NCBI GenBank assembly: GCA_903642325.1
Contig: CAHJWM010000038.1
Location: 1 to 47,351, forward strand
Length of the DNA: 47,351 bases
From: Myxococcales bacterium
GTDB lineage: Bacteria > Myxococcota_A > Polyangia > Polyangiales > Polyangiaceae
Reading direction: 5' to 3'
A program made the translations under genes and the position numbers. This document shows, piece by piece, positions 1 through 47,351 of this stretch; the stretch's first letter is position 1, and every line of letters starts with the position of its first letter. Below the pieces are notes generated by a model. It saw only the letters and a list, made by a program, of their open reading frames with translations, was not told the origin of the DNA and ran no database searches.

Positions 1-2163
1 GCCGCTGCACCCGCGGAGGCGGCGCCGCCTGCGACCCCGGACGCCGAGCCCGGTGCGCCCGCCACCGCCGCGGTTACCGAAGAATCCAAGAATGACCAAC
101 TCGGCAGCGTGATCGTGACGGCCCAGCGCCGTGAAACTAACCTGCAGCAGACGCCCATCGCGATTACGGTGTTCAGTCCGGAGCTCTTGCAGCAGCGGGG
201 CGCCGGGTCGATTCGTGACTTGGCTGGACAAGTGCCCAACTTGTACGTGGCGCGCACCACGCTCAGCTACACGACACAAACGTACTCATTGCGCGGCATC
301 GGTGAAACGGATCCAATTCAGGAACCTGTCGTGGCGACGTACATAGATGATGTTTACCAACCGCGGCAGTTGTCGTCACTGTTCGACTTCAACGACGTGC
401 AGCGCGTCGAGGTGTTGCGCGGCCCGCAGGGCACGTTGTACGGCCGCAACTCCAGCGCGGGGGCGATCCGCGTGATCAGCGCCGACCCGAACAACGAATT
501 CCATACGTCCGACTCGCTCACCTACGGCAACTACAACGCCATCAAAGCCCAGGCTTCGGTCAGTGGACCGTTGATCAAAGACGAGCTTGCGCTGAGCATC
601 GCCTACACGCGCAACCGGCGTGATGGCATCGACTACGACCCGACGTTGCGCCGTGACGTGAACCGCATCGACGTGGACTCTGGGCGCGTCAAGCTGCGCT
701 GGACTCCCAGCGAGAAATGGGAGCTCCAGGCGACATTGACCGGCACGGTAGACCGCAGCGACACGCGTAGTTACATTCCGATAAGGCAGCCCGGCGGAGG
801 CCTCTCGAAGACGACGTCTTTCTCGGAAGTTCAACCGTATCAACACCTAAACAACGGCAGTGCCTCGCTGCGCGCCATCTTCCACGCTGACAAACACATC
901 GACCTGAAGTCGATTAGCTCGGTAAACGGCTTCGATCTGAACCCGGTCTTTTACGATAACGACGGCGAAGCCACGCTCATCCAGAAGAACCTCATCCATT
1001 ACGCGAGCGGGGACTTCACTCAGGAGCTTCAGGTTAACGGTCACTACGACGCGCTCAGCTTCACGACGGGTGCGTTTTATTTGCACGAGCGGTTTTACGT
1101 TCAGCGTGACGGATATAGCCGGAAAAATGCCATGCCCACGGACCCGGCACTCAACCCGGAAAATTACGGAACGTTGCGTGCGCACAACATCACAACGACC
1201 GACAGCTTTGCGCTCTTCGGCGAGGCAAACCTGAAGGTGACGGATTGGGCGACGATTACCGGCGGCATCCGCGAGACGCTCGAGCATAAGAGTTTCCGCT
1301 TCAACAACAAGACGATCGACCTGGCCGGGAACGTCACGGGCCAATCCATTCAAGGCGACGGGAGCGACCACTGGGGGGCCTTGACACCAAAGGCATCGTT
1401 GGCCTTGCAGTACGCGCAGAGCACATTGCAATACTTCACGTATTCGCGCGGCTTCAAGTCAGGCGGTTTCGACAATCGCGCGACAAATATCGACTTGGCC
1501 AAGCGCGGCTTCAACCCAGAATACGTGAACAGCTATGAAACCGGCTTGAAGAACGAGTTCTTTGACCGCCACCTTCGTGCCAATGTTGCAGTGTTTTATA
1601 ATGACTACCGAGACCTACAGGTTTCGTATACGGACCCTGCATATCCCGGCACCACCGTGCGCGGCAACGCCGGCAAAGCGCACACAGCCGGCGCCGAACT
1701 AGAGACGGATGCTCGCCTGCCGTTTGGCTTGGGTGTGCAATTCGCGGGCGGTTATGTCCGCGCCGTCTACGACACGTACAAGAATGCAGGCGGCGCTGGT
1801 GTGAACGCCGACGGTAACCCCTTGGTCAACGCGCCAAAGTGGAACTACTCGGTTGGCGCGAGTTACGACGTGCCGCTCCCGGCGCCGGGTCTGTTCCGCC
1901 TAGCGGGTGACGTGAACTACACGAGTGAGTTCTGGAACACGGCCTTGACACGCCCACAGGATCACGTTCCCGATCAAGCATTCGTCAATGGGACGTTCAG
2001 CTGGACCTCGCCGAACGACCGATACGTCGTGGTGTTGACCAGCCGAAACATCCTGGACAGTCAAAAGCGGGTGAGCTCCAATTTCACGCCGGGCACGGGC
2101 GTCCGCTTTCTGAACTTTCCGGACCCTCGCACGGTGCTGCTAACACTGAAGTACCAGCTCTAG
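1..2163 (+). CDS. TonB-dependent outer-membrane receptor, 5' end outside the window
   Basis: The reading frame is open from base 1, so signal peptide and true start lie upstream. The visible part begins with an Ala/Pro-rich stretch, then a TonB-box/plug entry (GSVIVTAQRRETN), the plug motif RVEVLRGPQGTLYGRNSSAG, and a long beta-barrel with many Tyr/Asn-rich strands ending at LLTLKYQL. About 690 of the 720 visible residues were read through: there is no cysteine and only one methionine, which is extreme even for a barrel protein. It belongs to the siderophore/cobalamin-type receptor superfamily that also imports other solutes. It lies just upstream of an NtaA-type monooxygenase preceded by the island operator, so an organosulfur ligand is the best guess; the ligand cannot be read from sequence. 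Confidence 0.93.
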   Translation, partial: AAAPAEAAPPATPDAEPGAPATAAVTEESKNDQLGSVIVTAQRRETNLQQTPIAITVFSPELLQQRGAGSIRDLAGQVPNLYVARTTLSYTTQTYSLRGIGETDPIQEPVVATYIDDVYQPRQLSSLFDFNDVQRVEVLRGPQGTLYGRNSSAGAIRVISADPNNEFHTSDSLTYGNYNAIKAQASVSGPLIKDELALSIAYTRNRRDGIDYDPTLRRDVNRIDVDSGRVKLRWTPSEKWELQATLTGTVDRSDTRSYIPIRQPGGGLSKTTSFSEVQPYQHLNNGSASLRAIFHADKHIDLKSISSVNGFDLNPVFYDNDGEATLIQKNLIHYASGDFTQELQVNGHYDALSFTTGAFYLHERFYVQRDGYSRKNAMPTDPALNPENYGTLRAHNITTTDSFALFGEANLKVTDWATITGGIRETLEHKSFRFNNKTIDLAGNVTGQSIQGDGSDHWGALTPKASLALQYAQSTLQYFTYSRGFKSGGFDNRATNIDLAKRGFNPEYVNSYETGLKNEFFDRHLRANVAVFYNDYRDLQVSYTDPAYPGTTVRGNAGKAHTAGAELETDARLPFGLGVQFAGGYVRAVYDTYKNAGGAGVNADGNPLVNAPKWNYSVGASYDVPLPAPGLFRLAGDVNYTSEFWNTALTRPQDHVPDQAFVNGTFSWTSPNDRYVVVLTSRNILDSQKRVSSNFTPGTGVRFLNFPDPRTVLLTLKYQL

Positions 2164-2212
2164 TCGCGCGTGAGGTCACGAGGCGTCGCCCGGACGGATC
2201 TCGATCGAGTGA

Positions 2213-2239
2213 TTGATCTGGTCAAAGATCTTTTATATT
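2213..2239 (+). promoter_or_regulatory. Candidate promoter of the 2270 monooxygenase
   Basis: TATATT (2234-2239) makes a good -10 box and directly abuts the GTCT-N8-AGAC operator. A TTGATC at 2213-2218 could be the -35, but the spacer is only 15 bp. The operator would fall over the start of transcription, a position typical of repression. Confidence 0.4.
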
Positions 2240-2255
2240 GTCTCGCTTAGAAGAC
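2240..2255. promoter_or_regulatory. Operator copy 1 (GTCT-N8-AGAC)
   Basis: GTCTCGCTTAGAAGAC, an exact match to the palindromic frame shared by nine sites in this window. It sits 14 bp before the ATG at 2270, just upstream of the ribosome-binding site AGGAGA (2259-2264). Confidence 0.75.
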
Positions 2256-2269
2256 ATTAGGAGACCAGC

Positions 2270-3601
2270 ATGGCCAGTAAGAGAGAATTGAAGCTCGGGT
2301 TCATTTTGCATGGGGTGGGCCCAGGTTGGGGGGACTGGCGTCATCCCAACGCACAAACCGACGCGAGCACCAACTTCCCCTTCTACAAGCGTCAAGCGCA
2401 GCTCGCAGAGGCTGGAAAGTTCGACTTTCTGTTCGTCGCGGATAGCTTGTTCGTGACGGAGAAGTCGAGCCCGCATTACCTGAATCGCTTCGAACCGCTG
2501 ACCATTCTGTCGGCCTTGGCCGCAGTCACTGAGCACATCGGCTTGGTAGGCACGTTGACGTCGAGCTACAGCGAGCCGTTCAACGTGGCGCGCCAGTTCG
2601 CTTCGCTCGATCACCTGAGTGGAGGCCGTGCGGGCTGGAACGTGGTGACGTCCTGGTTGGAAGGCACTGCCAGTAATTTCAGCAAGGCGAATCACTACGC
2701 GCACGACGTACGCTACCGCCTCGCTGGCGAACACCTGGACGTCGTGCAAGGCCTTTGGGATTCGTGGGAAGACGACGCGCTCATCCACGATAAAGCGTCG
2801 GGTCGTTTCATCGATCCGAGCAAGCTTCATGCCCTGAACCACAAGGGGGAATTCTTCCAGGTCCGAGGGCCGTTGAACATCGCGCGGTCGCCGCAGGGGC
2901 AAGCGGTGATTTTCCAAGCCGGCGCATCCGAAGACGGTAAGAACTTCGCGTCAAAGCGCGCGGATGTCATCTTCGTGGCCCACGAAACATTGGAAGATGC
3001 GAAGATTTACTACGCAGACGTCAAGGCGCGCGCCGCGGGCTTCGGCCGCGATCCGGAGAAGTTGCTCATCTTGCCCGGAATCCGCCCGGTAGTGGGGGAC
3101 ACGCCCGAGGACGCGGAAGCCAAGTATCAGGAGCTCGCGAGCTTGGTCTCGATCGACAACGCGCTGTCCATGTTGGGCCGACCGTTCAACGACTATGATT
3201 TCAGCAAACACGACCTGGATGCTCCGTTTCCCGACGTGAGTGAGCACGGCGCCAATAGCAATCAAAGCGCGGCCTTCAAAATCTTGCGCATCGCGCGCGA
3301 GGAGCAGCTCAGTCTGCGGCAAATCGCGTTGCGCTTCGCGACTCCGCGCACTCAGTTCGTGGGAACACCGGAGCACGTGGCCGACGCCCTACAGCGCTGG
3401 CTGCACGAGCGCGGCGCGGACGGGTTCGTGACCTTCGAATCCCTGCCTGGTCAGCTCGAAGCCTTCGTCGAGAAGGTCGTGCCGGTTCTTCAGGCGCGCG
3501 GGCTCTACCGCAAGGACTACGACACTCAAACGCTACGCGGGAACTTGGGGCTCGATGTGCCGGTCAACCGCTACGCGTTTGCGGCAAAAGCCGCTGAGTG
3601 A
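2270..3601 (+). CDS. LLM-class flavin-dependent monooxygenase, NtaA/SnaA/DszA family
   Basis: A 443-residue bacterial-luciferase-like (LLM) protein of normal family length. It starts with the family's [12 protein letters not shown] strand, has [12 protein letters not shown] at about residues 118-129, a [13 protein letters not shown] stretch, and the usual C-terminal LRGNLGL..P.NRYA. This family uses FMNH2 from a separate reductase to oxidise C-S or C-N bonds (DBT sulfone, S-alkyl cysteines, nitrilotriacetate). The ATG at 2270 has AGGAGA six bases upstream. There is no cysteine, and only two methionines including the start. Closest relative in the window is the enzyme at 23517-24863, which shares the SWL-G-A-NFSK segment. 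The substrate is unknown; the sulfur context is inference. Confidence 0.92.
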
Positions 3602-3925
3602 CGACGGTGCGAGTGAGCCTGACCTGCTCGGAGTCAGGCTCGTCACGCGGCCGCGAGCCACTGAATCGAAGAGCACCCGAGCGCTGCCCGTTACGGGCTC
3701 ACGTGGGCGACCGCCGCGTCAGCTAGCGCTGCTCCGGCTGGCGCGTCGTGCAGCCGAGGGCCGCCGGTCGAGCCGCTGTCGATCTCGTTCAGCGCACGGT
3801 CGGCCGAGGCGCGCTCGAATCCGCCGCACAGGGCACCGAAGGCTTGCCGCAGCGTGCGGTCGAGGCGAGCCCCGGTCGGTGTGTTCGCTCGAACGCGCCG
3901 ACCCGTAGCGGCTCGCATAACTTGC
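3602..3925. other. Gap between convergent genes, no confident gene
   Basis: This 324-bp stretch separates two convergent monooxygenase genes. On the minus strand a short frame (3691-3948) overlaps the end of the 3926 gene, and an ATGA overlap at about 3929 opens another frame of about 46 codons. Neither resembles a family I know, so I do not call a gene. No clear intrinsic terminator is visible. Confidence 0.5.
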
Positions 3926-5323
3926 TCATTCGATGTCTCCCGACGCACTCGCGCCGACGCTGAAGGGCTCGCGTGGCGACTCCGTCCTCACGGCGCGTTC
4001 GCGACTGACGCGCAGCACGGTATAGCGGTTGGGCGGAATGGGTAACCCGAGGTGACCACGCAAAGTGTCATGCTCGTAGTCTCGACGGATCACTCCCCGC
4101 TCGCGCAGGATGGGCAGTACACGGTTCAAGAACTCGTCGAAGTCCGTGGGGCTCGAAATGCGGAAATTGAAGCCATCTACCGCGCCTTCGCGGAACCAAC
4201 GCTCCATTTCGTTCGCGATCGTCAGGGGTGAGCCGACGAACGGCGAGCGGCGTGCGGCGAAGCGCCACGCTGTCTCACGCAGACTGAGCTTCTCTTCCCG
4301 CGCGACGCGCTTGATGCGGTCGGCTGCGCCGCGGTAACCGTTCAATCCCAAGTCACCGAGGTCGGGAAAGGGCGCGTCCAGCGGATACTGAGAAAAGTCG
4401 TGATAGTTGAAGGGGCGCCCGAGCTGTACCAGGGCCTTTTTCAAGTCGAGCTTGCCGTTGATTTCCTCCTCGCGTGCCCTGGCTTGCGCGTCGGTGTCAG
4501 CGACGACCGGTACGAGCCCGGGGAAGATCAGGATTTCGTTCGGATCTCGCCCGTACGCGACCGCGCGACGTTTGATATCGCGATAGTAGTCTTGGGCCTC
4601 TTCGAATGTTTCCTCGTTCGAATAGATGCCATTGGCGATGCGTGCCGCGAGGTCACGTCCTTCTTCGGAGGTTCCGGCTTGGAAGATGACGGGCTGGCCT
4701 TGTCGCGAGCGCGACAGGTTCAACGGCCCACGCACGGAGAAGAACTCGCCGCGGTGATTGAGGGGGTGAAGCTTGCCCTTGTCGAGGAACACACCGCTCT
4801 GCTTGTCGCGCGGGAAGGCGTCGTCTTCGTACGAATCCCAGAGCCCCTGGACGACGGCCACGTGTTCTGCCGCACGCCGATAGCGCACCGAGTGATCGAT
4901 GTGCTCTTCGCGGCCGTAGTTACCGGCGGCGCCCTCGAGCCCAGTCGTGACCACGTTCCAACCGGCACGCCCGCGGCTGATCAAGTCCAACGAGCCGAAC
5001 TGGCGCGCGACGTTGTATGGCTCCGTGTAGGAAGTCGTCACTGTGGCGACCAGGCCGATGTGAGACGTTGCGGTGGCGACAGCCGAGAGCAGCGTCAACG
5101 GCTCGAGACGATTGAGAAAATGCGGCGCGGAGTCGGCCGTGATGTATGGGCTGTCGACGATGAACACGAGGTCGAATTTCGCAGCCTCGGCTTTGCGCGC
5201 GTTCTCGCAGAACCAATCGATGTCGATGCTCGCATCGCCCGGCAGATCAGGATGACGCCAGCCATTTTGCGTCGTACCGACGCCACTCAAGATAGCCCCA
5301 AGCTTCAAGTATCGATCGGACAT
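3926..5323 (-). CDS. LLM-class flavin-dependent monooxygenase, NtaA/SnaA/DszA family
   Basis: A 465-residue LLM enzyme, last gene of the long leftward operon. It opens with YLKLGAILSGVG and carries [20 protein letters not shown] around residues 120-140, a FQAGTSEEGRDLA segment and the C-terminal LRGHLGLPIPPNRY. The ATG at 5323 is preceded on its strand by GGAGAG. It has one cysteine (WFCEN). It is a close paralogue of the gene at 6308-7696, sharing the TTGLEGAAGNYGRE block, whereas the other two NtaA-type enzymes share a different block. A 246-bp spacer separates it from the peroxiredoxin-like gene upstream; I see no operator there, so transcription from the tonB promoter is assumed. FMNH2-dependent oxidation of a sulfur compound is likely but the substrate is unknown. 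Confidence 0.92.
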   Translation of the reverse strand: MSDRYLKLGAILSGVGTTQNGWRHPDLPGDASIDIDWFCENARKAEAAKFDLVFIVDSPYITADSAPHFLNRLEPLTLLSAVATATSHIGLVATVTTSYTEPYNVARQFGSLDLISRGRAGWNVVTTGLEGAAGNYGREEHIDHSVRYRRAAEHVAVVQGLWDSYEDDAFPRDKQSGVFLDKGKLHPLNHRGEFFSVRGPLNLSRSRQGQPVIFQAGTSEEGRDLAARIANGIYSNEETFEEAQDYYRDIKRRAVAYGRDPNEILIFPGLVPVVADTDAQARAREEEINGKLDLKKALVQLGRPFNYHDFSQYPLDAPFPDLGDLGLNGYRGAADRIKRVAREEKLSLRETAWRFAARRSPFVGSPLTIANEMERWFREGAVDGFNFRISSPTDFDEFLNRVLPILRERGVIRRDYEHDTLRGHLGLPIPPNRYTVLRVSRERAVRTESPREPFSVGASASGDIE

Positions 5324-5569
5324 CGTCTCTCCACGGAATGCTCGACTCGGTCCGGTCCAAGCCCGATACCTGGGCCGGCGCCGAGTCGGCGAATTTCATA
5401 AGTCTGCGTATTGCGGCTCGTGGGCGATCAGGATGCGAGCACGCGCGGGAAATCGCCCAAATTTTCGCACGGCAATGTGCACAGCAGCGCGGTTGACCCA
5501 AAAGCGATCGAACCGGAGTGCCACGAGAAGCGAACCTGGTATTCGGGTTTTTGGTACTGCGCGAGCGCT

Positions 5570-6271
5570 TCAGGCACCTAGCGAGACCTGTGGAGCCTGG
5601 CCCTTGGCCCCGACGAGCGCCGACACTGCAGCCAAAATCGGCTCGGCTTCCGTGCGCAGCAGCCAATCCGGGTGCACGTCGGCGAACTTCACCACGCCGT
5701 TTTGACCGATCACGACTGCGGTCGGTTGGGGCAACTCCCAGGTCCCCGTTCCGGTGACTTCGCCGATTGTCGTACCGCTGGCGATCGACGACTTCTGCGA
5801 GGCTTCGTCGAACGTGTACACGATGCCGAACTGACGAGCGAGCTCGTTGTTCAAGTCGGATGCGACCGCGAACTGCAGCGAGTGGCGCTCTTTGATTGCC
5901 TTGAGCCGTTCCGGAACTTGAGGGCTCAGGGCCACCAAGCTGGCGCCGAGCTCGCGCAGGCGGGGCAGCAGATTTCGCTGATAATAGGGCAAGGCCAAGT
6001 TGCACGCGGGGCAGCCTTCGAAGCGGAAGAAGACCAAGACCGCCGGACCGCGTTCCAAGAGCCCACTCAACGTGACGCGCCCGCCGTCCACCTCGGGCAG
6101 GTCGAACGGCTTCACTTTGTCGCCGGCCTTCACCCACCTCGAAGGATCTGCCGTGTCGACCAAAGTTCGTCGCTGGTCGATGTTGACCTGCAGTTTCGCG
6201 GGATCCATCGTTTTCACGCGCTCGGCGTGCAGGTCGCGGAAGATCTGATGTAGTGATTCTTTCTGGCTCAT
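5570..6271 (-). CDS. Peroxiredoxin-like (AhpC/TSA, thioredoxin fold) protein
   Basis: 233 residues with an N-terminal helical segment containing QVNIDQRRTLVD and then an AhpC/TSA thioredoxin fold. The active site reads VFFRFEGCPACNLALPYY (about residues 80-97), a CxxC arrangement rather than the TPxC of classical peroxiredoxins, so thiol-disulfide chemistry is as plausible as peroxide reduction. Only two methionines and the two active-site cysteines carry sulfur. It lies 36 bp after one NtaA-type monooxygenase and before another, and has a clear paralogue at 38401-39051 that carries its own operator. A role in reducing disulfides, sulfenates or peroxide formed by flavin uncoupling is inference. 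Confidence 0.85.
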   Translation of the reverse strand: MSQKESLHQIFRDLHAERVKTMDPAKLQVNIDQRRTLVDTADPSRWVKAGDKVKPFDLPEVDGGRVTLSGLLERGPAVLVFFRFEGCPACNLALPYYQRNLLPRLRELGASLVALSPQVPERLKAIKERHSLQFAVASDLNNELARQFGIVYTFDEASQKSSIASGTTIGEVTGTGTWELPQPTAVVIGQNGVVKFADVHPDWLLRTEAEPILAAVSALVGAKGQAPQVSLGA

Positions 6272-6307
6272 CGTGCTTCTCCTGAGTGGGCGGGGTCTCG
6301 AGCGAGC

Positions 6308-7696
6308 TTAGAGTGCCGAACGAGCTTCAGACACGCTGCGCGGGGGGCCTTGCGTGGGCCGCTCCGCCGGATTTTCGGCGGCGCGTGCGACGCTGTATCG
6401 ATTCGTGGGAATGGCGAGGCCCAGATTTTCGCGCAGCGTTTCATGCTCGTATTCGCGCCGGAACAAGCCGCGCGCTTGCAACACGGGCACCACTTCGGCG
6501 CTGAACTTCTCGAGCTCAGTCGGCTCGCCGACCCCGATGTTGAAGCCATCCGCGGCGCCTTCGGCGAACCAGCGTTCGAGCTCGTTCGCTACCGTGGTGG
6601 GCGAGCCGACGAACGGTGATTGACGTGTCGCGAAGCGCAGCGCCGCTTGGCGCACGGTCAGTTTCTCGTCACGCGCGACCCGCTTGACGCGTTCCGCGGC
6701 GCTGCGATAGCCATTGGCGCCGAGATCCCCGAGATCCGGAAACTGCTCGTCCAGAGGATACTGCGTGAAGTCGTGGTAGTTGAAGGGCCGACCGAGTTGG
6801 GCGAGGGCCTTCTTCAAGTCGACTCGCGAGTTGCGCTCGGCTTGGATGGCTCGTGCTTCCTCGTCGGAGGCGGCGATGGTCACGCCGATGCCCGGGAAGA
6901 TCAGGATCTCCTCGGGGCGCCGTCCGGCGGCGACTGCGCGCGTCTTGATGTCCCGGTAAAATTCCTGCGCTTCTTCGAAAGTTTCGTGCCCGGTGAAAAT
7001 GGCGTCGGCGCTCGTGGCCGCGAGCTCGCGGCCGTCTTCCGACCCGCCCGCTTGGAAGATCACCGGATGACCTTGCTTGGACCGCGAGATATTGAGTGGC
7101 CCCGCGACGGAGAAGAACTCGCCGCGGTGGTTGAGCGCGTGCTGTTTGCTCTTGTCGAGGAAGTTGGCGTTTGATTTGTCGCGCGTGAATGCGTCGTCTT
7201 CGTACGAGTCCCAAAGCGCGCGCACCACGGCCAGGTGCTCTTTGGCGCGCCGATACCGGACATCGTGTGCGAAGTGCTGTTCACGACCGTAATTTCCAGC
7301 CGCGCCCTCCAGCCCAGTCGTCACCACATTCCAGCCGGCGCGGCCATCACTGATTAAATCCAGCGAGGCGAACGCACGTGCGACGTTGAAGGGCTCGTTG
7401 TAGGAGGTAGTCAGCGTGGCCACGAGCCCGATGCGCGAGGTAACCCCCGCCACCGCCGATAGCAACGTGAGCGGCTCGAGGCGGTTCAGGAAGTGAGGCG
7501 CGGAATCCGGTGTGATGTAAGGGCTGTCGACGATGAAGATGAAATCGAACTTCGCCGCTTCCGCAGCCCGCGCGCCCTCGCGGTACCAGTCGATGTCGAT
7601 GCTGGCGTTCGACGGCACATTCGGCTGTTTCCAGCCATCCTGCGTCATGCCCACGCCCTGCAAAATCGCACCCAGTCGCAACTGTCTCTTGGACAT
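6308..7696 (-). CDS. LLM-class flavin-dependent monooxygenase, NtaA/SnaA/DszA family
   Basis: 462 residues starting at the ATG at 7696, chosen because the family's N-terminus (SKRQLRLGAILQGVG) begins there and GGAGGAGA lies just upstream; the open frame extends further upstream without homology. It contains [35 protein letters not shown] and the C-terminal LRENLGLAIPTNRYSV. The protein has no cysteine and only two methionines. It follows the SsuD-like gene by 55 bp and precedes the peroxiredoxin-like gene by 36 bp, in the leftward operon. It is the near paralogue of the 3926-5323 enzyme. It must receive FMNH2 from a reductase that is not encoded in this window. Confidence 0.92.
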   Translation of the reverse strand: MSKRQLRLGAILQGVGMTQDGWKQPNVPSNASIDIDWYREGARAAEAAKFDFIFIVDSPYITPDSAPHFLNRLEPLTLLSAVAGVTSRIGLVATLTTSYNEPFNVARAFASLDLISDGRAGWNVVTTGLEGAAGNYGREQHFAHDVRYRRAKEHLAVVRALWDSYEDDAFTRDKSNANFLDKSKQHALNHRGEFFSVAGPLNISRSKQGHPVIFQAGGSEDGRELAATSADAIFTGHETFEEAQEFYRDIKTRAVAAGRRPEEILIFPGIGVTIAASDEEARAIQAERNSRVDLKKALAQLGRPFNYHDFTQYPLDEQFPDLGDLGANGYRSAAERVKRVARDEKLTVRQAALRFATRQSPFVGSPTTVANELERWFAEGAADGFNIGVGEPTELEKFSAEVVPVLQARGLFRREYEHETLRENLGLAIPTNRYSVARAAENPAERPTQGPPRSVSEARSAL

Positions 7697-7751
7697 CGGT
7701 TCTCCTCCTACTGTGCTGTCTGCGAAGATCGGTATGCCGGTGCGTGCCGGC

Positions 7752-8834
7752 TCAGCTCGCCACGGCGCGCGTCGCGTCGTGCTTGGCGACCAACTCACGC
7801 ACCAACGGCAAGAGCTCGCGGCCATAGCCGATTGCGTCCTGTAGCGGGTCGAAGCCACGGATCAAGAAGTGGTCAACGCCCAGGTCATAGTAGTCGAGCA
7901 GGCCTTCGGCGACTTGTTCGGGTGTACCGACCAAGCCGGTGGAGTTGCCTTGAGCGCCGCCCACTGCGGCCAACCCGGTCCACAAGCGCTTGTCCGCGCG
8001 GTAGCCATGAGCCGCAGTTTGCAACAGCCGCTGTGAGCCGACGTTGACCGGTGTGTGGTCGCTGGTCTGGATGCCTTTGCTTTCGCGCAGGAAACGCACG
8101 CGCTCGACTACTTCGTCCGCGCGCTTCCAAGCGCCTTCCTCGGTGCCAGCGATAATCGGTCGCAGCGACATACTGAAACCCACGTTTCGGCCATAGCGAG
8201 CGGCAGACGCGCGCACGCGGGCGACCAGCTCGCGGGTTTGGGCGTGGGTCTCCCCCCAGTAAGCGTAAACGTCGGCATGTCTGCCCGCGACGTCGATTGC
8301 TTCGTCCGACGCACCGCCGAAGAAGATGGGTACGCGCGTCGGCTTGATCGCGCTGAAGCCTTGGCGCACGTTGTAGAAGCGCCCGGAGTGGTCGAACGGC
8401 TCGGCCGAAGTCCACTCTTGCTTGAGCACCGTCAGGTACTCGTCCGTGCGCTCGTAGCGGAGCGTCTTGTTAGAGGTATCGCCGTCACGAGCCATCTCTT
8501 CGTCCGCGCCGCCGGTGATGACGTGGACGGCGATGCGGCCGCCACTCAGCTGATCGAGAGTCGCCAATTGTCGAGCAGCGAGGGTCGGCTGAGTGAAGCC
8601 GGGCCGGTGGGCGATGAGGAAGCCGAGCTTGCTGGTGATGGCCGCGGCGTGCGCGGCCACGATTTGACTCTCCGGCGAGGACGACCCGAACGGGATTAGC
8701 ACACGATCGAACCCGCCTGCTTCTTGGGCTTTGGCTGCCGCTTCCACATAGTCACGGTCGAGTTGCCGACCGTGGGTCGGGTCGACTTCGGAGCTGTTGT
8801 TGAAGCCAATATAACCGATGAATTGAACGCTCAT
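7752..8834 (-). CDS. SsuD-like LLM monooxygenase (alkanesulfonate/sulfone type)
   Basis: 360 residues from the ATG at 8834, which has GGAGAC seven bases upstream; the frame runs further 5' but without homology. The sequence follows the SsuD/SfnG branch of LLM enzymes: FDRVLIPFGSSSP, AHRPGFTQPTLAARQLATLD, GGRIAVHVITGGADEEMARD, RYERTDEYLTVL, and C-terminal GTPEQVAEGLLDYYDLG with FLIRGFDPLQDA. Family members cleave alkanesulfonates or oxidise dimethylsulfone with FMNH2 and O2, releasing sulfite. There is no cysteine. It lies 18 bp after the rhodanese gene in the leftward operon. Which sulfonate or sulfone it uses cannot be read; it differs from the second SsuD-like gene (10704-11822) enough to suggest another substrate. 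Confidence 0.92.
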   Translation of the reverse strand: MSVQFIGYIGFNNSSEVDPTHGRQLDRDYVEAAAKAQEAGGFDRVLIPFGSSSPESQIVAAHAAAITSKLGFLIAHRPGFTQPTLAARQLATLDQLSGGRIAVHVITGGADEEMARDGDTSNKTLRYERTDEYLTVLKQEWTSAEPFDHSGRFYNVRQGFSAIKPTRVPIFFGGASDEAIDVAGRHADVYAYWGETHAQTRELVARVRASAARYGRNVGFSMSLRPIIAGTEEGAWKRADEVVERVRFLRESKGIQTSDHTPVNVGSQRLLQTAAHGYRADKRLWTGLAAVGGAQGNSTGLVGTPEQVAEGLLDYYDLGVDHFLIRGFDPLQDAIGYGRELLPLVRELVAKHDATRAVAS

Positions 8835-8851
8835 GAGGTCTCCGTTGCCAG

Positions 8852-10081
8852 TCAGATCACGTAGAAGCCGTGCGTGCCGTCGCGCTCGAGCTGCTCGACG
8901 AGGCCAAATTCCCAATCCAGGTAAGCGCGCATCGCCGACGCCGGGGAGTCCGTGCCTTCATAGGGCCGCCGGTAGCGGCCGTTTGCCGACCGCGCGGCGA
9001 GTGGTGTGGTGTCGCTCTTCGCGGTGCGCGCGTCGGGAGGGCCTTCCAACACGTAGACCTCCCAGGCCATCTGCGCGAGCCAAGACGCGGTCATTTCGGC
9101 ACGCGAGCCCAGGGGATCAGAAAGAACGATGCGCGCGCCTCGCACCGGCGCAAAGAAGTCCGTCTCCTGTACCAACTGCCCGCCTTGCGCGTTTCGGAAC
9201 CCGGGGATGGGGCTCGCCTCGAACTCCTCGGGCGTACGCACATCGAACAGATACAGCGTTCGGCTTGTGTCTTCTGCGAGCAGCGCAAGCTCACTTGCAC
9301 CGATGTGGCGAACGCCCGCACGGTAGGCGACGTCTCGCGCGCGACGGCGGGCTTCCGCAATCACTTGGCTTGCTACTTCGGGTGCGCGCCGGCGCTGCCC
9401 GTGGTCGAGGGCCTGCTCGGCAAGCTTCCAGCCGATCGTTCCGTTGCGGAGCGCGACCACGCGATTCGGGACTCCCGCGTTGATCAGCGACTGTGCGCCG
9501 ATGATGCTGCGAGTTCGCCCCGCGCAATTGACGATCACGGTCGTGTTGGCGTCGGGCGCCAACGCCGGCACGCGCAGCACGAGCTCCGCCCCGGGCACGC
9601 TGGTCCCAGTGGGAATGCTCATGGTCGCGTATTCCTCGTAGCGGCGCGCATCCACCACGACCGCATCCGCCTTCGATTCCAGCAATGCGGCGACTTCGGG
9701 AGCGGACAATGACGGTGTGTGGCGCCGCGCCTCGACCAGCTCGCCGAAGGCTTTGCTGCAGGAATTCACGTCCTGGAACAGCTCGAACCCGACGTCACGC
9801 CAAGCCGCGAGGCCACCGTTCAAGCTCGAAATCTGCGAGTAGCCGAGCGAGAGCAGCGTTTCGCGGCCCTGTTCCACGTCGTCGCCGTAAAGGACGATCG
9901 GTGTATCGCGGCGCGGGATGCGCACGGGGGCCTCCAGCGCTAGGCGATCTTGCGGAATCTGCGCGGCGAACAGCGGGTGACCCAATGCAAACTCGGCCTC
10001 GTCCCGCAAATCGATCAGCGCAAGCTCGCGCCGGAGTAACGACGCGGCGCGAACTTCGCGTACGGAGACGCCTCCGCTCAT
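8852..10081 (-). CDS. Multi-domain rhodanese-like sulfurtransferase
   Basis: 409 residues with three rhodanese-type units. Unit 1 (about 1-105) has ALIDLRDEAEF and LNGGLAAW but Gly/Asp where the catalytic Cys belongs; unit 2 (about 125-225) has VVVDARRYEEY and an intact loop VNCAGRTRS with Cys186; unit 3 (about 255-350) has LFDVRTPEEFEASPIPG but IVLSDPLGSRAEM, again without Cys. So one active and two probably inactive domains. The ATG at 10081 overlaps the stop of the thiol dioxygenase gene (ATGA), a sign of translational coupling. Rhodaneses carry persulfide sulfur to acceptors; beside a thiol dioxygenase the likely job is handling sulfane sulfur or sulfite released from organosulfur compounds (inference). 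Confidence 0.85.
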   Translation of the reverse strand: MSGGVSVREVRAASLLRRELALIDLRDEAEFALGHPLFAAQIPQDRLALEAPVRIPRRDTPIVLYGDDVEQGRETLLSLGYSQISSLNGGLAAWRDVGFELFQDVNSCSKAFGELVEARRHTPSLSAPEVAALLESKADAVVVDARRYEEYATMSIPTGTSVPGAELVLRVPALAPDANTTVIVNCAGRTRSIIGAQSLINAGVPNRVVALRNGTIGWKLAEQALDHGQRRRAPEVASQVIAEARRRARDVAYRAGVRHIGASELALLAEDTSRTLYLFDVRTPEEFEASPIPGFRNAQGGQLVQETDFFAPVRGARIVLSDPLGSRAEMTASWLAQMAWEVYVLEGPPDARTAKSDTTPLAARSANGRYRRPYEGTDSPASAMRAYLDWEFGLVEQLERDGTHGFYVI

Positions 10082-10701
10082 GACGACGACGACCTGTCCC
10101 AAATGTTGGGCGTCGACCGATTGGCGTAGCCGGAGACGAAGCGTTTGGGGCTACCGACTGCGTCGTACGTGGCGCGTTCCACTGCTCCGATGTTGCCGCC
10201 GTAGATATGAATGCTGACCGAGACGCGGTCTCGCTCCGCGTTACTCACGCGATGGATATCACCGAGACCTGGGGACAGCCTCGCAACGGAGCCCGTGCTG
10301 AGGCGCTCGGGTGGCCCTGCCGAGATGAGCTGGCCTTGTGCAGTGCGCTCGAACGATTCGTTCAGCTCCGAGCCGCGTAGCACTCCGACCAAGCCCCAAA
10401 CCCGGTGATCGTGGACAGGCGTGAATTGCCCTGGGCCCCACACGAAGCTCACCACCGAGAACCGCTCGCGACTGTCACAGTGCAGGAGGTACTGCTGATA
10501 ACGTGTGGGATCCGGCTTGGCATACTCCGCCGGCAGCCAGTCATCCTGCGCGACGAGCTCGGAGAGCAATGTCGTGCCGTGATCGAGTAATGAGTGCTCG
10601 TCGTCGGTCGATTCGATGAGCTCTGCCAGGCCGACCACGAGCACGCGCAAGCGCGTCAGGTTGTGGCTCGAGAAAAACGCGGCTGCGGAGGCCATGCTCA
10701 T
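10078..10701 (-). CDS. Thiol dioxygenase, cysteine dioxygenase type I family
   Basis: 207 residues starting at the ATG at 10701, directly after the stop of the upstream SsuD-like gene (10704-10706); a second Met follows two codons later. The cupin core contains FVWGPGQFTPVHDHRVWG with His97 and His99, and GDIHRVSN with His150, the three-histidine iron site of this family. Members convert cysteine to cysteine sulfinate or 3-mercaptopropionate to its sulfinate; the subfamily with PDPTRYQQYLLHCD-like sequence includes both kinds, so I leave the substrate open. It overlaps the rhodanese gene by 4 bp. In this operon it probably oxidises a thiol freed by monooxygenase or GST action. Confidence 0.86.
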   Translation of the reverse strand: MSMASAAAFFSSHNLTRLRVLVVGLAELIESTDDEHSLLDHGTTLLSELVAQDDWLPAEYAKPDPTRYQQYLLHCDSRERFSVVSFVWGPGQFTPVHDHRVWGLVGVLRGSELNESFERTAQGQLISAGPPERLSTGSVARLSPGLGDIHRVSNAERDRVSVSIHIYGGNIGAVERATYDAVGSPKRFVSGYANRSTPNIWDRSSSS

Positions 10702-10703
10702 GC

Positions 10704-11822
10704 TCAACCCGCCGCGGCCACTCGCGGTTTTTCTCGCTTGGCGACGGCTTCCCGAAGTAGAGGCAGAAGGTTCCGCCCGTAGTCGATCGCGTCTTCGAGC
10801 GGGTCGAAGCCGCGGAAAAGGAACTTCGTGATGCCAAGGTCGTAATAGTCGAGCAACGCATCGACGACTTGCTCCGGGGTGCCCACGAGCGAGGTGGAAT
10901 TGCCTTGAGCGCCGGTGAGCTTCGCAATTTCGGTCCACAGCCGTTTATCGCGAATGGCACCGCCGCTTGCGGTCGCCTGCAAGCGCTGCGAGCCCGTCGA
11001 CTCGTTTTTGGCGGCGCGGAATAAACTGACAGCGCCACGTTCGCGTAGCGCCTTTGCCTCGGCCAAAATGAGCTGCGCGCGGTTCCACGCTTCCTCCTCT
11101 GAGCGCCCTAGGATTGGCCGCAAAGAGAGCGAGAAGCGAATCTGGTCCTGCCGGCCGTGGGCTGCCGCAGATTGCCGGACTTTGTTCAGAGTCTCGGAGA
11201 CGCCTTGCAGCGTTTCTCCGAACAGCGCGTAAACGTCCGCGTGCTTGCCGGCAACCTCGATTGCCTCGTCGGAGGAACCGCCAAAGAACACCGGCAGGTG
11301 CGGCAACTGGGCGGGCTTTACGCCGGAAAAGCTGTCTCGAACGGTGTAGTGCTTGCCTTCGTGGTCGAACGGGGCAGAGGTGGTCCAGACCTTCTTCAAG
11401 ATGGAGATGTACTCTTCCGTGCGGGCGTAGCGCTGCTCCTTGGTTAGGAAATCCCCATCGCGCGCCTGCTCGGCATCAGAGCCGCCAGTAATGATGTGCA
11501 CGGCGAGCCTGCCGTCGCTGAACCGGTCGAGCGTCGCGAGTTGGCGAGCCGCCAGGGTAGGCGCAACGACGCCCGGGCGATGGGCGAGCAAGAACTTGAG
11601 CCGGGTGGTCTTGGCCGCGGCGTAGGCGGCCACCTGGAAGCCATCCGGCGCCGAGCTGTGGTAGCCAATGAGCACGCGGTCGAACTTTCCGTGCTCGTGG
11701 GCCGCGGCCAGAGCAGCCACGTAACTCTTGTCCACCACATCGCCCTCTGGCGCATGCGTTTCCGAGGCATATTGAGTCGAAATCAGACCAAGGATCTCGA
11801 GCTCGTCGTCGGTTCTTGTCAT
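10704..11822 (-). CDS. SsuD-like LLM monooxygenase (alkanesulfonate/sulfone type)
   Basis: 372 residues from the ATG at 11822, with AGGA nine bases upstream; the frame upstream of it overlaps exbD and shows no homology. SsuD-branch features include KFDRVLIGYHSSAPDG, AHRPGVVAPTLAARQLATLD, DGRLAVHIITGGSDAEQARDGD, RYARTEEYISILKKVW, VFFGGSSDEAIEVAGKHADVYA and GTPEQVVDALLDYYDLG. The whole chain has no cysteine and no methionine apart from the start, an unusual composition for 372 residues. It follows exbD by 52 bp and is followed by the thiol dioxygenase gene with no gap. FMNH2-dependent C-S cleavage with sulfite release is the family reaction; the substrate is not known. Confidence 0.92.
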   Translation of the reverse strand: MTRTDDELEILGLISTQYASETHAPEGDVVDKSYVAALAAAHEHGKFDRVLIGYHSSAPDGFQVAAYAAAKTTRLKFLLAHRPGVVAPTLAARQLATLDRFSDGRLAVHIITGGSDAEQARDGDFLTKEQRYARTEEYISILKKVWTTSAPFDHEGKHYTVRDSFSGVKPAQLPHLPVFFGGSSDEAIEVAGKHADVYALFGETLQGVSETLNKVRQSAAAHGRQDQIRFSLSLRPILGRSEEEAWNRAQLILAEAKALRERGAVSLFRAAKNESTGSQRLQATASGGAIRDKRLWTEIAKLTGAQGNSTSLVGTPEQVVDALLDYYDLGITKFLFRGFDPLEDAIDYGRNLLPLLREAVAKREKPRVAAAG

Positions 11823-11874
11823 GGCGAATTCCTGTTCGAGGTGCGCGCCGGAAGCTCTGGCGCTGCGTCGTGCG

Positions 11875-12276
11875 TCAGTTGATGGTGAGGACCGAGAGCT
11901 TGGTGATCCCGGCTCGGTCGATGGCGGACATGGTTTTGGCAACGATGCCGTAGTTGCTCGCCTCGTCCGCGCTCAGGTGCACGATCAAATCCGGAGTTGC
12001 TGCTCGTTTGCCCTTCAGCAGCGGTTCGAGTGTAGCCAGCGAGACTTCGCTTTTGTCTATGTAGACCTTGCCTTTGGCGTCCACGCTGACGGTGATCGCC
12101 GGCTTGGGCTCTGTCGGCGCGTGGGTCGAGGTCTGCGGTAGTTGGACCTTGATCGCATTCGTGAGCAGCGGTGCCGCAACGATGAACACGACGAGGAGCA
12201 CGAGCATGACGTCGACGAGTGGCGTCACGTTGATCTCGCTGACCACTTCCTCGCTGTCGCCCAAATTCATTGCCAT
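11875..12276 (-). CDS. exbD: ExbD biopolymer transport protein
   Basis: 133 residues with the family's layout: short cytoplasmic start, a single membrane helix in SEINVTPLVDVMLVLLVVFI (with the conserved Asp), then a periplasmic domain with TVSVDAKGKVYID and the closing VVAKTMSAIDRAGITKLSVLT. It overlaps exbB by one base (TGATG). With ExbB it forms the proton channel that energises TonB. It has no cysteine. Its place between tonB-exbB and monooxygenase genes suggests a dedicated energy transducer for the island's outer-membrane receptors. Confidence 0.93.
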   Translation of the reverse strand: MAMNLGDSEEVVSEINVTPLVDVMLVLLVVFIVAAPLLTNAIKVQLPQTSTHAPTEPKPAITVSVDAKGKVYIDKSEVSLATLEPLLKGKRAATPDLIVHLSADEASNYGIVAKTMSAIDRAGITKLSVLTIN

Positions 12277-12986
12277 CAGGCGCTCGCTTCCTGCCCGATG
12301 GCGATGGCCGGGTCACTGCGGCGGTGCGTTTCGGCAGGCACACGGATGAAGCTCCGCACGGCGTGGCCGATGAACGTGTTGCTGAAGTCTTCCAGATCGC
12401 CCACCAACGACTTGAGCCGTCGTAAAAAGAAGTTGTAAGCAATGAGTGCGGGGACCGCCACCGCGATACCGACGGCGGTCGCTTCGAGCGCCTCACCGAT
12501 CGGCCCTGCCACCACTTCCAAGCTCGCGGACCCGGAGCCACCAATGCGCTGCAGTGCGTGAATGATGCCGAGCACGGTGCCAAACAGCCCGACGAACGGC
12601 GAGGTAGAGCCGATGCTCGCGAGCACGGGCAGGCCGATTTCGACGCCCTTCTTCTCGCGCTGCAGCTGCTGGATCAGCCTGCGCTCCAGCAAATCTCGGC
12701 GAATCGGCAGCTCGACCTGAGCCCCGTCCGCATCACTTCCGCTGGTTTGCCATGAGTCGAGCCCGGCTTGCGCCACGCGCGCGACCGGGCCTGCATACTT
12801 AACGAGCTCGTCCGCGGAGGGAAGACCGCTCGTCTTTTCGAACGACCGATAGAAGCTCTGCGTTTGGCGCCTTAGCCGCCAATTCTGCAAAGTCTTTACG
12901 ATGATGATCGCCCAGGTAAGCGCCGAGGCGGCGATCAAAAGGACAAATGTCCCTTTCACGATATAGAGGGTTACTGCGTCTGACAT
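12276..12986 (-). CDS. exbB: ExbB/TolQ-family proton channel protein
   Basis: 236 residues with three membrane helices: near residues 10-30 (VLLIAASALTWAIIIV), around 130-150 (LPVLASIGSTSPFVGLFGTVLGI) and around 170-195 (GEALEATAVGIAVAVPALIAYN). The GLFGTVxGI and ATAVGIAVAVPA blocks are typical of ExbB/TolQ/MotA. There is no cysteine and no methionine beyond the start, striking for a polytopic membrane protein. It lies 25 bp after tonB and overlaps exbD by one base. TolQ is the alternative, but linkage with tonB and receptors favours ExbB. Confidence 0.93.
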   Translation of the reverse strand: MSDAVTLYIVKGTFVLLIAASALTWAIIIVKTLQNWRLRRQTQSFYRSFEKTSGLPSADELVKYAGPVARVAQAGLDSWQTSGSDADGAQVELPIRRDLLERRLIQQLQREKKGVEIGLPVLASIGSTSPFVGLFGTVLGIIHALQRIGGSGSASLEVVAGPIGEALEATAVGIAVAVPALIAYNFFLRRLKSLVGDLEDFSNTFIGHAVRSFIRVPAETHRRSDPAIAIGQEASA

Positions 12987-13011
12987 GGTTGCCTTTTGCG
13001 ATCCGCGGGTT

Positions 13012-13803
13012 TTATTGAAGTTTGAATTGGACGGGGAAGATCACGGTTCCGGCAACCGGCTGACCTCCTTGCGTCGCTGGTTGGAAAGACCAGGTTCTGG
13101 CTGCAGCTAAAGCGGCGTCATCCAACACCGAATGCCCGGATGACTTTTGCACGCTCACTCCTCCCACATGGCCGTTCGGCAGGATCTGTGCGCGTAGCAC
13201 GACGGTGCCCTCCCATTCCTCGCGCCTTGCCAGGCGGGGATATTCGAGGCCGGGCTTGTGGGCGAAGTCGGCTCCGACTTTGGCTTGAATGACAGGAGCG
13301 GGCGGCGGAGGTGGCGGGGGTGGCGGCGCCACGACAGGAGCTGGCCCTGGCGTTCCCGTTCCCGCCGGCGTGGGCGGCAACAGTCCCTCGTCGCTCGCTG
13401 GCAAGTTGCTGTTGTCCGGCACGTTTATGGGCGCCTGGGCAACCAATGCCTGAGTCTGCACGCGCGGTACGGCTTTTTCCGCTTTCGGCGGGGGCTCCGC
13501 CGGCGGCTCGGGTTCCTTGATCTTCGGCTCCTCCAAGGGTGGCGGAGGCGTGAGCTCGACCTCCACTTGGGAGACCACGAAGCGCGTTACCTGCGGTGTG
13601 ACGTCGTTGTGAATTCGCAGGTAGAACGCGACGTGCACCGCGACCGACGCCGCAAACACGCTCCACTCCAGCGCGCGCCGCGACGAGCGCCGGCCCGGGT
13701 CCAAAGAGATCGCGAACGGCGAGGGCGCGCTGTCCCGCTCGCCTTCTCGCCCACTCTCGGGTCCGCTGAGCCCTTCTATCTCGATTGCGTTGTATTCGGC
13801 CAT
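13012..13803 (-). CDS. tonB: TonB energy transducer
   Basis: 263 residues from the ATG at 13803, with AGGA upstream; the longer open frame has no homology before it. A cytoplasmic stretch of about 45 residues precedes one membrane helix (LEWSVFAASVAVHVAFYL), then a Pro-rich periplasmic spacer (PPPPLEEPKIKEPEPP and a run of nine prolines near residue 160), and the TonB C-terminal domain starting at LEYPRLARREEWEGTV and ending FPVQFKLQ. No cysteine, and the only methionine is the start. First gene of the leftward operon, with an operator 113 bp upstream. It should energise the two TonB-dependent receptors of the window. Confidence 0.94.
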   Translation of the reverse strand: MAEYNAIEIEGLSGPESGREGERDSAPSPFAISLDPGRRSSRRALEWSVFAASVAVHVAFYLRIHNDVTPQVTRFVVSQVEVELTPPPPLEEPKIKEPEPPAEPPPKAEKAVPRVQTQALVAQAPINVPDNSNLPASDEGLLPPTPAGTGTPGPAPVVAPPPPPPPPPAPVIQAKVGADFAHKPGLEYPRLARREEWEGTVVLRAQILPNGHVGGVSVQKSSGHSVLDDAALAAARTWSFQPATQGGQPVAGTVIFPVQFKLQ

Positions 13804-13877
13804 GAAGCGTCCTGACGATCTGTGCCGAGGCGTGCCCTCGTCAGGGCCCACATCGCTGTCGCACATCAGCACCATCG

Positions 13878-13907
13878 AGTATGGCGAAGAGCCCAATCCA
13901 ATGTCAA
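13878..13907 (-). promoter_or_regulatory. Candidate promoter of the tonB operon
   Basis: Read leftward, TTGACA (plus 13902-13907) and CATACT (plus 13878-13883) are spaced by 18 bp. This places the operator at 13916-13931 upstream of the -35 box, unlike at 27229 and 31317 where the operator overlaps the -10 region. Either the regulator activates here or a different promoter is used. Confidence 0.45.
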
Positions 13908-13915
13908 GGACCAAC

Positions 13916-13931
13916 GTCTCGTTTAATAGAC
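13916..13931. promoter_or_regulatory. Operator copy 2 (GTCT-N8-AGAC)
   Basis: GTCTCGTTTAATAGAC, an exact match. It lies in the divergent tonB / ABC-importer region, 148 bp from the next copy. Confidence 0.75.
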
Positions 13932-14063
13932 TCAGGCGCTGGTAGCCGGCGTGGGCGGGCGGCGTATTTCGTCAGGACTCCGTATGTTACCGGCAGTCGC
14001 TCGCTCTATGTGGCGCCGAGGGACCCGCGACGCGTTGCGCTTCGCCTGTTCATCACCCGGAAC

Positions 14064-14079
14064 GTCTATTTTAATAGAC
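14064..14079. promoter_or_regulatory. Operator copy 3 (GTCT-N8-AGAC)
   Basis: GTCTATTTTAATAGAC, the most symmetrical copy: GTCTATT and AATAGAC are perfect inverted repeats around TT. It lies 33 bp before the start of the binding-protein gene. Confidence 0.8.
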
Positions 14080-14111
14080 TGGAGCCGCCAGGGAGGCTAA
14101 TACCATACGCG

Positions 14112-15749
14112 ATGCGACTCGACCCGCGGCTCGGCCTACCCGCGCTGATGCTGTCACTGTGCCTCGTGGCTTGTGGCAAGCACGGCGGCGAGGCGAGTGC
14201 CAGCCAATCAGCAAACCCAGTCGTCGTCGGTAAGCCTCACTCCGGTGGAGAGCTGGTCTTCGCGTTCGACGGCGCGTCCTTGACGCAGTTCGCGCTCGAT
14301 CCCCACAAGTCCGCGTTCGCACCACACGCGCGCGTCATTCGCTCGATCTTCGACAGTCTGGTGGTGCTGCTGCCGGGGCATCGCATCGGACCCTGGCTCG
14401 CGAAGAGTTGGGAAATCTCGCCAGACGGCTTGAGCTACACCTTTCACTTGCGGGATGACGTCAAATTTCACGACGGTACGCGCTTCGACGCCGTCGCCGT
14501 GAAGTTCAACCTCGACCGCATCAAAGAACCGAAAAATGCGCTGTACGCGCTGTCGGACATTGGTGGCTACCAAGCGAGCCGCGTGGTGGATGATTTCACG
14601 CTTCGCGTAGAGTTCGCTCAGCCGTACGCGCCATTTCTCGCTAACCTCTCCAAGTCTAGTTTGGGCATCGTTTCGCCGGCAGCGGTTCAAAAGTACGGAG
14701 ATCAATTCCCGCTGCACCCGGTCGGCACGGGGCCGTTTCGCTTCACGTCCATGGCGCCGGGTACGGAAATCGCCCTCGAGCGCAATCCGGACTACCAGTG
14801 GTCCCCGAGTGGCGCCGCGCACAATGGGCCTGCCTGGCTGGATCGGCTGACGTTCAAGAACGTGCCCGAAGAAGCCACCCGCGTCGCCGTGCTCGAGAAC
14901 GGCCAAGCAGGTGCGGTGGATCTGATCCCCCCGCAGAACCTGGTGCAGCTCCGCACGTCGACCAAGTTTCACCTGATCGAACGAGAGCTGCTGAATCACA
15001 ACTACTCGCTGTACCTGAACTCACGCCGTGAGCCGTGGTCGGACGAGCGCGTGCGGAAAGCGTTTCGGCTGTCTCTGGACGTCGACGCCGCGGTCAAGAC
15101 TATCTACTTGGGCACGGCGCGGCGCGCTTGGTCCCCCCTGTCCCCTTCATTGCTCGGGTACGACGCGTCGCTAGAGGGCGGATGGAAGCAGGACCGCGCC
15201 GCGGCAAAGCACGCGCTCGACGACCTAGGCTGGAAGCCGGGGCCCGACGGCATCCGCGTAAAGGACGGCAAACGCCTCACGGTGTCGTTCTTGGACGCGC
15301 AGGGCAACCGCGAGAAGCGCCTCGATCTGATCACCATCTTTCGCCGTCAGCTCCATGATTCGGGGTTCGATCTCAAGATCGACAGCGAGTCACTCGGCGC
15401 GTGGATAGAGAAAACTCAGTCGGGCGAGTTCGACTTGGTCGCCGGTAGCTTGTTCGCCCCAGATCCAGACGTGCTGCAGCGCATCTACGCCTCCGGCAGG
15501 CCCACGCTGCTCTCCATATTCAAGGGCGCAGACCCCGAGCTCAACCACCTGCTCGAGGCCGGCTCGCAGGCACTCACGGACGACGAGCGCGTGCACCTTT
15601 ACCAACAGGCCCAACGCCTGATCGTCGACAAGACCTATTCCATTCCGACATACGTGCTGATCTATTCGGTCGCCGCGGCCAATCGTGTCCAGGGAATCAG
15701 CGTTGATGCGCACGGGTTTCCTGTGCTCAGTGACGCCTGGCTGCAATAG
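14112..15749 (+). CDS. ABC importer solute-binding lipoprotein, peptide/nickel family 5
   Basis: 545 residues from the ATG at 14112. The start gives a short lipoprotein signal: MRLDPRLG then LMLSLCLVACG, with a lipobox LVAC, so the protein is probably tethered in the periplasm. A GGAGG lies 15 bases upstream, rather far, but no better start is visible. Family-5 features include LAKSWEISPDGLSYTFHLRDDVKFHDGTRFDA, PVGTGPFRF and a C-terminal YQQAQRLIVDKTYSIPTYV. The gene heads the rightward operon, divergent from tonB. This family binds peptides, glutathione, nickel chelates or opines; here a sulfur-containing peptide-like compound such as a glutathione conjugate is a reasonable guess only. Confidence 0.92.
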   Translation: MRLDPRLGLPALMLSLCLVACGKHGGEASASQSANPVVVGKPHSGGELVFAFDGASLTQFALDPHKSAFAPHARVIRSIFDSLVVLLPGHRIGPWLAKSWEISPDGLSYTFHLRDDVKFHDGTRFDAVAVKFNLDRIKEPKNALYALSDIGGYQASRVVDDFTLRVEFAQPYAPFLANLSKSSLGIVSPAAVQKYGDQFPLHPVGTGPFRFTSMAPGTEIALERNPDYQWSPSGAAHNGPAWLDRLTFKNVPEEATRVAVLENGQAGAVDLIPPQNLVQLRTSTKFHLIERELLNHNYSLYLNSRREPWSDERVRKAFRLSLDVDAAVKTIYLGTARRAWSPLSPSLLGYDASLEGGWKQDRAAAKHALDDLGWKPGPDGIRVKDGKRLTVSFLDAQGNREKRLDLITIFRRQLHDSGFDLKIDSESLGAWIEKTQSGEFDLVAGSLFAPDPDVLQRIYASGRPTLLSIFKGADPELNHLLEAGSQALTDDERVHLYQQAQRLIVDKTYSIPTYVLIYSVAAANRVQGISVDAHGFPVLSDAWLQ

Positions 15750-15760
15750 GCGAGCTCATC

Positions 15761-16699
15761 ATGCTGCGTCGGATTTTGGAGCGGGTTCTCGTGTCCCTCG
15801 GCGTCATCTTCGGCGCCGTGACGCTGATTTTTCTGGTCCTCAACTGGCTACCGGGCGACGCGGCTACGCTGGTCGCAGGCGATGATGCCAGCGCCGAGAC
15901 GATCGCTCACGTGCGAGCCAAGCTCGGTACGAATCGCTCGCTCGGCGCGCAATATCGCAGCTACCTCGCGGGCCTCGTGCACGGGGATCTGGGTACCTCC
16001 TACGTCACGCGCGAACCGGTCGTTTCGCGCCTCGCCGCTCAGTTACCCGCGACCGCGGCGCTGACTTTGGCAGCGTGCTCGGTGGCCATCCTGCTCGGGG
16101 TCGGGCTCGGCGTGCTCTCTGCCTTGAACCACGGGCGCTGGTTCGATCAAGTGGTCCAGGCCGTTTCGCTATTCTGGGTCTCGATGCCCTCGTTCTGGCT
16201 CGGGATCTTGATGATTTTGATCTTTTCGGTGCGTCTGGGTTGGCTGCCCGTGATCGGTGACGGCGGCCTGTTGCCCTCGGTGCTGCCGGTGCTGACCCTG
16301 GGCATGGTGGTCAGCGTGCCGCTCCAGCGAATGGTGCGCGACGGCATGCTGGAAGGCTTGCATGAACCATACGTGACCACGCTACGCGCCAAGGGTCTGG
16401 GCGAACGGCGCATCTTTTACGTGCACGTGCTGCGCAACGCGTTGACGCCAACCGTAACGCTGCTTGGTGTGCTGGTGGGTGAGCTGCTTTCTGGGGCCGT
16501 CATCATCGAAACGCTGTTTGCGCGTCAGGGCATCGGCCGCACCACCGTCGAGGCGATCACCCAAAAGGACATGCCGGTGGTGCAGGGGGCAATCTTGATT
16601 GCTTCGGTTTCATACGTGCTCGTCAATCTTCTCGTCGATCTCTCGTACAATTGGATAGACCCGCGCACCCGTCTGGCTACGTCGAAAGGAACCCGATGA
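15761..16699 (+). CDS. ABC importer permease, OppB/DppB type
   Basis: 312 residues with the OppB layout: an N-terminal helix (LERVLVSLGVIFGAVTLIFL), a periplasmic loop containing LGTNRSLGAQYRSYLAGLVHGDLGTSY, then further helices and the cytoplasmic coupling motif (EPYVTTLRAKGLGERR). The gene follows the binding protein by 11 bp and its stop overlaps the next permease start as ATGA. It forms the membrane pore together with the OppC-type subunit. Confidence 0.94.
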   Translation: MLRRILERVLVSLGVIFGAVTLIFLVLNWLPGDAATLVAGDDASAETIAHVRAKLGTNRSLGAQYRSYLAGLVHGDLGTSYVTREPVVSRLAAQLPATAALTLAACSVAILLGVGLGVLSALNHGRWFDQVVQAVSLFWVSMPSFWLGILMILIFSVRLGWLPVIGDGGLLPSVLPVLTLGMVVSVPLQRMVRDGMLEGLHEPYVTTLRAKGLGERRIFYVHVLRNALTPTVTLLGVLVGELLSGAVIIETLFARQGIGRTTVEAITQKDMPVVQGAILIASVSYVLVNLLVDLSYNWIDPRTRLATSKGTR

Positions 16700-17694
16700 A
16701 GTCTGCGTTGGAACAGCTCGGCGGTGCGTCCGGTGGCTCCCTGCCGGACGTTGTGTTCGAGGCGCCGAGAGCGACCGCGCCGCGTCGCGTGTCGGCGGTT
16801 CGGCGCAGCGCGAGCAGCGCGCCCGAAACTCCCGAAGAGCCCAGTTGGAGCCGTAAGGTTCTCGGCTTTCTCAGCCAACTACGCCTGGCCGACGTGTTGG
16901 TCGGCATCTCGCTGCTGGTGCTCGCCTTCGTGCTGTCGTGTGCCTGCGTGCCCTCGCTGATCGCACCGTTTCTGCCGACGGACATGCGCAGCGACGCCAT
17001 CTTGGTCGCTCCCGGCGCGGCGCACTTCTTCGGCACGGATCAATTTGGTCGTGACGTCTTTACCTTGGTGGTCTACGGCGCTCGTCAATCCTTGCTGATC
17101 GGCGTCTTCGCCGTGCTGATCAGTTGCGGGGTGGGGGTGTCCATTGGCCTCACTGCCGGGTACGCGGGCGGCTGGATAGACACCATACTGATGCGTTTCA
17201 TCGATGTGTGGATGGCCATCCCCGCCATCCTTCTCGCGATCGCTTTGTCCACCGTGCTCGGGCCGAGCCTGCACAATACGATCTTGGCTGTCAGCGTCGC
17301 AGCCATCCCGAGGTACGCGCGCGTTTTGCGTGGGCAGGCGCGGTCGGTGCGCAGTCGACCATTCATCGAGGCTTCTCGCGCGGCCGGTGCATCGCACTGG
17401 GCAATTTTGCGTCGACACGTATTGCCACATTGTTCGGTGCAGATCTTGGTCATGGCCACGCTCGGCGTCGGTGGCTCGATTCTCGTCGGGTCGGGGCTGA
17501 GCTTTTTGGGCCTGGGCGTGAACGACGAGCGGCCTGATTGGGGATACCTGCTGACGCAAGGCCGCAGCTACCTGACCGTTGCTTGGTGGACGGTCACCTA
17601 TCCCGGGCTCGCGATCACCGCGCTCGTCGTTTCCGTGAACTTGTTGGGTGATGCCTTGCGGCGTCGCTTCGACCCACGCAGCGCGCCGCGCTGA
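16696..17694 (+). CDS. ABC importer permease, OppC/DppC type
   Basis: 332 residues from the ATG at 16696, inside the stop of the OppB-type gene and preceded by AAAGGA. An unusually long, Ala/Arg/Ser-rich cytoplasmic tail of about 70 residues precedes the first helix (VLVGISLLVLAFVLSC). The OppC signature HFFGTDQFGRDVF and the coupling loop RPFIEASRAAGASHWAILRRHVLPH are clear. It is the partner permease of the importer. The tail could be shortened if translation starts later, but no better start with a ribosome-binding site is seen. Confidence 0.92.
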   Translation: MKSALEQLGGASGGSLPDVVFEAPRATAPRRVSAVRRSASSAPETPEEPSWSRKVLGFLSQLRLADVLVGISLLVLAFVLSCACVPSLIAPFLPTDMRSDAILVAPGAAHFFGTDQFGRDVFTLVVYGARQSLLIGVFAVLISCGVGVSIGLTAGYAGGWIDTILMRFIDVWMAIPAILLAIALSTVLGPSLHNTILAVSVAAIPRYARVLRGQARSVRSRPFIEASRAAGASHWAILRRHVLPHCSVQILVMATLGVGGSILVGSGLSFLGLGVNDERPDWGYLLTQGRSYLTVAWWTVTYPGLAITALVVSVNLLGDALRRRFDPRSAPR

Positions 17695-17698
17695 GCGA

Positions 17699-19771
17699 AT
17701 GGCCATGAGCTTAGCTGCCGCAGCGCCACTCTCCAGTCGAAAGTCAGACCTTGCCGCAGCTACGCTGCTGCGCGTCGAGAACTTGGCGATCGATTTTGGG
17801 GGCAAGAAAACCCCGATGGGCGCCGTGGACGACGCCACATTCAGCGTGGCTCGCGGCGAAACCGTGTGCCTGGTCGGGGAGTCCGGGTGCGGGAAAACGG
17901 TGACGGCGCTGTCGCTACTGCGGCTAGAGGTGCACCGCCACGGTCGGATCGTGGGCGGTGACATCCTGTTCGACGGGCGCGGGCTGGTCGAGATGTCTCA
18001 GGCGCAGCTCGACAAGCTGCGCGGTCAACGCATCGCGATGATTTTTCAAGAGCCGATGACCGCCTTCGACCCGGTGTTCAGCGTCGGCGAGCAAATCGTA
18101 GAGACGATCGTGCGCCACGAGCGAGTCAGTCGCGCAGAAGCCTGGCAACGCGGCGTGAAGCTTTTGGAACGCGTCCACATCCCGGACGCGAAGCTGCGCA
18201 TGAAGCAGATCCCCCAGGAGCTCTCGGGCGGCATGCGCCAACGTGCGATGATCGCCATGGCGCTTGCCTGCAACCCTGATTTGCTCATCGCCGACGAGCC
18301 CACCACGGCACTGGATGTGACGATTCAGGCGCAAATCCTGGCTGAGCTCAAGGAGCTGCAGCGTGAGCGGGGCATGGCAATCCTGCTCATCACCCACGAC
18401 CTTGGCGTCGCCGCGGAGATGGCAGATCGGGTGGTAGTGATGTACGCAGGTCGGATTGCGGAGCAAGCGTCCGTGACCGAGCTGTTCGCGCGCCCTGGGC
18501 ACCCGTACACGCGTGGTCTTCTGCGGTCGTCGGTGTTGCCCGTAGGCCAAGCGCGGGGCACTCGGCTCGCGGCCATCCCCGGCTCGATGCCGCGCCTGGA
18601 TGAGATGCCAGACGGCTGTCGCTTTCATCCGCGTTGCGCGCTCGCTAGTGAACGCTGCCGGGTCGAGGCACCCGCGCTGGAAGCCGTTGGCGACCGCGAC
18701 GTCTCGTGCTGGCACGCGTTCGAGCCGGAACCAGAGCTCGCCCGGCACGTGCATTTGCCAATTGCAGCCGCTCCACCCGCGCCGGTACGTGCGCTTGCTA
18801 CGGCGCCGGATCGCGCGCTCGTCGAAGCCTTGCACCTGACGAAAACTTTCGACGCCCGGGGTGGTCGGTTCAGTGCCACGCGCCGCGTGCGCGCCTTGGA
18901 TGACTTTTCGCTCGCAATCAACCCGGGCGAAACGGTCGGTCTGGTCGGCGAATCAGGCTGCGGCAAGTCCACCCTCGGCCGGCTGCTTTTGCAGTTGGAC
19001 CGGCCGACATCGGGCCAAATCCAGTTCGAAGGCCGCGACGTAGCTGGGCTCGGTCGAGCGGAGCAGAAGCGCGTGCGCCGCGAAATGCAAATGATCTTTC
19101 AAGATCCGTATGGCTCGATCGACCCGCGGTGGACCGTCGGCGACGTGATCGCGGAGCCGCTGACTTCTTACGACCGGCTGAGTCGTCGAGAGGTGCAAAG
19201 TCAGGTCGAGGGGCTCTTGACCTTGGTTGGTCTGCAACCGTCTTATCGTACCCGCTATGCGCACGAATTTTCGGGAGGTCAGCGGCAGCGCATCGGCATT
19301 GCCCGCGCGATCGCCTTGCGGCCCAAATTCATTCTAGCGGACGAAGCCGTCTCGGCGCTCGATTTGTCGGTGCAGGCGCAGATCATCAACCTGTTCCTGG
19401 ATTTGCGCGAGCAACTGGGGCTCACCTCATTGTTCATCGGGCACGGCCTGCATTTAGTACGTCACGTCTCGGATCGCGTGGCCGTCATGTACCTCGGCCG
19501 GCTCGTGGAGGTCGCTCCGGCGGAGGAATTGTTCCTGCACCCGGCACATCACTATAGCCAAGCCCTCCTGGCCTCGAGCCCAATCCCCGATCCCACGCGT
19601 CGTCGCGAGTTCGCGGCTCCGTTCGGTGAGCTGCCATCACCGACGGCGCCGCCGTCGGGCTGCCACTTTCACCCGCGTTGCCCGGCCGCCACCGCTCTCT
19701 GCCGCGCAGAGGTGCCGCCCCTGCGCGAGCTCGAGCCTGGTCGCGCCGTAGCCTGTCACTTTCCCCGTTGA
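17699..19771 (+). CDS. Fused double ATPase of the peptide-type ABC importer (OppD-OppF fusion)
   Basis: 690 residues; I start at the ATG at 17699, five bases after the permease stop (ATG 17705 is also possible). Two complete ATPase units: the first has [24 protein letters not shown] and [12 protein letters not shown]; the second [25 protein letters not shown] and [12 protein letters not shown]. Each is followed by the oligopeptide-type C-terminal extension with a Cys-rich segment ([15 protein letters not shown] and [15 protein letters not shown]). Such DppD-DppF fusions occur in several proteobacterial importers. The unit hydrolyses ATP to drive uptake by the permeases encoded just upstream. 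Cysteine and methionine content is ordinary. Confidence 0.94.
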
Positions 19772-19828
19772 ACGTGGCCGAGTTTGCATTCGAGAGGCGC
19801 TAGCGCTTGCGCTGGATGCGTTTGAACG

Positions 19829-21697
19829 ATGACGAGTAGCTCCGCCCAGGTTGGCCTGGATCTTCCTGCCCCAACCGCCGAAGGCACTGGCGCGGCCTTG
19901 CTGCTCAGTGCCCTCCGCGCGCAATGGCGCCCGGCTCTGCTCGGCGTATTGGCAGGAGTGTCCTGGAGCGTCGCTAAGCTCACGGCACCCACGCTGGTTC
20001 GGCGCGGAATCGACCTCGGCATTCGCGGTCACGATCCCGGACAGCTGGCGCGAGCGGTGACGGGCTTGCTCGTCATCGGTTTGCTGCAAGCCGGCTTGGC
20101 GGGTTTTCGTCGTTATTTCGCCATCTCGCTCGCTGCACGCGTGGAAACAGATCTGCGGGCGCGCCTGTTCGTGCACGTACTGCGTCTGGACCTCGCCTTC
20201 CATGCGCGCACGCCAGCGGGCCAGCTCGTGTCGCGGTGTGCCTCGGATCTGCAGCAAATTCAGCAACCGTTCGCCAGCGTGCCGATGACGGTCTCGAACG
20301 CGGTCATGCTGGTCGGCGCAACGACGTTACTGGTTCGCATCGACCCCACCCTCGCTTTCGTCGCCTTGACTCCGGCGCTGCTAATCTTCGTCGTGGCGCG
20401 CTCGTTCACGTCGCAACTTGGCCCACGAGCGCAGATTCTGCAGCGCGCCGTAGCGTCGCTCGCCAGCATCATTCAAGAGGGGATCTCCGGGGTCCGCGCG
20501 ATCAAGGGCCTCGGGCTGGAGGGTGTGGAAGTGCAGCGAGTGAACGCTCAAGCGGAACAGGCGTATCAAGCCGCACTCCGAATGAACGAGACCCGCGCGA
20601 CGTTCATGCCCTTGATTGAGTTTCTGCCGGCGGTCGGTCTGGCGGTGGTGCTTTGGCTCGGCGGCCAACGCGTAGCCATGGGCACGATGACCGTGGGCCA
20701 GCTGGTTCAGTTCAATTACTACCTGTTGATGTTGGTCGGCCCGCTGCGCATCACCGGGATTACCGTCGCGCAATTTCAAAGGGCCAGCGTTTCGGCGAGT
20801 CTGATCCAATCGTTGCTCAGCATCGTGCCGACGATCCGTGATGGCTTTCCGGAGGCACTGATAGGACGTGTGGGGCTGGACGAGCGCGAGTCGGAGGTCA
20901 CGGAGCTCAGTCCCCCGGGTGGCGGTCAGGTCTGTTTCGAGGAGGTCGACTTTGGTTACGGCGATGGCGTCCCGCTGCTCAGCAAGCTCGAGCTCGAGAT
21001 CCGCGCGGGCGAAACGGTGGCCATCGTTGGGGCAACCGCTTCCGGGAAAACGACGCTGGCTCAGCTCATTGCGCGCTTCTACGACGTCAGTTCGGGCCGC
21101 GTGACGCTCGACGGGGTGGACGTGCGGAGCATGCGCCTGAGCGAGCTGCGCGCTCGGGTTGGCATGGTCTTCGAGGATGCATTGCTGTTCAGTGGCACGA
21201 TTCGAGAAAACGTCGCCTTCGGTGCGCCCGAGGCGTCTTCGGCCGACGTCGAGCGCGCGGCCCGAGCCGCGGGCGCGCATGATTTCATCGCCCAGCTAGA
21301 GGGGGGTTATGACGCGCTCGTGGGTGAGCGCGGGCTGAGCTTGTCCGGTGGACAGCGGCAGCGCATCGCACTGGCGCGCGCGCTCCTGACCAACCCGCGT
21401 GTGCTCGTGCTCGATTCGGCCACGAGCGCGGTCGACGCCAGCAAAGAAGCCGAGATCCGCGCGGCGTTGGCGCGTGTGATGCACGATCGGACCACGATCT
21501 TGATAGCCCACCGCGCCGCCACGCTGCGCTTGGCCGATCGGGTGTTGTTGCTCGACGGAGGGCGAATCGTCGCTTCGGGCAGCCACGCCGAGTTGCTCGA
21601 GCAATCTGCGCTGTATCGCAAGATCCTAGCCGCCGCGCGCGAATCCGAGCTCGACGGGTTGCCCACGACCTTGGCACTCGGTGCGAGCGATGCCTGA
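19829..21697 (+). CDS. ABC half-transporter, exporter type (subunit 1)
   Basis: 622 residues: an N-terminal transmembrane domain of six helices (first around residues 30-50) and a C-terminal ATPase. The ATPase has GATASGKTTL, a canonical [16 protein letters not shown] signature, but a Walker B ending VLVLDSATSAVD in which the catalytic Glu is replaced by Ser. Its partner (21690-23450) shows the opposite: intact DEPTS but a degenerate signature. The two are therefore probably a heterodimer with one working ATP site. No good ribosome-binding site precedes the ATG at 19829; it lies 57 bp after the importer ATPase. The transported compound is unknown; an exporter next to an importer may expel a product or conjugate. 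Confidence 0.9.
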   Translation: MTSSSAQVGLDLPAPTAEGTGAALLLSALRAQWRPALLGVLAGVSWSVAKLTAPTLVRRGIDLGIRGHDPGQLARAVTGLLVIGLLQAGLAGFRRYFAISLAARVETDLRARLFVHVLRLDLAFHARTPAGQLVSRCASDLQQIQQPFASVPMTVSNAVMLVGATTLLVRIDPTLAFVALTPALLIFVVARSFTSQLGPRAQILQRAVASLASIIQEGISGVRAIKGLGLEGVEVQRVNAQAEQAYQAALRMNETRATFMPLIEFLPAVGLAVVLWLGGQRVAMGTMTVGQLVQFNYYLLMLVGPLRITGITVAQFQRASVSASLIQSLLSIVPTIRDGFPEALIGRVGLDERESEVTELSPPGGGQVCFEEVDFGYGDGVPLLSKLELEIRAGETVAIVGATASGKTTLAQLIARFYDVSSGRVTLDGVDVRSMRLSELRARVGMVFEDALLFSGTIRENVAFGAPEASSADVERAARAAGAHDFIAQLEGGYDALVGERGLSLSGGQRQRIALARALLTNPRVLVLDSATSAVDASKEAEIRAALARVMHDRTTILIAHRAATLRLADRVLLLDGGRIVASGSHAELLEQSALYRKILAAARESELDGLPTTLALGASDA

Positions 21698-23450
21698 CGC
21701 CGCGCGTCCCTCGACGCTCCGGCGTGCACTCAGGCTGCTGGCTCGCTCCTGGCCACTAGCTGTCCTAGCCGTGCTGCTCCTTGCGTGTACGACGGGCGGG
21801 GCGTTGTCTGGCCCGTGGATCTTGCGCTATGCGGTCGACCACGGCTTGCGCGATGGACATCCCGATCTGCGCGTGATTCGACGCGCGGGCCTGCTGTTCT
21901 TGAGCCTGGCCGTGGTGTCCGGGGTCCTGAGCCGCACGCACACGCGTTTCACCGGTTTAGTCGGTGAGCGCTTCGTGCGCGATCTGCGCGCGGAGGTGTT
22001 CTCCCACCTGCTTTCGATGTCCGTGCGCTATTTCGACCGCCACCAGCGCGGTCGTTTGGTGTCACGGTTGACCTCGGACATCGACGCCCTTCAGGACCTA
22101 ATTCAACTCGGCCTCGTGCAGTTCGTGCAAAGCGTGCTGACGCTCGGCTTCTTGCTCGTGTTGCTGGCGTTGCTTTCGTGGCGACTCAGCCTAATAAGCC
22201 TGCTGCCGTTGCCGGTGTTGGTGGTCCTTACGCGTGACTTTCAGCGCCGCTCCCGCAGTGCTTATCTAGAAGTTCGCGAGCGCGTGTCCGCGACGACCTC
22301 GACCTTGGTCGAGAACCTCGCGGGAGCCAAAGTGGTGCAGGCTTTCGGTCAGGAGCAGCCCCGCATCGAGCGTTTCTTGTCCGAAAATGAGCTACAGCTG
22401 GCCGCCAACCTCGCGGCGGTCGAGATCCAGGCGCGTTACCTGCCAATCGTCGAGACCACTACCGCCGTGTGCACGGCGCTTGCGGTTGGCGGCGGAGGCT
22501 GGCTGGTGCTGCACGGCCAGACCAGCCTCGGCACGGTTAGCGCGTTTGCGCTCTACCTGCTGATGGCGTTCGAGCCCGTGCAACAGCTGAGCTTCCTCTT
22601 CAACACAATTCAATCGGCGGGCGCCGCATTACAAAAGCTGTTCGGCCTGCTCGACGAGCCGATCGATCTCGAGGATGGCAACGAGGTGCTAGCGTCACGT
22701 CAGACGCTGTCGCTGCGCGGAGTCGGCTTCGGCTACGTCTCGGGTGGCGTGCCGGTCCTGTCGGACGTGACGCTCGACCTTGCGCACGGCGAACGCTTGG
22801 CATTGGTCGGTCCGACGGGCGCGGGCAAATCGACGCTCGCTAAGCTTGCGGCGCGGCTCTACGATCCCACTGGCGGCTACGTGACATACGGCGGAGTGGA
22901 CTTACGCCGGGCATCGCTCCGCTCCTTGCGCCGCCGAATCGTGATGGTGTCGCAGGAGGAGCATCTGTTTCAGGGCAGTGTGGCCGACAACGTGCGCGCC
23001 GCACGTCCGGAGGCTACGGATGCGGAGGTTGCGGAAGCTTTGCAGCGCATTGGTGCCCATCAGCGTTTTCAGCATAAAAATGGCGGGTTGGACGCGCCGG
23101 TGGGTGAACGCGGCGCGCTGCTTTCGGCGGGTGAACGGCAGCTCGTGGCGCTAGCGCGTGTCGCCTTGTTGGCCGCGGACGTACTGATCTTGGACGAGCC
23201 GACCTCGAGCCTCGACCCAGGCACCGAGCGCGAGGTCAACCTGGCGCTGGAGAGCTTGATGTGCGATCGCACCGTAGTCCTCATCGCCCACCGACTGTCG
23301 ACCATGGAGCAGGTCGACCGCGTCGCCTTCGTGGCTGATGGTAAGATCGCCGAGCTCGGCAGCCATGAGCAACTCTTGGCGCAGGGGGGCCAGTACGCAG
23401 CGCTATTCCGCGGCTGGGAGCGCGGCGGTGAGCAGGCGGCGCTCACCTGA
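21690..23450 (+). CDS. ABC half-transporter, exporter type (subunit 2)
   Basis: 586 residues from the ATG at 21690, which overlaps the end of the partner gene by 8 bp. Six-helix transmembrane domain containing MSVRYFDRHQRGRLVSRLTSD, then an ATPase with GPTGAGKSTLAKLAARLYD, VSQEEHLFQGSVADNVR, a degenerate signature LSAGERQLVALARVAL and an intact Walker B VLILDEPTSSLD. Together with subunit 1 it gives one canonical and one degenerate nucleotide site, as in heterodimeric type IV exporters. It ends the rightward operon, 66 bp from the convergent monooxygenase gene. Confidence 0.9.
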   Translation: MPDAARPSTLRRALRLLARSWPLAVLAVLLLACTTGGALSGPWILRYAVDHGLRDGHPDLRVIRRAGLLFLSLAVVSGVLSRTHTRFTGLVGERFVRDLRAEVFSHLLSMSVRYFDRHQRGRLVSRLTSDIDALQDLIQLGLVQFVQSVLTLGFLLVLLALLSWRLSLISLLPLPVLVVLTRDFQRRSRSAYLEVRERVSATTSTLVENLAGAKVVQAFGQEQPRIERFLSENELQLAANLAAVEIQARYLPIVETTTAVCTALAVGGGGWLVLHGQTSLGTVSAFALYLLMAFEPVQQLSFLFNTIQSAGAALQKLFGLLDEPIDLEDGNEVLASRQTLSLRGVGFGYVSGGVPVLSDVTLDLAHGERLALVGPTGAGKSTLAKLAARLYDPTGGYVTYGGVDLRRASLRSLRRRIVMVSQEEHLFQGSVADNVRAARPEATDAEVAEALQRIGAHQRFQHKNGGLDAPVGERGALLSAGERQLVALARVALLAADVLILDEPTSSLDPGTEREVNLALESLMCDRTVVLIAHRLSTMEQVDRVAFVADGKIAELGSHEQLLAQGGQYAALFRGWERGGEQAALT

Positions 23451-23516
23451 CCTTGGCCGCTCGCAGCGCCTGACACAAGAGCCGCGGTTCGAGGCGCGTG
23501 CTGACGTCCGCGGCGC

Positions 23517-24863
23517 TCAGGCCACGTCGCGTGTGCGCTTTTGCTGCGTGTAATGGTTTTCGGGCACAGGGATGCCGAGGTTGCCGCGAAACGTGGCGCT
23601 CGTGTAGTCTTGGCGAAACGAGCCACGCTTTTGCAAAATGGGAACGACGGTTTCCACTAGCCGTTGAAATTGGCCCGGTAGTGATTCGCCGACCACGAAG
23701 CCGTCCGAGCCGCCGCTTTCTAGCCACAGCTCGAACTTGTCTGCGACATGCTCGGGGGTGCCAACGAAGTTTCCACGCGGTGTAGCAAAGCGCAGCGCGA
23801 CCTCGCGCAGCGTCAAGCCTTCCACGCGGGCGGCTTGCGTCACCTTGAGCACGGCGCCTTGTGAGCTGTTCAGGACATCGCTGCCGAACGCAGGGAAAGC
23901 GGCGTCGGGGTCGTGCCGGGTGAAGTCATAGTCGTTGAAGTTGCGCCCGAGCATACGCAGCGCCGCCTCGAGCGAAACCAGGTTGGCCCGCTCGTGCCAC
24001 AAAGCATCCGCCTCGGCCTCGGTGCTGCCGATGACCGGCGCAACCGCGGGCAGAATGAAGAGCGTGTTCGGATCGCGAGCGAAGCCGGTGGCGCGGGCCT
24101 TGACGTCTCGATAGTAGCTCTGCGCCTCCTCCAAGCCGTCGTGACCGACGAAGATTGCATCCGCATTGCGTGCCGCGAAGTTTCGGCCGCTGTCTGACGT
24201 CCCCGCCTGGAAAACGACGGGTTGACCTTGAGCTGAGCGCGCGATGTTCAGCGGACCCCGGACTTTGAAGAACTCACCCTCGTGGTTCAAGGCATGCAGC
24301 TTGGCGGCGTCGAAAAACACGCCATTTTGCTTGTCGTGCACCAAAGCATCATCCTCCCAGCTATCCCATAGGCCGCGCACGACTTGCACGAACTCTTCGG
24401 CGCGGCGGTAGCGGTCGTCGTGGCCTAGGTGCTCGGTCTTGCTGAAGTTGGCCGCGGTGCCGTCGAGCCAAGACGTGACCACGTTCCAGCCCGCGCGACC
24501 GCCGCTGAGGTGATCGAGCGAGGCAAACTGACGGGCCACGTTGAACGGCTCCGCGTAACTCGCGGTCACGGTCGCCACGAGCCCGACGTGCGAGGTGACA
24601 GCGGCCAGGGCGGATAGCAGCGTGATCGGCTCGAATCGGTTCAAGTAGTGCGGACTAGACTTTTCAGTGATGAATAGGCTGTCAGCGATGAACAAGAAGT
24701 CGAACTTGCCCTGCTCGGCCAGCTCCGCATGGTGCCGGTAATATTGGAAGTTCGTGCTGGCGCCGGGCTGGGCACCCGGGTGCCGCCAGTCTGTCCAAGT
24801 GCGGCCTGCGCCTTCGATCATATGCCCGAGCTTCAACTGCCGCTTTGCGTGATTCTTTGCCAT
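23517..24863 (-). CDS. LLM-class flavin-dependent monooxygenase, NtaA/SnaA/DszA family
   Basis: 448 residues starting KRQLKLGHMIEGAGRTWTDW and carrying [22 protein letters not shown] around residue 120, FQAGTSDSGRNFA and the C-terminal FRGNLGIPVPENHY. No cysteine and three methionines. It is closest to the 2270-3601 enzyme. It is transcribed alone from an operator-bearing promoter (24872-24887), convergent with the exporter genes and divergent from a glutathione transferase gene. FMNH2-dependent oxidation of a sulfur compound is the likely reaction; the substrate is unknown. Confidence 0.92.
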   Translation of the reverse strand: MAKNHAKRQLKLGHMIEGAGRTWTDWRHPGAQPGASTNFQYYRHHAELAEQGKFDFLFIADSLFITEKSSPHYLNRFEPITLLSALAAVTSHVGLVATVTASYAEPFNVARQFASLDHLSGGRAGWNVVTSWLDGTAANFSKTEHLGHDDRYRRAEEFVQVVRGLWDSWEDDALVHDKQNGVFFDAAKLHALNHEGEFFKVRGPLNIARSAQGQPVVFQAGTSDSGRNFAARNADAIFVGHDGLEEAQSYYRDVKARATGFARDPNTLFILPAVAPVIGSTEAEADALWHERANLVSLEAALRMLGRNFNDYDFTRHDPDAAFPAFGSDVLNSSQGAVLKVTQAARVEGLTLREVALRFATPRGNFVGTPEHVADKFELWLESGGSDGFVVGESLPGQFQRLVETVVPILQKRGSFRQDYTSATFRGNLGIPVPENHYTQQKRTRDVA

Positions 24864-24871
24864 GGGTTCGT

Positions 24872-24887
24872 GTCTCTAATTGGAGAC
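24872..24887. promoter_or_regulatory. Operator copy 4 (GTCT-N8-AGAC)
   Basis: GTCTCTAATTGGAGAC, an exact match, 8 bp upstream of the monooxygenase start codon on the minus strand. No convincing -35/-10 pair was found next to it. Confidence 0.75.
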
Positions 24888-24952
24888 CTTGTCTACCACC
24901 GACCGAAGTCGGCGAAAGAGAATCTTGCCTGCCTGCTCCTGTTTTCACCATG

Positions 24953-24968
24953 GTCCGGTATAAAAGAC
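24953..24968. promoter_or_regulatory. Probable operator, 7 of 8 fixed bases
   Basis: GTCCGGTATAAAAGAC differs from the shared frame only in the first half-site (GTCC). It lies 102 bp before the glutathione transferase gene, in the divergent region shared with the 23517 monooxygenase. Confidence 0.45.
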
Positions 24969-25070
24969 GTGGATCCTTGACAGTGGAGGCGTTGAAATCT
25001 AGAACGGGGATCACGCTGGCAAGCCGCTTGCGGACCGTTCGTCCAATGTAAAGTTGAAAGAGATCGTGCG

Positions 25071-25697
25071 ATGAGCAAGCTGCGTTTGTGGGGTCAACCC
25101 AGGTCTATCAATGTCGTCAAAGTGCTGTGGACGCTCGACGAGCTCGGGCTCGACTACGAGCGCGTGGACGCGGGCGGGAAGTTCGGCCGCGTAAATGAAG
25201 CCGACTATCTGACCTTGAACCCCAACGGCTTGGTGCCAACGCTCGAGGACGATGGGGTCCCGCTCTGGGAATCCAACGCGATTGTGCGCTACTTGGCCGC
25301 CAAGTATGGCAGTGCGCCATTCTTACCGGCAGATCTCGCGCGGCGCGCGCGCGCCGATGGTTGGAATGAATGGACCTCGCTCACCTTGTGGCCCCAGGTG
25401 CAGAAGATCCAGGTGCAGTTGATCCGCACGCCCGAAGCCCAGCGAGATCTAGCTCAGGTTGCCGACGCGCACGAAAAAGCCCTCGCGGCACTGCACATCC
25501 TGGACCGCGAGCTCGCCAAGAGGCCGTACGTCGCCGGTGATGAGCTCAGCTTCGGTGACCTGCCGCTCGCTGCCACTGCGCAGCGTTGGTTCAACTTGCC
25601 CATCGAACGGCCAATCCTGAAGGCAGTGGAGGCCTGGTATCAGAAGGTCAAAGAGCGCCCGGGTTTCAAGCGCTGGGCGGATTTGCCGCTGGCCTGA
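25071..25697 (+). CDS. Glutathione S-transferase
   Basis: 208 residues: N-terminal thioredoxin-like domain (KLRLWGQPRSINVVKVLWTL, then LNPNGLVPTLEDDGVPLWESNAIVRYLA with the cis-Pro and the ES glutathione-binding pair) and an all-helical C-terminal domain ending in PGFKRWADLPLA. Ser12, in the RSINVVK segment, may be the catalytic hydroxyl. There is no sulfur beyond the start Met. Preceded by GAAAGAG eight bases upstream. Bacterial members conjugate or remove glutathione; in this setting removal of glutathione from a thioether or disulfide is a guess. Confidence 0.9.
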   Translation: MSKLRLWGQPRSINVVKVLWTLDELGLDYERVDAGGKFGRVNEADYLTLNPNGLVPTLEDDGVPLWESNAIVRYLAAKYGSAPFLPADLARRARADGWNEWTSLTLWPQVQKIQVQLIRTPEAQRDLAQVADAHEKALAALHILDRELAKRPYVAGDELSFGDLPLAATAQRWFNLPIERPILKAVEAWYQKVKERPGFKRWADLPLA

Positions 25698-25769
25698 AGA
25701 GCGGACACCTCGGCGCCGCGGGCGCTGCGCTGCTGGATCGCGAGCGCCCCTCCAACCCTGGCAGAGCCT

Positions 25770-26489
25770 CTACGTGCGGACGGTGGTCGCGTCTTGCCCG
25801 TACAGGAGCTTGCGTTGTTCGTCCGTCAACGGCGCGGGCGGCGTGGGCGGATTCAGCTGATCCGCGAGCGCGTAAGCACGCACCGTGGCGGGGCGCGCGG
25901 CAATCACGCTTTGCCAACGCTTCAGGTTCGGGAACTGTTCGATGTCTTGGTTGAGGCGCGTGAAATTGCGCGTCCACGGATAGCTCGCGATGTCGGCGAT
26001 GCTGTATTCGCCGCGGCCGGCGCCGGCGACGAAGTCTCGATCCTGAAGGCGCTTATTCAACACCGCGAACAGCCGGGCGGTTTCGCGCTCGTAGCGGTCG
26101 ATGGCGTACGGCAGTTTTTCCGGGGCGGCGTGGTTGAAATGGCCGTTTTGTCCGGCCATTGGCCCAAGGCCCGCCATCTGCCAGAACAACCACTCTAGCG
26201 CCTCGGTACGGCCGCGCAGGTCCTTTGGGATGAGTTGACCGGTCTTGTCTGCCAAGTACAGCAAGATGGCGCCCGATTCGAAGACTGGGATCGGCGCTCC
26301 GCCGCCCGCTGGCGTTTGGTCGACGATCGCCGGAATGCGGTTGTTTGGTGCGATGCGCAAAAACTCCGGCCGGAACTGTTCCCCCTTGCCGATGTTGACG
26401 GGCAACACGCGGTACTCGAGCTTCGTTTCTTCCAAGAATAGCGTGACCTTGTGGCCGTTGGGCGTGGTCCAATAATGTAGATCGATCAT
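25770..26489 (-). CDS. Glutathione S-transferase, YfcG/YghU (nu-class) type
   Basis: 239 residues with the YfcG-like start IDLHYWTTPNGHKVTLFLEE, then NNRIPAIVDQTP and a FESGAILLYLADKTGQLIP segment, and a helical domain containing EALEWLFWQMAGLGPMAGQNGHF typical of this class. YfcG/YghU relatives act as glutathione-dependent disulfide reductases rather than conjugating enzymes. No cysteine. It lies one base after the SDR stop, in a two-gene leftward operon, and is convergent with the other GST gene. Confidence 0.91.
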   Translation of the reverse strand: MIDLHYWTTPNGHKVTLFLEETKLEYRVLPVNIGKGEQFRPEFLRIAPNNRIPAIVDQTPAGGGAPIPVFESGAILLYLADKTGQLIPKDLRGRTEALEWLFWQMAGLGPMAGQNGHFNHAAPEKLPYAIDRYERETARLFAVLNKRLQDRDFVAGAGRGEYSIADIASYPWTRNFTRLNQDIEQFPNLKRWQSVIAARPATVRAYALADQLNPPTPPAPLTDEQRKLLYGQDATTVRT

Positions 26490-26490
26490 T

Positions 26491-27228
26491 TCAAAATGGC
26501 TCCTTATACGGGCGCAAATCCAACTCTTGAGTCCAGGCGCTACGGTGCTGGAGGTGCAGTTGGAAGTACACCTCCGCGATCGCTTCGAGCTTCAGTAGCC
26601 CGTCAGGGCCGGCTTGAGTTACGCGGTCCGCCGCGCGCGAACGCAACCGCTCGCCGTCGATGCCGCCGTCGATCACCACGTGCGCGACGTGAATGCCCAG
26701 CGGTCCGAATTCCCGCGCGAAACTTTGGCTCAGCGAGCGCAAGCCGGCTTTGGCCGACGCGAACGCCGCAAACGGCGGCTTGCCGCGCAAGGAGGCGGTG
26801 GCACCAGTGAAGAGCAGCGAGCCCTGCTTGCGTTGGACCAAGCTCCTGGCCACTTCACGCCCGAACACGAATCCGGCAAAGGTGCTGGTGCGCCAAGCCT
26901 GCTCGAAGGCATCAGCGCCCAGCTCGAGCGTGGGCGCGCGATCGGCATTGCCCGCGTTGAACACGCCGACAGCGAGCGGCCCGAGCTCTGAGACGCGCCG
27001 CGCCAATGACAAGACATCCGCCTCGCTGCCGACGTCCCCCGCGAGCGCCACGGCGCTGCCGCCGGCGGCGCGAATCTCAGCGGCTACGGCTTCGAGGCGA
27101 CCTGCGTTGCGGCCCGTGATGGCCGCGGTATAGCCCGCACTAGCGAAGCGCCGGGCGAGAGCTCCCCCAAGCCCCGCGCTGGCACCGACACCGGCGATCC
27201 AGGCGACCTCGTTAGTAGTATCCGTCAT
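26491..27228 (-). CDS. Short-chain dehydrogenase/reductase, catalytic Tyr missing
   Basis: 245 residues. The Rossmann nucleotide motif is VAWIAGVGASAGLGGAL, and VFNAGNA matches the NAG motif. In the active site, Ser lies in GSLLFTGATAS, but the usual YxxxK reads FASAK, with Phe for Tyr, so ordinary alcohol/ketone chemistry is doubtful. The segment GIHVAHVVIDGGIDGERL is typical of one SDR subgroup in which this site is also atypical, as far as I recall. The only sulfur atom is in the start Met. The start codon directly abuts operator copy 5, leaving no room for a normal ribosome-binding site outside the operator. First gene of an operon with the YfcG-type GST. Confidence 0.87.
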   Translation of the reverse strand: MTDTTNEVAWIAGVGASAGLGGALARRFASAGYTAAITGRNAGRLEAVAAEIRAAGGSAVALAGDVGSEADVLSLARRVSELGPLAVGVFNAGNADRAPTLELGADAFEQAWRTSTFAGFVFGREVARSLVQRKQGSLLFTGATASLRGKPPFAAFASAKAGLRSLSQSFAREFGPLGIHVAHVVIDGGIDGERLRSRAADRVTQAGPDGLLKLEAIAEVYFQLHLQHRSAWTQELDLRPYKEPF

Positions 27229-27244
27229 GTCTATTAAATGAGAC
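27229..27244. promoter_or_regulatory. Operator copy 5 (GTCT-N8-AGAC)
   Basis: GTCTATTAAATGAGAC, an exact match. It touches the SDR start codon on one side and overlaps the predicted -10 box by two bases on the other. Confidence 0.78.
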
Positions 27245-27271
27245 GCTATGGTCGCATAATGTCGAAGTCAA
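27243..27271 (-). promoter_or_regulatory. Promoter of the SDR-GST operon
   Basis: Read leftward: TTGACT (plus 27266-27271), 17-bp spacer, TAGCGT (plus 27243-27248). Transcription would start inside the operator, and the mRNA leader would be only about ten bases, so this message may be nearly leaderless. Confidence 0.5.
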
Positions 27272-27658
27272 GCCGTGGGCTGGCGAGTGAGTAACGATTT
27301 CATGGTTCCCGTCGGCGCAGGTCAGCTCGGCACTCCGAGCCACACTCCGGCGACGGGTTCAGCCATCTTGCCGGCGCGTGGTGCGGGAACGCTCCGCACA
27401 TTGTCCCTGTTCCGGAAGTGGCCTTCCCGCCCTCGCTCGAGCCCCTGAGCGCGTGGGTGCCCTACGCAAGTACGACGAGTCCGTGAAGCGTTTTTGGGTC
27501 GGCGCCGAGGCCACTGCTCGCTATTACTCGATTTTGCACGAGTGCTTACAGGCGGCCAAGGCGCGCCGCAGGTCGCTTCAGACTAGGCCAAACCCTTCGC
27601 CGAAAGCGCGCCGCCCGCCCCCAAGAAGCCGTGATCGATTAAGCTATCCACGCATTTC
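27245..27658. other. Intergenic region without a recognised gene
   Basis: Apart from the SDR promoter at its left end, this stretch holds no gene I can support. A frame at 27378-27662 (KRFWVGAEATARYYSILHE in part) reads like protein for about 30 residues and could be a gene remnant, but I do not recognise it and it overlaps the following start. Confidence 0.5.
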
Positions 27659-28903
27659 ATGACTCATCTGATTCGCAACCCGGCGTCCGACGGCGAGTTC
27701 ATCGCGCTCGTTGCCCTCACGACGTCGCTCGTCGCGATGTCCATCGACACCATGCTGCCTGCACTGGGGACCATGGCTTCGGAGCTCGGGGCCGCGCACG
27801 CCAATGATCGACAGCTGATCTTGAGCGTCTTTTTTGCCGGCATGTCCGTGGGTCAATTGCTTTACGGGCCGCTCTCCGACAGCACCGGGCGAAAGCCGGC
27901 CCTGTATTTGGGCATCGCGCTGTTCATGGTGGGTGGTGCAACCTGCGCTCTAGCGCACTCGTTGGCCTGGCTCTTGGCGGGCCGTGCCATCGCGGGCTTT
28001 GGGGCGGCGGGCCCGCGCATCGTCTCTGTAGCCTTGGTGCGCGACGCGCACTCTGGGTCGAGCATGGCGCGCGTGATGTCGTTCGTGCAAACCGTTTTCA
28101 TTCTGGTTCCGGTCCTTGCGCCTTCCATCGGACAAGCCGTGCTCACTTTCACGACCTGGCGAGCAATTTTCGTGGGGCTCGTCGGCGTGGCCGTGGTCAA
28201 CGTGACTTGGCTCGCGCTACGCCAGGCCGAAACGTTGCCCGCGGCGCTGCGCGCTCCGTTTTCACTGCGCAGCATCGGCTACGGTTGCTCGGAAACCTTC
28301 CGCAGCCGCATCGCGCTCGGCTACACCCTTGGCAGCGGCTTCGTGTTCGGTGGCTTCATCAGCTACTTGTCGATGTCGCAGCAAGTGCTTCAGGAGCAGT
28401 ACCGCTTGGGCGCACGGTTCCCGCTATTCTTCGGGCTGCTGGCGAGTGCCATTGGCGCGGCCTCGTTCCTGAATGGGAAGCTAGTGATGCGCTTCGGTTT
28501 GCGGCGCCTGGCACGCACCGCGCTGCTCACCAACTGCACGCTGTGCGTGTGCGCTTTACTGGGCACTTGGGCGCTGGGTGGGCATCCGCCGTTGTTCGCG
28601 TTCGTGGCCTTCATGCTGATTTGCTTCTTTTGCAACGGGCTTTTGTTCGGCAATTTCAGCGCGCGCGCGATGGAGCCGATGGGTCACGTCGCGGGAGTGG
28701 CATCCGCCGTCATCGGCTCGATTTCTGGCGCGCTCGCGCTTGCGATGGGCACGCTCTTCGGGCGCGCTTACGACGGGACGGTGCTGCCGCTGGTCGCGGG
28801 GTTCACGACCTCGGCGCTGTGCGCGCTGCTCGTCACCGAGATCGCCGAACGCGGCGCTCAAAGCGTACCGGAAGCCAGATCAGAAGCCGCTTTCGAGCGC
28901 TGA
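27659..28903 (+). CDS. MFS transporter, Bcr/CflA drug-efflux family
   Basis: 414 residues, twelve predicted membrane helices. The Bcr/CflA pattern is visible: SIDTMLPALGTMASELG near residue 30, then LLYGPLSDSTGRKPALYLG (the loop 2-3 motif) and AGRAIAGFGAAGPRIVSVALVRD. Relatives export bicyclomycin, sulfathiazole, cysteine or other small molecules. No ribosome-binding site is obvious before the ATG at 27659. No island operator lies upstream and its Cys/Met content is normal, so membership of the sulfur regulon is doubtful. Confidence 0.87.
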   Translation: MTHLIRNPASDGEFIALVALTTSLVAMSIDTMLPALGTMASELGAAHANDRQLILSVFFAGMSVGQLLYGPLSDSTGRKPALYLGIALFMVGGATCALAHSLAWLLAGRAIAGFGAAGPRIVSVALVRDAHSGSSMARVMSFVQTVFILVPVLAPSIGQAVLTFTTWRAIFVGLVGVAVVNVTWLALRQAETLPAALRAPFSLRSIGYGCSETFRSRIALGYTLGSGFVFGGFISYLSMSQQVLQEQYRLGARFPLFFGLLASAIGAASFLNGKLVMRFGLRRLARTALLTNCTLCVCALLGTWALGGHPPLFAFVAFMLICFFCNGLLFGNFSARAMEPMGHVAGVASAVIGSISGALALAMGTLFGRAYDGTVLPLVAGFTTSALCALLVTEIAERGAQSVPEARSEAAFER

Positions 28904-28920
28904 AAAAGCGGCACCGCCGC

Positions 28921-29105
28921 TCAGCCGGTTCCGAGCTCGGGCTCGCGGCTCAGGGCGGTGAGCGCGAAGCCAGTGGACAAGAACAAGAGCAGGCCGGCCA
29001 TGCCGAACGTTGCGCCGTAGCCGATGTACTCGAGTAACGAACCGAAGAGGATGCCGCCGCGACGCTGCCCAGAACAAAGGTCTGGGGGCTGCCGGTGGCC
29101 TCCTG
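28921..29105 (-). pseudogene. C-terminal remnant of an MFS transporter
   Basis: On the minus strand the last membrane helix of an MFS protein can be read: SPQTFVLGSVAAA in one frame, then after a frameshift GGILFGSLLEYIGYGATFGM and GLLLFLSTGFALTAL, ending at a stop at 28921. The rest of the gene is missing; the aldo/keto reductase stop follows within a few bases. Confidence 0.6.
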
Positions 29106-29106
29106 C

Positions 29107-30123
29107 TTAACCCATGGGGTATAAATAATCGCGCGAGATATCGTCGACCCTCGCTAGAATTTCGGGTGAAAGCTTCACTTCACTCGCGCGGAGAATGTCG
29201 TCTAGTTGGTCGAAGCGTGTGGCTCCGATGATTGTCGAGGCGACGAAGTCGTGCGCCAGGCTCCAAGCGACGGCAAAGGTCACGGCAGATAGCTCGAGCT
29301 CAGCGGCAAGCCTTCCGGCCCGCTCGCTGGTGGCGAGGGTTTTCTCGTTGATGAAGCGCTTGCTCATGGTCTGCCCGCGCACTGGGTCGTTGCGGTAAGT
29401 GCTGAAGCGCGCCGGCTCAGGCCACCTTCCGCCGTTGTATTTGCCGCTGAGCACACCTCCGCCGATCGGGCTGTACGGTATCAGGCTGACCTTCTCGCGC
29501 CGGCACACGTTGGCGAGCTCGTCCTCGAAGCGGCGGTTCATGAGAGAGAAATTGTTCTGAATGGTCTCGTACTTCGGGAGGCCGGCGGTCTTCGCCGTGA
29601 GCAGGGCCTTAGTCAAACCGTAAGCCGTTTCGTTGCTGGCCCCGACATAGCGCACCTTGCCGGCACGTATCACGCGCTCGAGCCCTTCCAACGTGACTTC
29701 GATGGGCAGCTCCGGGTCGGGCCAGTGCGTCTGGTAGAGGTCGATGTAGTCCGTACCGAGGCGCTTGAGGCTGCCCTCGACCGCTCGCTCGATGTGATGG
29801 AAGTCGAGAGAGGTGCGACCGTCCCGCACCGGAGGAACGAACCAGCCGCCGCCCGGGCCTGCCACCTTGGTTGCGATGACCACTGAGTCACGCTTGCGAT
29901 CCTTCAACCACTTGCCGACGATGATCTCGCTTTGACCGGCGTACTCCGCCTTTGGCGGTACGGGATAGATCTCAGCAACGTCCAAGAAGTCGACCCCCGA
30001 GTCGAACGCCTTGTCGAGGATCTTCAAGCTGGCCGCCTCATCAGCGTGCGAGCCAAAGGTCATGGTCCCGAGGCAAATCTCCGAAACAATTAGACCGGTA
30101 GTTCCCAAGCGGCGGCGTTGCAT
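29107..30123 (-). CDS. Aldo/keto reductase
   Basis: 338 residues from the ATG at 30123, where the family's start QRRRLGTTGLIVSEICLGTM begins; AAGGAG lies 12 bases upstream. Catalytic residues of the family are visible: Asp and Tyr in DVAEIYP, Lys in VVIATKVAG, His in DLYQTHWPDPELP. The NADPH end includes TIIGATRFDQLDDIL. It is of the Kv-beta/Tas-like group that reduces aldehydes. A 7/8 operator copy overlaps its ribosome-binding region, so it may dispose of aldehydes released by oxidative dealkylation of sulfur compounds (inference). Confidence 0.9.
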   Translation of the reverse strand: MQRRRLGTTGLIVSEICLGTMTFGSHADEAASLKILDKAFDSGVDFLDVAEIYPVPPKAEYAGQSEIIVGKWLKDRKRDSVVIATKVAGPGGGWFVPPVRDGRTSLDFHHIERAVEGSLKRLGTDYIDLYQTHWPDPELPIEVTLEGLERVIRAGKVRYVGASNETAYGLTKALLTAKTAGLPKYETIQNNFSLMNRRFEDELANVCRREKVSLIPYSPIGGGVLSGKYNGGRWPEPARFSTYRNDPVRGQTMSKRFINEKTLATSERAGRLAAELELSAVTFAVAWSLAHDFVASTIIGATRFDQLDDILRASEVKLSPEILARVDDISRDYLYPMG

Positions 30124-30132
30124 CGCGGCATT

Positions 30133-30148
30133 GTCTCCTTTGGTGGAC
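30133..30148. promoter_or_regulatory. Probable operator, 7 of 8 fixed bases
   Basis: GTCTCCTTTGGTGGAC differs from the shared frame by one base in the second half-site. It lies 9 bp upstream of the aldo/keto reductase start and overlaps its ribosome-binding site. Confidence 0.45.
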
Positions 30149-30197
30149 AGGGGTAGCAGGCCGCCGTGGCGAAACCAACCGTTTCGACGAGCCTGCG

Positions 30198-31292
30198 CTA
30201 GTTTGAAGCTTGTTTCGGTGCCGGCTCGAGGCGCGCCAAAGCGGCCGCCACGCACTCGCCCAAGATTTCGTGATAGCGGTGCGCATTCGCCGTCCCGATC
30301 AAGAACGGGTTGGGCTGTCCGGGTGTACGCGTCCTCGCCTCGGCGAGGCGCTCCGCCGTGCCGTCGATGAAGGTGTGCGTATTCAAGATGCCGTCGACAT
30401 GAGCGGCTTGGCTCACCTGGTCGAAATGCTCGATCGAACGTTGATACAGCTCGAGGCCGCCATTGGTTGGACTCGGTTCGCGCGTTGCCGGGAACAGCAC
30501 GCTGCCAAATAGAGCGAGCTTGTAAGGTTTGCCCCGGTCGAGTGCGGGAATGATCGCCGAAACAGTGCCCGGTGTGTGGCCAGGGGTGAGGTACAACGTC
30601 ACGCTGGTGTCACCCACGGTGAGCACTTGGCCGTCGGTGACCTCGAGGTCGTGCTTTGGGATTTCCGCCGGGCCGACCCCGGGCGCTTGTTTCTGTTGTT
30701 CGATGAATTTCCAGTCTGCGGCGCTCAGCAGAATGTGTGCGCCGTAAGTCTTTTGCAGATAAGCCGCGCCTCCGAAGTGGTCGAAGTGCCCGTGCGTGAC
30801 CATTACCTGGCGGATGTCCTTGGGCGCCAACCCCAATTGCTTCAGGCCAGGCTCGAGGACGGTCCTGATGTCGTCCGTGCTGGTCAGCGAGTCGAACAAG
30901 ACCAGCCCGGCGCTGGTCTTCAACACGAACACGCCCACGAATTGGTTGCCGACGAAGAACAGGTTGTCGAACAGCTTGGTCGGGGTCACGACGATTTTTC
31001 CGTCGCCTTTGGCTTTGGCCAAGATGACGTCCTTGGCCTCCTCGACGGTTTTGCACAGCACGAGCGGCTGCGTCAGATCCGAACCGGCAAGTTGCTCCGC
31101 TTTGGCGACGTGCAGAGCTGCAGCGTCGACCGCGGGAGGCTTAGCCGTGGCAACGACCGTTGGCGGCGGCGTTGTCTTGGGGGTCGGTGCGTCCGCATGG
31201 GAGGCGGCCGGCGCGCACTGGGTGAGCGCGCTGAACAGGCACATTCCGAGGCTGTACTTGAGCACGTTGGTCCTTTTCGAGCCGGCAGCCAT
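30198..31292 (-). CDS. Exported metallo-beta-lactamase-fold hydrolase
   Basis: 364 residues starting at the ATG at 31292. The frame is open to 31334, but that longer start lies inside the operator and upstream of the likely transcription start, so the shorter form is preferred. An N-terminal export signal (KYSLGMCLFSALTQC) is followed by a Pro/Thr-rich linker. The zinc motif reads VMVTHGHFDHFGGA, with further metal or fold residues in YLTPGHTPGTVS and ILNTHTFID, similar to subclass B3 enzymes. The fold hydrolyses lactams, lactones, thioesters or sulfate esters; the substrate is not readable. It is divergent from the second TonB-dependent receptor. Confidence 0.88.
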   Translation of the reverse strand: MAAGSKRTNVLKYSLGMCLFSALTQCAPAASHADAPTPKTTPPPTVVATAKPPAVDAAALHVAKAEQLAGSDLTQPLVLCKTVEEAKDVILAKAKGDGKIVVTPTKLFDNLFFVGNQFVGVFVLKTSAGLVLFDSLTSTDDIRTVLEPGLKQLGLAPKDIRQVMVTHGHFDHFGGAAYLQKTYGAHILLSAADWKFIEQQKQAPGVGPAEIPKHDLEVTDGQVLTVGDTSVTLYLTPGHTPGTVSAIIPALDRGKPYKLALFGSVLFPATREPSPTNGGLELYQRSIEHFDQVSQAAHVDGILNTHTFIDGTAERLAEARTRTPGQPNPFLIGTANAHRYHEILGECVAAALARLEPAPKQASN

Positions 31293-31316
31293 CTTGGGCG
31301 CGTCTCGGCGAATGAT

Positions 31317-31332
31317 GTCTAGGATAAAAGAC
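31317..31332. promoter_or_regulatory. Operator copy 6 (GTCT-N8-AGAC)
   Basis: GTCTAGGATAAAAGAC, an exact match, overlapping the predicted -10 region of the metallohydrolase promoter. Confidence 0.75.
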
Positions 31333-31353
31333 ACACGGCAGGCGGCATGTCAA
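31325..31353 (-). promoter_or_regulatory. Promoter of the metallohydrolase gene
   Basis: Read leftward, a consensus TTGACA (plus 31348-31353) is followed 17-19 bp later by TTTTAT/TTTATC inside operator copy 6. Transcription should start near 31315, which supports the start codon at 31292. Confidence 0.55.
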
Positions 31354-31424
31354 AGCCTTTCCGGCGGTTGAATCGAGAAGGGTAGTCATAGACGTGCGTG
31401 GTGCGTTCAACCGGGCCAACGCGG

Positions 31425-31440
31425 GTCTATTGTGCTAGAC
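31425..31440. promoter_or_regulatory. Operator copy 7 (GTCT-N8-AGAC)
   Basis: GTCTATTGTGCTAGAC, an exact match, 139 bp before the receptor start. TATTGT inside it could serve as a -10 box, though the matching -35 is weak. Confidence 0.7.
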
Positions 31441-31565
31441 GTGCGGCAGTTCAAGCGCTGGTTGTTGTTGCGAGCGCTATCCCGGAACGCGTGGGACCGA
31501 TCAGTGCCGCGAATCGCTCCGCGCGCGCCTGGCCCGATTGTGGCCGCGTTCGGCCCAGTAGACGT

Positions 31566-31581
31566 GTCTCTTGCAGTAGAT
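31566..31581. promoter_or_regulatory. Possible operator, 7 of 8 fixed bases
   Basis: GTCTCTTGCAGTAGAT overlaps the first possible start codon of the receptor (31580). If functional it would favour a later start such as the GTG at 31661. Confidence 0.3.
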
Positions 31582-34351
31582 GTATGTCCTTGACAAAGAA
31601 CTCGGCGCCGAAGCAGCATCCGCGCTCGCAGCCGATAAAAGCGACGCCAGCGAGCGAAAGGTGCGGACAACAGTGTTGGGTCACAGATCATCCTTGGTTC
31701 CTGTGCTGGCCCCGATAGGGGTTATCGCAACCGTTCTGCTTTCTTTTGGGCTCGCGCACGCGCAAGCGCCTGCAACCGAGCCGGCGCCGCCCGTGCCGCC
31801 GCCGGAGCCATCTGCGGCCCCCGAGCAGCCCCCGGCGGGAGGGCAGCCGCGAGCCGCTGCCGGATCTGCACCGGCGCCCGCGCCGGTACCGGTGCCTGAG
31901 GCCGCCGAGCCTGCGCCGGACGCGGCGCCGCCAGCCCCGCCTTCAGCTGCGCCTGCTGAAGGTGCTTCAACGCCTTCGACGATCACGGTTCCGTCCGGCG
32001 GAACAGCCCCTGACGAGACTCCCGCTCCTGCCGAGCCAGACACTTCACTCGAGCAGATCACCGTAACGGCGCGCCATCGCGCAGAAAATCTTCAGGAAGT
32101 GCCGATCGCCGTCACCGCCGTTACGGAGCGTGACTTGGAAGCGTCGGGTAACTTTTCTATCCGTCAAGTTCAGAACCAGGTGCCAAGCCTGCAGATCCTG
32201 GGCTTCAATCCGCGCAACATCACGATTCAAATCCGAGGCCTTGGCACCACGTCAGGGACCGTGAACAGCGGCATCGAGCCAGGCGTCGGCGTGTACGTGA
32301 ACGGCGTGTTTTACGCGCGGCCGTCGGTTGCCGTCTTCGACCTGTTCGACATTCAGAACATCCAAGTGCTCCGTGGCCCGCAGGGCACGCTTTACGGCAA
32401 GAACACCGTCGCCGGCGCCATCGACATTCAGAGCAATCCCGCCTCCTACACACCCGAGTTCCGTTCGGAGCTGAGCTACGGCAACTACAACTACAGCCAG
32501 ATCAAAGTCGCGGGCTCGGGGCCAATCGGTGACACTGGCTTCGCGTTCCGGCTCGCCGGCATCAAGACCGATCGCGATGGCACGATCTACAATACGAAGA
32601 CCCAGGCAGATTGGCAGGACTATCATAACCAGGGCGTACGGGCGGAGCTTGCCTACCGGACCAAGGACGAGAGCTTCAAGGCGCGATTGATCGGCGACTA
32701 CAGCAGCCAAAAGGAGTACCAAGGCTTCCAGGTAAACCGCGGGGTGTTGCCGAAAACGCGGACAGACGGCAGCGTAGGCACAGCCCGCGGCTACTATGAT
32801 CGTGCGACGGACTTGGGTTACACGCCCGCCGCCATCGACCCAGGTGCGCGCAGGGTAGAGCTGAACACGCCTTACACCGTGAACATGCAAACCGGCGGTG
32901 CCTCGCTCGAGCTCGACAAAACCGCGTTCAGTGATCATACGCTCACATCGATCACTGCCGCGCGCTTTTGGAACTGGAATCCATCACTCGACGGCGACGG
33001 AACGCCGCTCGCGATTGTAACTCAGGCCAACCTGCCGACTCAACAGCGGCAATGGAGCCAAGAGCTTCGCGTTGCTTCGCCGAGCGGCAAGCAGGTCGAG
33101 TACACCGGTGGCCTCTACTACTTCTGGCAGCGCACCAAAGAGGTTCCGTACAACACGTACGGCTCGGATGCTGCGAAGTGGTTGCTTGGCGCCGCCTTTC
33201 CGGATGCCGCGCTCACCAACGTCACGCAAAGTGGCCGCCAGCTTGGTATCACGAATAGCTATTCGGCTTACGGAAACGCCACGTGGCATGCAACGGACCG
33301 CCTCGACGTAAATGGCGGCCTTCGTTACACGTATGAGACGCGCACCGGTAAATACCGGTCTTTTCCGCTGGATAACGCGTTGCCCCTGACCGACCCGGCG
33401 TTCTCCGCGCTGACGCCCGCCCAGCTCACCGCGATCACTACGCGCCGCGGGATCTTCGCGCCGCAGGCTGCATTCGATACGAAAGCCAGCGGCGGCGAGC
33501 CCTCGGGCACGCTGAACGTTCTTTATCACATCACGAAAGAGGTCAACGCATATGCGGGCTATTCGCGCGGGTTCAAGTCCGCGGGGGTCAACTTGTCCGT
33601 GCCCGTGCAGCTTGCGAACGGACCCGCCCCGCTCACCTTCAAGCCGGAGATCGTCAACGCTTACGAGCTCGGTTTGAAGACCAATTTGCTCGACCGACGA
33701 CTGAGCACGAACGTCGCGCTATTCCGCTCGGACGACAGCGGTTATCAGGCGAACCAGAGCCTTTTAGTCGATACACCCACGGGCCCAATCCTACGCCAAT
33801 ATCTGACCAACGTCGGTGACGTACGGAGCCAGGGTATCGAGGTCGACCTCCGCGCGAGGCCAGTCGAGGGCCTGTGGGTCACCGGGGGCTTCACTTTCAA
33901 CGACGCCCGGTTCACGAGCTATCACAATGCACAATGCGCCTATTCGCAGGTCACCGCACAAAACGGCGGTGTTTGCGACTTGACGGGACACCACCTCGCG
34001 GGTGTGTCGAAGTACGTGTACACTGTAGCCGCCGAATACGCGTACCCCGTTGGCACGTTGTTCGGCCTCAAGTCGCTCGCCTACGTCGGCGGCAACTGGA
34101 CTCAGCGCTCCCATTACTACGGCGCGTTGAACGACGACCCGTACAGCCGGGTGCCAGGCTACGGGCTCGCGAGCGCCTCAATCGGTCTGCGTGACGCGGG
34201 AGACCGCTGGGACCTCAAGTTTTGGGGCCAGAACCTGTTCAACACGCTGTACTACGTCAACGGCTCCGTCGACTCGGCCATCACGTATACTTACCGCGGG
34301 TCTCTTGGCGATCCGCGCTTTTATGGCACGACCCTTCGCATCAATCTCTGA
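31580..34351 (+). CDS. TonB-dependent outer-membrane receptor
   Basis: 923 residues from the ATG at 31580; a GTG at 31661 would give 896 residues and a more usual signal peptide (VLAPIGVIATVLLSFGLAHA, cleavage before QAPA). A Pro/Ala-rich linker of about 95 residues separates the signal peptide from the TonB-box region LEQITVTARHRAENLQ. The plug motif is IQVLRGPQGTLYGKNTVAG; the barrel ends FYGTTLRINL. Two cysteines near residue 790 (CAYSQ and GGVCDL) probably form a surface-loop disulfide, and the mature part has only one methionine or so. Divergent from the metallohydrolase, with operators between. The ligand is unknown; a periplasmic hydrolase next door suggests it is processed after uptake. 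Confidence 0.93.
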   Translation: MYVLDKELGAEAASALAADKSDASERKVRTTVLGHRSSLVPVLAPIGVIATVLLSFGLAHAQAPATEPAPPVPPPEPSAAPEQPPAGGQPRAAAGSAPAPAPVPVPEAAEPAPDAAPPAPPSAAPAEGASTPSTITVPSGGTAPDETPAPAEPDTSLEQITVTARHRAENLQEVPIAVTAVTERDLEASGNFSIRQVQNQVPSLQILGFNPRNITIQIRGLGTTSGTVNSGIEPGVGVYVNGVFYARPSVAVFDLFDIQNIQVLRGPQGTLYGKNTVAGAIDIQSNPASYTPEFRSELSYGNYNYSQIKVAGSGPIGDTGFAFRLAGIKTDRDGTIYNTKTQADWQDYHNQGVRAELAYRTKDESFKARLIGDYSSQKEYQGFQVNRGVLPKTRTDGSVGTARGYYDRATDLGYTPAAIDPGARRVELNTPYTVNMQTGGASLELDKTAFSDHTLTSITAARFWNWNPSLDGDGTPLAIVTQANLPTQQRQWSQELRVASPSGKQVEYTGGLYYFWQRTKEVPYNTYGSDAAKWLLGAAFPDAALTNVTQSGRQLGITNSYSAYGNATWHATDRLDVNGGLRYTYETRTGKYRSFPLDNALPLTDPAFSALTPAQLTAITTRRGIFAPQAAFDTKASGGEPSGTLNVLYHITKEVNAYAGYSRGFKSAGVNLSVPVQLANGPAPLTFKPEIVNAYELGLKTNLLDRRLSTNVALFRSDDSGYQANQSLLVDTPTGPILRQYLTNVGDVRSQGIEVDLRARPVEGLWVTGGFTFNDARFTSYHNAQCAYSQVTAQNGGVCDLTGHHLAGVSKYVYTVAAEYAYPVGTLFGLKSLAYVGGNWTQRSHYYGALNDDPYSRVPGYGLASASIGLRDAGDRWDLKFWGQNLFNTLYYVNGSVDSAITYTYRGSLGDPRFYGTTLRINL

Positions 34352-34380
34352 GCGTTTGAGTGAGCTGAACGCGCTGCGCC

Positions 34381-34410
34381 CAAGCGAGACGCTTGACAGC
34401 GTCTCGCTTG
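34381..34410. terminator. Long perfect hairpin, possible terminator
   Basis: A 13-bp stem (34381-34393 with 34398-34410) around the loop TGAC, 30 bp after the receptor stop. No T-run follows, so Rho-independent termination is not certain; the stem could also block 3' decay or separate the receptor from the next operator-driven unit. Confidence 0.5.
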
Positions 34411-34421
34411 AAGGACTATAC

Positions 34422-34437
34422 GTCTCTTAAGTTAGAT
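34422..34437. promoter_or_regulatory. Probable operator, 7 of 8 fixed bases
   Basis: GTCTCTTAAGTTAGAT, one base off the shared frame in the last position. It lies 12 bp before the start codon of the monooxygenase remnant, at the spacing of intact genes. Confidence 0.45.
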
Positions 34438-34449
34438 GAGGATTGACCC

Positions 34450-34616
34450 ATGGCGAACGCACGACAACTGAAGCTAGGCGCGACGTGGCCGACGAGCGTT
34501 GGTTAGTGGAGCTGTTCAAGATCGAGTATCTCGCGGAAACGCCGAGGGGTCACCTTTGTTTGCCGGGTCCGGGGAACCGCTGGGCCGCCGCGCAAAACAC
34601 GCAAGCAGCCGAGTAA
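34450..34616 (+). pseudogene. NtaA-type monooxygenase reduced to its two ends by internal deletion
   Basis: The ATG at 34450 opens MANARQLKLGATWPTSVG, then a stop at 34504. The start matches the family N-terminus (compare SKRQLRLGAI at 7696). In another frame, from about 34500 to the stop at 34614, one reads ELFKIEYLAETPRG, HLCLPGPGNRWAAAQ and NTQAAE, which matches the family C-terminus (compare [20 protein letters not shown] at the end of the 2270 gene). Roughly 400 codons between are gone. The upstream 7/8 operator remains, so the flavoprotein gene that follows may now be the first real gene of this unit. Confidence 0.65.
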
Positions 34617-34620
34617 GCCA

Positions 34621-36216
34621 TTGGCCCAAACTTCAGCTGGTGGCCCCGAGCCGCTAAGAATCGAAGCAGACGTACTCGTCGCGGGCGGGGGAATGGCCGC
34701 GTGCTGGGCTGGGATCTCCGCAGCGCGCGCCGGCGCAAAGGTCGTGCTGGTCGACAAGGGCTATGTCGGCACGAGCGGCGTCACCGCGACGGGAGGGCCC
34801 GGACATTGGTGGGTCTCGCCCGAGGGTGACGCGCGCAAACAAGCCATCGATAAACGGTTGCTGACGGGGTACGGGCTCGCTGACCCGACCTGGATGGAGC
34901 GCATCATCGAGACGACTTGGCGTGTGCTCCCGACGCTCGCTTCCTATTATCAGTTCAGCGTCAATGACAAGGGCGAGACGGTTTACAATGCGCTGCGCGG
35001 CCCCGAGTACTTGCGTGCGCTTCGCAACGCGGCGGTCGATGCCGGGGTGACCATCCTGGATCAGAGCCCCGTGCTCGAGTTGCTCCTCCACGACGATGGT
35101 TCCGTGGCAGGCGCCAACGGGGTGCAACGCCAACAACATCGTGAGTACTCGGTGCGAGCGGGTGCCGTCGTCCTCGCAACCGGCGGCGCCGGCTTCCTCG
35201 GAGGGCTGCTCGGCAGCAGCACCAACACGGGTGACGGCCATTTGATGGCGCTCGAAGCGGGCGCAGAGCTCTCGGGGATGGAGTTTTCGAACCAGTACTC
35301 CATCTCCCCGCGCTGGAATTCGACCCGCACGCTGATTTATTCGTGGGCGCGCTACTTCGATGCCGACGGCAAAGAGCTGGATGTGCTGCCCGATAACGAT
35401 GTGCTCGAACGCGCGCTGATCGCTGGCCCAGTGTTCGCTTTGCTCAACGAGTGCCCTGCTGGCCTCAGAAAAACCCTACCCCAGATCCAGCCGATGACGC
35501 TCTTGCCGTTCGTGCGCAAGGGCATCACGGACGTTTACGAGAAGCCGTTCGAGGTCAAGCTGTTCGCCGAAGGCACTATCCGCGGCACGGGTGGGTTACG
35601 CATCGTCGGCGACCAGTGCGAAACCACGATCGCGGGCTTGTACGCCGCCGGCGACACCGCGACCCGCGAGTTGATCGTCGGCGCGACGAGTGGCGGCGGT
35701 TCCCCGAACTCCGCGTGGGCGCTGACCTCGGGGCTATTGTCTGGCGCGGGCGCGGCCGCGCTCGCGCAGAGCCGTGGCCGTCGCGCTGATTCAAAGGTTC
35801 GCGCCCAAGGTACCGCCGGTCTTCGCCCGCGCGGCAGCGTGAAGCCGGTGGATCGGCGCCGCGTGCTCGAGGCCGCGCAAAACGAAATTTTGCCCCTCGA
35901 TAAGAACGTGTTTCGCTCCGGCCGCAAGCTCCGTGATTCCTTGGGCGTTCTGGAAGCCGCATGGCGTGAGCTACGCGACCATGATCTTGCTCAAGGCGCT
36001 GATGCCGTCATCGCGCGCGAAACGGCGAGTGTCGTGGCCACGGCTCGCCTCTCCTACACCGCGGCTCTGGCTCGTGACGAAAGTCGCGGCATGCACCAAC
36101 GAGAAGACGCACCCGAACAAAAACCTGAGCAAGCGCGCCGTCTCCTCGTCGGTGGTCTCGACGAGGTATGGACACGGCCCGAAGCTCAAGCGCAATGGAA
36201 GCCCACGCATGTTTGA
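34621..36216 (+). CDS. FAD-dependent oxidoreductase, fumarate reductase/AprA-like flavoprotein
   Basis: 531 residues with a TTG start at 34621, four bases after the stop of the upstream remnant. The dinucleotide motif is ADVLVAGGGMAACWAG followed by GAKVVLVDKG; GAVVLATGGAGF and IAGLYAAGDTATREL are further flavoprotein signatures of the succinate dehydrogenase/fumarate reductase/APS reductase family. It overlaps the ferredoxin gene by 8 bp, the arrangement of AprA and AprB, but no ATP sulfurylase or other sulfate-pathway gene is near. The pair is probably an oxidoreductase for an organic or sulfur compound, with ferredoxin as electron partner; the reaction is unknown. The start codon is weakly supported. 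Confidence 0.87.
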   Translation: MAQTSAGGPEPLRIEADVLVAGGGMAACWAGISAARAGAKVVLVDKGYVGTSGVTATGGPGHWWVSPEGDARKQAIDKRLLTGYGLADPTWMERIIETTWRVLPTLASYYQFSVNDKGETVYNALRGPEYLRALRNAAVDAGVTILDQSPVLELLLHDDGSVAGANGVQRQQHREYSVRAGAVVLATGGAGFLGGLLGSSTNTGDGHLMALEAGAELSGMEFSNQYSISPRWNSTRTLIYSWARYFDADGKELDVLPDNDVLERALIAGPVFALLNECPAGLRKTLPQIQPMTLLPFVRKGITDVYEKPFEVKLFAEGTIRGTGGLRIVGDQCETTIAGLYAAGDTATRELIVGATSGGGSPNSAWALTSGLLSGAGAAALAQSRGRRADSKVRAQGTAGLRPRGSVKPVDRRRVLEAAQNEILPLDKNVFRSGRKLRDSLGVLEAAWRELRDHDLAQGADAVIARETASVVATARLSYTAALARDESRGMHQREDAPEQKPEQARRLLVGGLDEVWTRPEAQAQWKPTHV

Positions 36217-36646
36217 GCTCATCATTCGCGACCGCTGCAATGGCTGCAATCGCTGCGTCGAGGTATGCCCCACGAACGTGCTCGAGCCCGGACCCGAGGG
36301 GATTCCGGTCGGCGCGCGCGTCGAGCAGTGCCAGACCTGCTTCATGTGCGAGCTCTATTGCAAAGAGGACGCGATCTACGTCGGCCCTGATCGGGACAAG
36401 CGCGAGCCGGTGAACGAGGCACAAATCGCGGCTTCCGGCCTGCTCGGACAATACCGGCGGGACTCGGGTTGGGATGAATGGGCGAGCAACCCGCAATACG
36501 ACAACCAGATTTGGCAGCTCGGCCCCTACATCCAGGCCGGCGGAAAGCGCTCCGTCGAACGCGTCAAACTGCGCATCGCTGAACAGGCAAAACGCAGTGA
36601 AACGTCTGATCAGGGCGTACCGGGTCAACCCAAACAAGGTCTCTAG
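36209..36646 (+). CDS. Ferredoxin-like 2[4Fe-4S] protein, AprB-like
   Basis: 145 residues from the ATG at 36209, inside the end of the flavoprotein gene. Eight cysteines form two cluster motifs: CNGCNRCVEVCP near residues 10-21 and CQTCFMCELYC near residues 42-52. A C-terminal tail of about 80 residues (with GWDEWASNPQYDNQIWQLGPY) resembles the AprB-type tail that wraps the flavoprotein. Translational overlap supports a two-subunit complex with the 34621 product. The last 25 residues are Lys/Gln-rich and of little content. Confidence 0.88.
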   Translation: MFELIIRDRCNGCNRCVEVCPTNVLEPGPEGIPVGARVEQCQTCFMCELYCKEDAIYVGPDRDKREPVNEAQIAASGLLGQYRRDSGWDEWASNPQYDNQIWQLGPYIQAGGKRSVERVKLRIAEQAKRSETSDQGVPGQPKQGL

Positions 36647-36877
36647 ACCCCGAGCAATGCGGCGTGTCAGCCCTCGAGCTCTCGTACGCCGCGCGATCAC
36701 CGCTGCCGTTTCCTTGCCCTTGTTGACTGTGCAGCGGCGGCGATCACACGACCGCCCGTCACTCCGGCGGCAATCACCGTCGGAGCACCCCAAGGCTGCG
36801 TCCCGCTGGCTCAGCTGCGTGACTCCCGAATCCGGGACGACTGGACCATCGACTTCATCGGCGACACTGGCCAGGTT

Positions 36878-37012
36878 TGGAGCCGCTTGCTTCATGGCCG
36901 GTGTGAGGTCACGGTCGCCATCATAAAGATTGAACCCGAGTTGTTCGACGCACAGCGCGCCGATGTAGCTCTTGCCAGCACCTGCTTGCCCAAACGCGAA
37001 CCAAAGCCTCAC
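36878..37012 (-). pseudogene. N-terminal remnant of a P-loop kinase
   Basis: On the minus strand the ATG at 37012 opens MRLWFAFGQAGAGKSYIGAL with a Walker A motif (GQAGAGKS), then LGFNLYDGDRDLTPAMKQA, like shikimate/gluconate-kinase-type small kinases. After about 45 residues the homology stops; the frame continues as low-content sequence. A truncated gene is the best reading. The plus strand of the same stretch also reads as plausible protein in a frame without a start codon. Confidence 0.5.
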
Positions 37013-37079
37013 GGCAGACAGAGATTAGCATTAGCCTACTCGCCTTGACGCCATGCTTTCGAGGTACGAGGTGTTGGGG

Positions 37080-37673
37080 ATGCGCCGCCCTCTTTCCGTC
37101 ACGTTCGTCCTAGCTGGGGCGTCGCTCTGCAGTTTTTGCCAACACGCTCCAGCGCAGGAATCCAAGCCCATGACCATCGAAAAGTCCGCCGCCGATATCT
37201 ATGCGCTGTCTGTCAACACGCTGGAGGCGCAGCCGGCGCCGCTCAGCCAGTACCGTGGGCAAGTCACCCTGCTCGTCAACGTTGCGAGCGCCTGCGGTTA
37301 CACGCCGCAATATGCCGGCCTCGAGCGCGTTTATACGAAGTACAAGCCCAAGGGATTCGCTGTACTCGGCTTTCCCAGCAATGACTTCGGTCGGCAAGAG
37401 CCGGGCTCGCCCGAGCAAATCCGAGAGTTTTGCGTGAGCAAATATCGGGTTGATTTTCCGATGTTCGAGAAGGTGCAGACCAAAGCTGGGCCGGGCCAGG
37501 CCGAAATTTATGCGACCCTGGAGCAGGCGGCGGGCACTTTGCCGTCGTGGAACTTCGGCAAGTACCTGGTCTCGCGCTCGGGTAGGGTGCTCAAGTTTTT
37601 TCCGTCCAAAGTCGAGCCTGAGGATGCGGAGCTGACGCAAGCCATCGAAGCGGCACTCTCCGAAGGCGCCTGA
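37080..37673 (+). CDS. Glutathione peroxidase family protein, exported
   Basis: 197 residues from the ATG at 37080, at which an export signal begins (RRPLSVTFVLAGASLCSF); an in-frame ATG at 37053 is less likely. Catalytic residues of the family are present: Cys in LLVNVASACGYTPQY, Gln in GFPSNDFGRQEPGS and Trp in LPSWNFGKYLV. The C-terminus SKVEPEDAELTQAIEAAL is standard. It reduces peroxides, usually with thioredoxin in bacteria. The signal could make it a periplasmic lipoprotein (Cys at about position 17 or 20), but the lipobox is not clean. Confidence 0.88.
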   Translation: MRRPLSVTFVLAGASLCSFCQHAPAQESKPMTIEKSAADIYALSVNTLEAQPAPLSQYRGQVTLLVNVASACGYTPQYAGLERVYTKYKPKGFAVLGFPSNDFGRQEPGSPEQIREFCVSKYRVDFPMFEKVQTKAGPGQAEIYATLEQAAGTLPSWNFGKYLVSRSGRVLKFFPSKVEPEDAELTQAIEAALSEGA

Positions 37674-37684
37674 GCCGGGTGTGC

Positions 37685-38083
37685 TTAGCCGCTCATCTGT
37701 GTGAATAGTTCGAGATCTTCGGCAAATACTGGATCCAAGTCGCGCATGTCTTGCAAGGTGACCCAACGTAGCTCGGTGTGCTCGTCTTGAAGCAGCAGAG
37801 CTTGCCTCTCGTCGAGGGTTCGCACGCGCCGCCAGTGGATGCGCGCCGTCCCATCTCGGACATCAGCCGCCCAGACCTGCTCGGTCGCGCGCACCAACAA
37901 GCCTGACTCCTCGGGGACTTCGCGTTGAACGGCCTCGGCTTCGGACTCCCCGGGCTTTACGCGACCACAGAGCGCATGCCAGACCCTGGCGCGCTCCGCT
38001 TGCCTGCGCTTCGTTTACCGATCAAAAGACGCCCGTCGTTCGATGACGGCAGCAACCACGAGCAGCTCGTCCGCCAGCTCTGC
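37685..38083 (-). pseudogene. Frameshifted Nudix hydrolase gene
   Basis: Three pieces in different frames line up into one Nudix domain on the minus strand: ADELLVVAAVIER (stop at 38015), then RLLIGKRSAGKRSAPG, then VWHALCGRVKPGESEAEAVQ with REVPEESGLLV completing the Nudix box, and the tail ELRWVTLQDM to the stop at 37685. Frameshifts fall near 38025 and near 37985. The N-terminal start is not recognisable. No functional product is expected unless the indels are sequencing errors. Confidence 0.65.
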
Positions 38084-38360
38084 CACCTTGGTCGCGCCAC
38101 TTAAGGTGCGGCAATAGCGGCGAGCAGCGCGAGCGCAACTGCCAAGGGATTCTTTGCCGAACAAGAGAAACCTCTCAGCGCAACGCGGCACAGCCCCATG
38201 AGGGCGACATGGTCTCGTTTGCAAGATCACGTCAACCAGACCTGGTCTTGCGAGAAGCCAGGTTTTTTCCGCGGATTATTTGACGGTAATGCGTCCAGCA
38301 CAAAGTTGAGGCCCCGCGCCCCAAAATACACTGGTCCTCGGAACGCGACTAGGGTTTACT

Positions 38361-38376
38361 GTCTGTTTTGAAAGAC
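38361..38376. promoter_or_regulatory. Operator copy 8 (GTCT-N8-AGAC)
   Basis: GTCTGTTTTGAAAGAC, an exact match, 24 bp before the peroxiredoxin-like start and directly after a -10-like TTTACT (38355-38360). The 280 bp to its left, up to the Nudix remnant, hold no recognised gene. Confidence 0.75.
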
Positions 38377-38400
38377 TTTTAGATTACAAAGGAGACTGTC

Positions 38401-39051
38401 ATGAGCGAGCGTTTAGTCGAGCTACTGGGGGCACTGCACACCGAACGCCTGACGACCTGGCCACCGGAGCAGTTGCAGCGCAACATCGATCAACGGCGAA
38501 TCAACGTCGAGCGCTTCGATCCCAAGAGTGCCCCGCAGGTGGGCGAAACGATCGCGCCCTTCGAGCTTCAGAGTGTCGAGGGCGGGACTCTCCGCTCACA
38601 GGACCTGCTCGAAAACGGGCCCGTGGTGTTGGTTTTCTTCCGGCATGAGAGCTGCCCGGCCTGCAACATCGCGTTGCCGTATTACGACCGCAACCTATGG
38701 CCGACGTTGTCGTCCCTGGGCGTCCAACTGGTCGCCATCAGCCCGCAAATTCCGGAGGCGTTGATCAACGTCCGTCAGCGTCACTCCTTCACGTTCAAGG
38801 TCGCCTCTGACATCGGCGCTACTCTCGGTCGCCGTTTCGGTCTGACTTTCAAGTCAGAGAGCGCGCCCAAGCCCGAGTCGGTCGCCCAAGGCTTGGCGGA
38901 GATGACCCACCCGGCCGTCGTGGTCATCGATGCAAATCACGTGGTGCGCTACGTCGACGTGACCCCGAACTGGATGGCCCGCAGCGAGGCAGGGCCGGTG
39001 CTCGAAGCGGTGCGCAAAGTGCTGGAGGTGCCGCTCGAGTCGGTCGCCTGA
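38401..39051 (+). CDS. Peroxiredoxin-like (AhpC/TSA, thioredoxin fold) protein, paralogue
   Basis: 216 residues with a strong ribosome-binding site (AAAGGAGA, 38387-38394). It shares with the 5570-6271 protein the N-terminal NIDQRRINV segment, the active site VFFRHESCPACNIALPYYDRNLWP (CxxC, about residues 83-86) and VQLVAISPQIPEAL. It is a separate transcription unit but carries operator copy 8, which ties it to the island despite being surrounded by decayed genes. Sulfur is confined to three methionines and the two active-site cysteines. Thiol-disulfide or peroxide reduction is likely; the partner is unknown. Confidence 0.87.
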   Translation: MSERLVELLGALHTERLTTWPPEQLQRNIDQRRINVERFDPKSAPQVGETIAPFELQSVEGGTLRSQDLLENGPVVLVFFRHESCPACNIALPYYDRNLWPTLSSLGVQLVAISPQIPEALINVRQRHSFTFKVASDIGATLGRRFGLTFKSESAPKPESVAQGLAEMTHPAVVVIDANHVVRYVDVTPNWMARSEAGPVLEAVRKVLEVPLESVA

Positions 39052-39151
39052 CACGAGCTCCGGTTCGACGGCGCTGCGCGCGGTCACTCAATCCAGCCGC
39101 GCGCGTCGTCGCGGCGCGACATCCGGCCGCGCGACACGATAGATAAAGCCG

Positions 39152-40336
39152 ATGCTGCGCATCGCGTTGCTCTTGGCCCTCTACTTCGCCCAAGGGCTGC
39201 CGTACGGCTTTCAAGTCATCTTCCTGCCGGTCTACCTGCGATCTCAGGGCGCGTCGCTCGCGGACATCGGTTTTGTTGGCGTCTTGAGCTTGCCTTGGTT
39301 GTTGAAGGCGCTGGGGGCGCCTTGGGTCGACCGCTATGGCAGCGTGCGGCTCGGCCACTACCGCTCTTGGATCCTGCCCCTTCAGGCAGGCCTCGCCGTC
39401 GTTGCCCTGACCGCTGCGTTCGTGCCGGCGAAACAGCTCCCACTGCTCTTGGCGTTGGTGTTCGTGATGAACCTCTTCGCCGCAACGCAAGATATCGCGG
39501 TCGACGGCCTGGCCGTGCGGATCCTCAAGCCGCACGAGGTCGGCCGCAGTAATGCCGTACAAGTCGTGGGCTTTAAGCTCGGGATGCTGTTCGGCGGCGG
39601 GCTCTTGGCCTGGTCGAGCTTGTATCTCGGTTGGCGTGGGCTGTTTTTGGTGTTGGCCGGGGCGATGGCATTGGTGTTCTTGGCTACATTGCTGTTCCGC
39701 GAGCCGCCGGTCGTGGACACCTTGGCGCGTTCGTCGATCGCCGTGATCCTGAAACGCTTGCTCGCGGCAGCCCGTGCCCCCGGAAGCGGCCTACTGCTGT
39801 TGGCCGTAGCGATTTATAAGACAGGGGAGTACCTGGTCAGCGCGATGTTCAAGCCGTTCTTGGTCGATGCGGGTTACCCGCTGGCGCGGATCGACCTCTG
39901 AATCGGCACTTACGGCATGCTCGCGTCGCTCGCCGGCTCGGCACTCGGCGGTGAGCTCGGCCGATGGCTGTCCTTGGTGGACGCGCTGATTCTGGCCGCG
40001 CTGATGCACGTAGTTCCGTTGTTTCTCTGCTGGTGGATCACGCGCGTGACGGTTACGCCGAGCGCGGTGATCGCCGTGACGTGCGCGGAGCACTTCGCCG
40101 GGGGCTTGTCACGACAGTGATGTTCGCATTGATGATGGCACGGGTGGATCGGCGCATTGGCGCCACTCACTACACGCTGCTGGCCAGTGTCGAGGTGTTC
40201 GGAAAGTCGCCGGCAACGTGGCTGTCCGGGCTGCTCGCTGAGCGATTGGGTTACGCCGGCTTGTTTTTACTGGGCGTAGGGACTGTCGTTGGCTTTCGTG
40301 CTCGTCCCGCTTTCAATGCGCAGACGCGTTGCATGA
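39152..40336 (+). pseudogene. AmpG-type MFS transporter with stop codon and two frameshifts
   Basis: The start (LRIALLLALYFAQGLPYGFQ, DIGFVGVLSLPWLLKALGAPW, NLFAATQDIAVDGLAV) is that of AmpG-like transporters. At 39899 a TGA interrupts the frame where a Trp codon is expected (ARIDL then IGTYGMLASLAG). Near 40103 one base is lost: EHFAGGL continues in the next frame as VTTVMFALMMARVDRRIGATHY. Near 40283 a second shift leads to LAFVLVPLSMRRRVA and a stop at 40334. Put together, the pieces give a full-length protein of about 390 residues. Confidence 0.75.
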
Positions 40337-40546
40337 GACCCGGTCGTCGTAGGGCGGCCGCCGACTCGGGGAGCGGGAGCCTCCATGACTTATTCCGACT
40401 TTATCGTCACCTGAACAAGGCGTTCTCGCACATCGAGGAGCCGCCCCGTGCCATCCAGGTTTGGGCGAAGGACAATGCGGCTTGCGTCCGAGTGGACTCG
40501 TTTGAGCCCTGTTACTCAATGCGCTGAAATCAAGCGGCGAGATCTA

Positions 40547-41533
40547 TCAGCAGACCCAGCGCGAGTGACCGCGTGTTACGGAAGTGCCCGCGCTTTGCGC
40601 GATGACCCAGTCGACGATCGCGTCGAAGCGCTCGGCATCGAGCGCGTGAGGACCGGTAGTGCGCAGATGCCGCAGATGATCCGCAGCGCCGACGAGCTGG
40701 AACGCGGGCTCTGCACGCGTCACCAAGTCGTCAGCGTCCGCGGCGTAGGGGTCGCCCTCCGAGGACACCACGAATAGATTTCGCGGCGCCACACAGCGCA
40801 TGAGATCGTCCAAGTCGAAGCACGCCGAAAATCCCGGGATTACCAACGCCAACTCGAGGCCCACGCCGTGCCTCAGCTTGTAGCGGTACGAGCAGGCCGC
40901 ACCACTCGAGACGGCGAACGCGATCCGAGCGTCCAACCCCGCTGCAAAAAGTGCCACATTTCCCCCGTAGGAATGACCGATCACTCCGACCTGAGTGCTA
41001 TGCGTCAGGCTCTGGAGCGCGCTCACTGCACTTTCCACGTCAGTGAGTACCTTTCGTATGAGCAACTCCCCCCGCGCCAAACGATGCATGGCGTGGTTGT
41101 AATACTGGAGCCAGTCGCCCGCCGTGGCGCCGCGATCGGGATTCAGCGGAGGAGCGAGTTGGGGAGCCGTACGTTGATCGACAGCGCCACGCCGCGACTC
41201 GAACCCCACTGCATCGGGTGCGAGTACCGTAACACCAGCCCGCGCCAGCGTGGGGCCAAAGGCCTGAAACGGATCACCAGCCAGGCCGGCGACCTCACTC
41301 TTGCCCACCTGCCATTGGCTGTTGTGCTGGTGCAGCGCCACCACGGCGCCGGCGCGGCGCTGGCGCAGCGGTTCGAATAGGAATGCGCTCACGGAGTCAC
41401 CGTCGGACGTGAACGTCACTGACTTCCTTAGGTATCCGTCGCCGCGAAACTCATCGCCGACCAGTGGATTGGCGTCGAGATTCGGCTCGGCGAGGCCGAG
41501 AAACGCTCTGAGCTGGGAACGCAAAAAGTCCAT
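40547..41533 (-). CDS. Alpha/beta hydrolase, dienelactone-hydrolase-like
   Basis: 328 residues. A strand-loop GAVVALHQHNSQWQVGKSEV near residue 70, the nucleophile elbow GVIGHSYGGN (Ser near 185), an acid in FVVSSEGDPYAADADD and a late His (GAADHLRHL) give a complete triad. Similar proteins are annotated as dienelactone hydrolase or acetyl-xylan-esterase-like. It is monocistronic; no operator lies upstream. The 210 bp to the right of the AmpG remnant, before its stop, hold no recognised gene. Confidence 0.8.
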   Translation of the reverse strand: MDFLRSQLRAFLGLAEPNLDANPLVGDEFRGDGYLRKSVTFTSDGDSVSAFLFEPLRQRRAGAVVALHQHNSQWQVGKSEVAGLAGDPFQAFGPTLARAGVTVLAPDAVGFESRRGAVDQRTAPQLAPPLNPDRGATAGDWLQYYNHAMHRLARGELLIRKVLTDVESAVSALQSLTHSTQVGVIGHSYGGNVALFAAGLDARIAFAVSSGAACSYRYKLRHGVGLELALVIPGFSACFDLDDLMRCVAPRNLFVVSSEGDPYAADADDLVTRAEPAFQLVGAADHLRHLRTTGPHALDAERFDAIVDWVIAQSAGTSVTRGHSRWVC

Positions 41534-41668
41534 GTTTGCTTTGGGTTCGGCAACGCGGGAGTTAGCTCATGCGTTCGCGTGATCGTAAATGGGCGTTCCT
41601 CGAAAAACCAATGTGCTCGTGTCATGGGTCAGCGTCGAGTCGGCTGGCGATCGGAAAGCTCACTCTCG

Positions 41669-42256
41669 TCAGGATCGGCCTAGCCTTCGTCTCAGTTCGT
41701 TCTTCCCGCGCACTTGTCCCGTAACGAAGTGAACCAACTCCGCAACGGACCGTTCCGAGTTGACCCGCAGCACTTGGCAGTTATCCGGCAATTCCTCGAG
41801 CCACTGTTCGTGAACGGCGCGACTTCGACCGACACTGTGCGGTTCTTCGTACTTGGCCGCCCAGGCAATGAACGCCACATGCTGCGCCTGCAAATCGCCG
41901 CCAGTTTGGAGACGCTCGACCCCGTAGCGTCGAATCTCGCGCTTGCGCAGTCGCGTCATGCGAAGGGCTGGGTCGAGCTCGACGAAGACGACCGTCGTGA
42001 AGTCAGGCACGAGCTCATGCCCCCAGCTGCACAGCGAGACGCTCAACACCCAAGATTCGCTCTCGGAAAGCGCGGCGCGCAGCAAGCGGCAGCGCTCGGG
42101 CCCATCGCGCTTTTCGCAGAACGGAGGATTGGTCGCCCGCCAATAAAACGCGTCGGTGTCATGGAACCTGACCGCGAGTCGTTCGGCGAGCGCGCGCCCG
42201 AGCGTCGTCGTGCCGGAGCCCGAAGCGCCTAGCAGATGGATACAACCCTGTTTCAC
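41669..42256 (-). CDS. P-loop NTPase, adenylate-kinase-like
   Basis: 195 residues with a GTG start at 42256, preceded by GAGGGTGAAGG. The Walker A motif is LLGASGSGTTTLG; RFHDTDAFYWRATNPPF resembles the substrate-binding part of small kinases annotated as shikimate or adenylate kinase-like, and FVELDPALRMTRLRKRE supplies the lid arginines. An exact operator copy lies 11 bp upstream, which is unexpected for such a gene. Function is not clear; APS kinase is not supported, since its typical motifs are absent. Confidence 0.78.
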   Translation of the reverse strand: MKQGCIHLLGASGSGTTTLGRALAERLAVRFHDTDAFYWRATNPPFCEKRDGPERCRLLRAALSESESWVLSVSLCSWGHELVPDFTTVVFVELDPALRMTRLRKREIRRYGVERLQTGGDLQAQHVAFIAWAAKYEEPHSVGRSRAVHEQWLEELPDNCQVLRVNSERSVAELVHFVTGQVRGKNELRRRLGRS

Positions 42257-42267
42257 CCTTCACCCTC

Positions 42268-42283
42268 GTCTATCATACAAGAC
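42268..42283. promoter_or_regulatory. Operator copy 9 (GTCT-N8-AGAC)
   Basis: GTCTATCATACAAGAC, an exact match between the P-loop kinase (leftward) and a short rightward frame of 21 codons (42294-42359) that I do not recognise. The site may serve the kinase or be a leftover of a lost rightward gene. Confidence 0.65.
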
Positions 42284-42355
42284 GAAAGGCGTTATGGTAG
42301 CAAAAGAAGGAATTCACGAGGTCTCAAGCCCAAGAGACAACCGGCTTTCCGGCCC

Positions 42356-42985
42356 TTAGCCGAGAGGTTTGGGCGACGCAGGCGGGGGAGTGGCGTCGGC
42401 GCCACGAGCCGGGCGGGCGAGCCAGTCCTGCTTGGTCAGAGCGTAGCAGGCGGTATCGCGCCGTCCGTTACCCACGTGTGCCAGTTGGCCACGAAGAACA
42501 CCCTCGTGCCGTAGTCCGCATTTTTCGGCAACGCGGATCGATGCCAGGTTGCGCTGGTCGCAACGCCAGGCGAGGCGCAGCCATGGCCAAGCGCTGAAGC
42601 CCCACTCGAGCATGGCCGTCACCACCCGTGGCCCGAGCCCGCGGCCCGCTTCACTCTGGCGAATGAACATTCCGATCTCTGCGCAGCCGGTCGTTATCGG
42701 ACCCTCTCGCAAATGGAAGCCAGCGCTGCCGAGTAGGCGCATTTCGTCACTGGAGAACACGCCAATGACGAAGCCCTCTGCCAACAGATAGCGCGCGCGG
42801 AACTGCCGAACGAGCTTTTCGCCGTCTTCCACCGGCATATGCGGCACCGCCCACGGCATCCAGGGCCTCAGGTGCTCGTACGACTCGTCGCTGGCCTCTG
42901 AAAGAAGCGGACCGTCGCCCAAATCGTAGGAGCGCAAGACAAATCCATCGCCAACGTACCGCTCGGGAGCGAACAAGTAGGTCAC
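42356..42985 (-). CDS. GNAT N-acetyltransferase, RimJ/RimL-like
   Basis: 209 residues. The acetyl-CoA loop lies in AEIGMFIRQSEAGRGLGPRVV and is followed by WLRLAWRCDQRNLASIRVAEKCGLRHEGVLR, the classic C-terminal block of RimL-type acetyltransferases of protein N-termini or small amines. It ends in a Pro/Ala-rich tail. It is a separate gene from its neighbours; no operator is seen. Confidence 0.88.
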   Translation of the reverse strand: MTYLFAPERYVGDGFVLRSYDLGDGPLLSEASDESYEHLRPWMPWAVPHMPVEDGEKLVRQFRARYLLAEGFVIGVFSSDEMRLLGSAGFHLREGPITTGCAEIGMFIRQSEAGRGLGPRVVTAMLEWGFSAWPWLRLAWRCDQRNLASIRVAEKCGLRHEGVLRGQLAHVGNGRRDTACYALTKQDWLARPARGADATPPPASPKPLG

Positions 42986-43019
42986 GTGGATGGATGATAG
43001 TCGAGCTAATGGGTCGTGG

Positions 43020-44348
43020 CTAAGCGCTCTCGTGCAGAAAGCGTAGCGTCAGTGACAGCGCGGCAACCGCGAGCCCAGCGGCAAGACCGAGCCACAACCC
43101 GCGTGCGCCGAGTGGGGTGTGAAAAGCCAACAGGTAGCCGAGAGGTAGCGAGAGCAGCCAGTAGGCCGCAAATGTCAGCAGGGCCGGCACCCGCACGTCG
43201 GCAAGCCCCCGCAGCGCGCCCTGGCAAATCACTTGGCTACCGTCGAATACTTGAAAGATCGCCGCGACCGAGAGCAACTCAGCCGCTACCGCCGCAACGC
43301 TGTCTATCGGCGTGAACAAGCCCGCGATGAAGCGGCCTTGCCAAGCGAACAGGCCGGCAAAGATCAACATCAGGCATAGCCCAGCGCCTAGCGCGCCGAG
43401 GCCGATGGCTCGCACGCTCCCGGTATAGCCCGCCCCGTTTGCGCGGCTGATTCGCATGCTCACCGCATAGGAAAGGCCAAGTGGCGCCATGAATGTGAGT
43501 GACGCGCAGCCGAGCGCGATTTGATGCGCAGCCAGAGGCACGGTGCCGAGCCATCCGATCATCAAGGTCGAGGCTGCGAAGGCGCCGGTCTCGAACACCA
43601 GCATCGCGGCGACCGGCGCGCCGAAGCGGACCAGCTGGACGAGTCGCGCGGTCTGCCAAGCCGTGCGCGGCGCAGCACGCCACGCCGCAAAGGGCCGCCC
43701 AAACCGCAGCCAGCCCGTGATCGCTAAAACAGACACCAGCCGCGCGACCAAAGTCGACCACGCGGAGCCGACCAAGCCCAGCCGCGAAAAACCGCCGTGC
43801 CCGAAGACGAACAACCAGTTCAGAAGTGCGTTGAGGCCGACGCTGCCAATGGCAATGAGGGTTGGCCCCCACGGCTGCCCCACGGCCTCGGCAAACTGGC
43901 GCTGAACTTGAAATATCAGTGCCGGGAGCAGTGACGCGGCGATGAGCAGGTAGAACCCTTTGGCGAGGGCAATCACGTCCTCCGGCTCTCCCAAGCGATC
44001 GAACTGCGTCGACATCCCGGCCAGCACGCAGAAGCCCGCGAGCCCCACGACGAGCGAGAGGACGCGTCCGTGACGCAACCAGGACACGCTACTGGCCGCG
44101 TCTCCGGCCCCGTGCTCGCGAGCTGCAAACACGCCCGAGCCTACGAGCGATCCCACGCACACGACGTAGAACATGCCGAAGACACCTTGCGTGAACGCGG
44201 CTGCCGCGAGCGGAGCTGCACCCAAGCGCCCAATGAACGCCGTGTCGGTCAGGCCCATCAGCATTTGGCTGACATGCCCGACGACGATAGGTAGAGCGAG
44301 GGCCAGCGTTGGCCCGAGCTCGCGTCGGAGCGCGGAGTGAGTGCTCAC
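43020..44348 (-). CDS. MATE family efflux transporter
   Basis: 442 residues with a GTG start at 44348, chosen because homology begins at HSALRRELGPTLALALPIVV; the open frame extends about 950 bp further upstream without homology. Twelve helices. Typical segments: QMLMGLTDTAFIGRLG, VFVFGHGGFSRLGLVGSAWSTL-like loop, and AHQIALGCASLTFMAPLGLSYA with the NorM-type pattern. It exports cationic compounds using a Na+ or H+ gradient. Many Cys and Met residues, in contrast to the island proteins. Confidence 0.9.
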   Translation of the reverse strand: MSTHSALRRELGPTLALALPIVVGHVSQMLMGLTDTAFIGRLGAAPLAAAAFTQGVFGMFYVVCVGSLVGSGVFAAREHGAGDAASSVSWLRHGRVLSLVVGLAGFCVLAGMSTQFDRLGEPEDVIALAKGFYLLIAASLLPALIFQVQRQFAEAVGQPWGPTLIAIGSVGLNALLNWLFVFGHGGFSRLGLVGSAWSTLVARLVSVLAITGWLRFGRPFAAWRAAPRTAWQTARLVQLVRFGAPVAAMLVFETGAFAASTLMIGWLGTVPLAAHQIALGCASLTFMAPLGLSYAVSMRISRANGAGYTGSVRAIGLGALGAGLCLMLIFAGLFAWQGRFIAGLFTPIDSVAAVAAELLSVAAIFQVFDGSQVICQGALRGLADVRVPALLTFAAYWLLSLPLGYLLAFHTPLGARGLWLGLAAGLAVAALSLTLRFLHESA

Positions 44349-44512
44349 TCGCTGCGTTTTGGCATTGTTAGCCGGCGGCGAAGCACGGCAATGAATTCGA
44401 CGGACATCCGTGGGCGGATCCTGGCTCGGGGCGGCCGTTGCGTAGAGATCGTGAGCCAAGGTAAGGGCGAGCGCAATAAAGCTTTGCCCCTCGCGGTCGC
44501 TCGGATGGCCGC

Positions 44513-44528
44513 GTCTATCATAGGAGAA
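44513..44528. promoter_or_regulatory. Operator-like site, 7 of 8 fixed bases, doubtful
   Basis: GTCTATCATAGGAGAA lies between the divergent MATE and HAD genes, 54 bp before the HAD start. The left half resembles copy 9 (GTCTATCATA). Neither neighbour looks sulfur-related, so it may be chance. Confidence 0.25.
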
Positions 44529-44582
44529 TAAGCCTCGGAAGGAGCCCGGTCTAGATTCGGGCGGCGTGCTAGAAGCCGAAGA

Positions 44583-45407
44583 ATGCTGTTGTCGGTCGCG
44601 CTGCCGCTTTTGATCGCGACGGATTTGGATGGCACGCTCCTGCGGCGTGATGGTTCGATATCGGCTCGTACCCGGGCCGTTTTGCAGCGAGCGCGAGCAG
44701 CCGGCGTCCAGCTGGTGATGGTCACCGGTCGCCCAGTACGCCACGTGGAGAAGATTGAGGGGGCGCGCGAGCTCGGTGGCCTGGCCATCTGCGTCAACGG
44801 CGCGTTGATCTATGACTTGGACCATGAGCGCGTGCTGGAGGAAGCCCGCTTGAGCCCGCTCATGGCCTGCGAGCTCGTGCGGGAATTGCGCAAACATTTG
44901 CCGGGCATTTGCTTTGCTGTGGAGGTCGGCCTCGAATTTGGGTGGGAGCCGAGCTACGGGCTGCAGCGCAAGCGCACGGAGCCGCCGGGTCTGCCTACCG
45001 CTGACGCGCTGACGCTCTGCGCACAGGGCGTCAACAAATTGATCGCACGACACGCCGAGTTTGCGGCGGAGGAGCTGGCTGCTCGCTGTCAGCGCGTGTT
45101 GGTCAACCGGGCCACAGCCAGCTACTCGGGAGCGCCTTTTCTCGAAATGAGTGCGCTCCGGGTCAGCAAAGCGTCGGCTTTGGCGGGTTACTGCCAAGAG
45201 CGCCAAATCGATCCGAATCGAGTGATCAGCTTCGGCGACATGCCCAACGATCTGCCCATGCTGGAGTGGGCCGGCCACAGCGTTGCCATGGCGAACGCTC
45301 ATGCGAGCGTGCTCGCGGCAAGCAACGAAGTCACGCTTTCGAACGAAGAAGACGGCGTGGCAGTCGTGGTTGACCGGTTGCTCGCGAGCTGCGGCGACCC
45401 GCGCTGA
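44583..45407 (+). CDS. Cof-type HAD-IIB family phosphatase
   Basis: 274 residues with all four HAD motifs: ATDLDGTLL (motif I), VTGR (II), a Lys in VNKLIARH or SKASALAGYC (III) and SFGDMPNDLPMLEWAG (IV), plus the C-terminal AMANAHASVLAASNEVTLSNEEDGVA typical of Cof proteins. The family dephosphorylates sugar phosphates, FMN or PLP. FMN hydrolysis could matter for an island rich in flavin enzymes, but nothing here shows it. The start at 44583 lacks a clear ribosome-binding site. Confidence 0.92.
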   Translation: MLLSVALPLLIATDLDGTLLRRDGSISARTRAVLQRARAAGVQLVMVTGRPVRHVEKIEGARELGGLAICVNGALIYDLDHERVLEEARLSPLMACELVRELRKHLPGICFAVEVGLEFGWEPSYGLQRKRTEPPGLPTADALTLCAQGVNKLIARHAEFAAEELAARCQRVLVNRATASYSGAPFLEMSALRVSKASALAGYCQERQIDPNRVISFGDMPNDLPMLEWAGHSVAMANAHASVLAASNEVTLSNEEDGVAVVVDRLLASCGDPR

Positions 45408-45480
45408 TCAGCGGCGCAGAGCACTAAGTCGCGGTGGGTGGCGTCCGACAGGCGCAGTACCAGGGCGTCGCTGATCAGCG
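45402..45480. repeat. Two copies of a 12-bp palindrome
   Basis: CGCTGATCAGCG occurs at 45402-45413, covering the HAD stop codon, and again at 45469-45480. Each is self-complementary. Their role is unknown; they could help end transcription. Confidence 0.5.
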
Positions 45481-45781
45481 CGTGGCCTAATGGACCCCTC
45501 GTCGTGCACTCGTGGAGCGCTGTCCCGATGGGTAGGGTGCGCTTGGTCGAGGCAGCTCCGACCGCAATCGTCTTTTGGCGTCGGACGCGGCTTTTCTATT
45601 GCGGCAAGCCGTGCTGCCCGACAGTTGCGGTCCCCGCGACATGAACACGACACCCCCGCGTGACCGTGACGCCGAAGGCTGCGACGCACCGAGCTCGGCC
45701 GCGTGACCATCACCCAAGGCTCGTCGGCTGCGTCAATCTGTCTGCTCGCGCTCCAGAAAGGCATGCGCTAGACCGCGACCC
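45414..45781. other. Intergenic region, no recognised gene
   Basis: Apart from the second copy of the 12-bp palindrome, no feature stands out. A frame at 45438-45644 begins with TTG/ATG-type start and contains RVRLVEAAPTAIVFWRRTR, but it matches no family I know. Confidence 0.5.
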
Positions 45782-46132
45782 ATGCTGGGTTTGGCGCGCA
45801 CCCTATTGCTTATCACTTTGCGCAGCTGCGCGAAGCCAGAGCAGGCCGCAGGACGAGCCGTCGGTGAAGCTCCTAAACCGGCGGCTCCGCCGTTGGCGGC
45901 CGCGGTTCGCTACGCGGCTCGTGGCGTGGTGCGTTCGGTCGACGACGAAAAGTCGATGCTCTGGATCGCTCACGACGACATTCCGGGTTACATGAAAGCG
46001 ATGACCATGCCCTTCGTGGCCTCTTCGGCCCTCCGGCGCCTGGTCCGGGCCGGCGATCACCTCGAGTTTAGCTTTCATGACGATGGCTCCGGAAACCTCG
46101 TGCTCGACACGCTGCGCAAGACTGCACCCTAG
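45782..46132 (+). CDS. Small CusF-like copper-binding protein
   Basis: 116 residues. An N-terminal export segment (LARTLLLITLRSCAKPEQAA) with a cysteine suggests a lipoprotein, followed by an Ala/Pro linker and a CusF-type domain: ARGVVRSVDDEKSMLWIAH, then DIPGYMKAMTMPFVA with the metal-binding Met residues of CusF/SCO-associated domains. Likely a periplasmic copper chaperone or a copper-sensing accessory domain. It stands alone. Confidence 0.75.
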   Translation: MLGLARTLLLITLRSCAKPEQAAGRAVGEAPKPAAPPLAAAVRYAARGVVRSVDDEKSMLWIAHDDIPGYMKAMTMPFVASSALRRLVRAGDHLEFSFHDDGSGNLVLDTLRKTAP

Positions 46133-46290
46133 CTGCGTGTTGCGGGCGCTCCGCGGGGCTAATGGCGTTTTGTCTCTTAAAGTGGACATAGCGTCAGCGG
46201 CTGTAATAGAGGTAGGACCTCGCGTTGAGCCGTTTACCGGTGCATGGTCGCCACAAGCCCGGATCCGCTCGTAGTGCTACGCTTGCTGCC

Positions 46291-46527
46291 GTGTCGAGTG
46301 CAGAAGAGCGCCGAAGATCTCGCCAGCGGGAGTGGAGCGGCGGGGTGGCCCGGTCTTTTTCGGAAATGGAGCAGGCGGATTTGCAGTTTTGGCTCACGCT
46401 GGAGCCAGTTGACCGCTTACGCATGGTGTGGTCGCTCGTCGAGGACGGGCTAGCGCTACAAGGCAACCATGGACCTTCACCCCGACTTCAAAGACTCGTT
46501 GGTGGAGTTCGCCCGCTTCGGGGTTAG
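46291..46527 (+). CDS. Small protein of a nucleotidyltransferase-linked pair
   Basis: 78 residues from the GTG at 46291 (SSAEERRRSRQREWSGG). The middle reads EMEQADLQFWLTLEPVDRLRMVW and the end PSPRLQRLVGGVRPLRG, the layout of small proteins that precede a nucleotidyltransferase gene in many bacteria. The next frame begins at 46469, overlapping it, as in such pairs. The pair resembles antitoxin/toxin or MNT-type systems, but the assignment is tentative. Confidence 0.5.
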   Translation: MSSAEERRRSRQREWSGGVARSFSEMEQADLQFWLTLEPVDRLRMVWSLVEDGLALQGNHGPSPRLQRLVGGVRPLRG

Positions 46528-46672
46528 GTACGCGCTCCTTGGTGGCCACGCCGTTGGTTATCACAGCAAGCCGCGCGCGACGAAGGAGCGCCCGGCCCTG
46601 GCAACACGCCCACCTTGCTGTCGGGTGAACGACGCTTTCGAGGTCGCAGCGTGCGACGCTCGAAGGCGATGA
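46469..46672 (+). pseudogene. Truncated nucleotidyltransferase of the pair
   Basis: The ATG at 46469 gives MDLHPDFKDSLVEFARFGVR and then YALLGGHAVGYHSKPRATK, the start of a nucleotidyltransferase-fold protein. Homology ends at about 46585, exactly where the catalytic Asp-x-Asp segment (normally after PRATK) should follow. The frame continues with unrelated residues to a stop at 46672. Confidence 0.6.
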
Positions 46673-46714
46673 GATGCTTCGAGCGTAGCAGGCTTCGACG
46701 ACCCACACAGAGCG

Positions 46715-47351
46715 TTACGGTGTGGGCGCCGGGATGATGTTGGTGCCGGAATAGAAGTAGTACGTCGCGGTGTACGGGGCCGCGAAGACCGCGTTCAGAT
46801 TGGTCGGCGAACAAGTGGTGGTCGGTGCGAGGCCCCCGGTGGTATGTAAGCGCTGCACGGCGGTTACCGAAGTGAAGAGGCCTGCCACTCCACCGTCGAC
46901 AGTGGCGCTGAGCAACAGTTGCGGGACCGCGTTCGCAGTCGCCGACGGAGCGTTGCGAACGAGCGTTCCCTTGACGATGCTGCCGTCGTTCGCTTTCCAG
47001 TGCGGTCCTACGTAGTGCGTACCTGCAAGCGTGCACTCGTGGTTGTAGAGACTGGCTGCTGGTACGCCTGCCCAAGCATAGGTCGTCGTGGTCCCACTGG
47101 TCGTGGCGGTGCACGTATACGTCTGCACGCCCTGTGCGGCGTAGGCGGCGACGAGCACCGCTGCGTCTCTCACCGCAATCCCGACCGGGACGCCCGTCGG
47201 CTTCACGAGGGCGGGAGCGCAAACAGACCCGCCGCCAGTGCCGCCAGTGCCGCCAGCGCCGCCCTTACCCGCGGTGCCGCCGGTGCCGCCCGCGCCGCCA
47301 GTGCCGCCCGCGCCGCTGGTGCCACCAGTCCCGCTGCCACCGCCAGTGCCG
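46715..47351 (-). CDS. Secreted DUF3455 protein with Gly/Thr/Ala repeat leader, 5' end outside
   Basis: The frame is open to the right edge, so start and signal peptide are missing. From the edge it reads as GTGG/GAGG-type repeats of about 45 residues, then after a Cys (SVCAPALVKP) a DUF3455 domain: AAYAAQGVQTYTC, LAGTHYVGPHWKANDGS, VTAVQRLHTTGG and the end PYTATYYFYSG. The domain is found in secreted proteins of unknown function. Gly/Thr repeat leaders of this kind are common in myxobacterial surface proteins. Confidence 0.85.
   Translation of the reverse strand, partial: GTGGGSGTGGTSGAGGTGGAGGTGGTAGKGGAGGTGGTGGGSVCAPALVKPTGVPVGIAVRDAAVLVAAYAAQGVQTYTCTATTSGTTTTYAWAGVPAASLYNHECTLAGTHYVGPHWKANDGSIVKGTLVRNAPSATANAVPQLLLSATVDGGVAGLFTSVTAVQRLHTTGGLAPTTTCSPTNLNAVFAAPYTATYYFYSGTNIIPAPTP

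Follow-up and report, generated by a model that had tools for sequence, protein, structure and literature searches.

A probable deletion-shrunken monooxygenase gene at the head of a flavoprotein-ferredoxin operon in a Myxococcales bacterium

The window, as the whole 47,351-nucleotide stretch analysed here is termed, is the forward strand of contig CAHJWM010000038.1 (GCA_903642325.1) and encodes several monooxygenases. Those designated A, B, C and F are of the NtaA/DmoA type and pass the TIGR03860 cut-off; D and E are alkanesulfonate-monooxygenase-like. The genes of the four NtaA-type proteins on this contig are intact, and one more gene of the type resides elsewhere in the genome. The spacer separating the TonB-dependent receptor gene from the flavoprotein gene (Table 1) holds two pieces of a further NtaA/DmoA-type monooxygenase, which the preliminary description had rightly counted as the fifth NtaA-type and seventh LLM gene. 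The amino-terminal piece, whose ATG is preceded by GAGGA, continues as TWPTSVG and then meets a stop codon at 34505-34507. The carboxy-terminal piece (codons 34512-34613, stop 34614-34616) ends in AAE and is read in the +1 frame with respect to the ATG; four bases separate its stop from the TTG listed as the flavoprotein start. The reading frame of the remnant is thus broken, both by the stop and by the change of frame. The out-of-frame arrangement had been recognized beforehand, but the lengths proposed for the pieces are revised here: the family amino terminus spans 11 codons rather than 14-18 (18 being the length of the open frame), and the carboxy-terminal piece 34 rather than about 35. 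A single frame of 57 amino acids is open throughout 34443-34616 and has no Pfam match at E values up to 1.

Table 1. Features of the remnant, its surroundings and the operator-like sites of the window
Feature	Positions	Strand	Basis or remark
TonB-dependent receptor gene, upstream of remnant	31580..34351	+	Pfam Plug, TonB_dep_Rec_b-barrel
Promoter-like element, TTGACA-18 bases-TATACG	34393..34422	+	By eye; 10 of 12 consensus letters
Second operator-like palindrome, GTCTCGCTTGAAGGAC	34401..34416	+	7/8
Operator-like palindrome, GTCTCTTAAGTTAGAT	34422..34437	+	7/8; ends 13 bases before ATG
Amino-terminal piece, MANARQLKLGA	34451-34483	+	ATG at 34451; family N-terminus, 11 codons
18-codon open frame and stop	34451..34507	+	First 11 codons are the monooxygenase N-terminus
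Possible third island, VADE-RW	34485-34502	+	From about codons 368-378 of the gene
Carboxy-terminal piece, LFKIEYLAETPRGHLCLPGPGNRWAAAQNTQAAE and stop	34512..34616	+	Last 34 monooxygenase codons
FAD-binding flavoprotein gene, intact, TTG start as listed	34621..36216	+	Pfam FAD_binding_2; full-length relatives
4Fe-4S ferredoxin gene, overlaps flavoprotein gene	36206..36646	+	Pfam Fer4 families
Full GTCT-N8-AGAC sites	2240, 13916, 14064, 24872, 27229, 31317, 31425, 38361, 42268

The family assignment of the pieces rests on a profile HMM built from 57 NtaA-type proteins, namely 53 from the fetched loci together with A, B, C and F of the window, the remnant being excluded; the remnant was scored against this profile rather than against the TIGR03860 model itself. 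The carboxy-terminal piece matches profile positions 412-443 with 14.1 bits, a value reached by none of 139 real 269-base tiles of the window (monooxygenase-gene and spacer tiles excluded) and by none of 5000 order-2 Markov pieces, for which the best scores were 1.7 and 7.7 bits, respectively. It is far above chance. The amino-terminal piece reaches 2.2 bits at profile positions 1-13, matched by no tile and by two of the Markov pieces; weak by score, it is convincing by place, as it begins with a start codon and stands in the right order, 5′ of its counterpart. The description of the remnant as the two termini of a monooxygenase gene is upheld on these grounds. None of the 139 tiles exceeds 1.7 bits, so that no further monooxygenase remnant emerged from this survey, which fragments split by tile edges or lying in the excluded tiles could escape.

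The remnant's ends thus match the profile built from proteins of the NtaA/DmoA type, FMN-dependent monooxygenases (family TIGR03860), but nearly all of the fold is missing. Only 45 of about 443 codons are recognizable and the full-length luciferase-like domain is absent, and the remnant cannot be a working NtaA/DmoA enzyme. In 59 NtaA-type rows, several of its residues are unseen at their column, including changes of L to P, G to C and V to G. The unusual residues of the carboxy-terminal piece fall at columns dominated by L, G and V, as would be expected for a decaying sequence.

An intact gene, such as that at locus L058, comprises 443 codons and a stop (1332 bases), and the remnant measures 166 bases from ATG to stop. 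The net loss is therefore about 1166 bases, which is not a multiple of three, and about 398 of the 443 codons are missing, close to the 400 originally estimated. A single clean deletion appears insufficient: 28 bases at 34484-34511 fit neither edge of the join, where after one clean event the matching parts would adjoin. The junction was probably shaped by more than one event or by inserted bases. The 28-base segment reads VADERWLVE, which resembles the VADE-I-E-RWF stretch located some 42 codons upstream of where the carboxy-terminal piece begins, with two codons missing. This resemblance was equalled by 17 of 2000 null sequences within the ordered interval and by 39 of 600 over the wider profile, and offers weak support for a possible third island in the middle of the remnant.

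Comparison with other genomes indicates what formerly occupied this position. Loci were found through the flavoprotein in named genomes, the best 80 of at least 432 confirmed being kept, and 91 upstream regions were scanned, comprising those of the 80 loci, of five second copies and of seven places in genomes related to the host, apart from L082, which was too short; some regions fell below the 700 bases aimed at (about 250 bases at L030, for example). Within this set, the flavoprotein gene is immediately preceded, on its own strand, by an intact NtaA-type gene in six of the 91 regions (L058, L059, L076, L080, L084 and L101, as read from open frames), representing two Sphingobium, one Novosphingobium, two Streptomyces and one metagenome-assembled genome that is labelled actinobacterial and whose flavoprotein falls among those of sphingomonads. 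Five more of the 91 (L033, L037, L042, L043 and L072) have an NtaA-type gene upstream on the opposite strand; opposite-strand matches at L056 (6.0 bits) and L004 (32.6 bits, alkanesulfonate-monooxygenase-like) were not counted as NtaA-type. A broken NtaA-type copy occupies the same slot in Acetobacter sicerae (L032:5446-5823), where about the first 100 codons are preserved, scoring 50.3 bits with our profile and 16 bits, under the cut-off, with Pfam. No short form of the gene similar to the present one was seen in the 91 regions.

The same arrangement occurs on plasmids. Flavoprotein matches were obtained in 58 records of a plasmid collection, and the three that were opened are all from sphingomonads: in two, a monooxygenase gene is annotated that overlaps the flavoprotein gene by 4 bases, and in the third (L121), which carries no annotation, one near-full-length tblastn stretch with 64% identity to gene B lies in the same place. 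The Sphingobium operon consisting of an LLM oxidoreductase, an FAD-binding protein and a ferredoxin (NZ_CP115457.1, AP027331.1) has the gene order and strand seen here; its first gene is intact, with the 4-base overlap, whereas that of the window is broken. In the parts of the literature consulted, nothing evidently relevant to a monooxygenase-flavoprotein-ferredoxin operon was found. An intact gene between operator and flavoprotein, which the preliminary description proposed seeking in related strains, was thus located in other genera; no close strain bearing one was found among 183 genomes of the order. A strong flavoprotein match is present in six of these, one being the genome of the window, and a same-strand monooxygenase is absent upstream at all seven places in the other five.

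The carboxy-terminal piece itself resembles the syntenic genes more closely than the monooxygenases encoded nearby. Its alignment scores are 75, 74, 72, 68, 68 and 59 with the syntenic genes of L119, L058, L059, L080, L120 and L076, respectively, compared with 53, 53, 51 and 51 for paralogues A, B, C and F and 19 and 23 for the alkanesulfonate-type D and E; two syntenic Streptomyces genes, at 53 and 51, do no better than the paralogues. The match extends to the last residue with L058, L059, L076, L080 and L120, and likewise with paralogue A. Similarity of this frame to the paralogues, with which the preliminary description had proposed a comparison, is present, and it is exceeded by that to the six syntenic genes. 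Descent from one of the window's paralogues is less likely, since those six genes align better, by a gap in raw score that the two Streptomyces genes do not share. Taken together, the intact gene in this slot elsewhere and the better match to the six syntenic genes support the earlier proposal that the remnant was the lead gene of the flavoprotein-ferredoxin unit.

In a flavoprotein tree made with a quick method, the protein of the window falls, on a long branch of its own, in a set of 13 rows (SH-aLRT 99) that also includes four loci with the intact gene and the broken L032. Of the 12 other rows in this set, seven lack an upstream monooxygenase on the same strand, and these include the closest by identity, that of Caulobacter hibisci (L026); a label test on the tree revealed no clustering beyond that of shuffles. 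The seven flavoproteins of the host's family sit in another part of the tree, so the operon may have been acquired from outside that family. That the contig belongs to the host is supported by its glutathione S-transferase gene (25770-26489), which has counterparts of 78-79% identity on contigs that bear monooxygenases in two congeneric genomes.

Upstream of the remnant is a promoter- and operator-like region. The promoter-like element was recognized by eye; a promoter scan, which accepts a second hexamer only if it ends in T, returned nothing there. At its end begins the palindrome that had been described as a 7/8 operator, and seven of the eight core letters are indeed present. Matches of this grade are no commoner in the window than chance predicts (14, against a mean of 14.1 for 30 Markov sequences), and the site is credible through its place rather than its score: it ends 13 bases before the ATG, comparable to the 14 bases between the full palindrome at 2240-2255 and gene A. 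The full 8/8 form, GTCT-N8-AGAC, was seen nine times in the window; the 30 Markov sequences contain 0.43 on average and 2 at most. This excess marks the palindrome as a real feature of the contig, and we predict it to be the operator of a regulon.

The distribution of the motif extends beyond this contig. In the genome, GTCTCNNNTNNNAGAC gives ten rows (nine places), this contig accounting for five of the rows and four of the places, and the reversed control gives none; contig C65 has two exact matches of the longer operator form and also an NtaA-type gene. The operator is not shared with the intact genes at L058, L059, L076, L080, L119 and L120, where the best site in the 200 bases upstream is 5 or 6 of 8. 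Among the 40 window frames scanned, none gave a Pfam match to a regulator family.

Considered as a whole, the locus very probably contains a pseudogene, shrunken by deletion, of the NtaA/DmoA-type first gene of a monooxygenase-flavoprotein-ferredoxin operon, and it appears to reflect ordinary gene decay in which the genes downstream look intact. The loss of about nine-tenths of the gene, with a net shift of frame, would have required one deletion at least and probably more than one. What remains is the promoter and operator-like region, the first 11 codons beginning with the start codon, possibly a short segment from the middle, and the 34 codons at the end. Transcription from the old promoter would then reach the flavoprotein and ferredoxin genes through a leader of about 190 bases, and the flavoprotein would be translated from its own start, uncoupled from the monooxygenase end. 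The preliminary description had suggested that the deletion brought the operator close to the flavoprotein gene. The leader does seem to have been shortened, but the layout in relatives places the flavoprotein gene already second in the unit, so the deletion would have created no new link between operator and flavoprotein.

Several other accounts of the spacer can be weighed against decay. The organism might possess a whole gene that the assembler collapsed: the assembly, in which the window makes up one of 140 contigs, has 3.49% contamination, and four NtaA-type genes on one contig can confuse assemblers. A chimaera of those genes would not be expected to yield a carboxy-terminal piece nearer to other organisms' syntenic genes than to any of the four, and the residues unseen in the family rows, like the unexplained bases at the join, have the look of age; an artefact is accordingly judged highly improbable. 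Still less probable is a leader under selection, in which the 18-codon or the 57-residue frame is kept as a peptide or RNA that tunes the flavoprotein gene. Such a leader would account for the persistence of promoter, operator-like region, start codon and GAGGA and for a frame open throughout, but its predicted RNA structure is at the level of chance (z 0.71) and it matches no Rfam family at the gathering score, results that lead us to reject a structured RNA leader. Moreover, conserved columns carry the unusual residues, the short form seen here recurs in none of the upstream regions, and the spacer has no DNA relatives in the plasmid collection at E 0.01.

The pieces are short, and a chance resemblance within the spacer might be supposed on that account; the tile and Markov controls contradict it to the point of ruling it out, and the order, place and ending of the pieces agree with those of the syntenic gene, so its probability is negligible. 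Conceivably, the collapse was itself adaptive, the retention of promoter, operator and start codon converting the first gene into a short translated leader that alters flavoprotein and ferredoxin output for the remaining monooxygenases, but we consider this very unlikely.

The decay proposed here is of a familiar kind. Bacterial pseudogenes are removed by deletion, as set out by Kuo and Ochman (2010; PMC2916853), and, as in the cases treated there, a broken gene has been shrunken by deletion with a remnant left behind; the distinguishing circumstance is that the gene affected was the first of an operon whose later genes look intact. The process appears routine, and what the remnant adds is a view of the operon as formerly arranged. 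A modest lesson is that the flavoprotein-ferredoxin pair has been kept although its neighbouring monooxygenase is gone, and this retention suggests other partners for the pair. The broken copy at the corresponding position in Acetobacter sicerae hints that the monooxygenase gene is lost more easily than the pair.

Two other stretches of the window deserve mention. At 39152-40527, a 249-residue MFS-type frame matches only positions 2-235 of a 347-position family profile and is followed by a 187-residue frame with no Pfam match, the two possibly representing another broken gene. Matches of the 760-residue frame at 43020-45302 to the nine relatives listed all begin at residue 291 or beyond, so the true start of this frame is probably internal.
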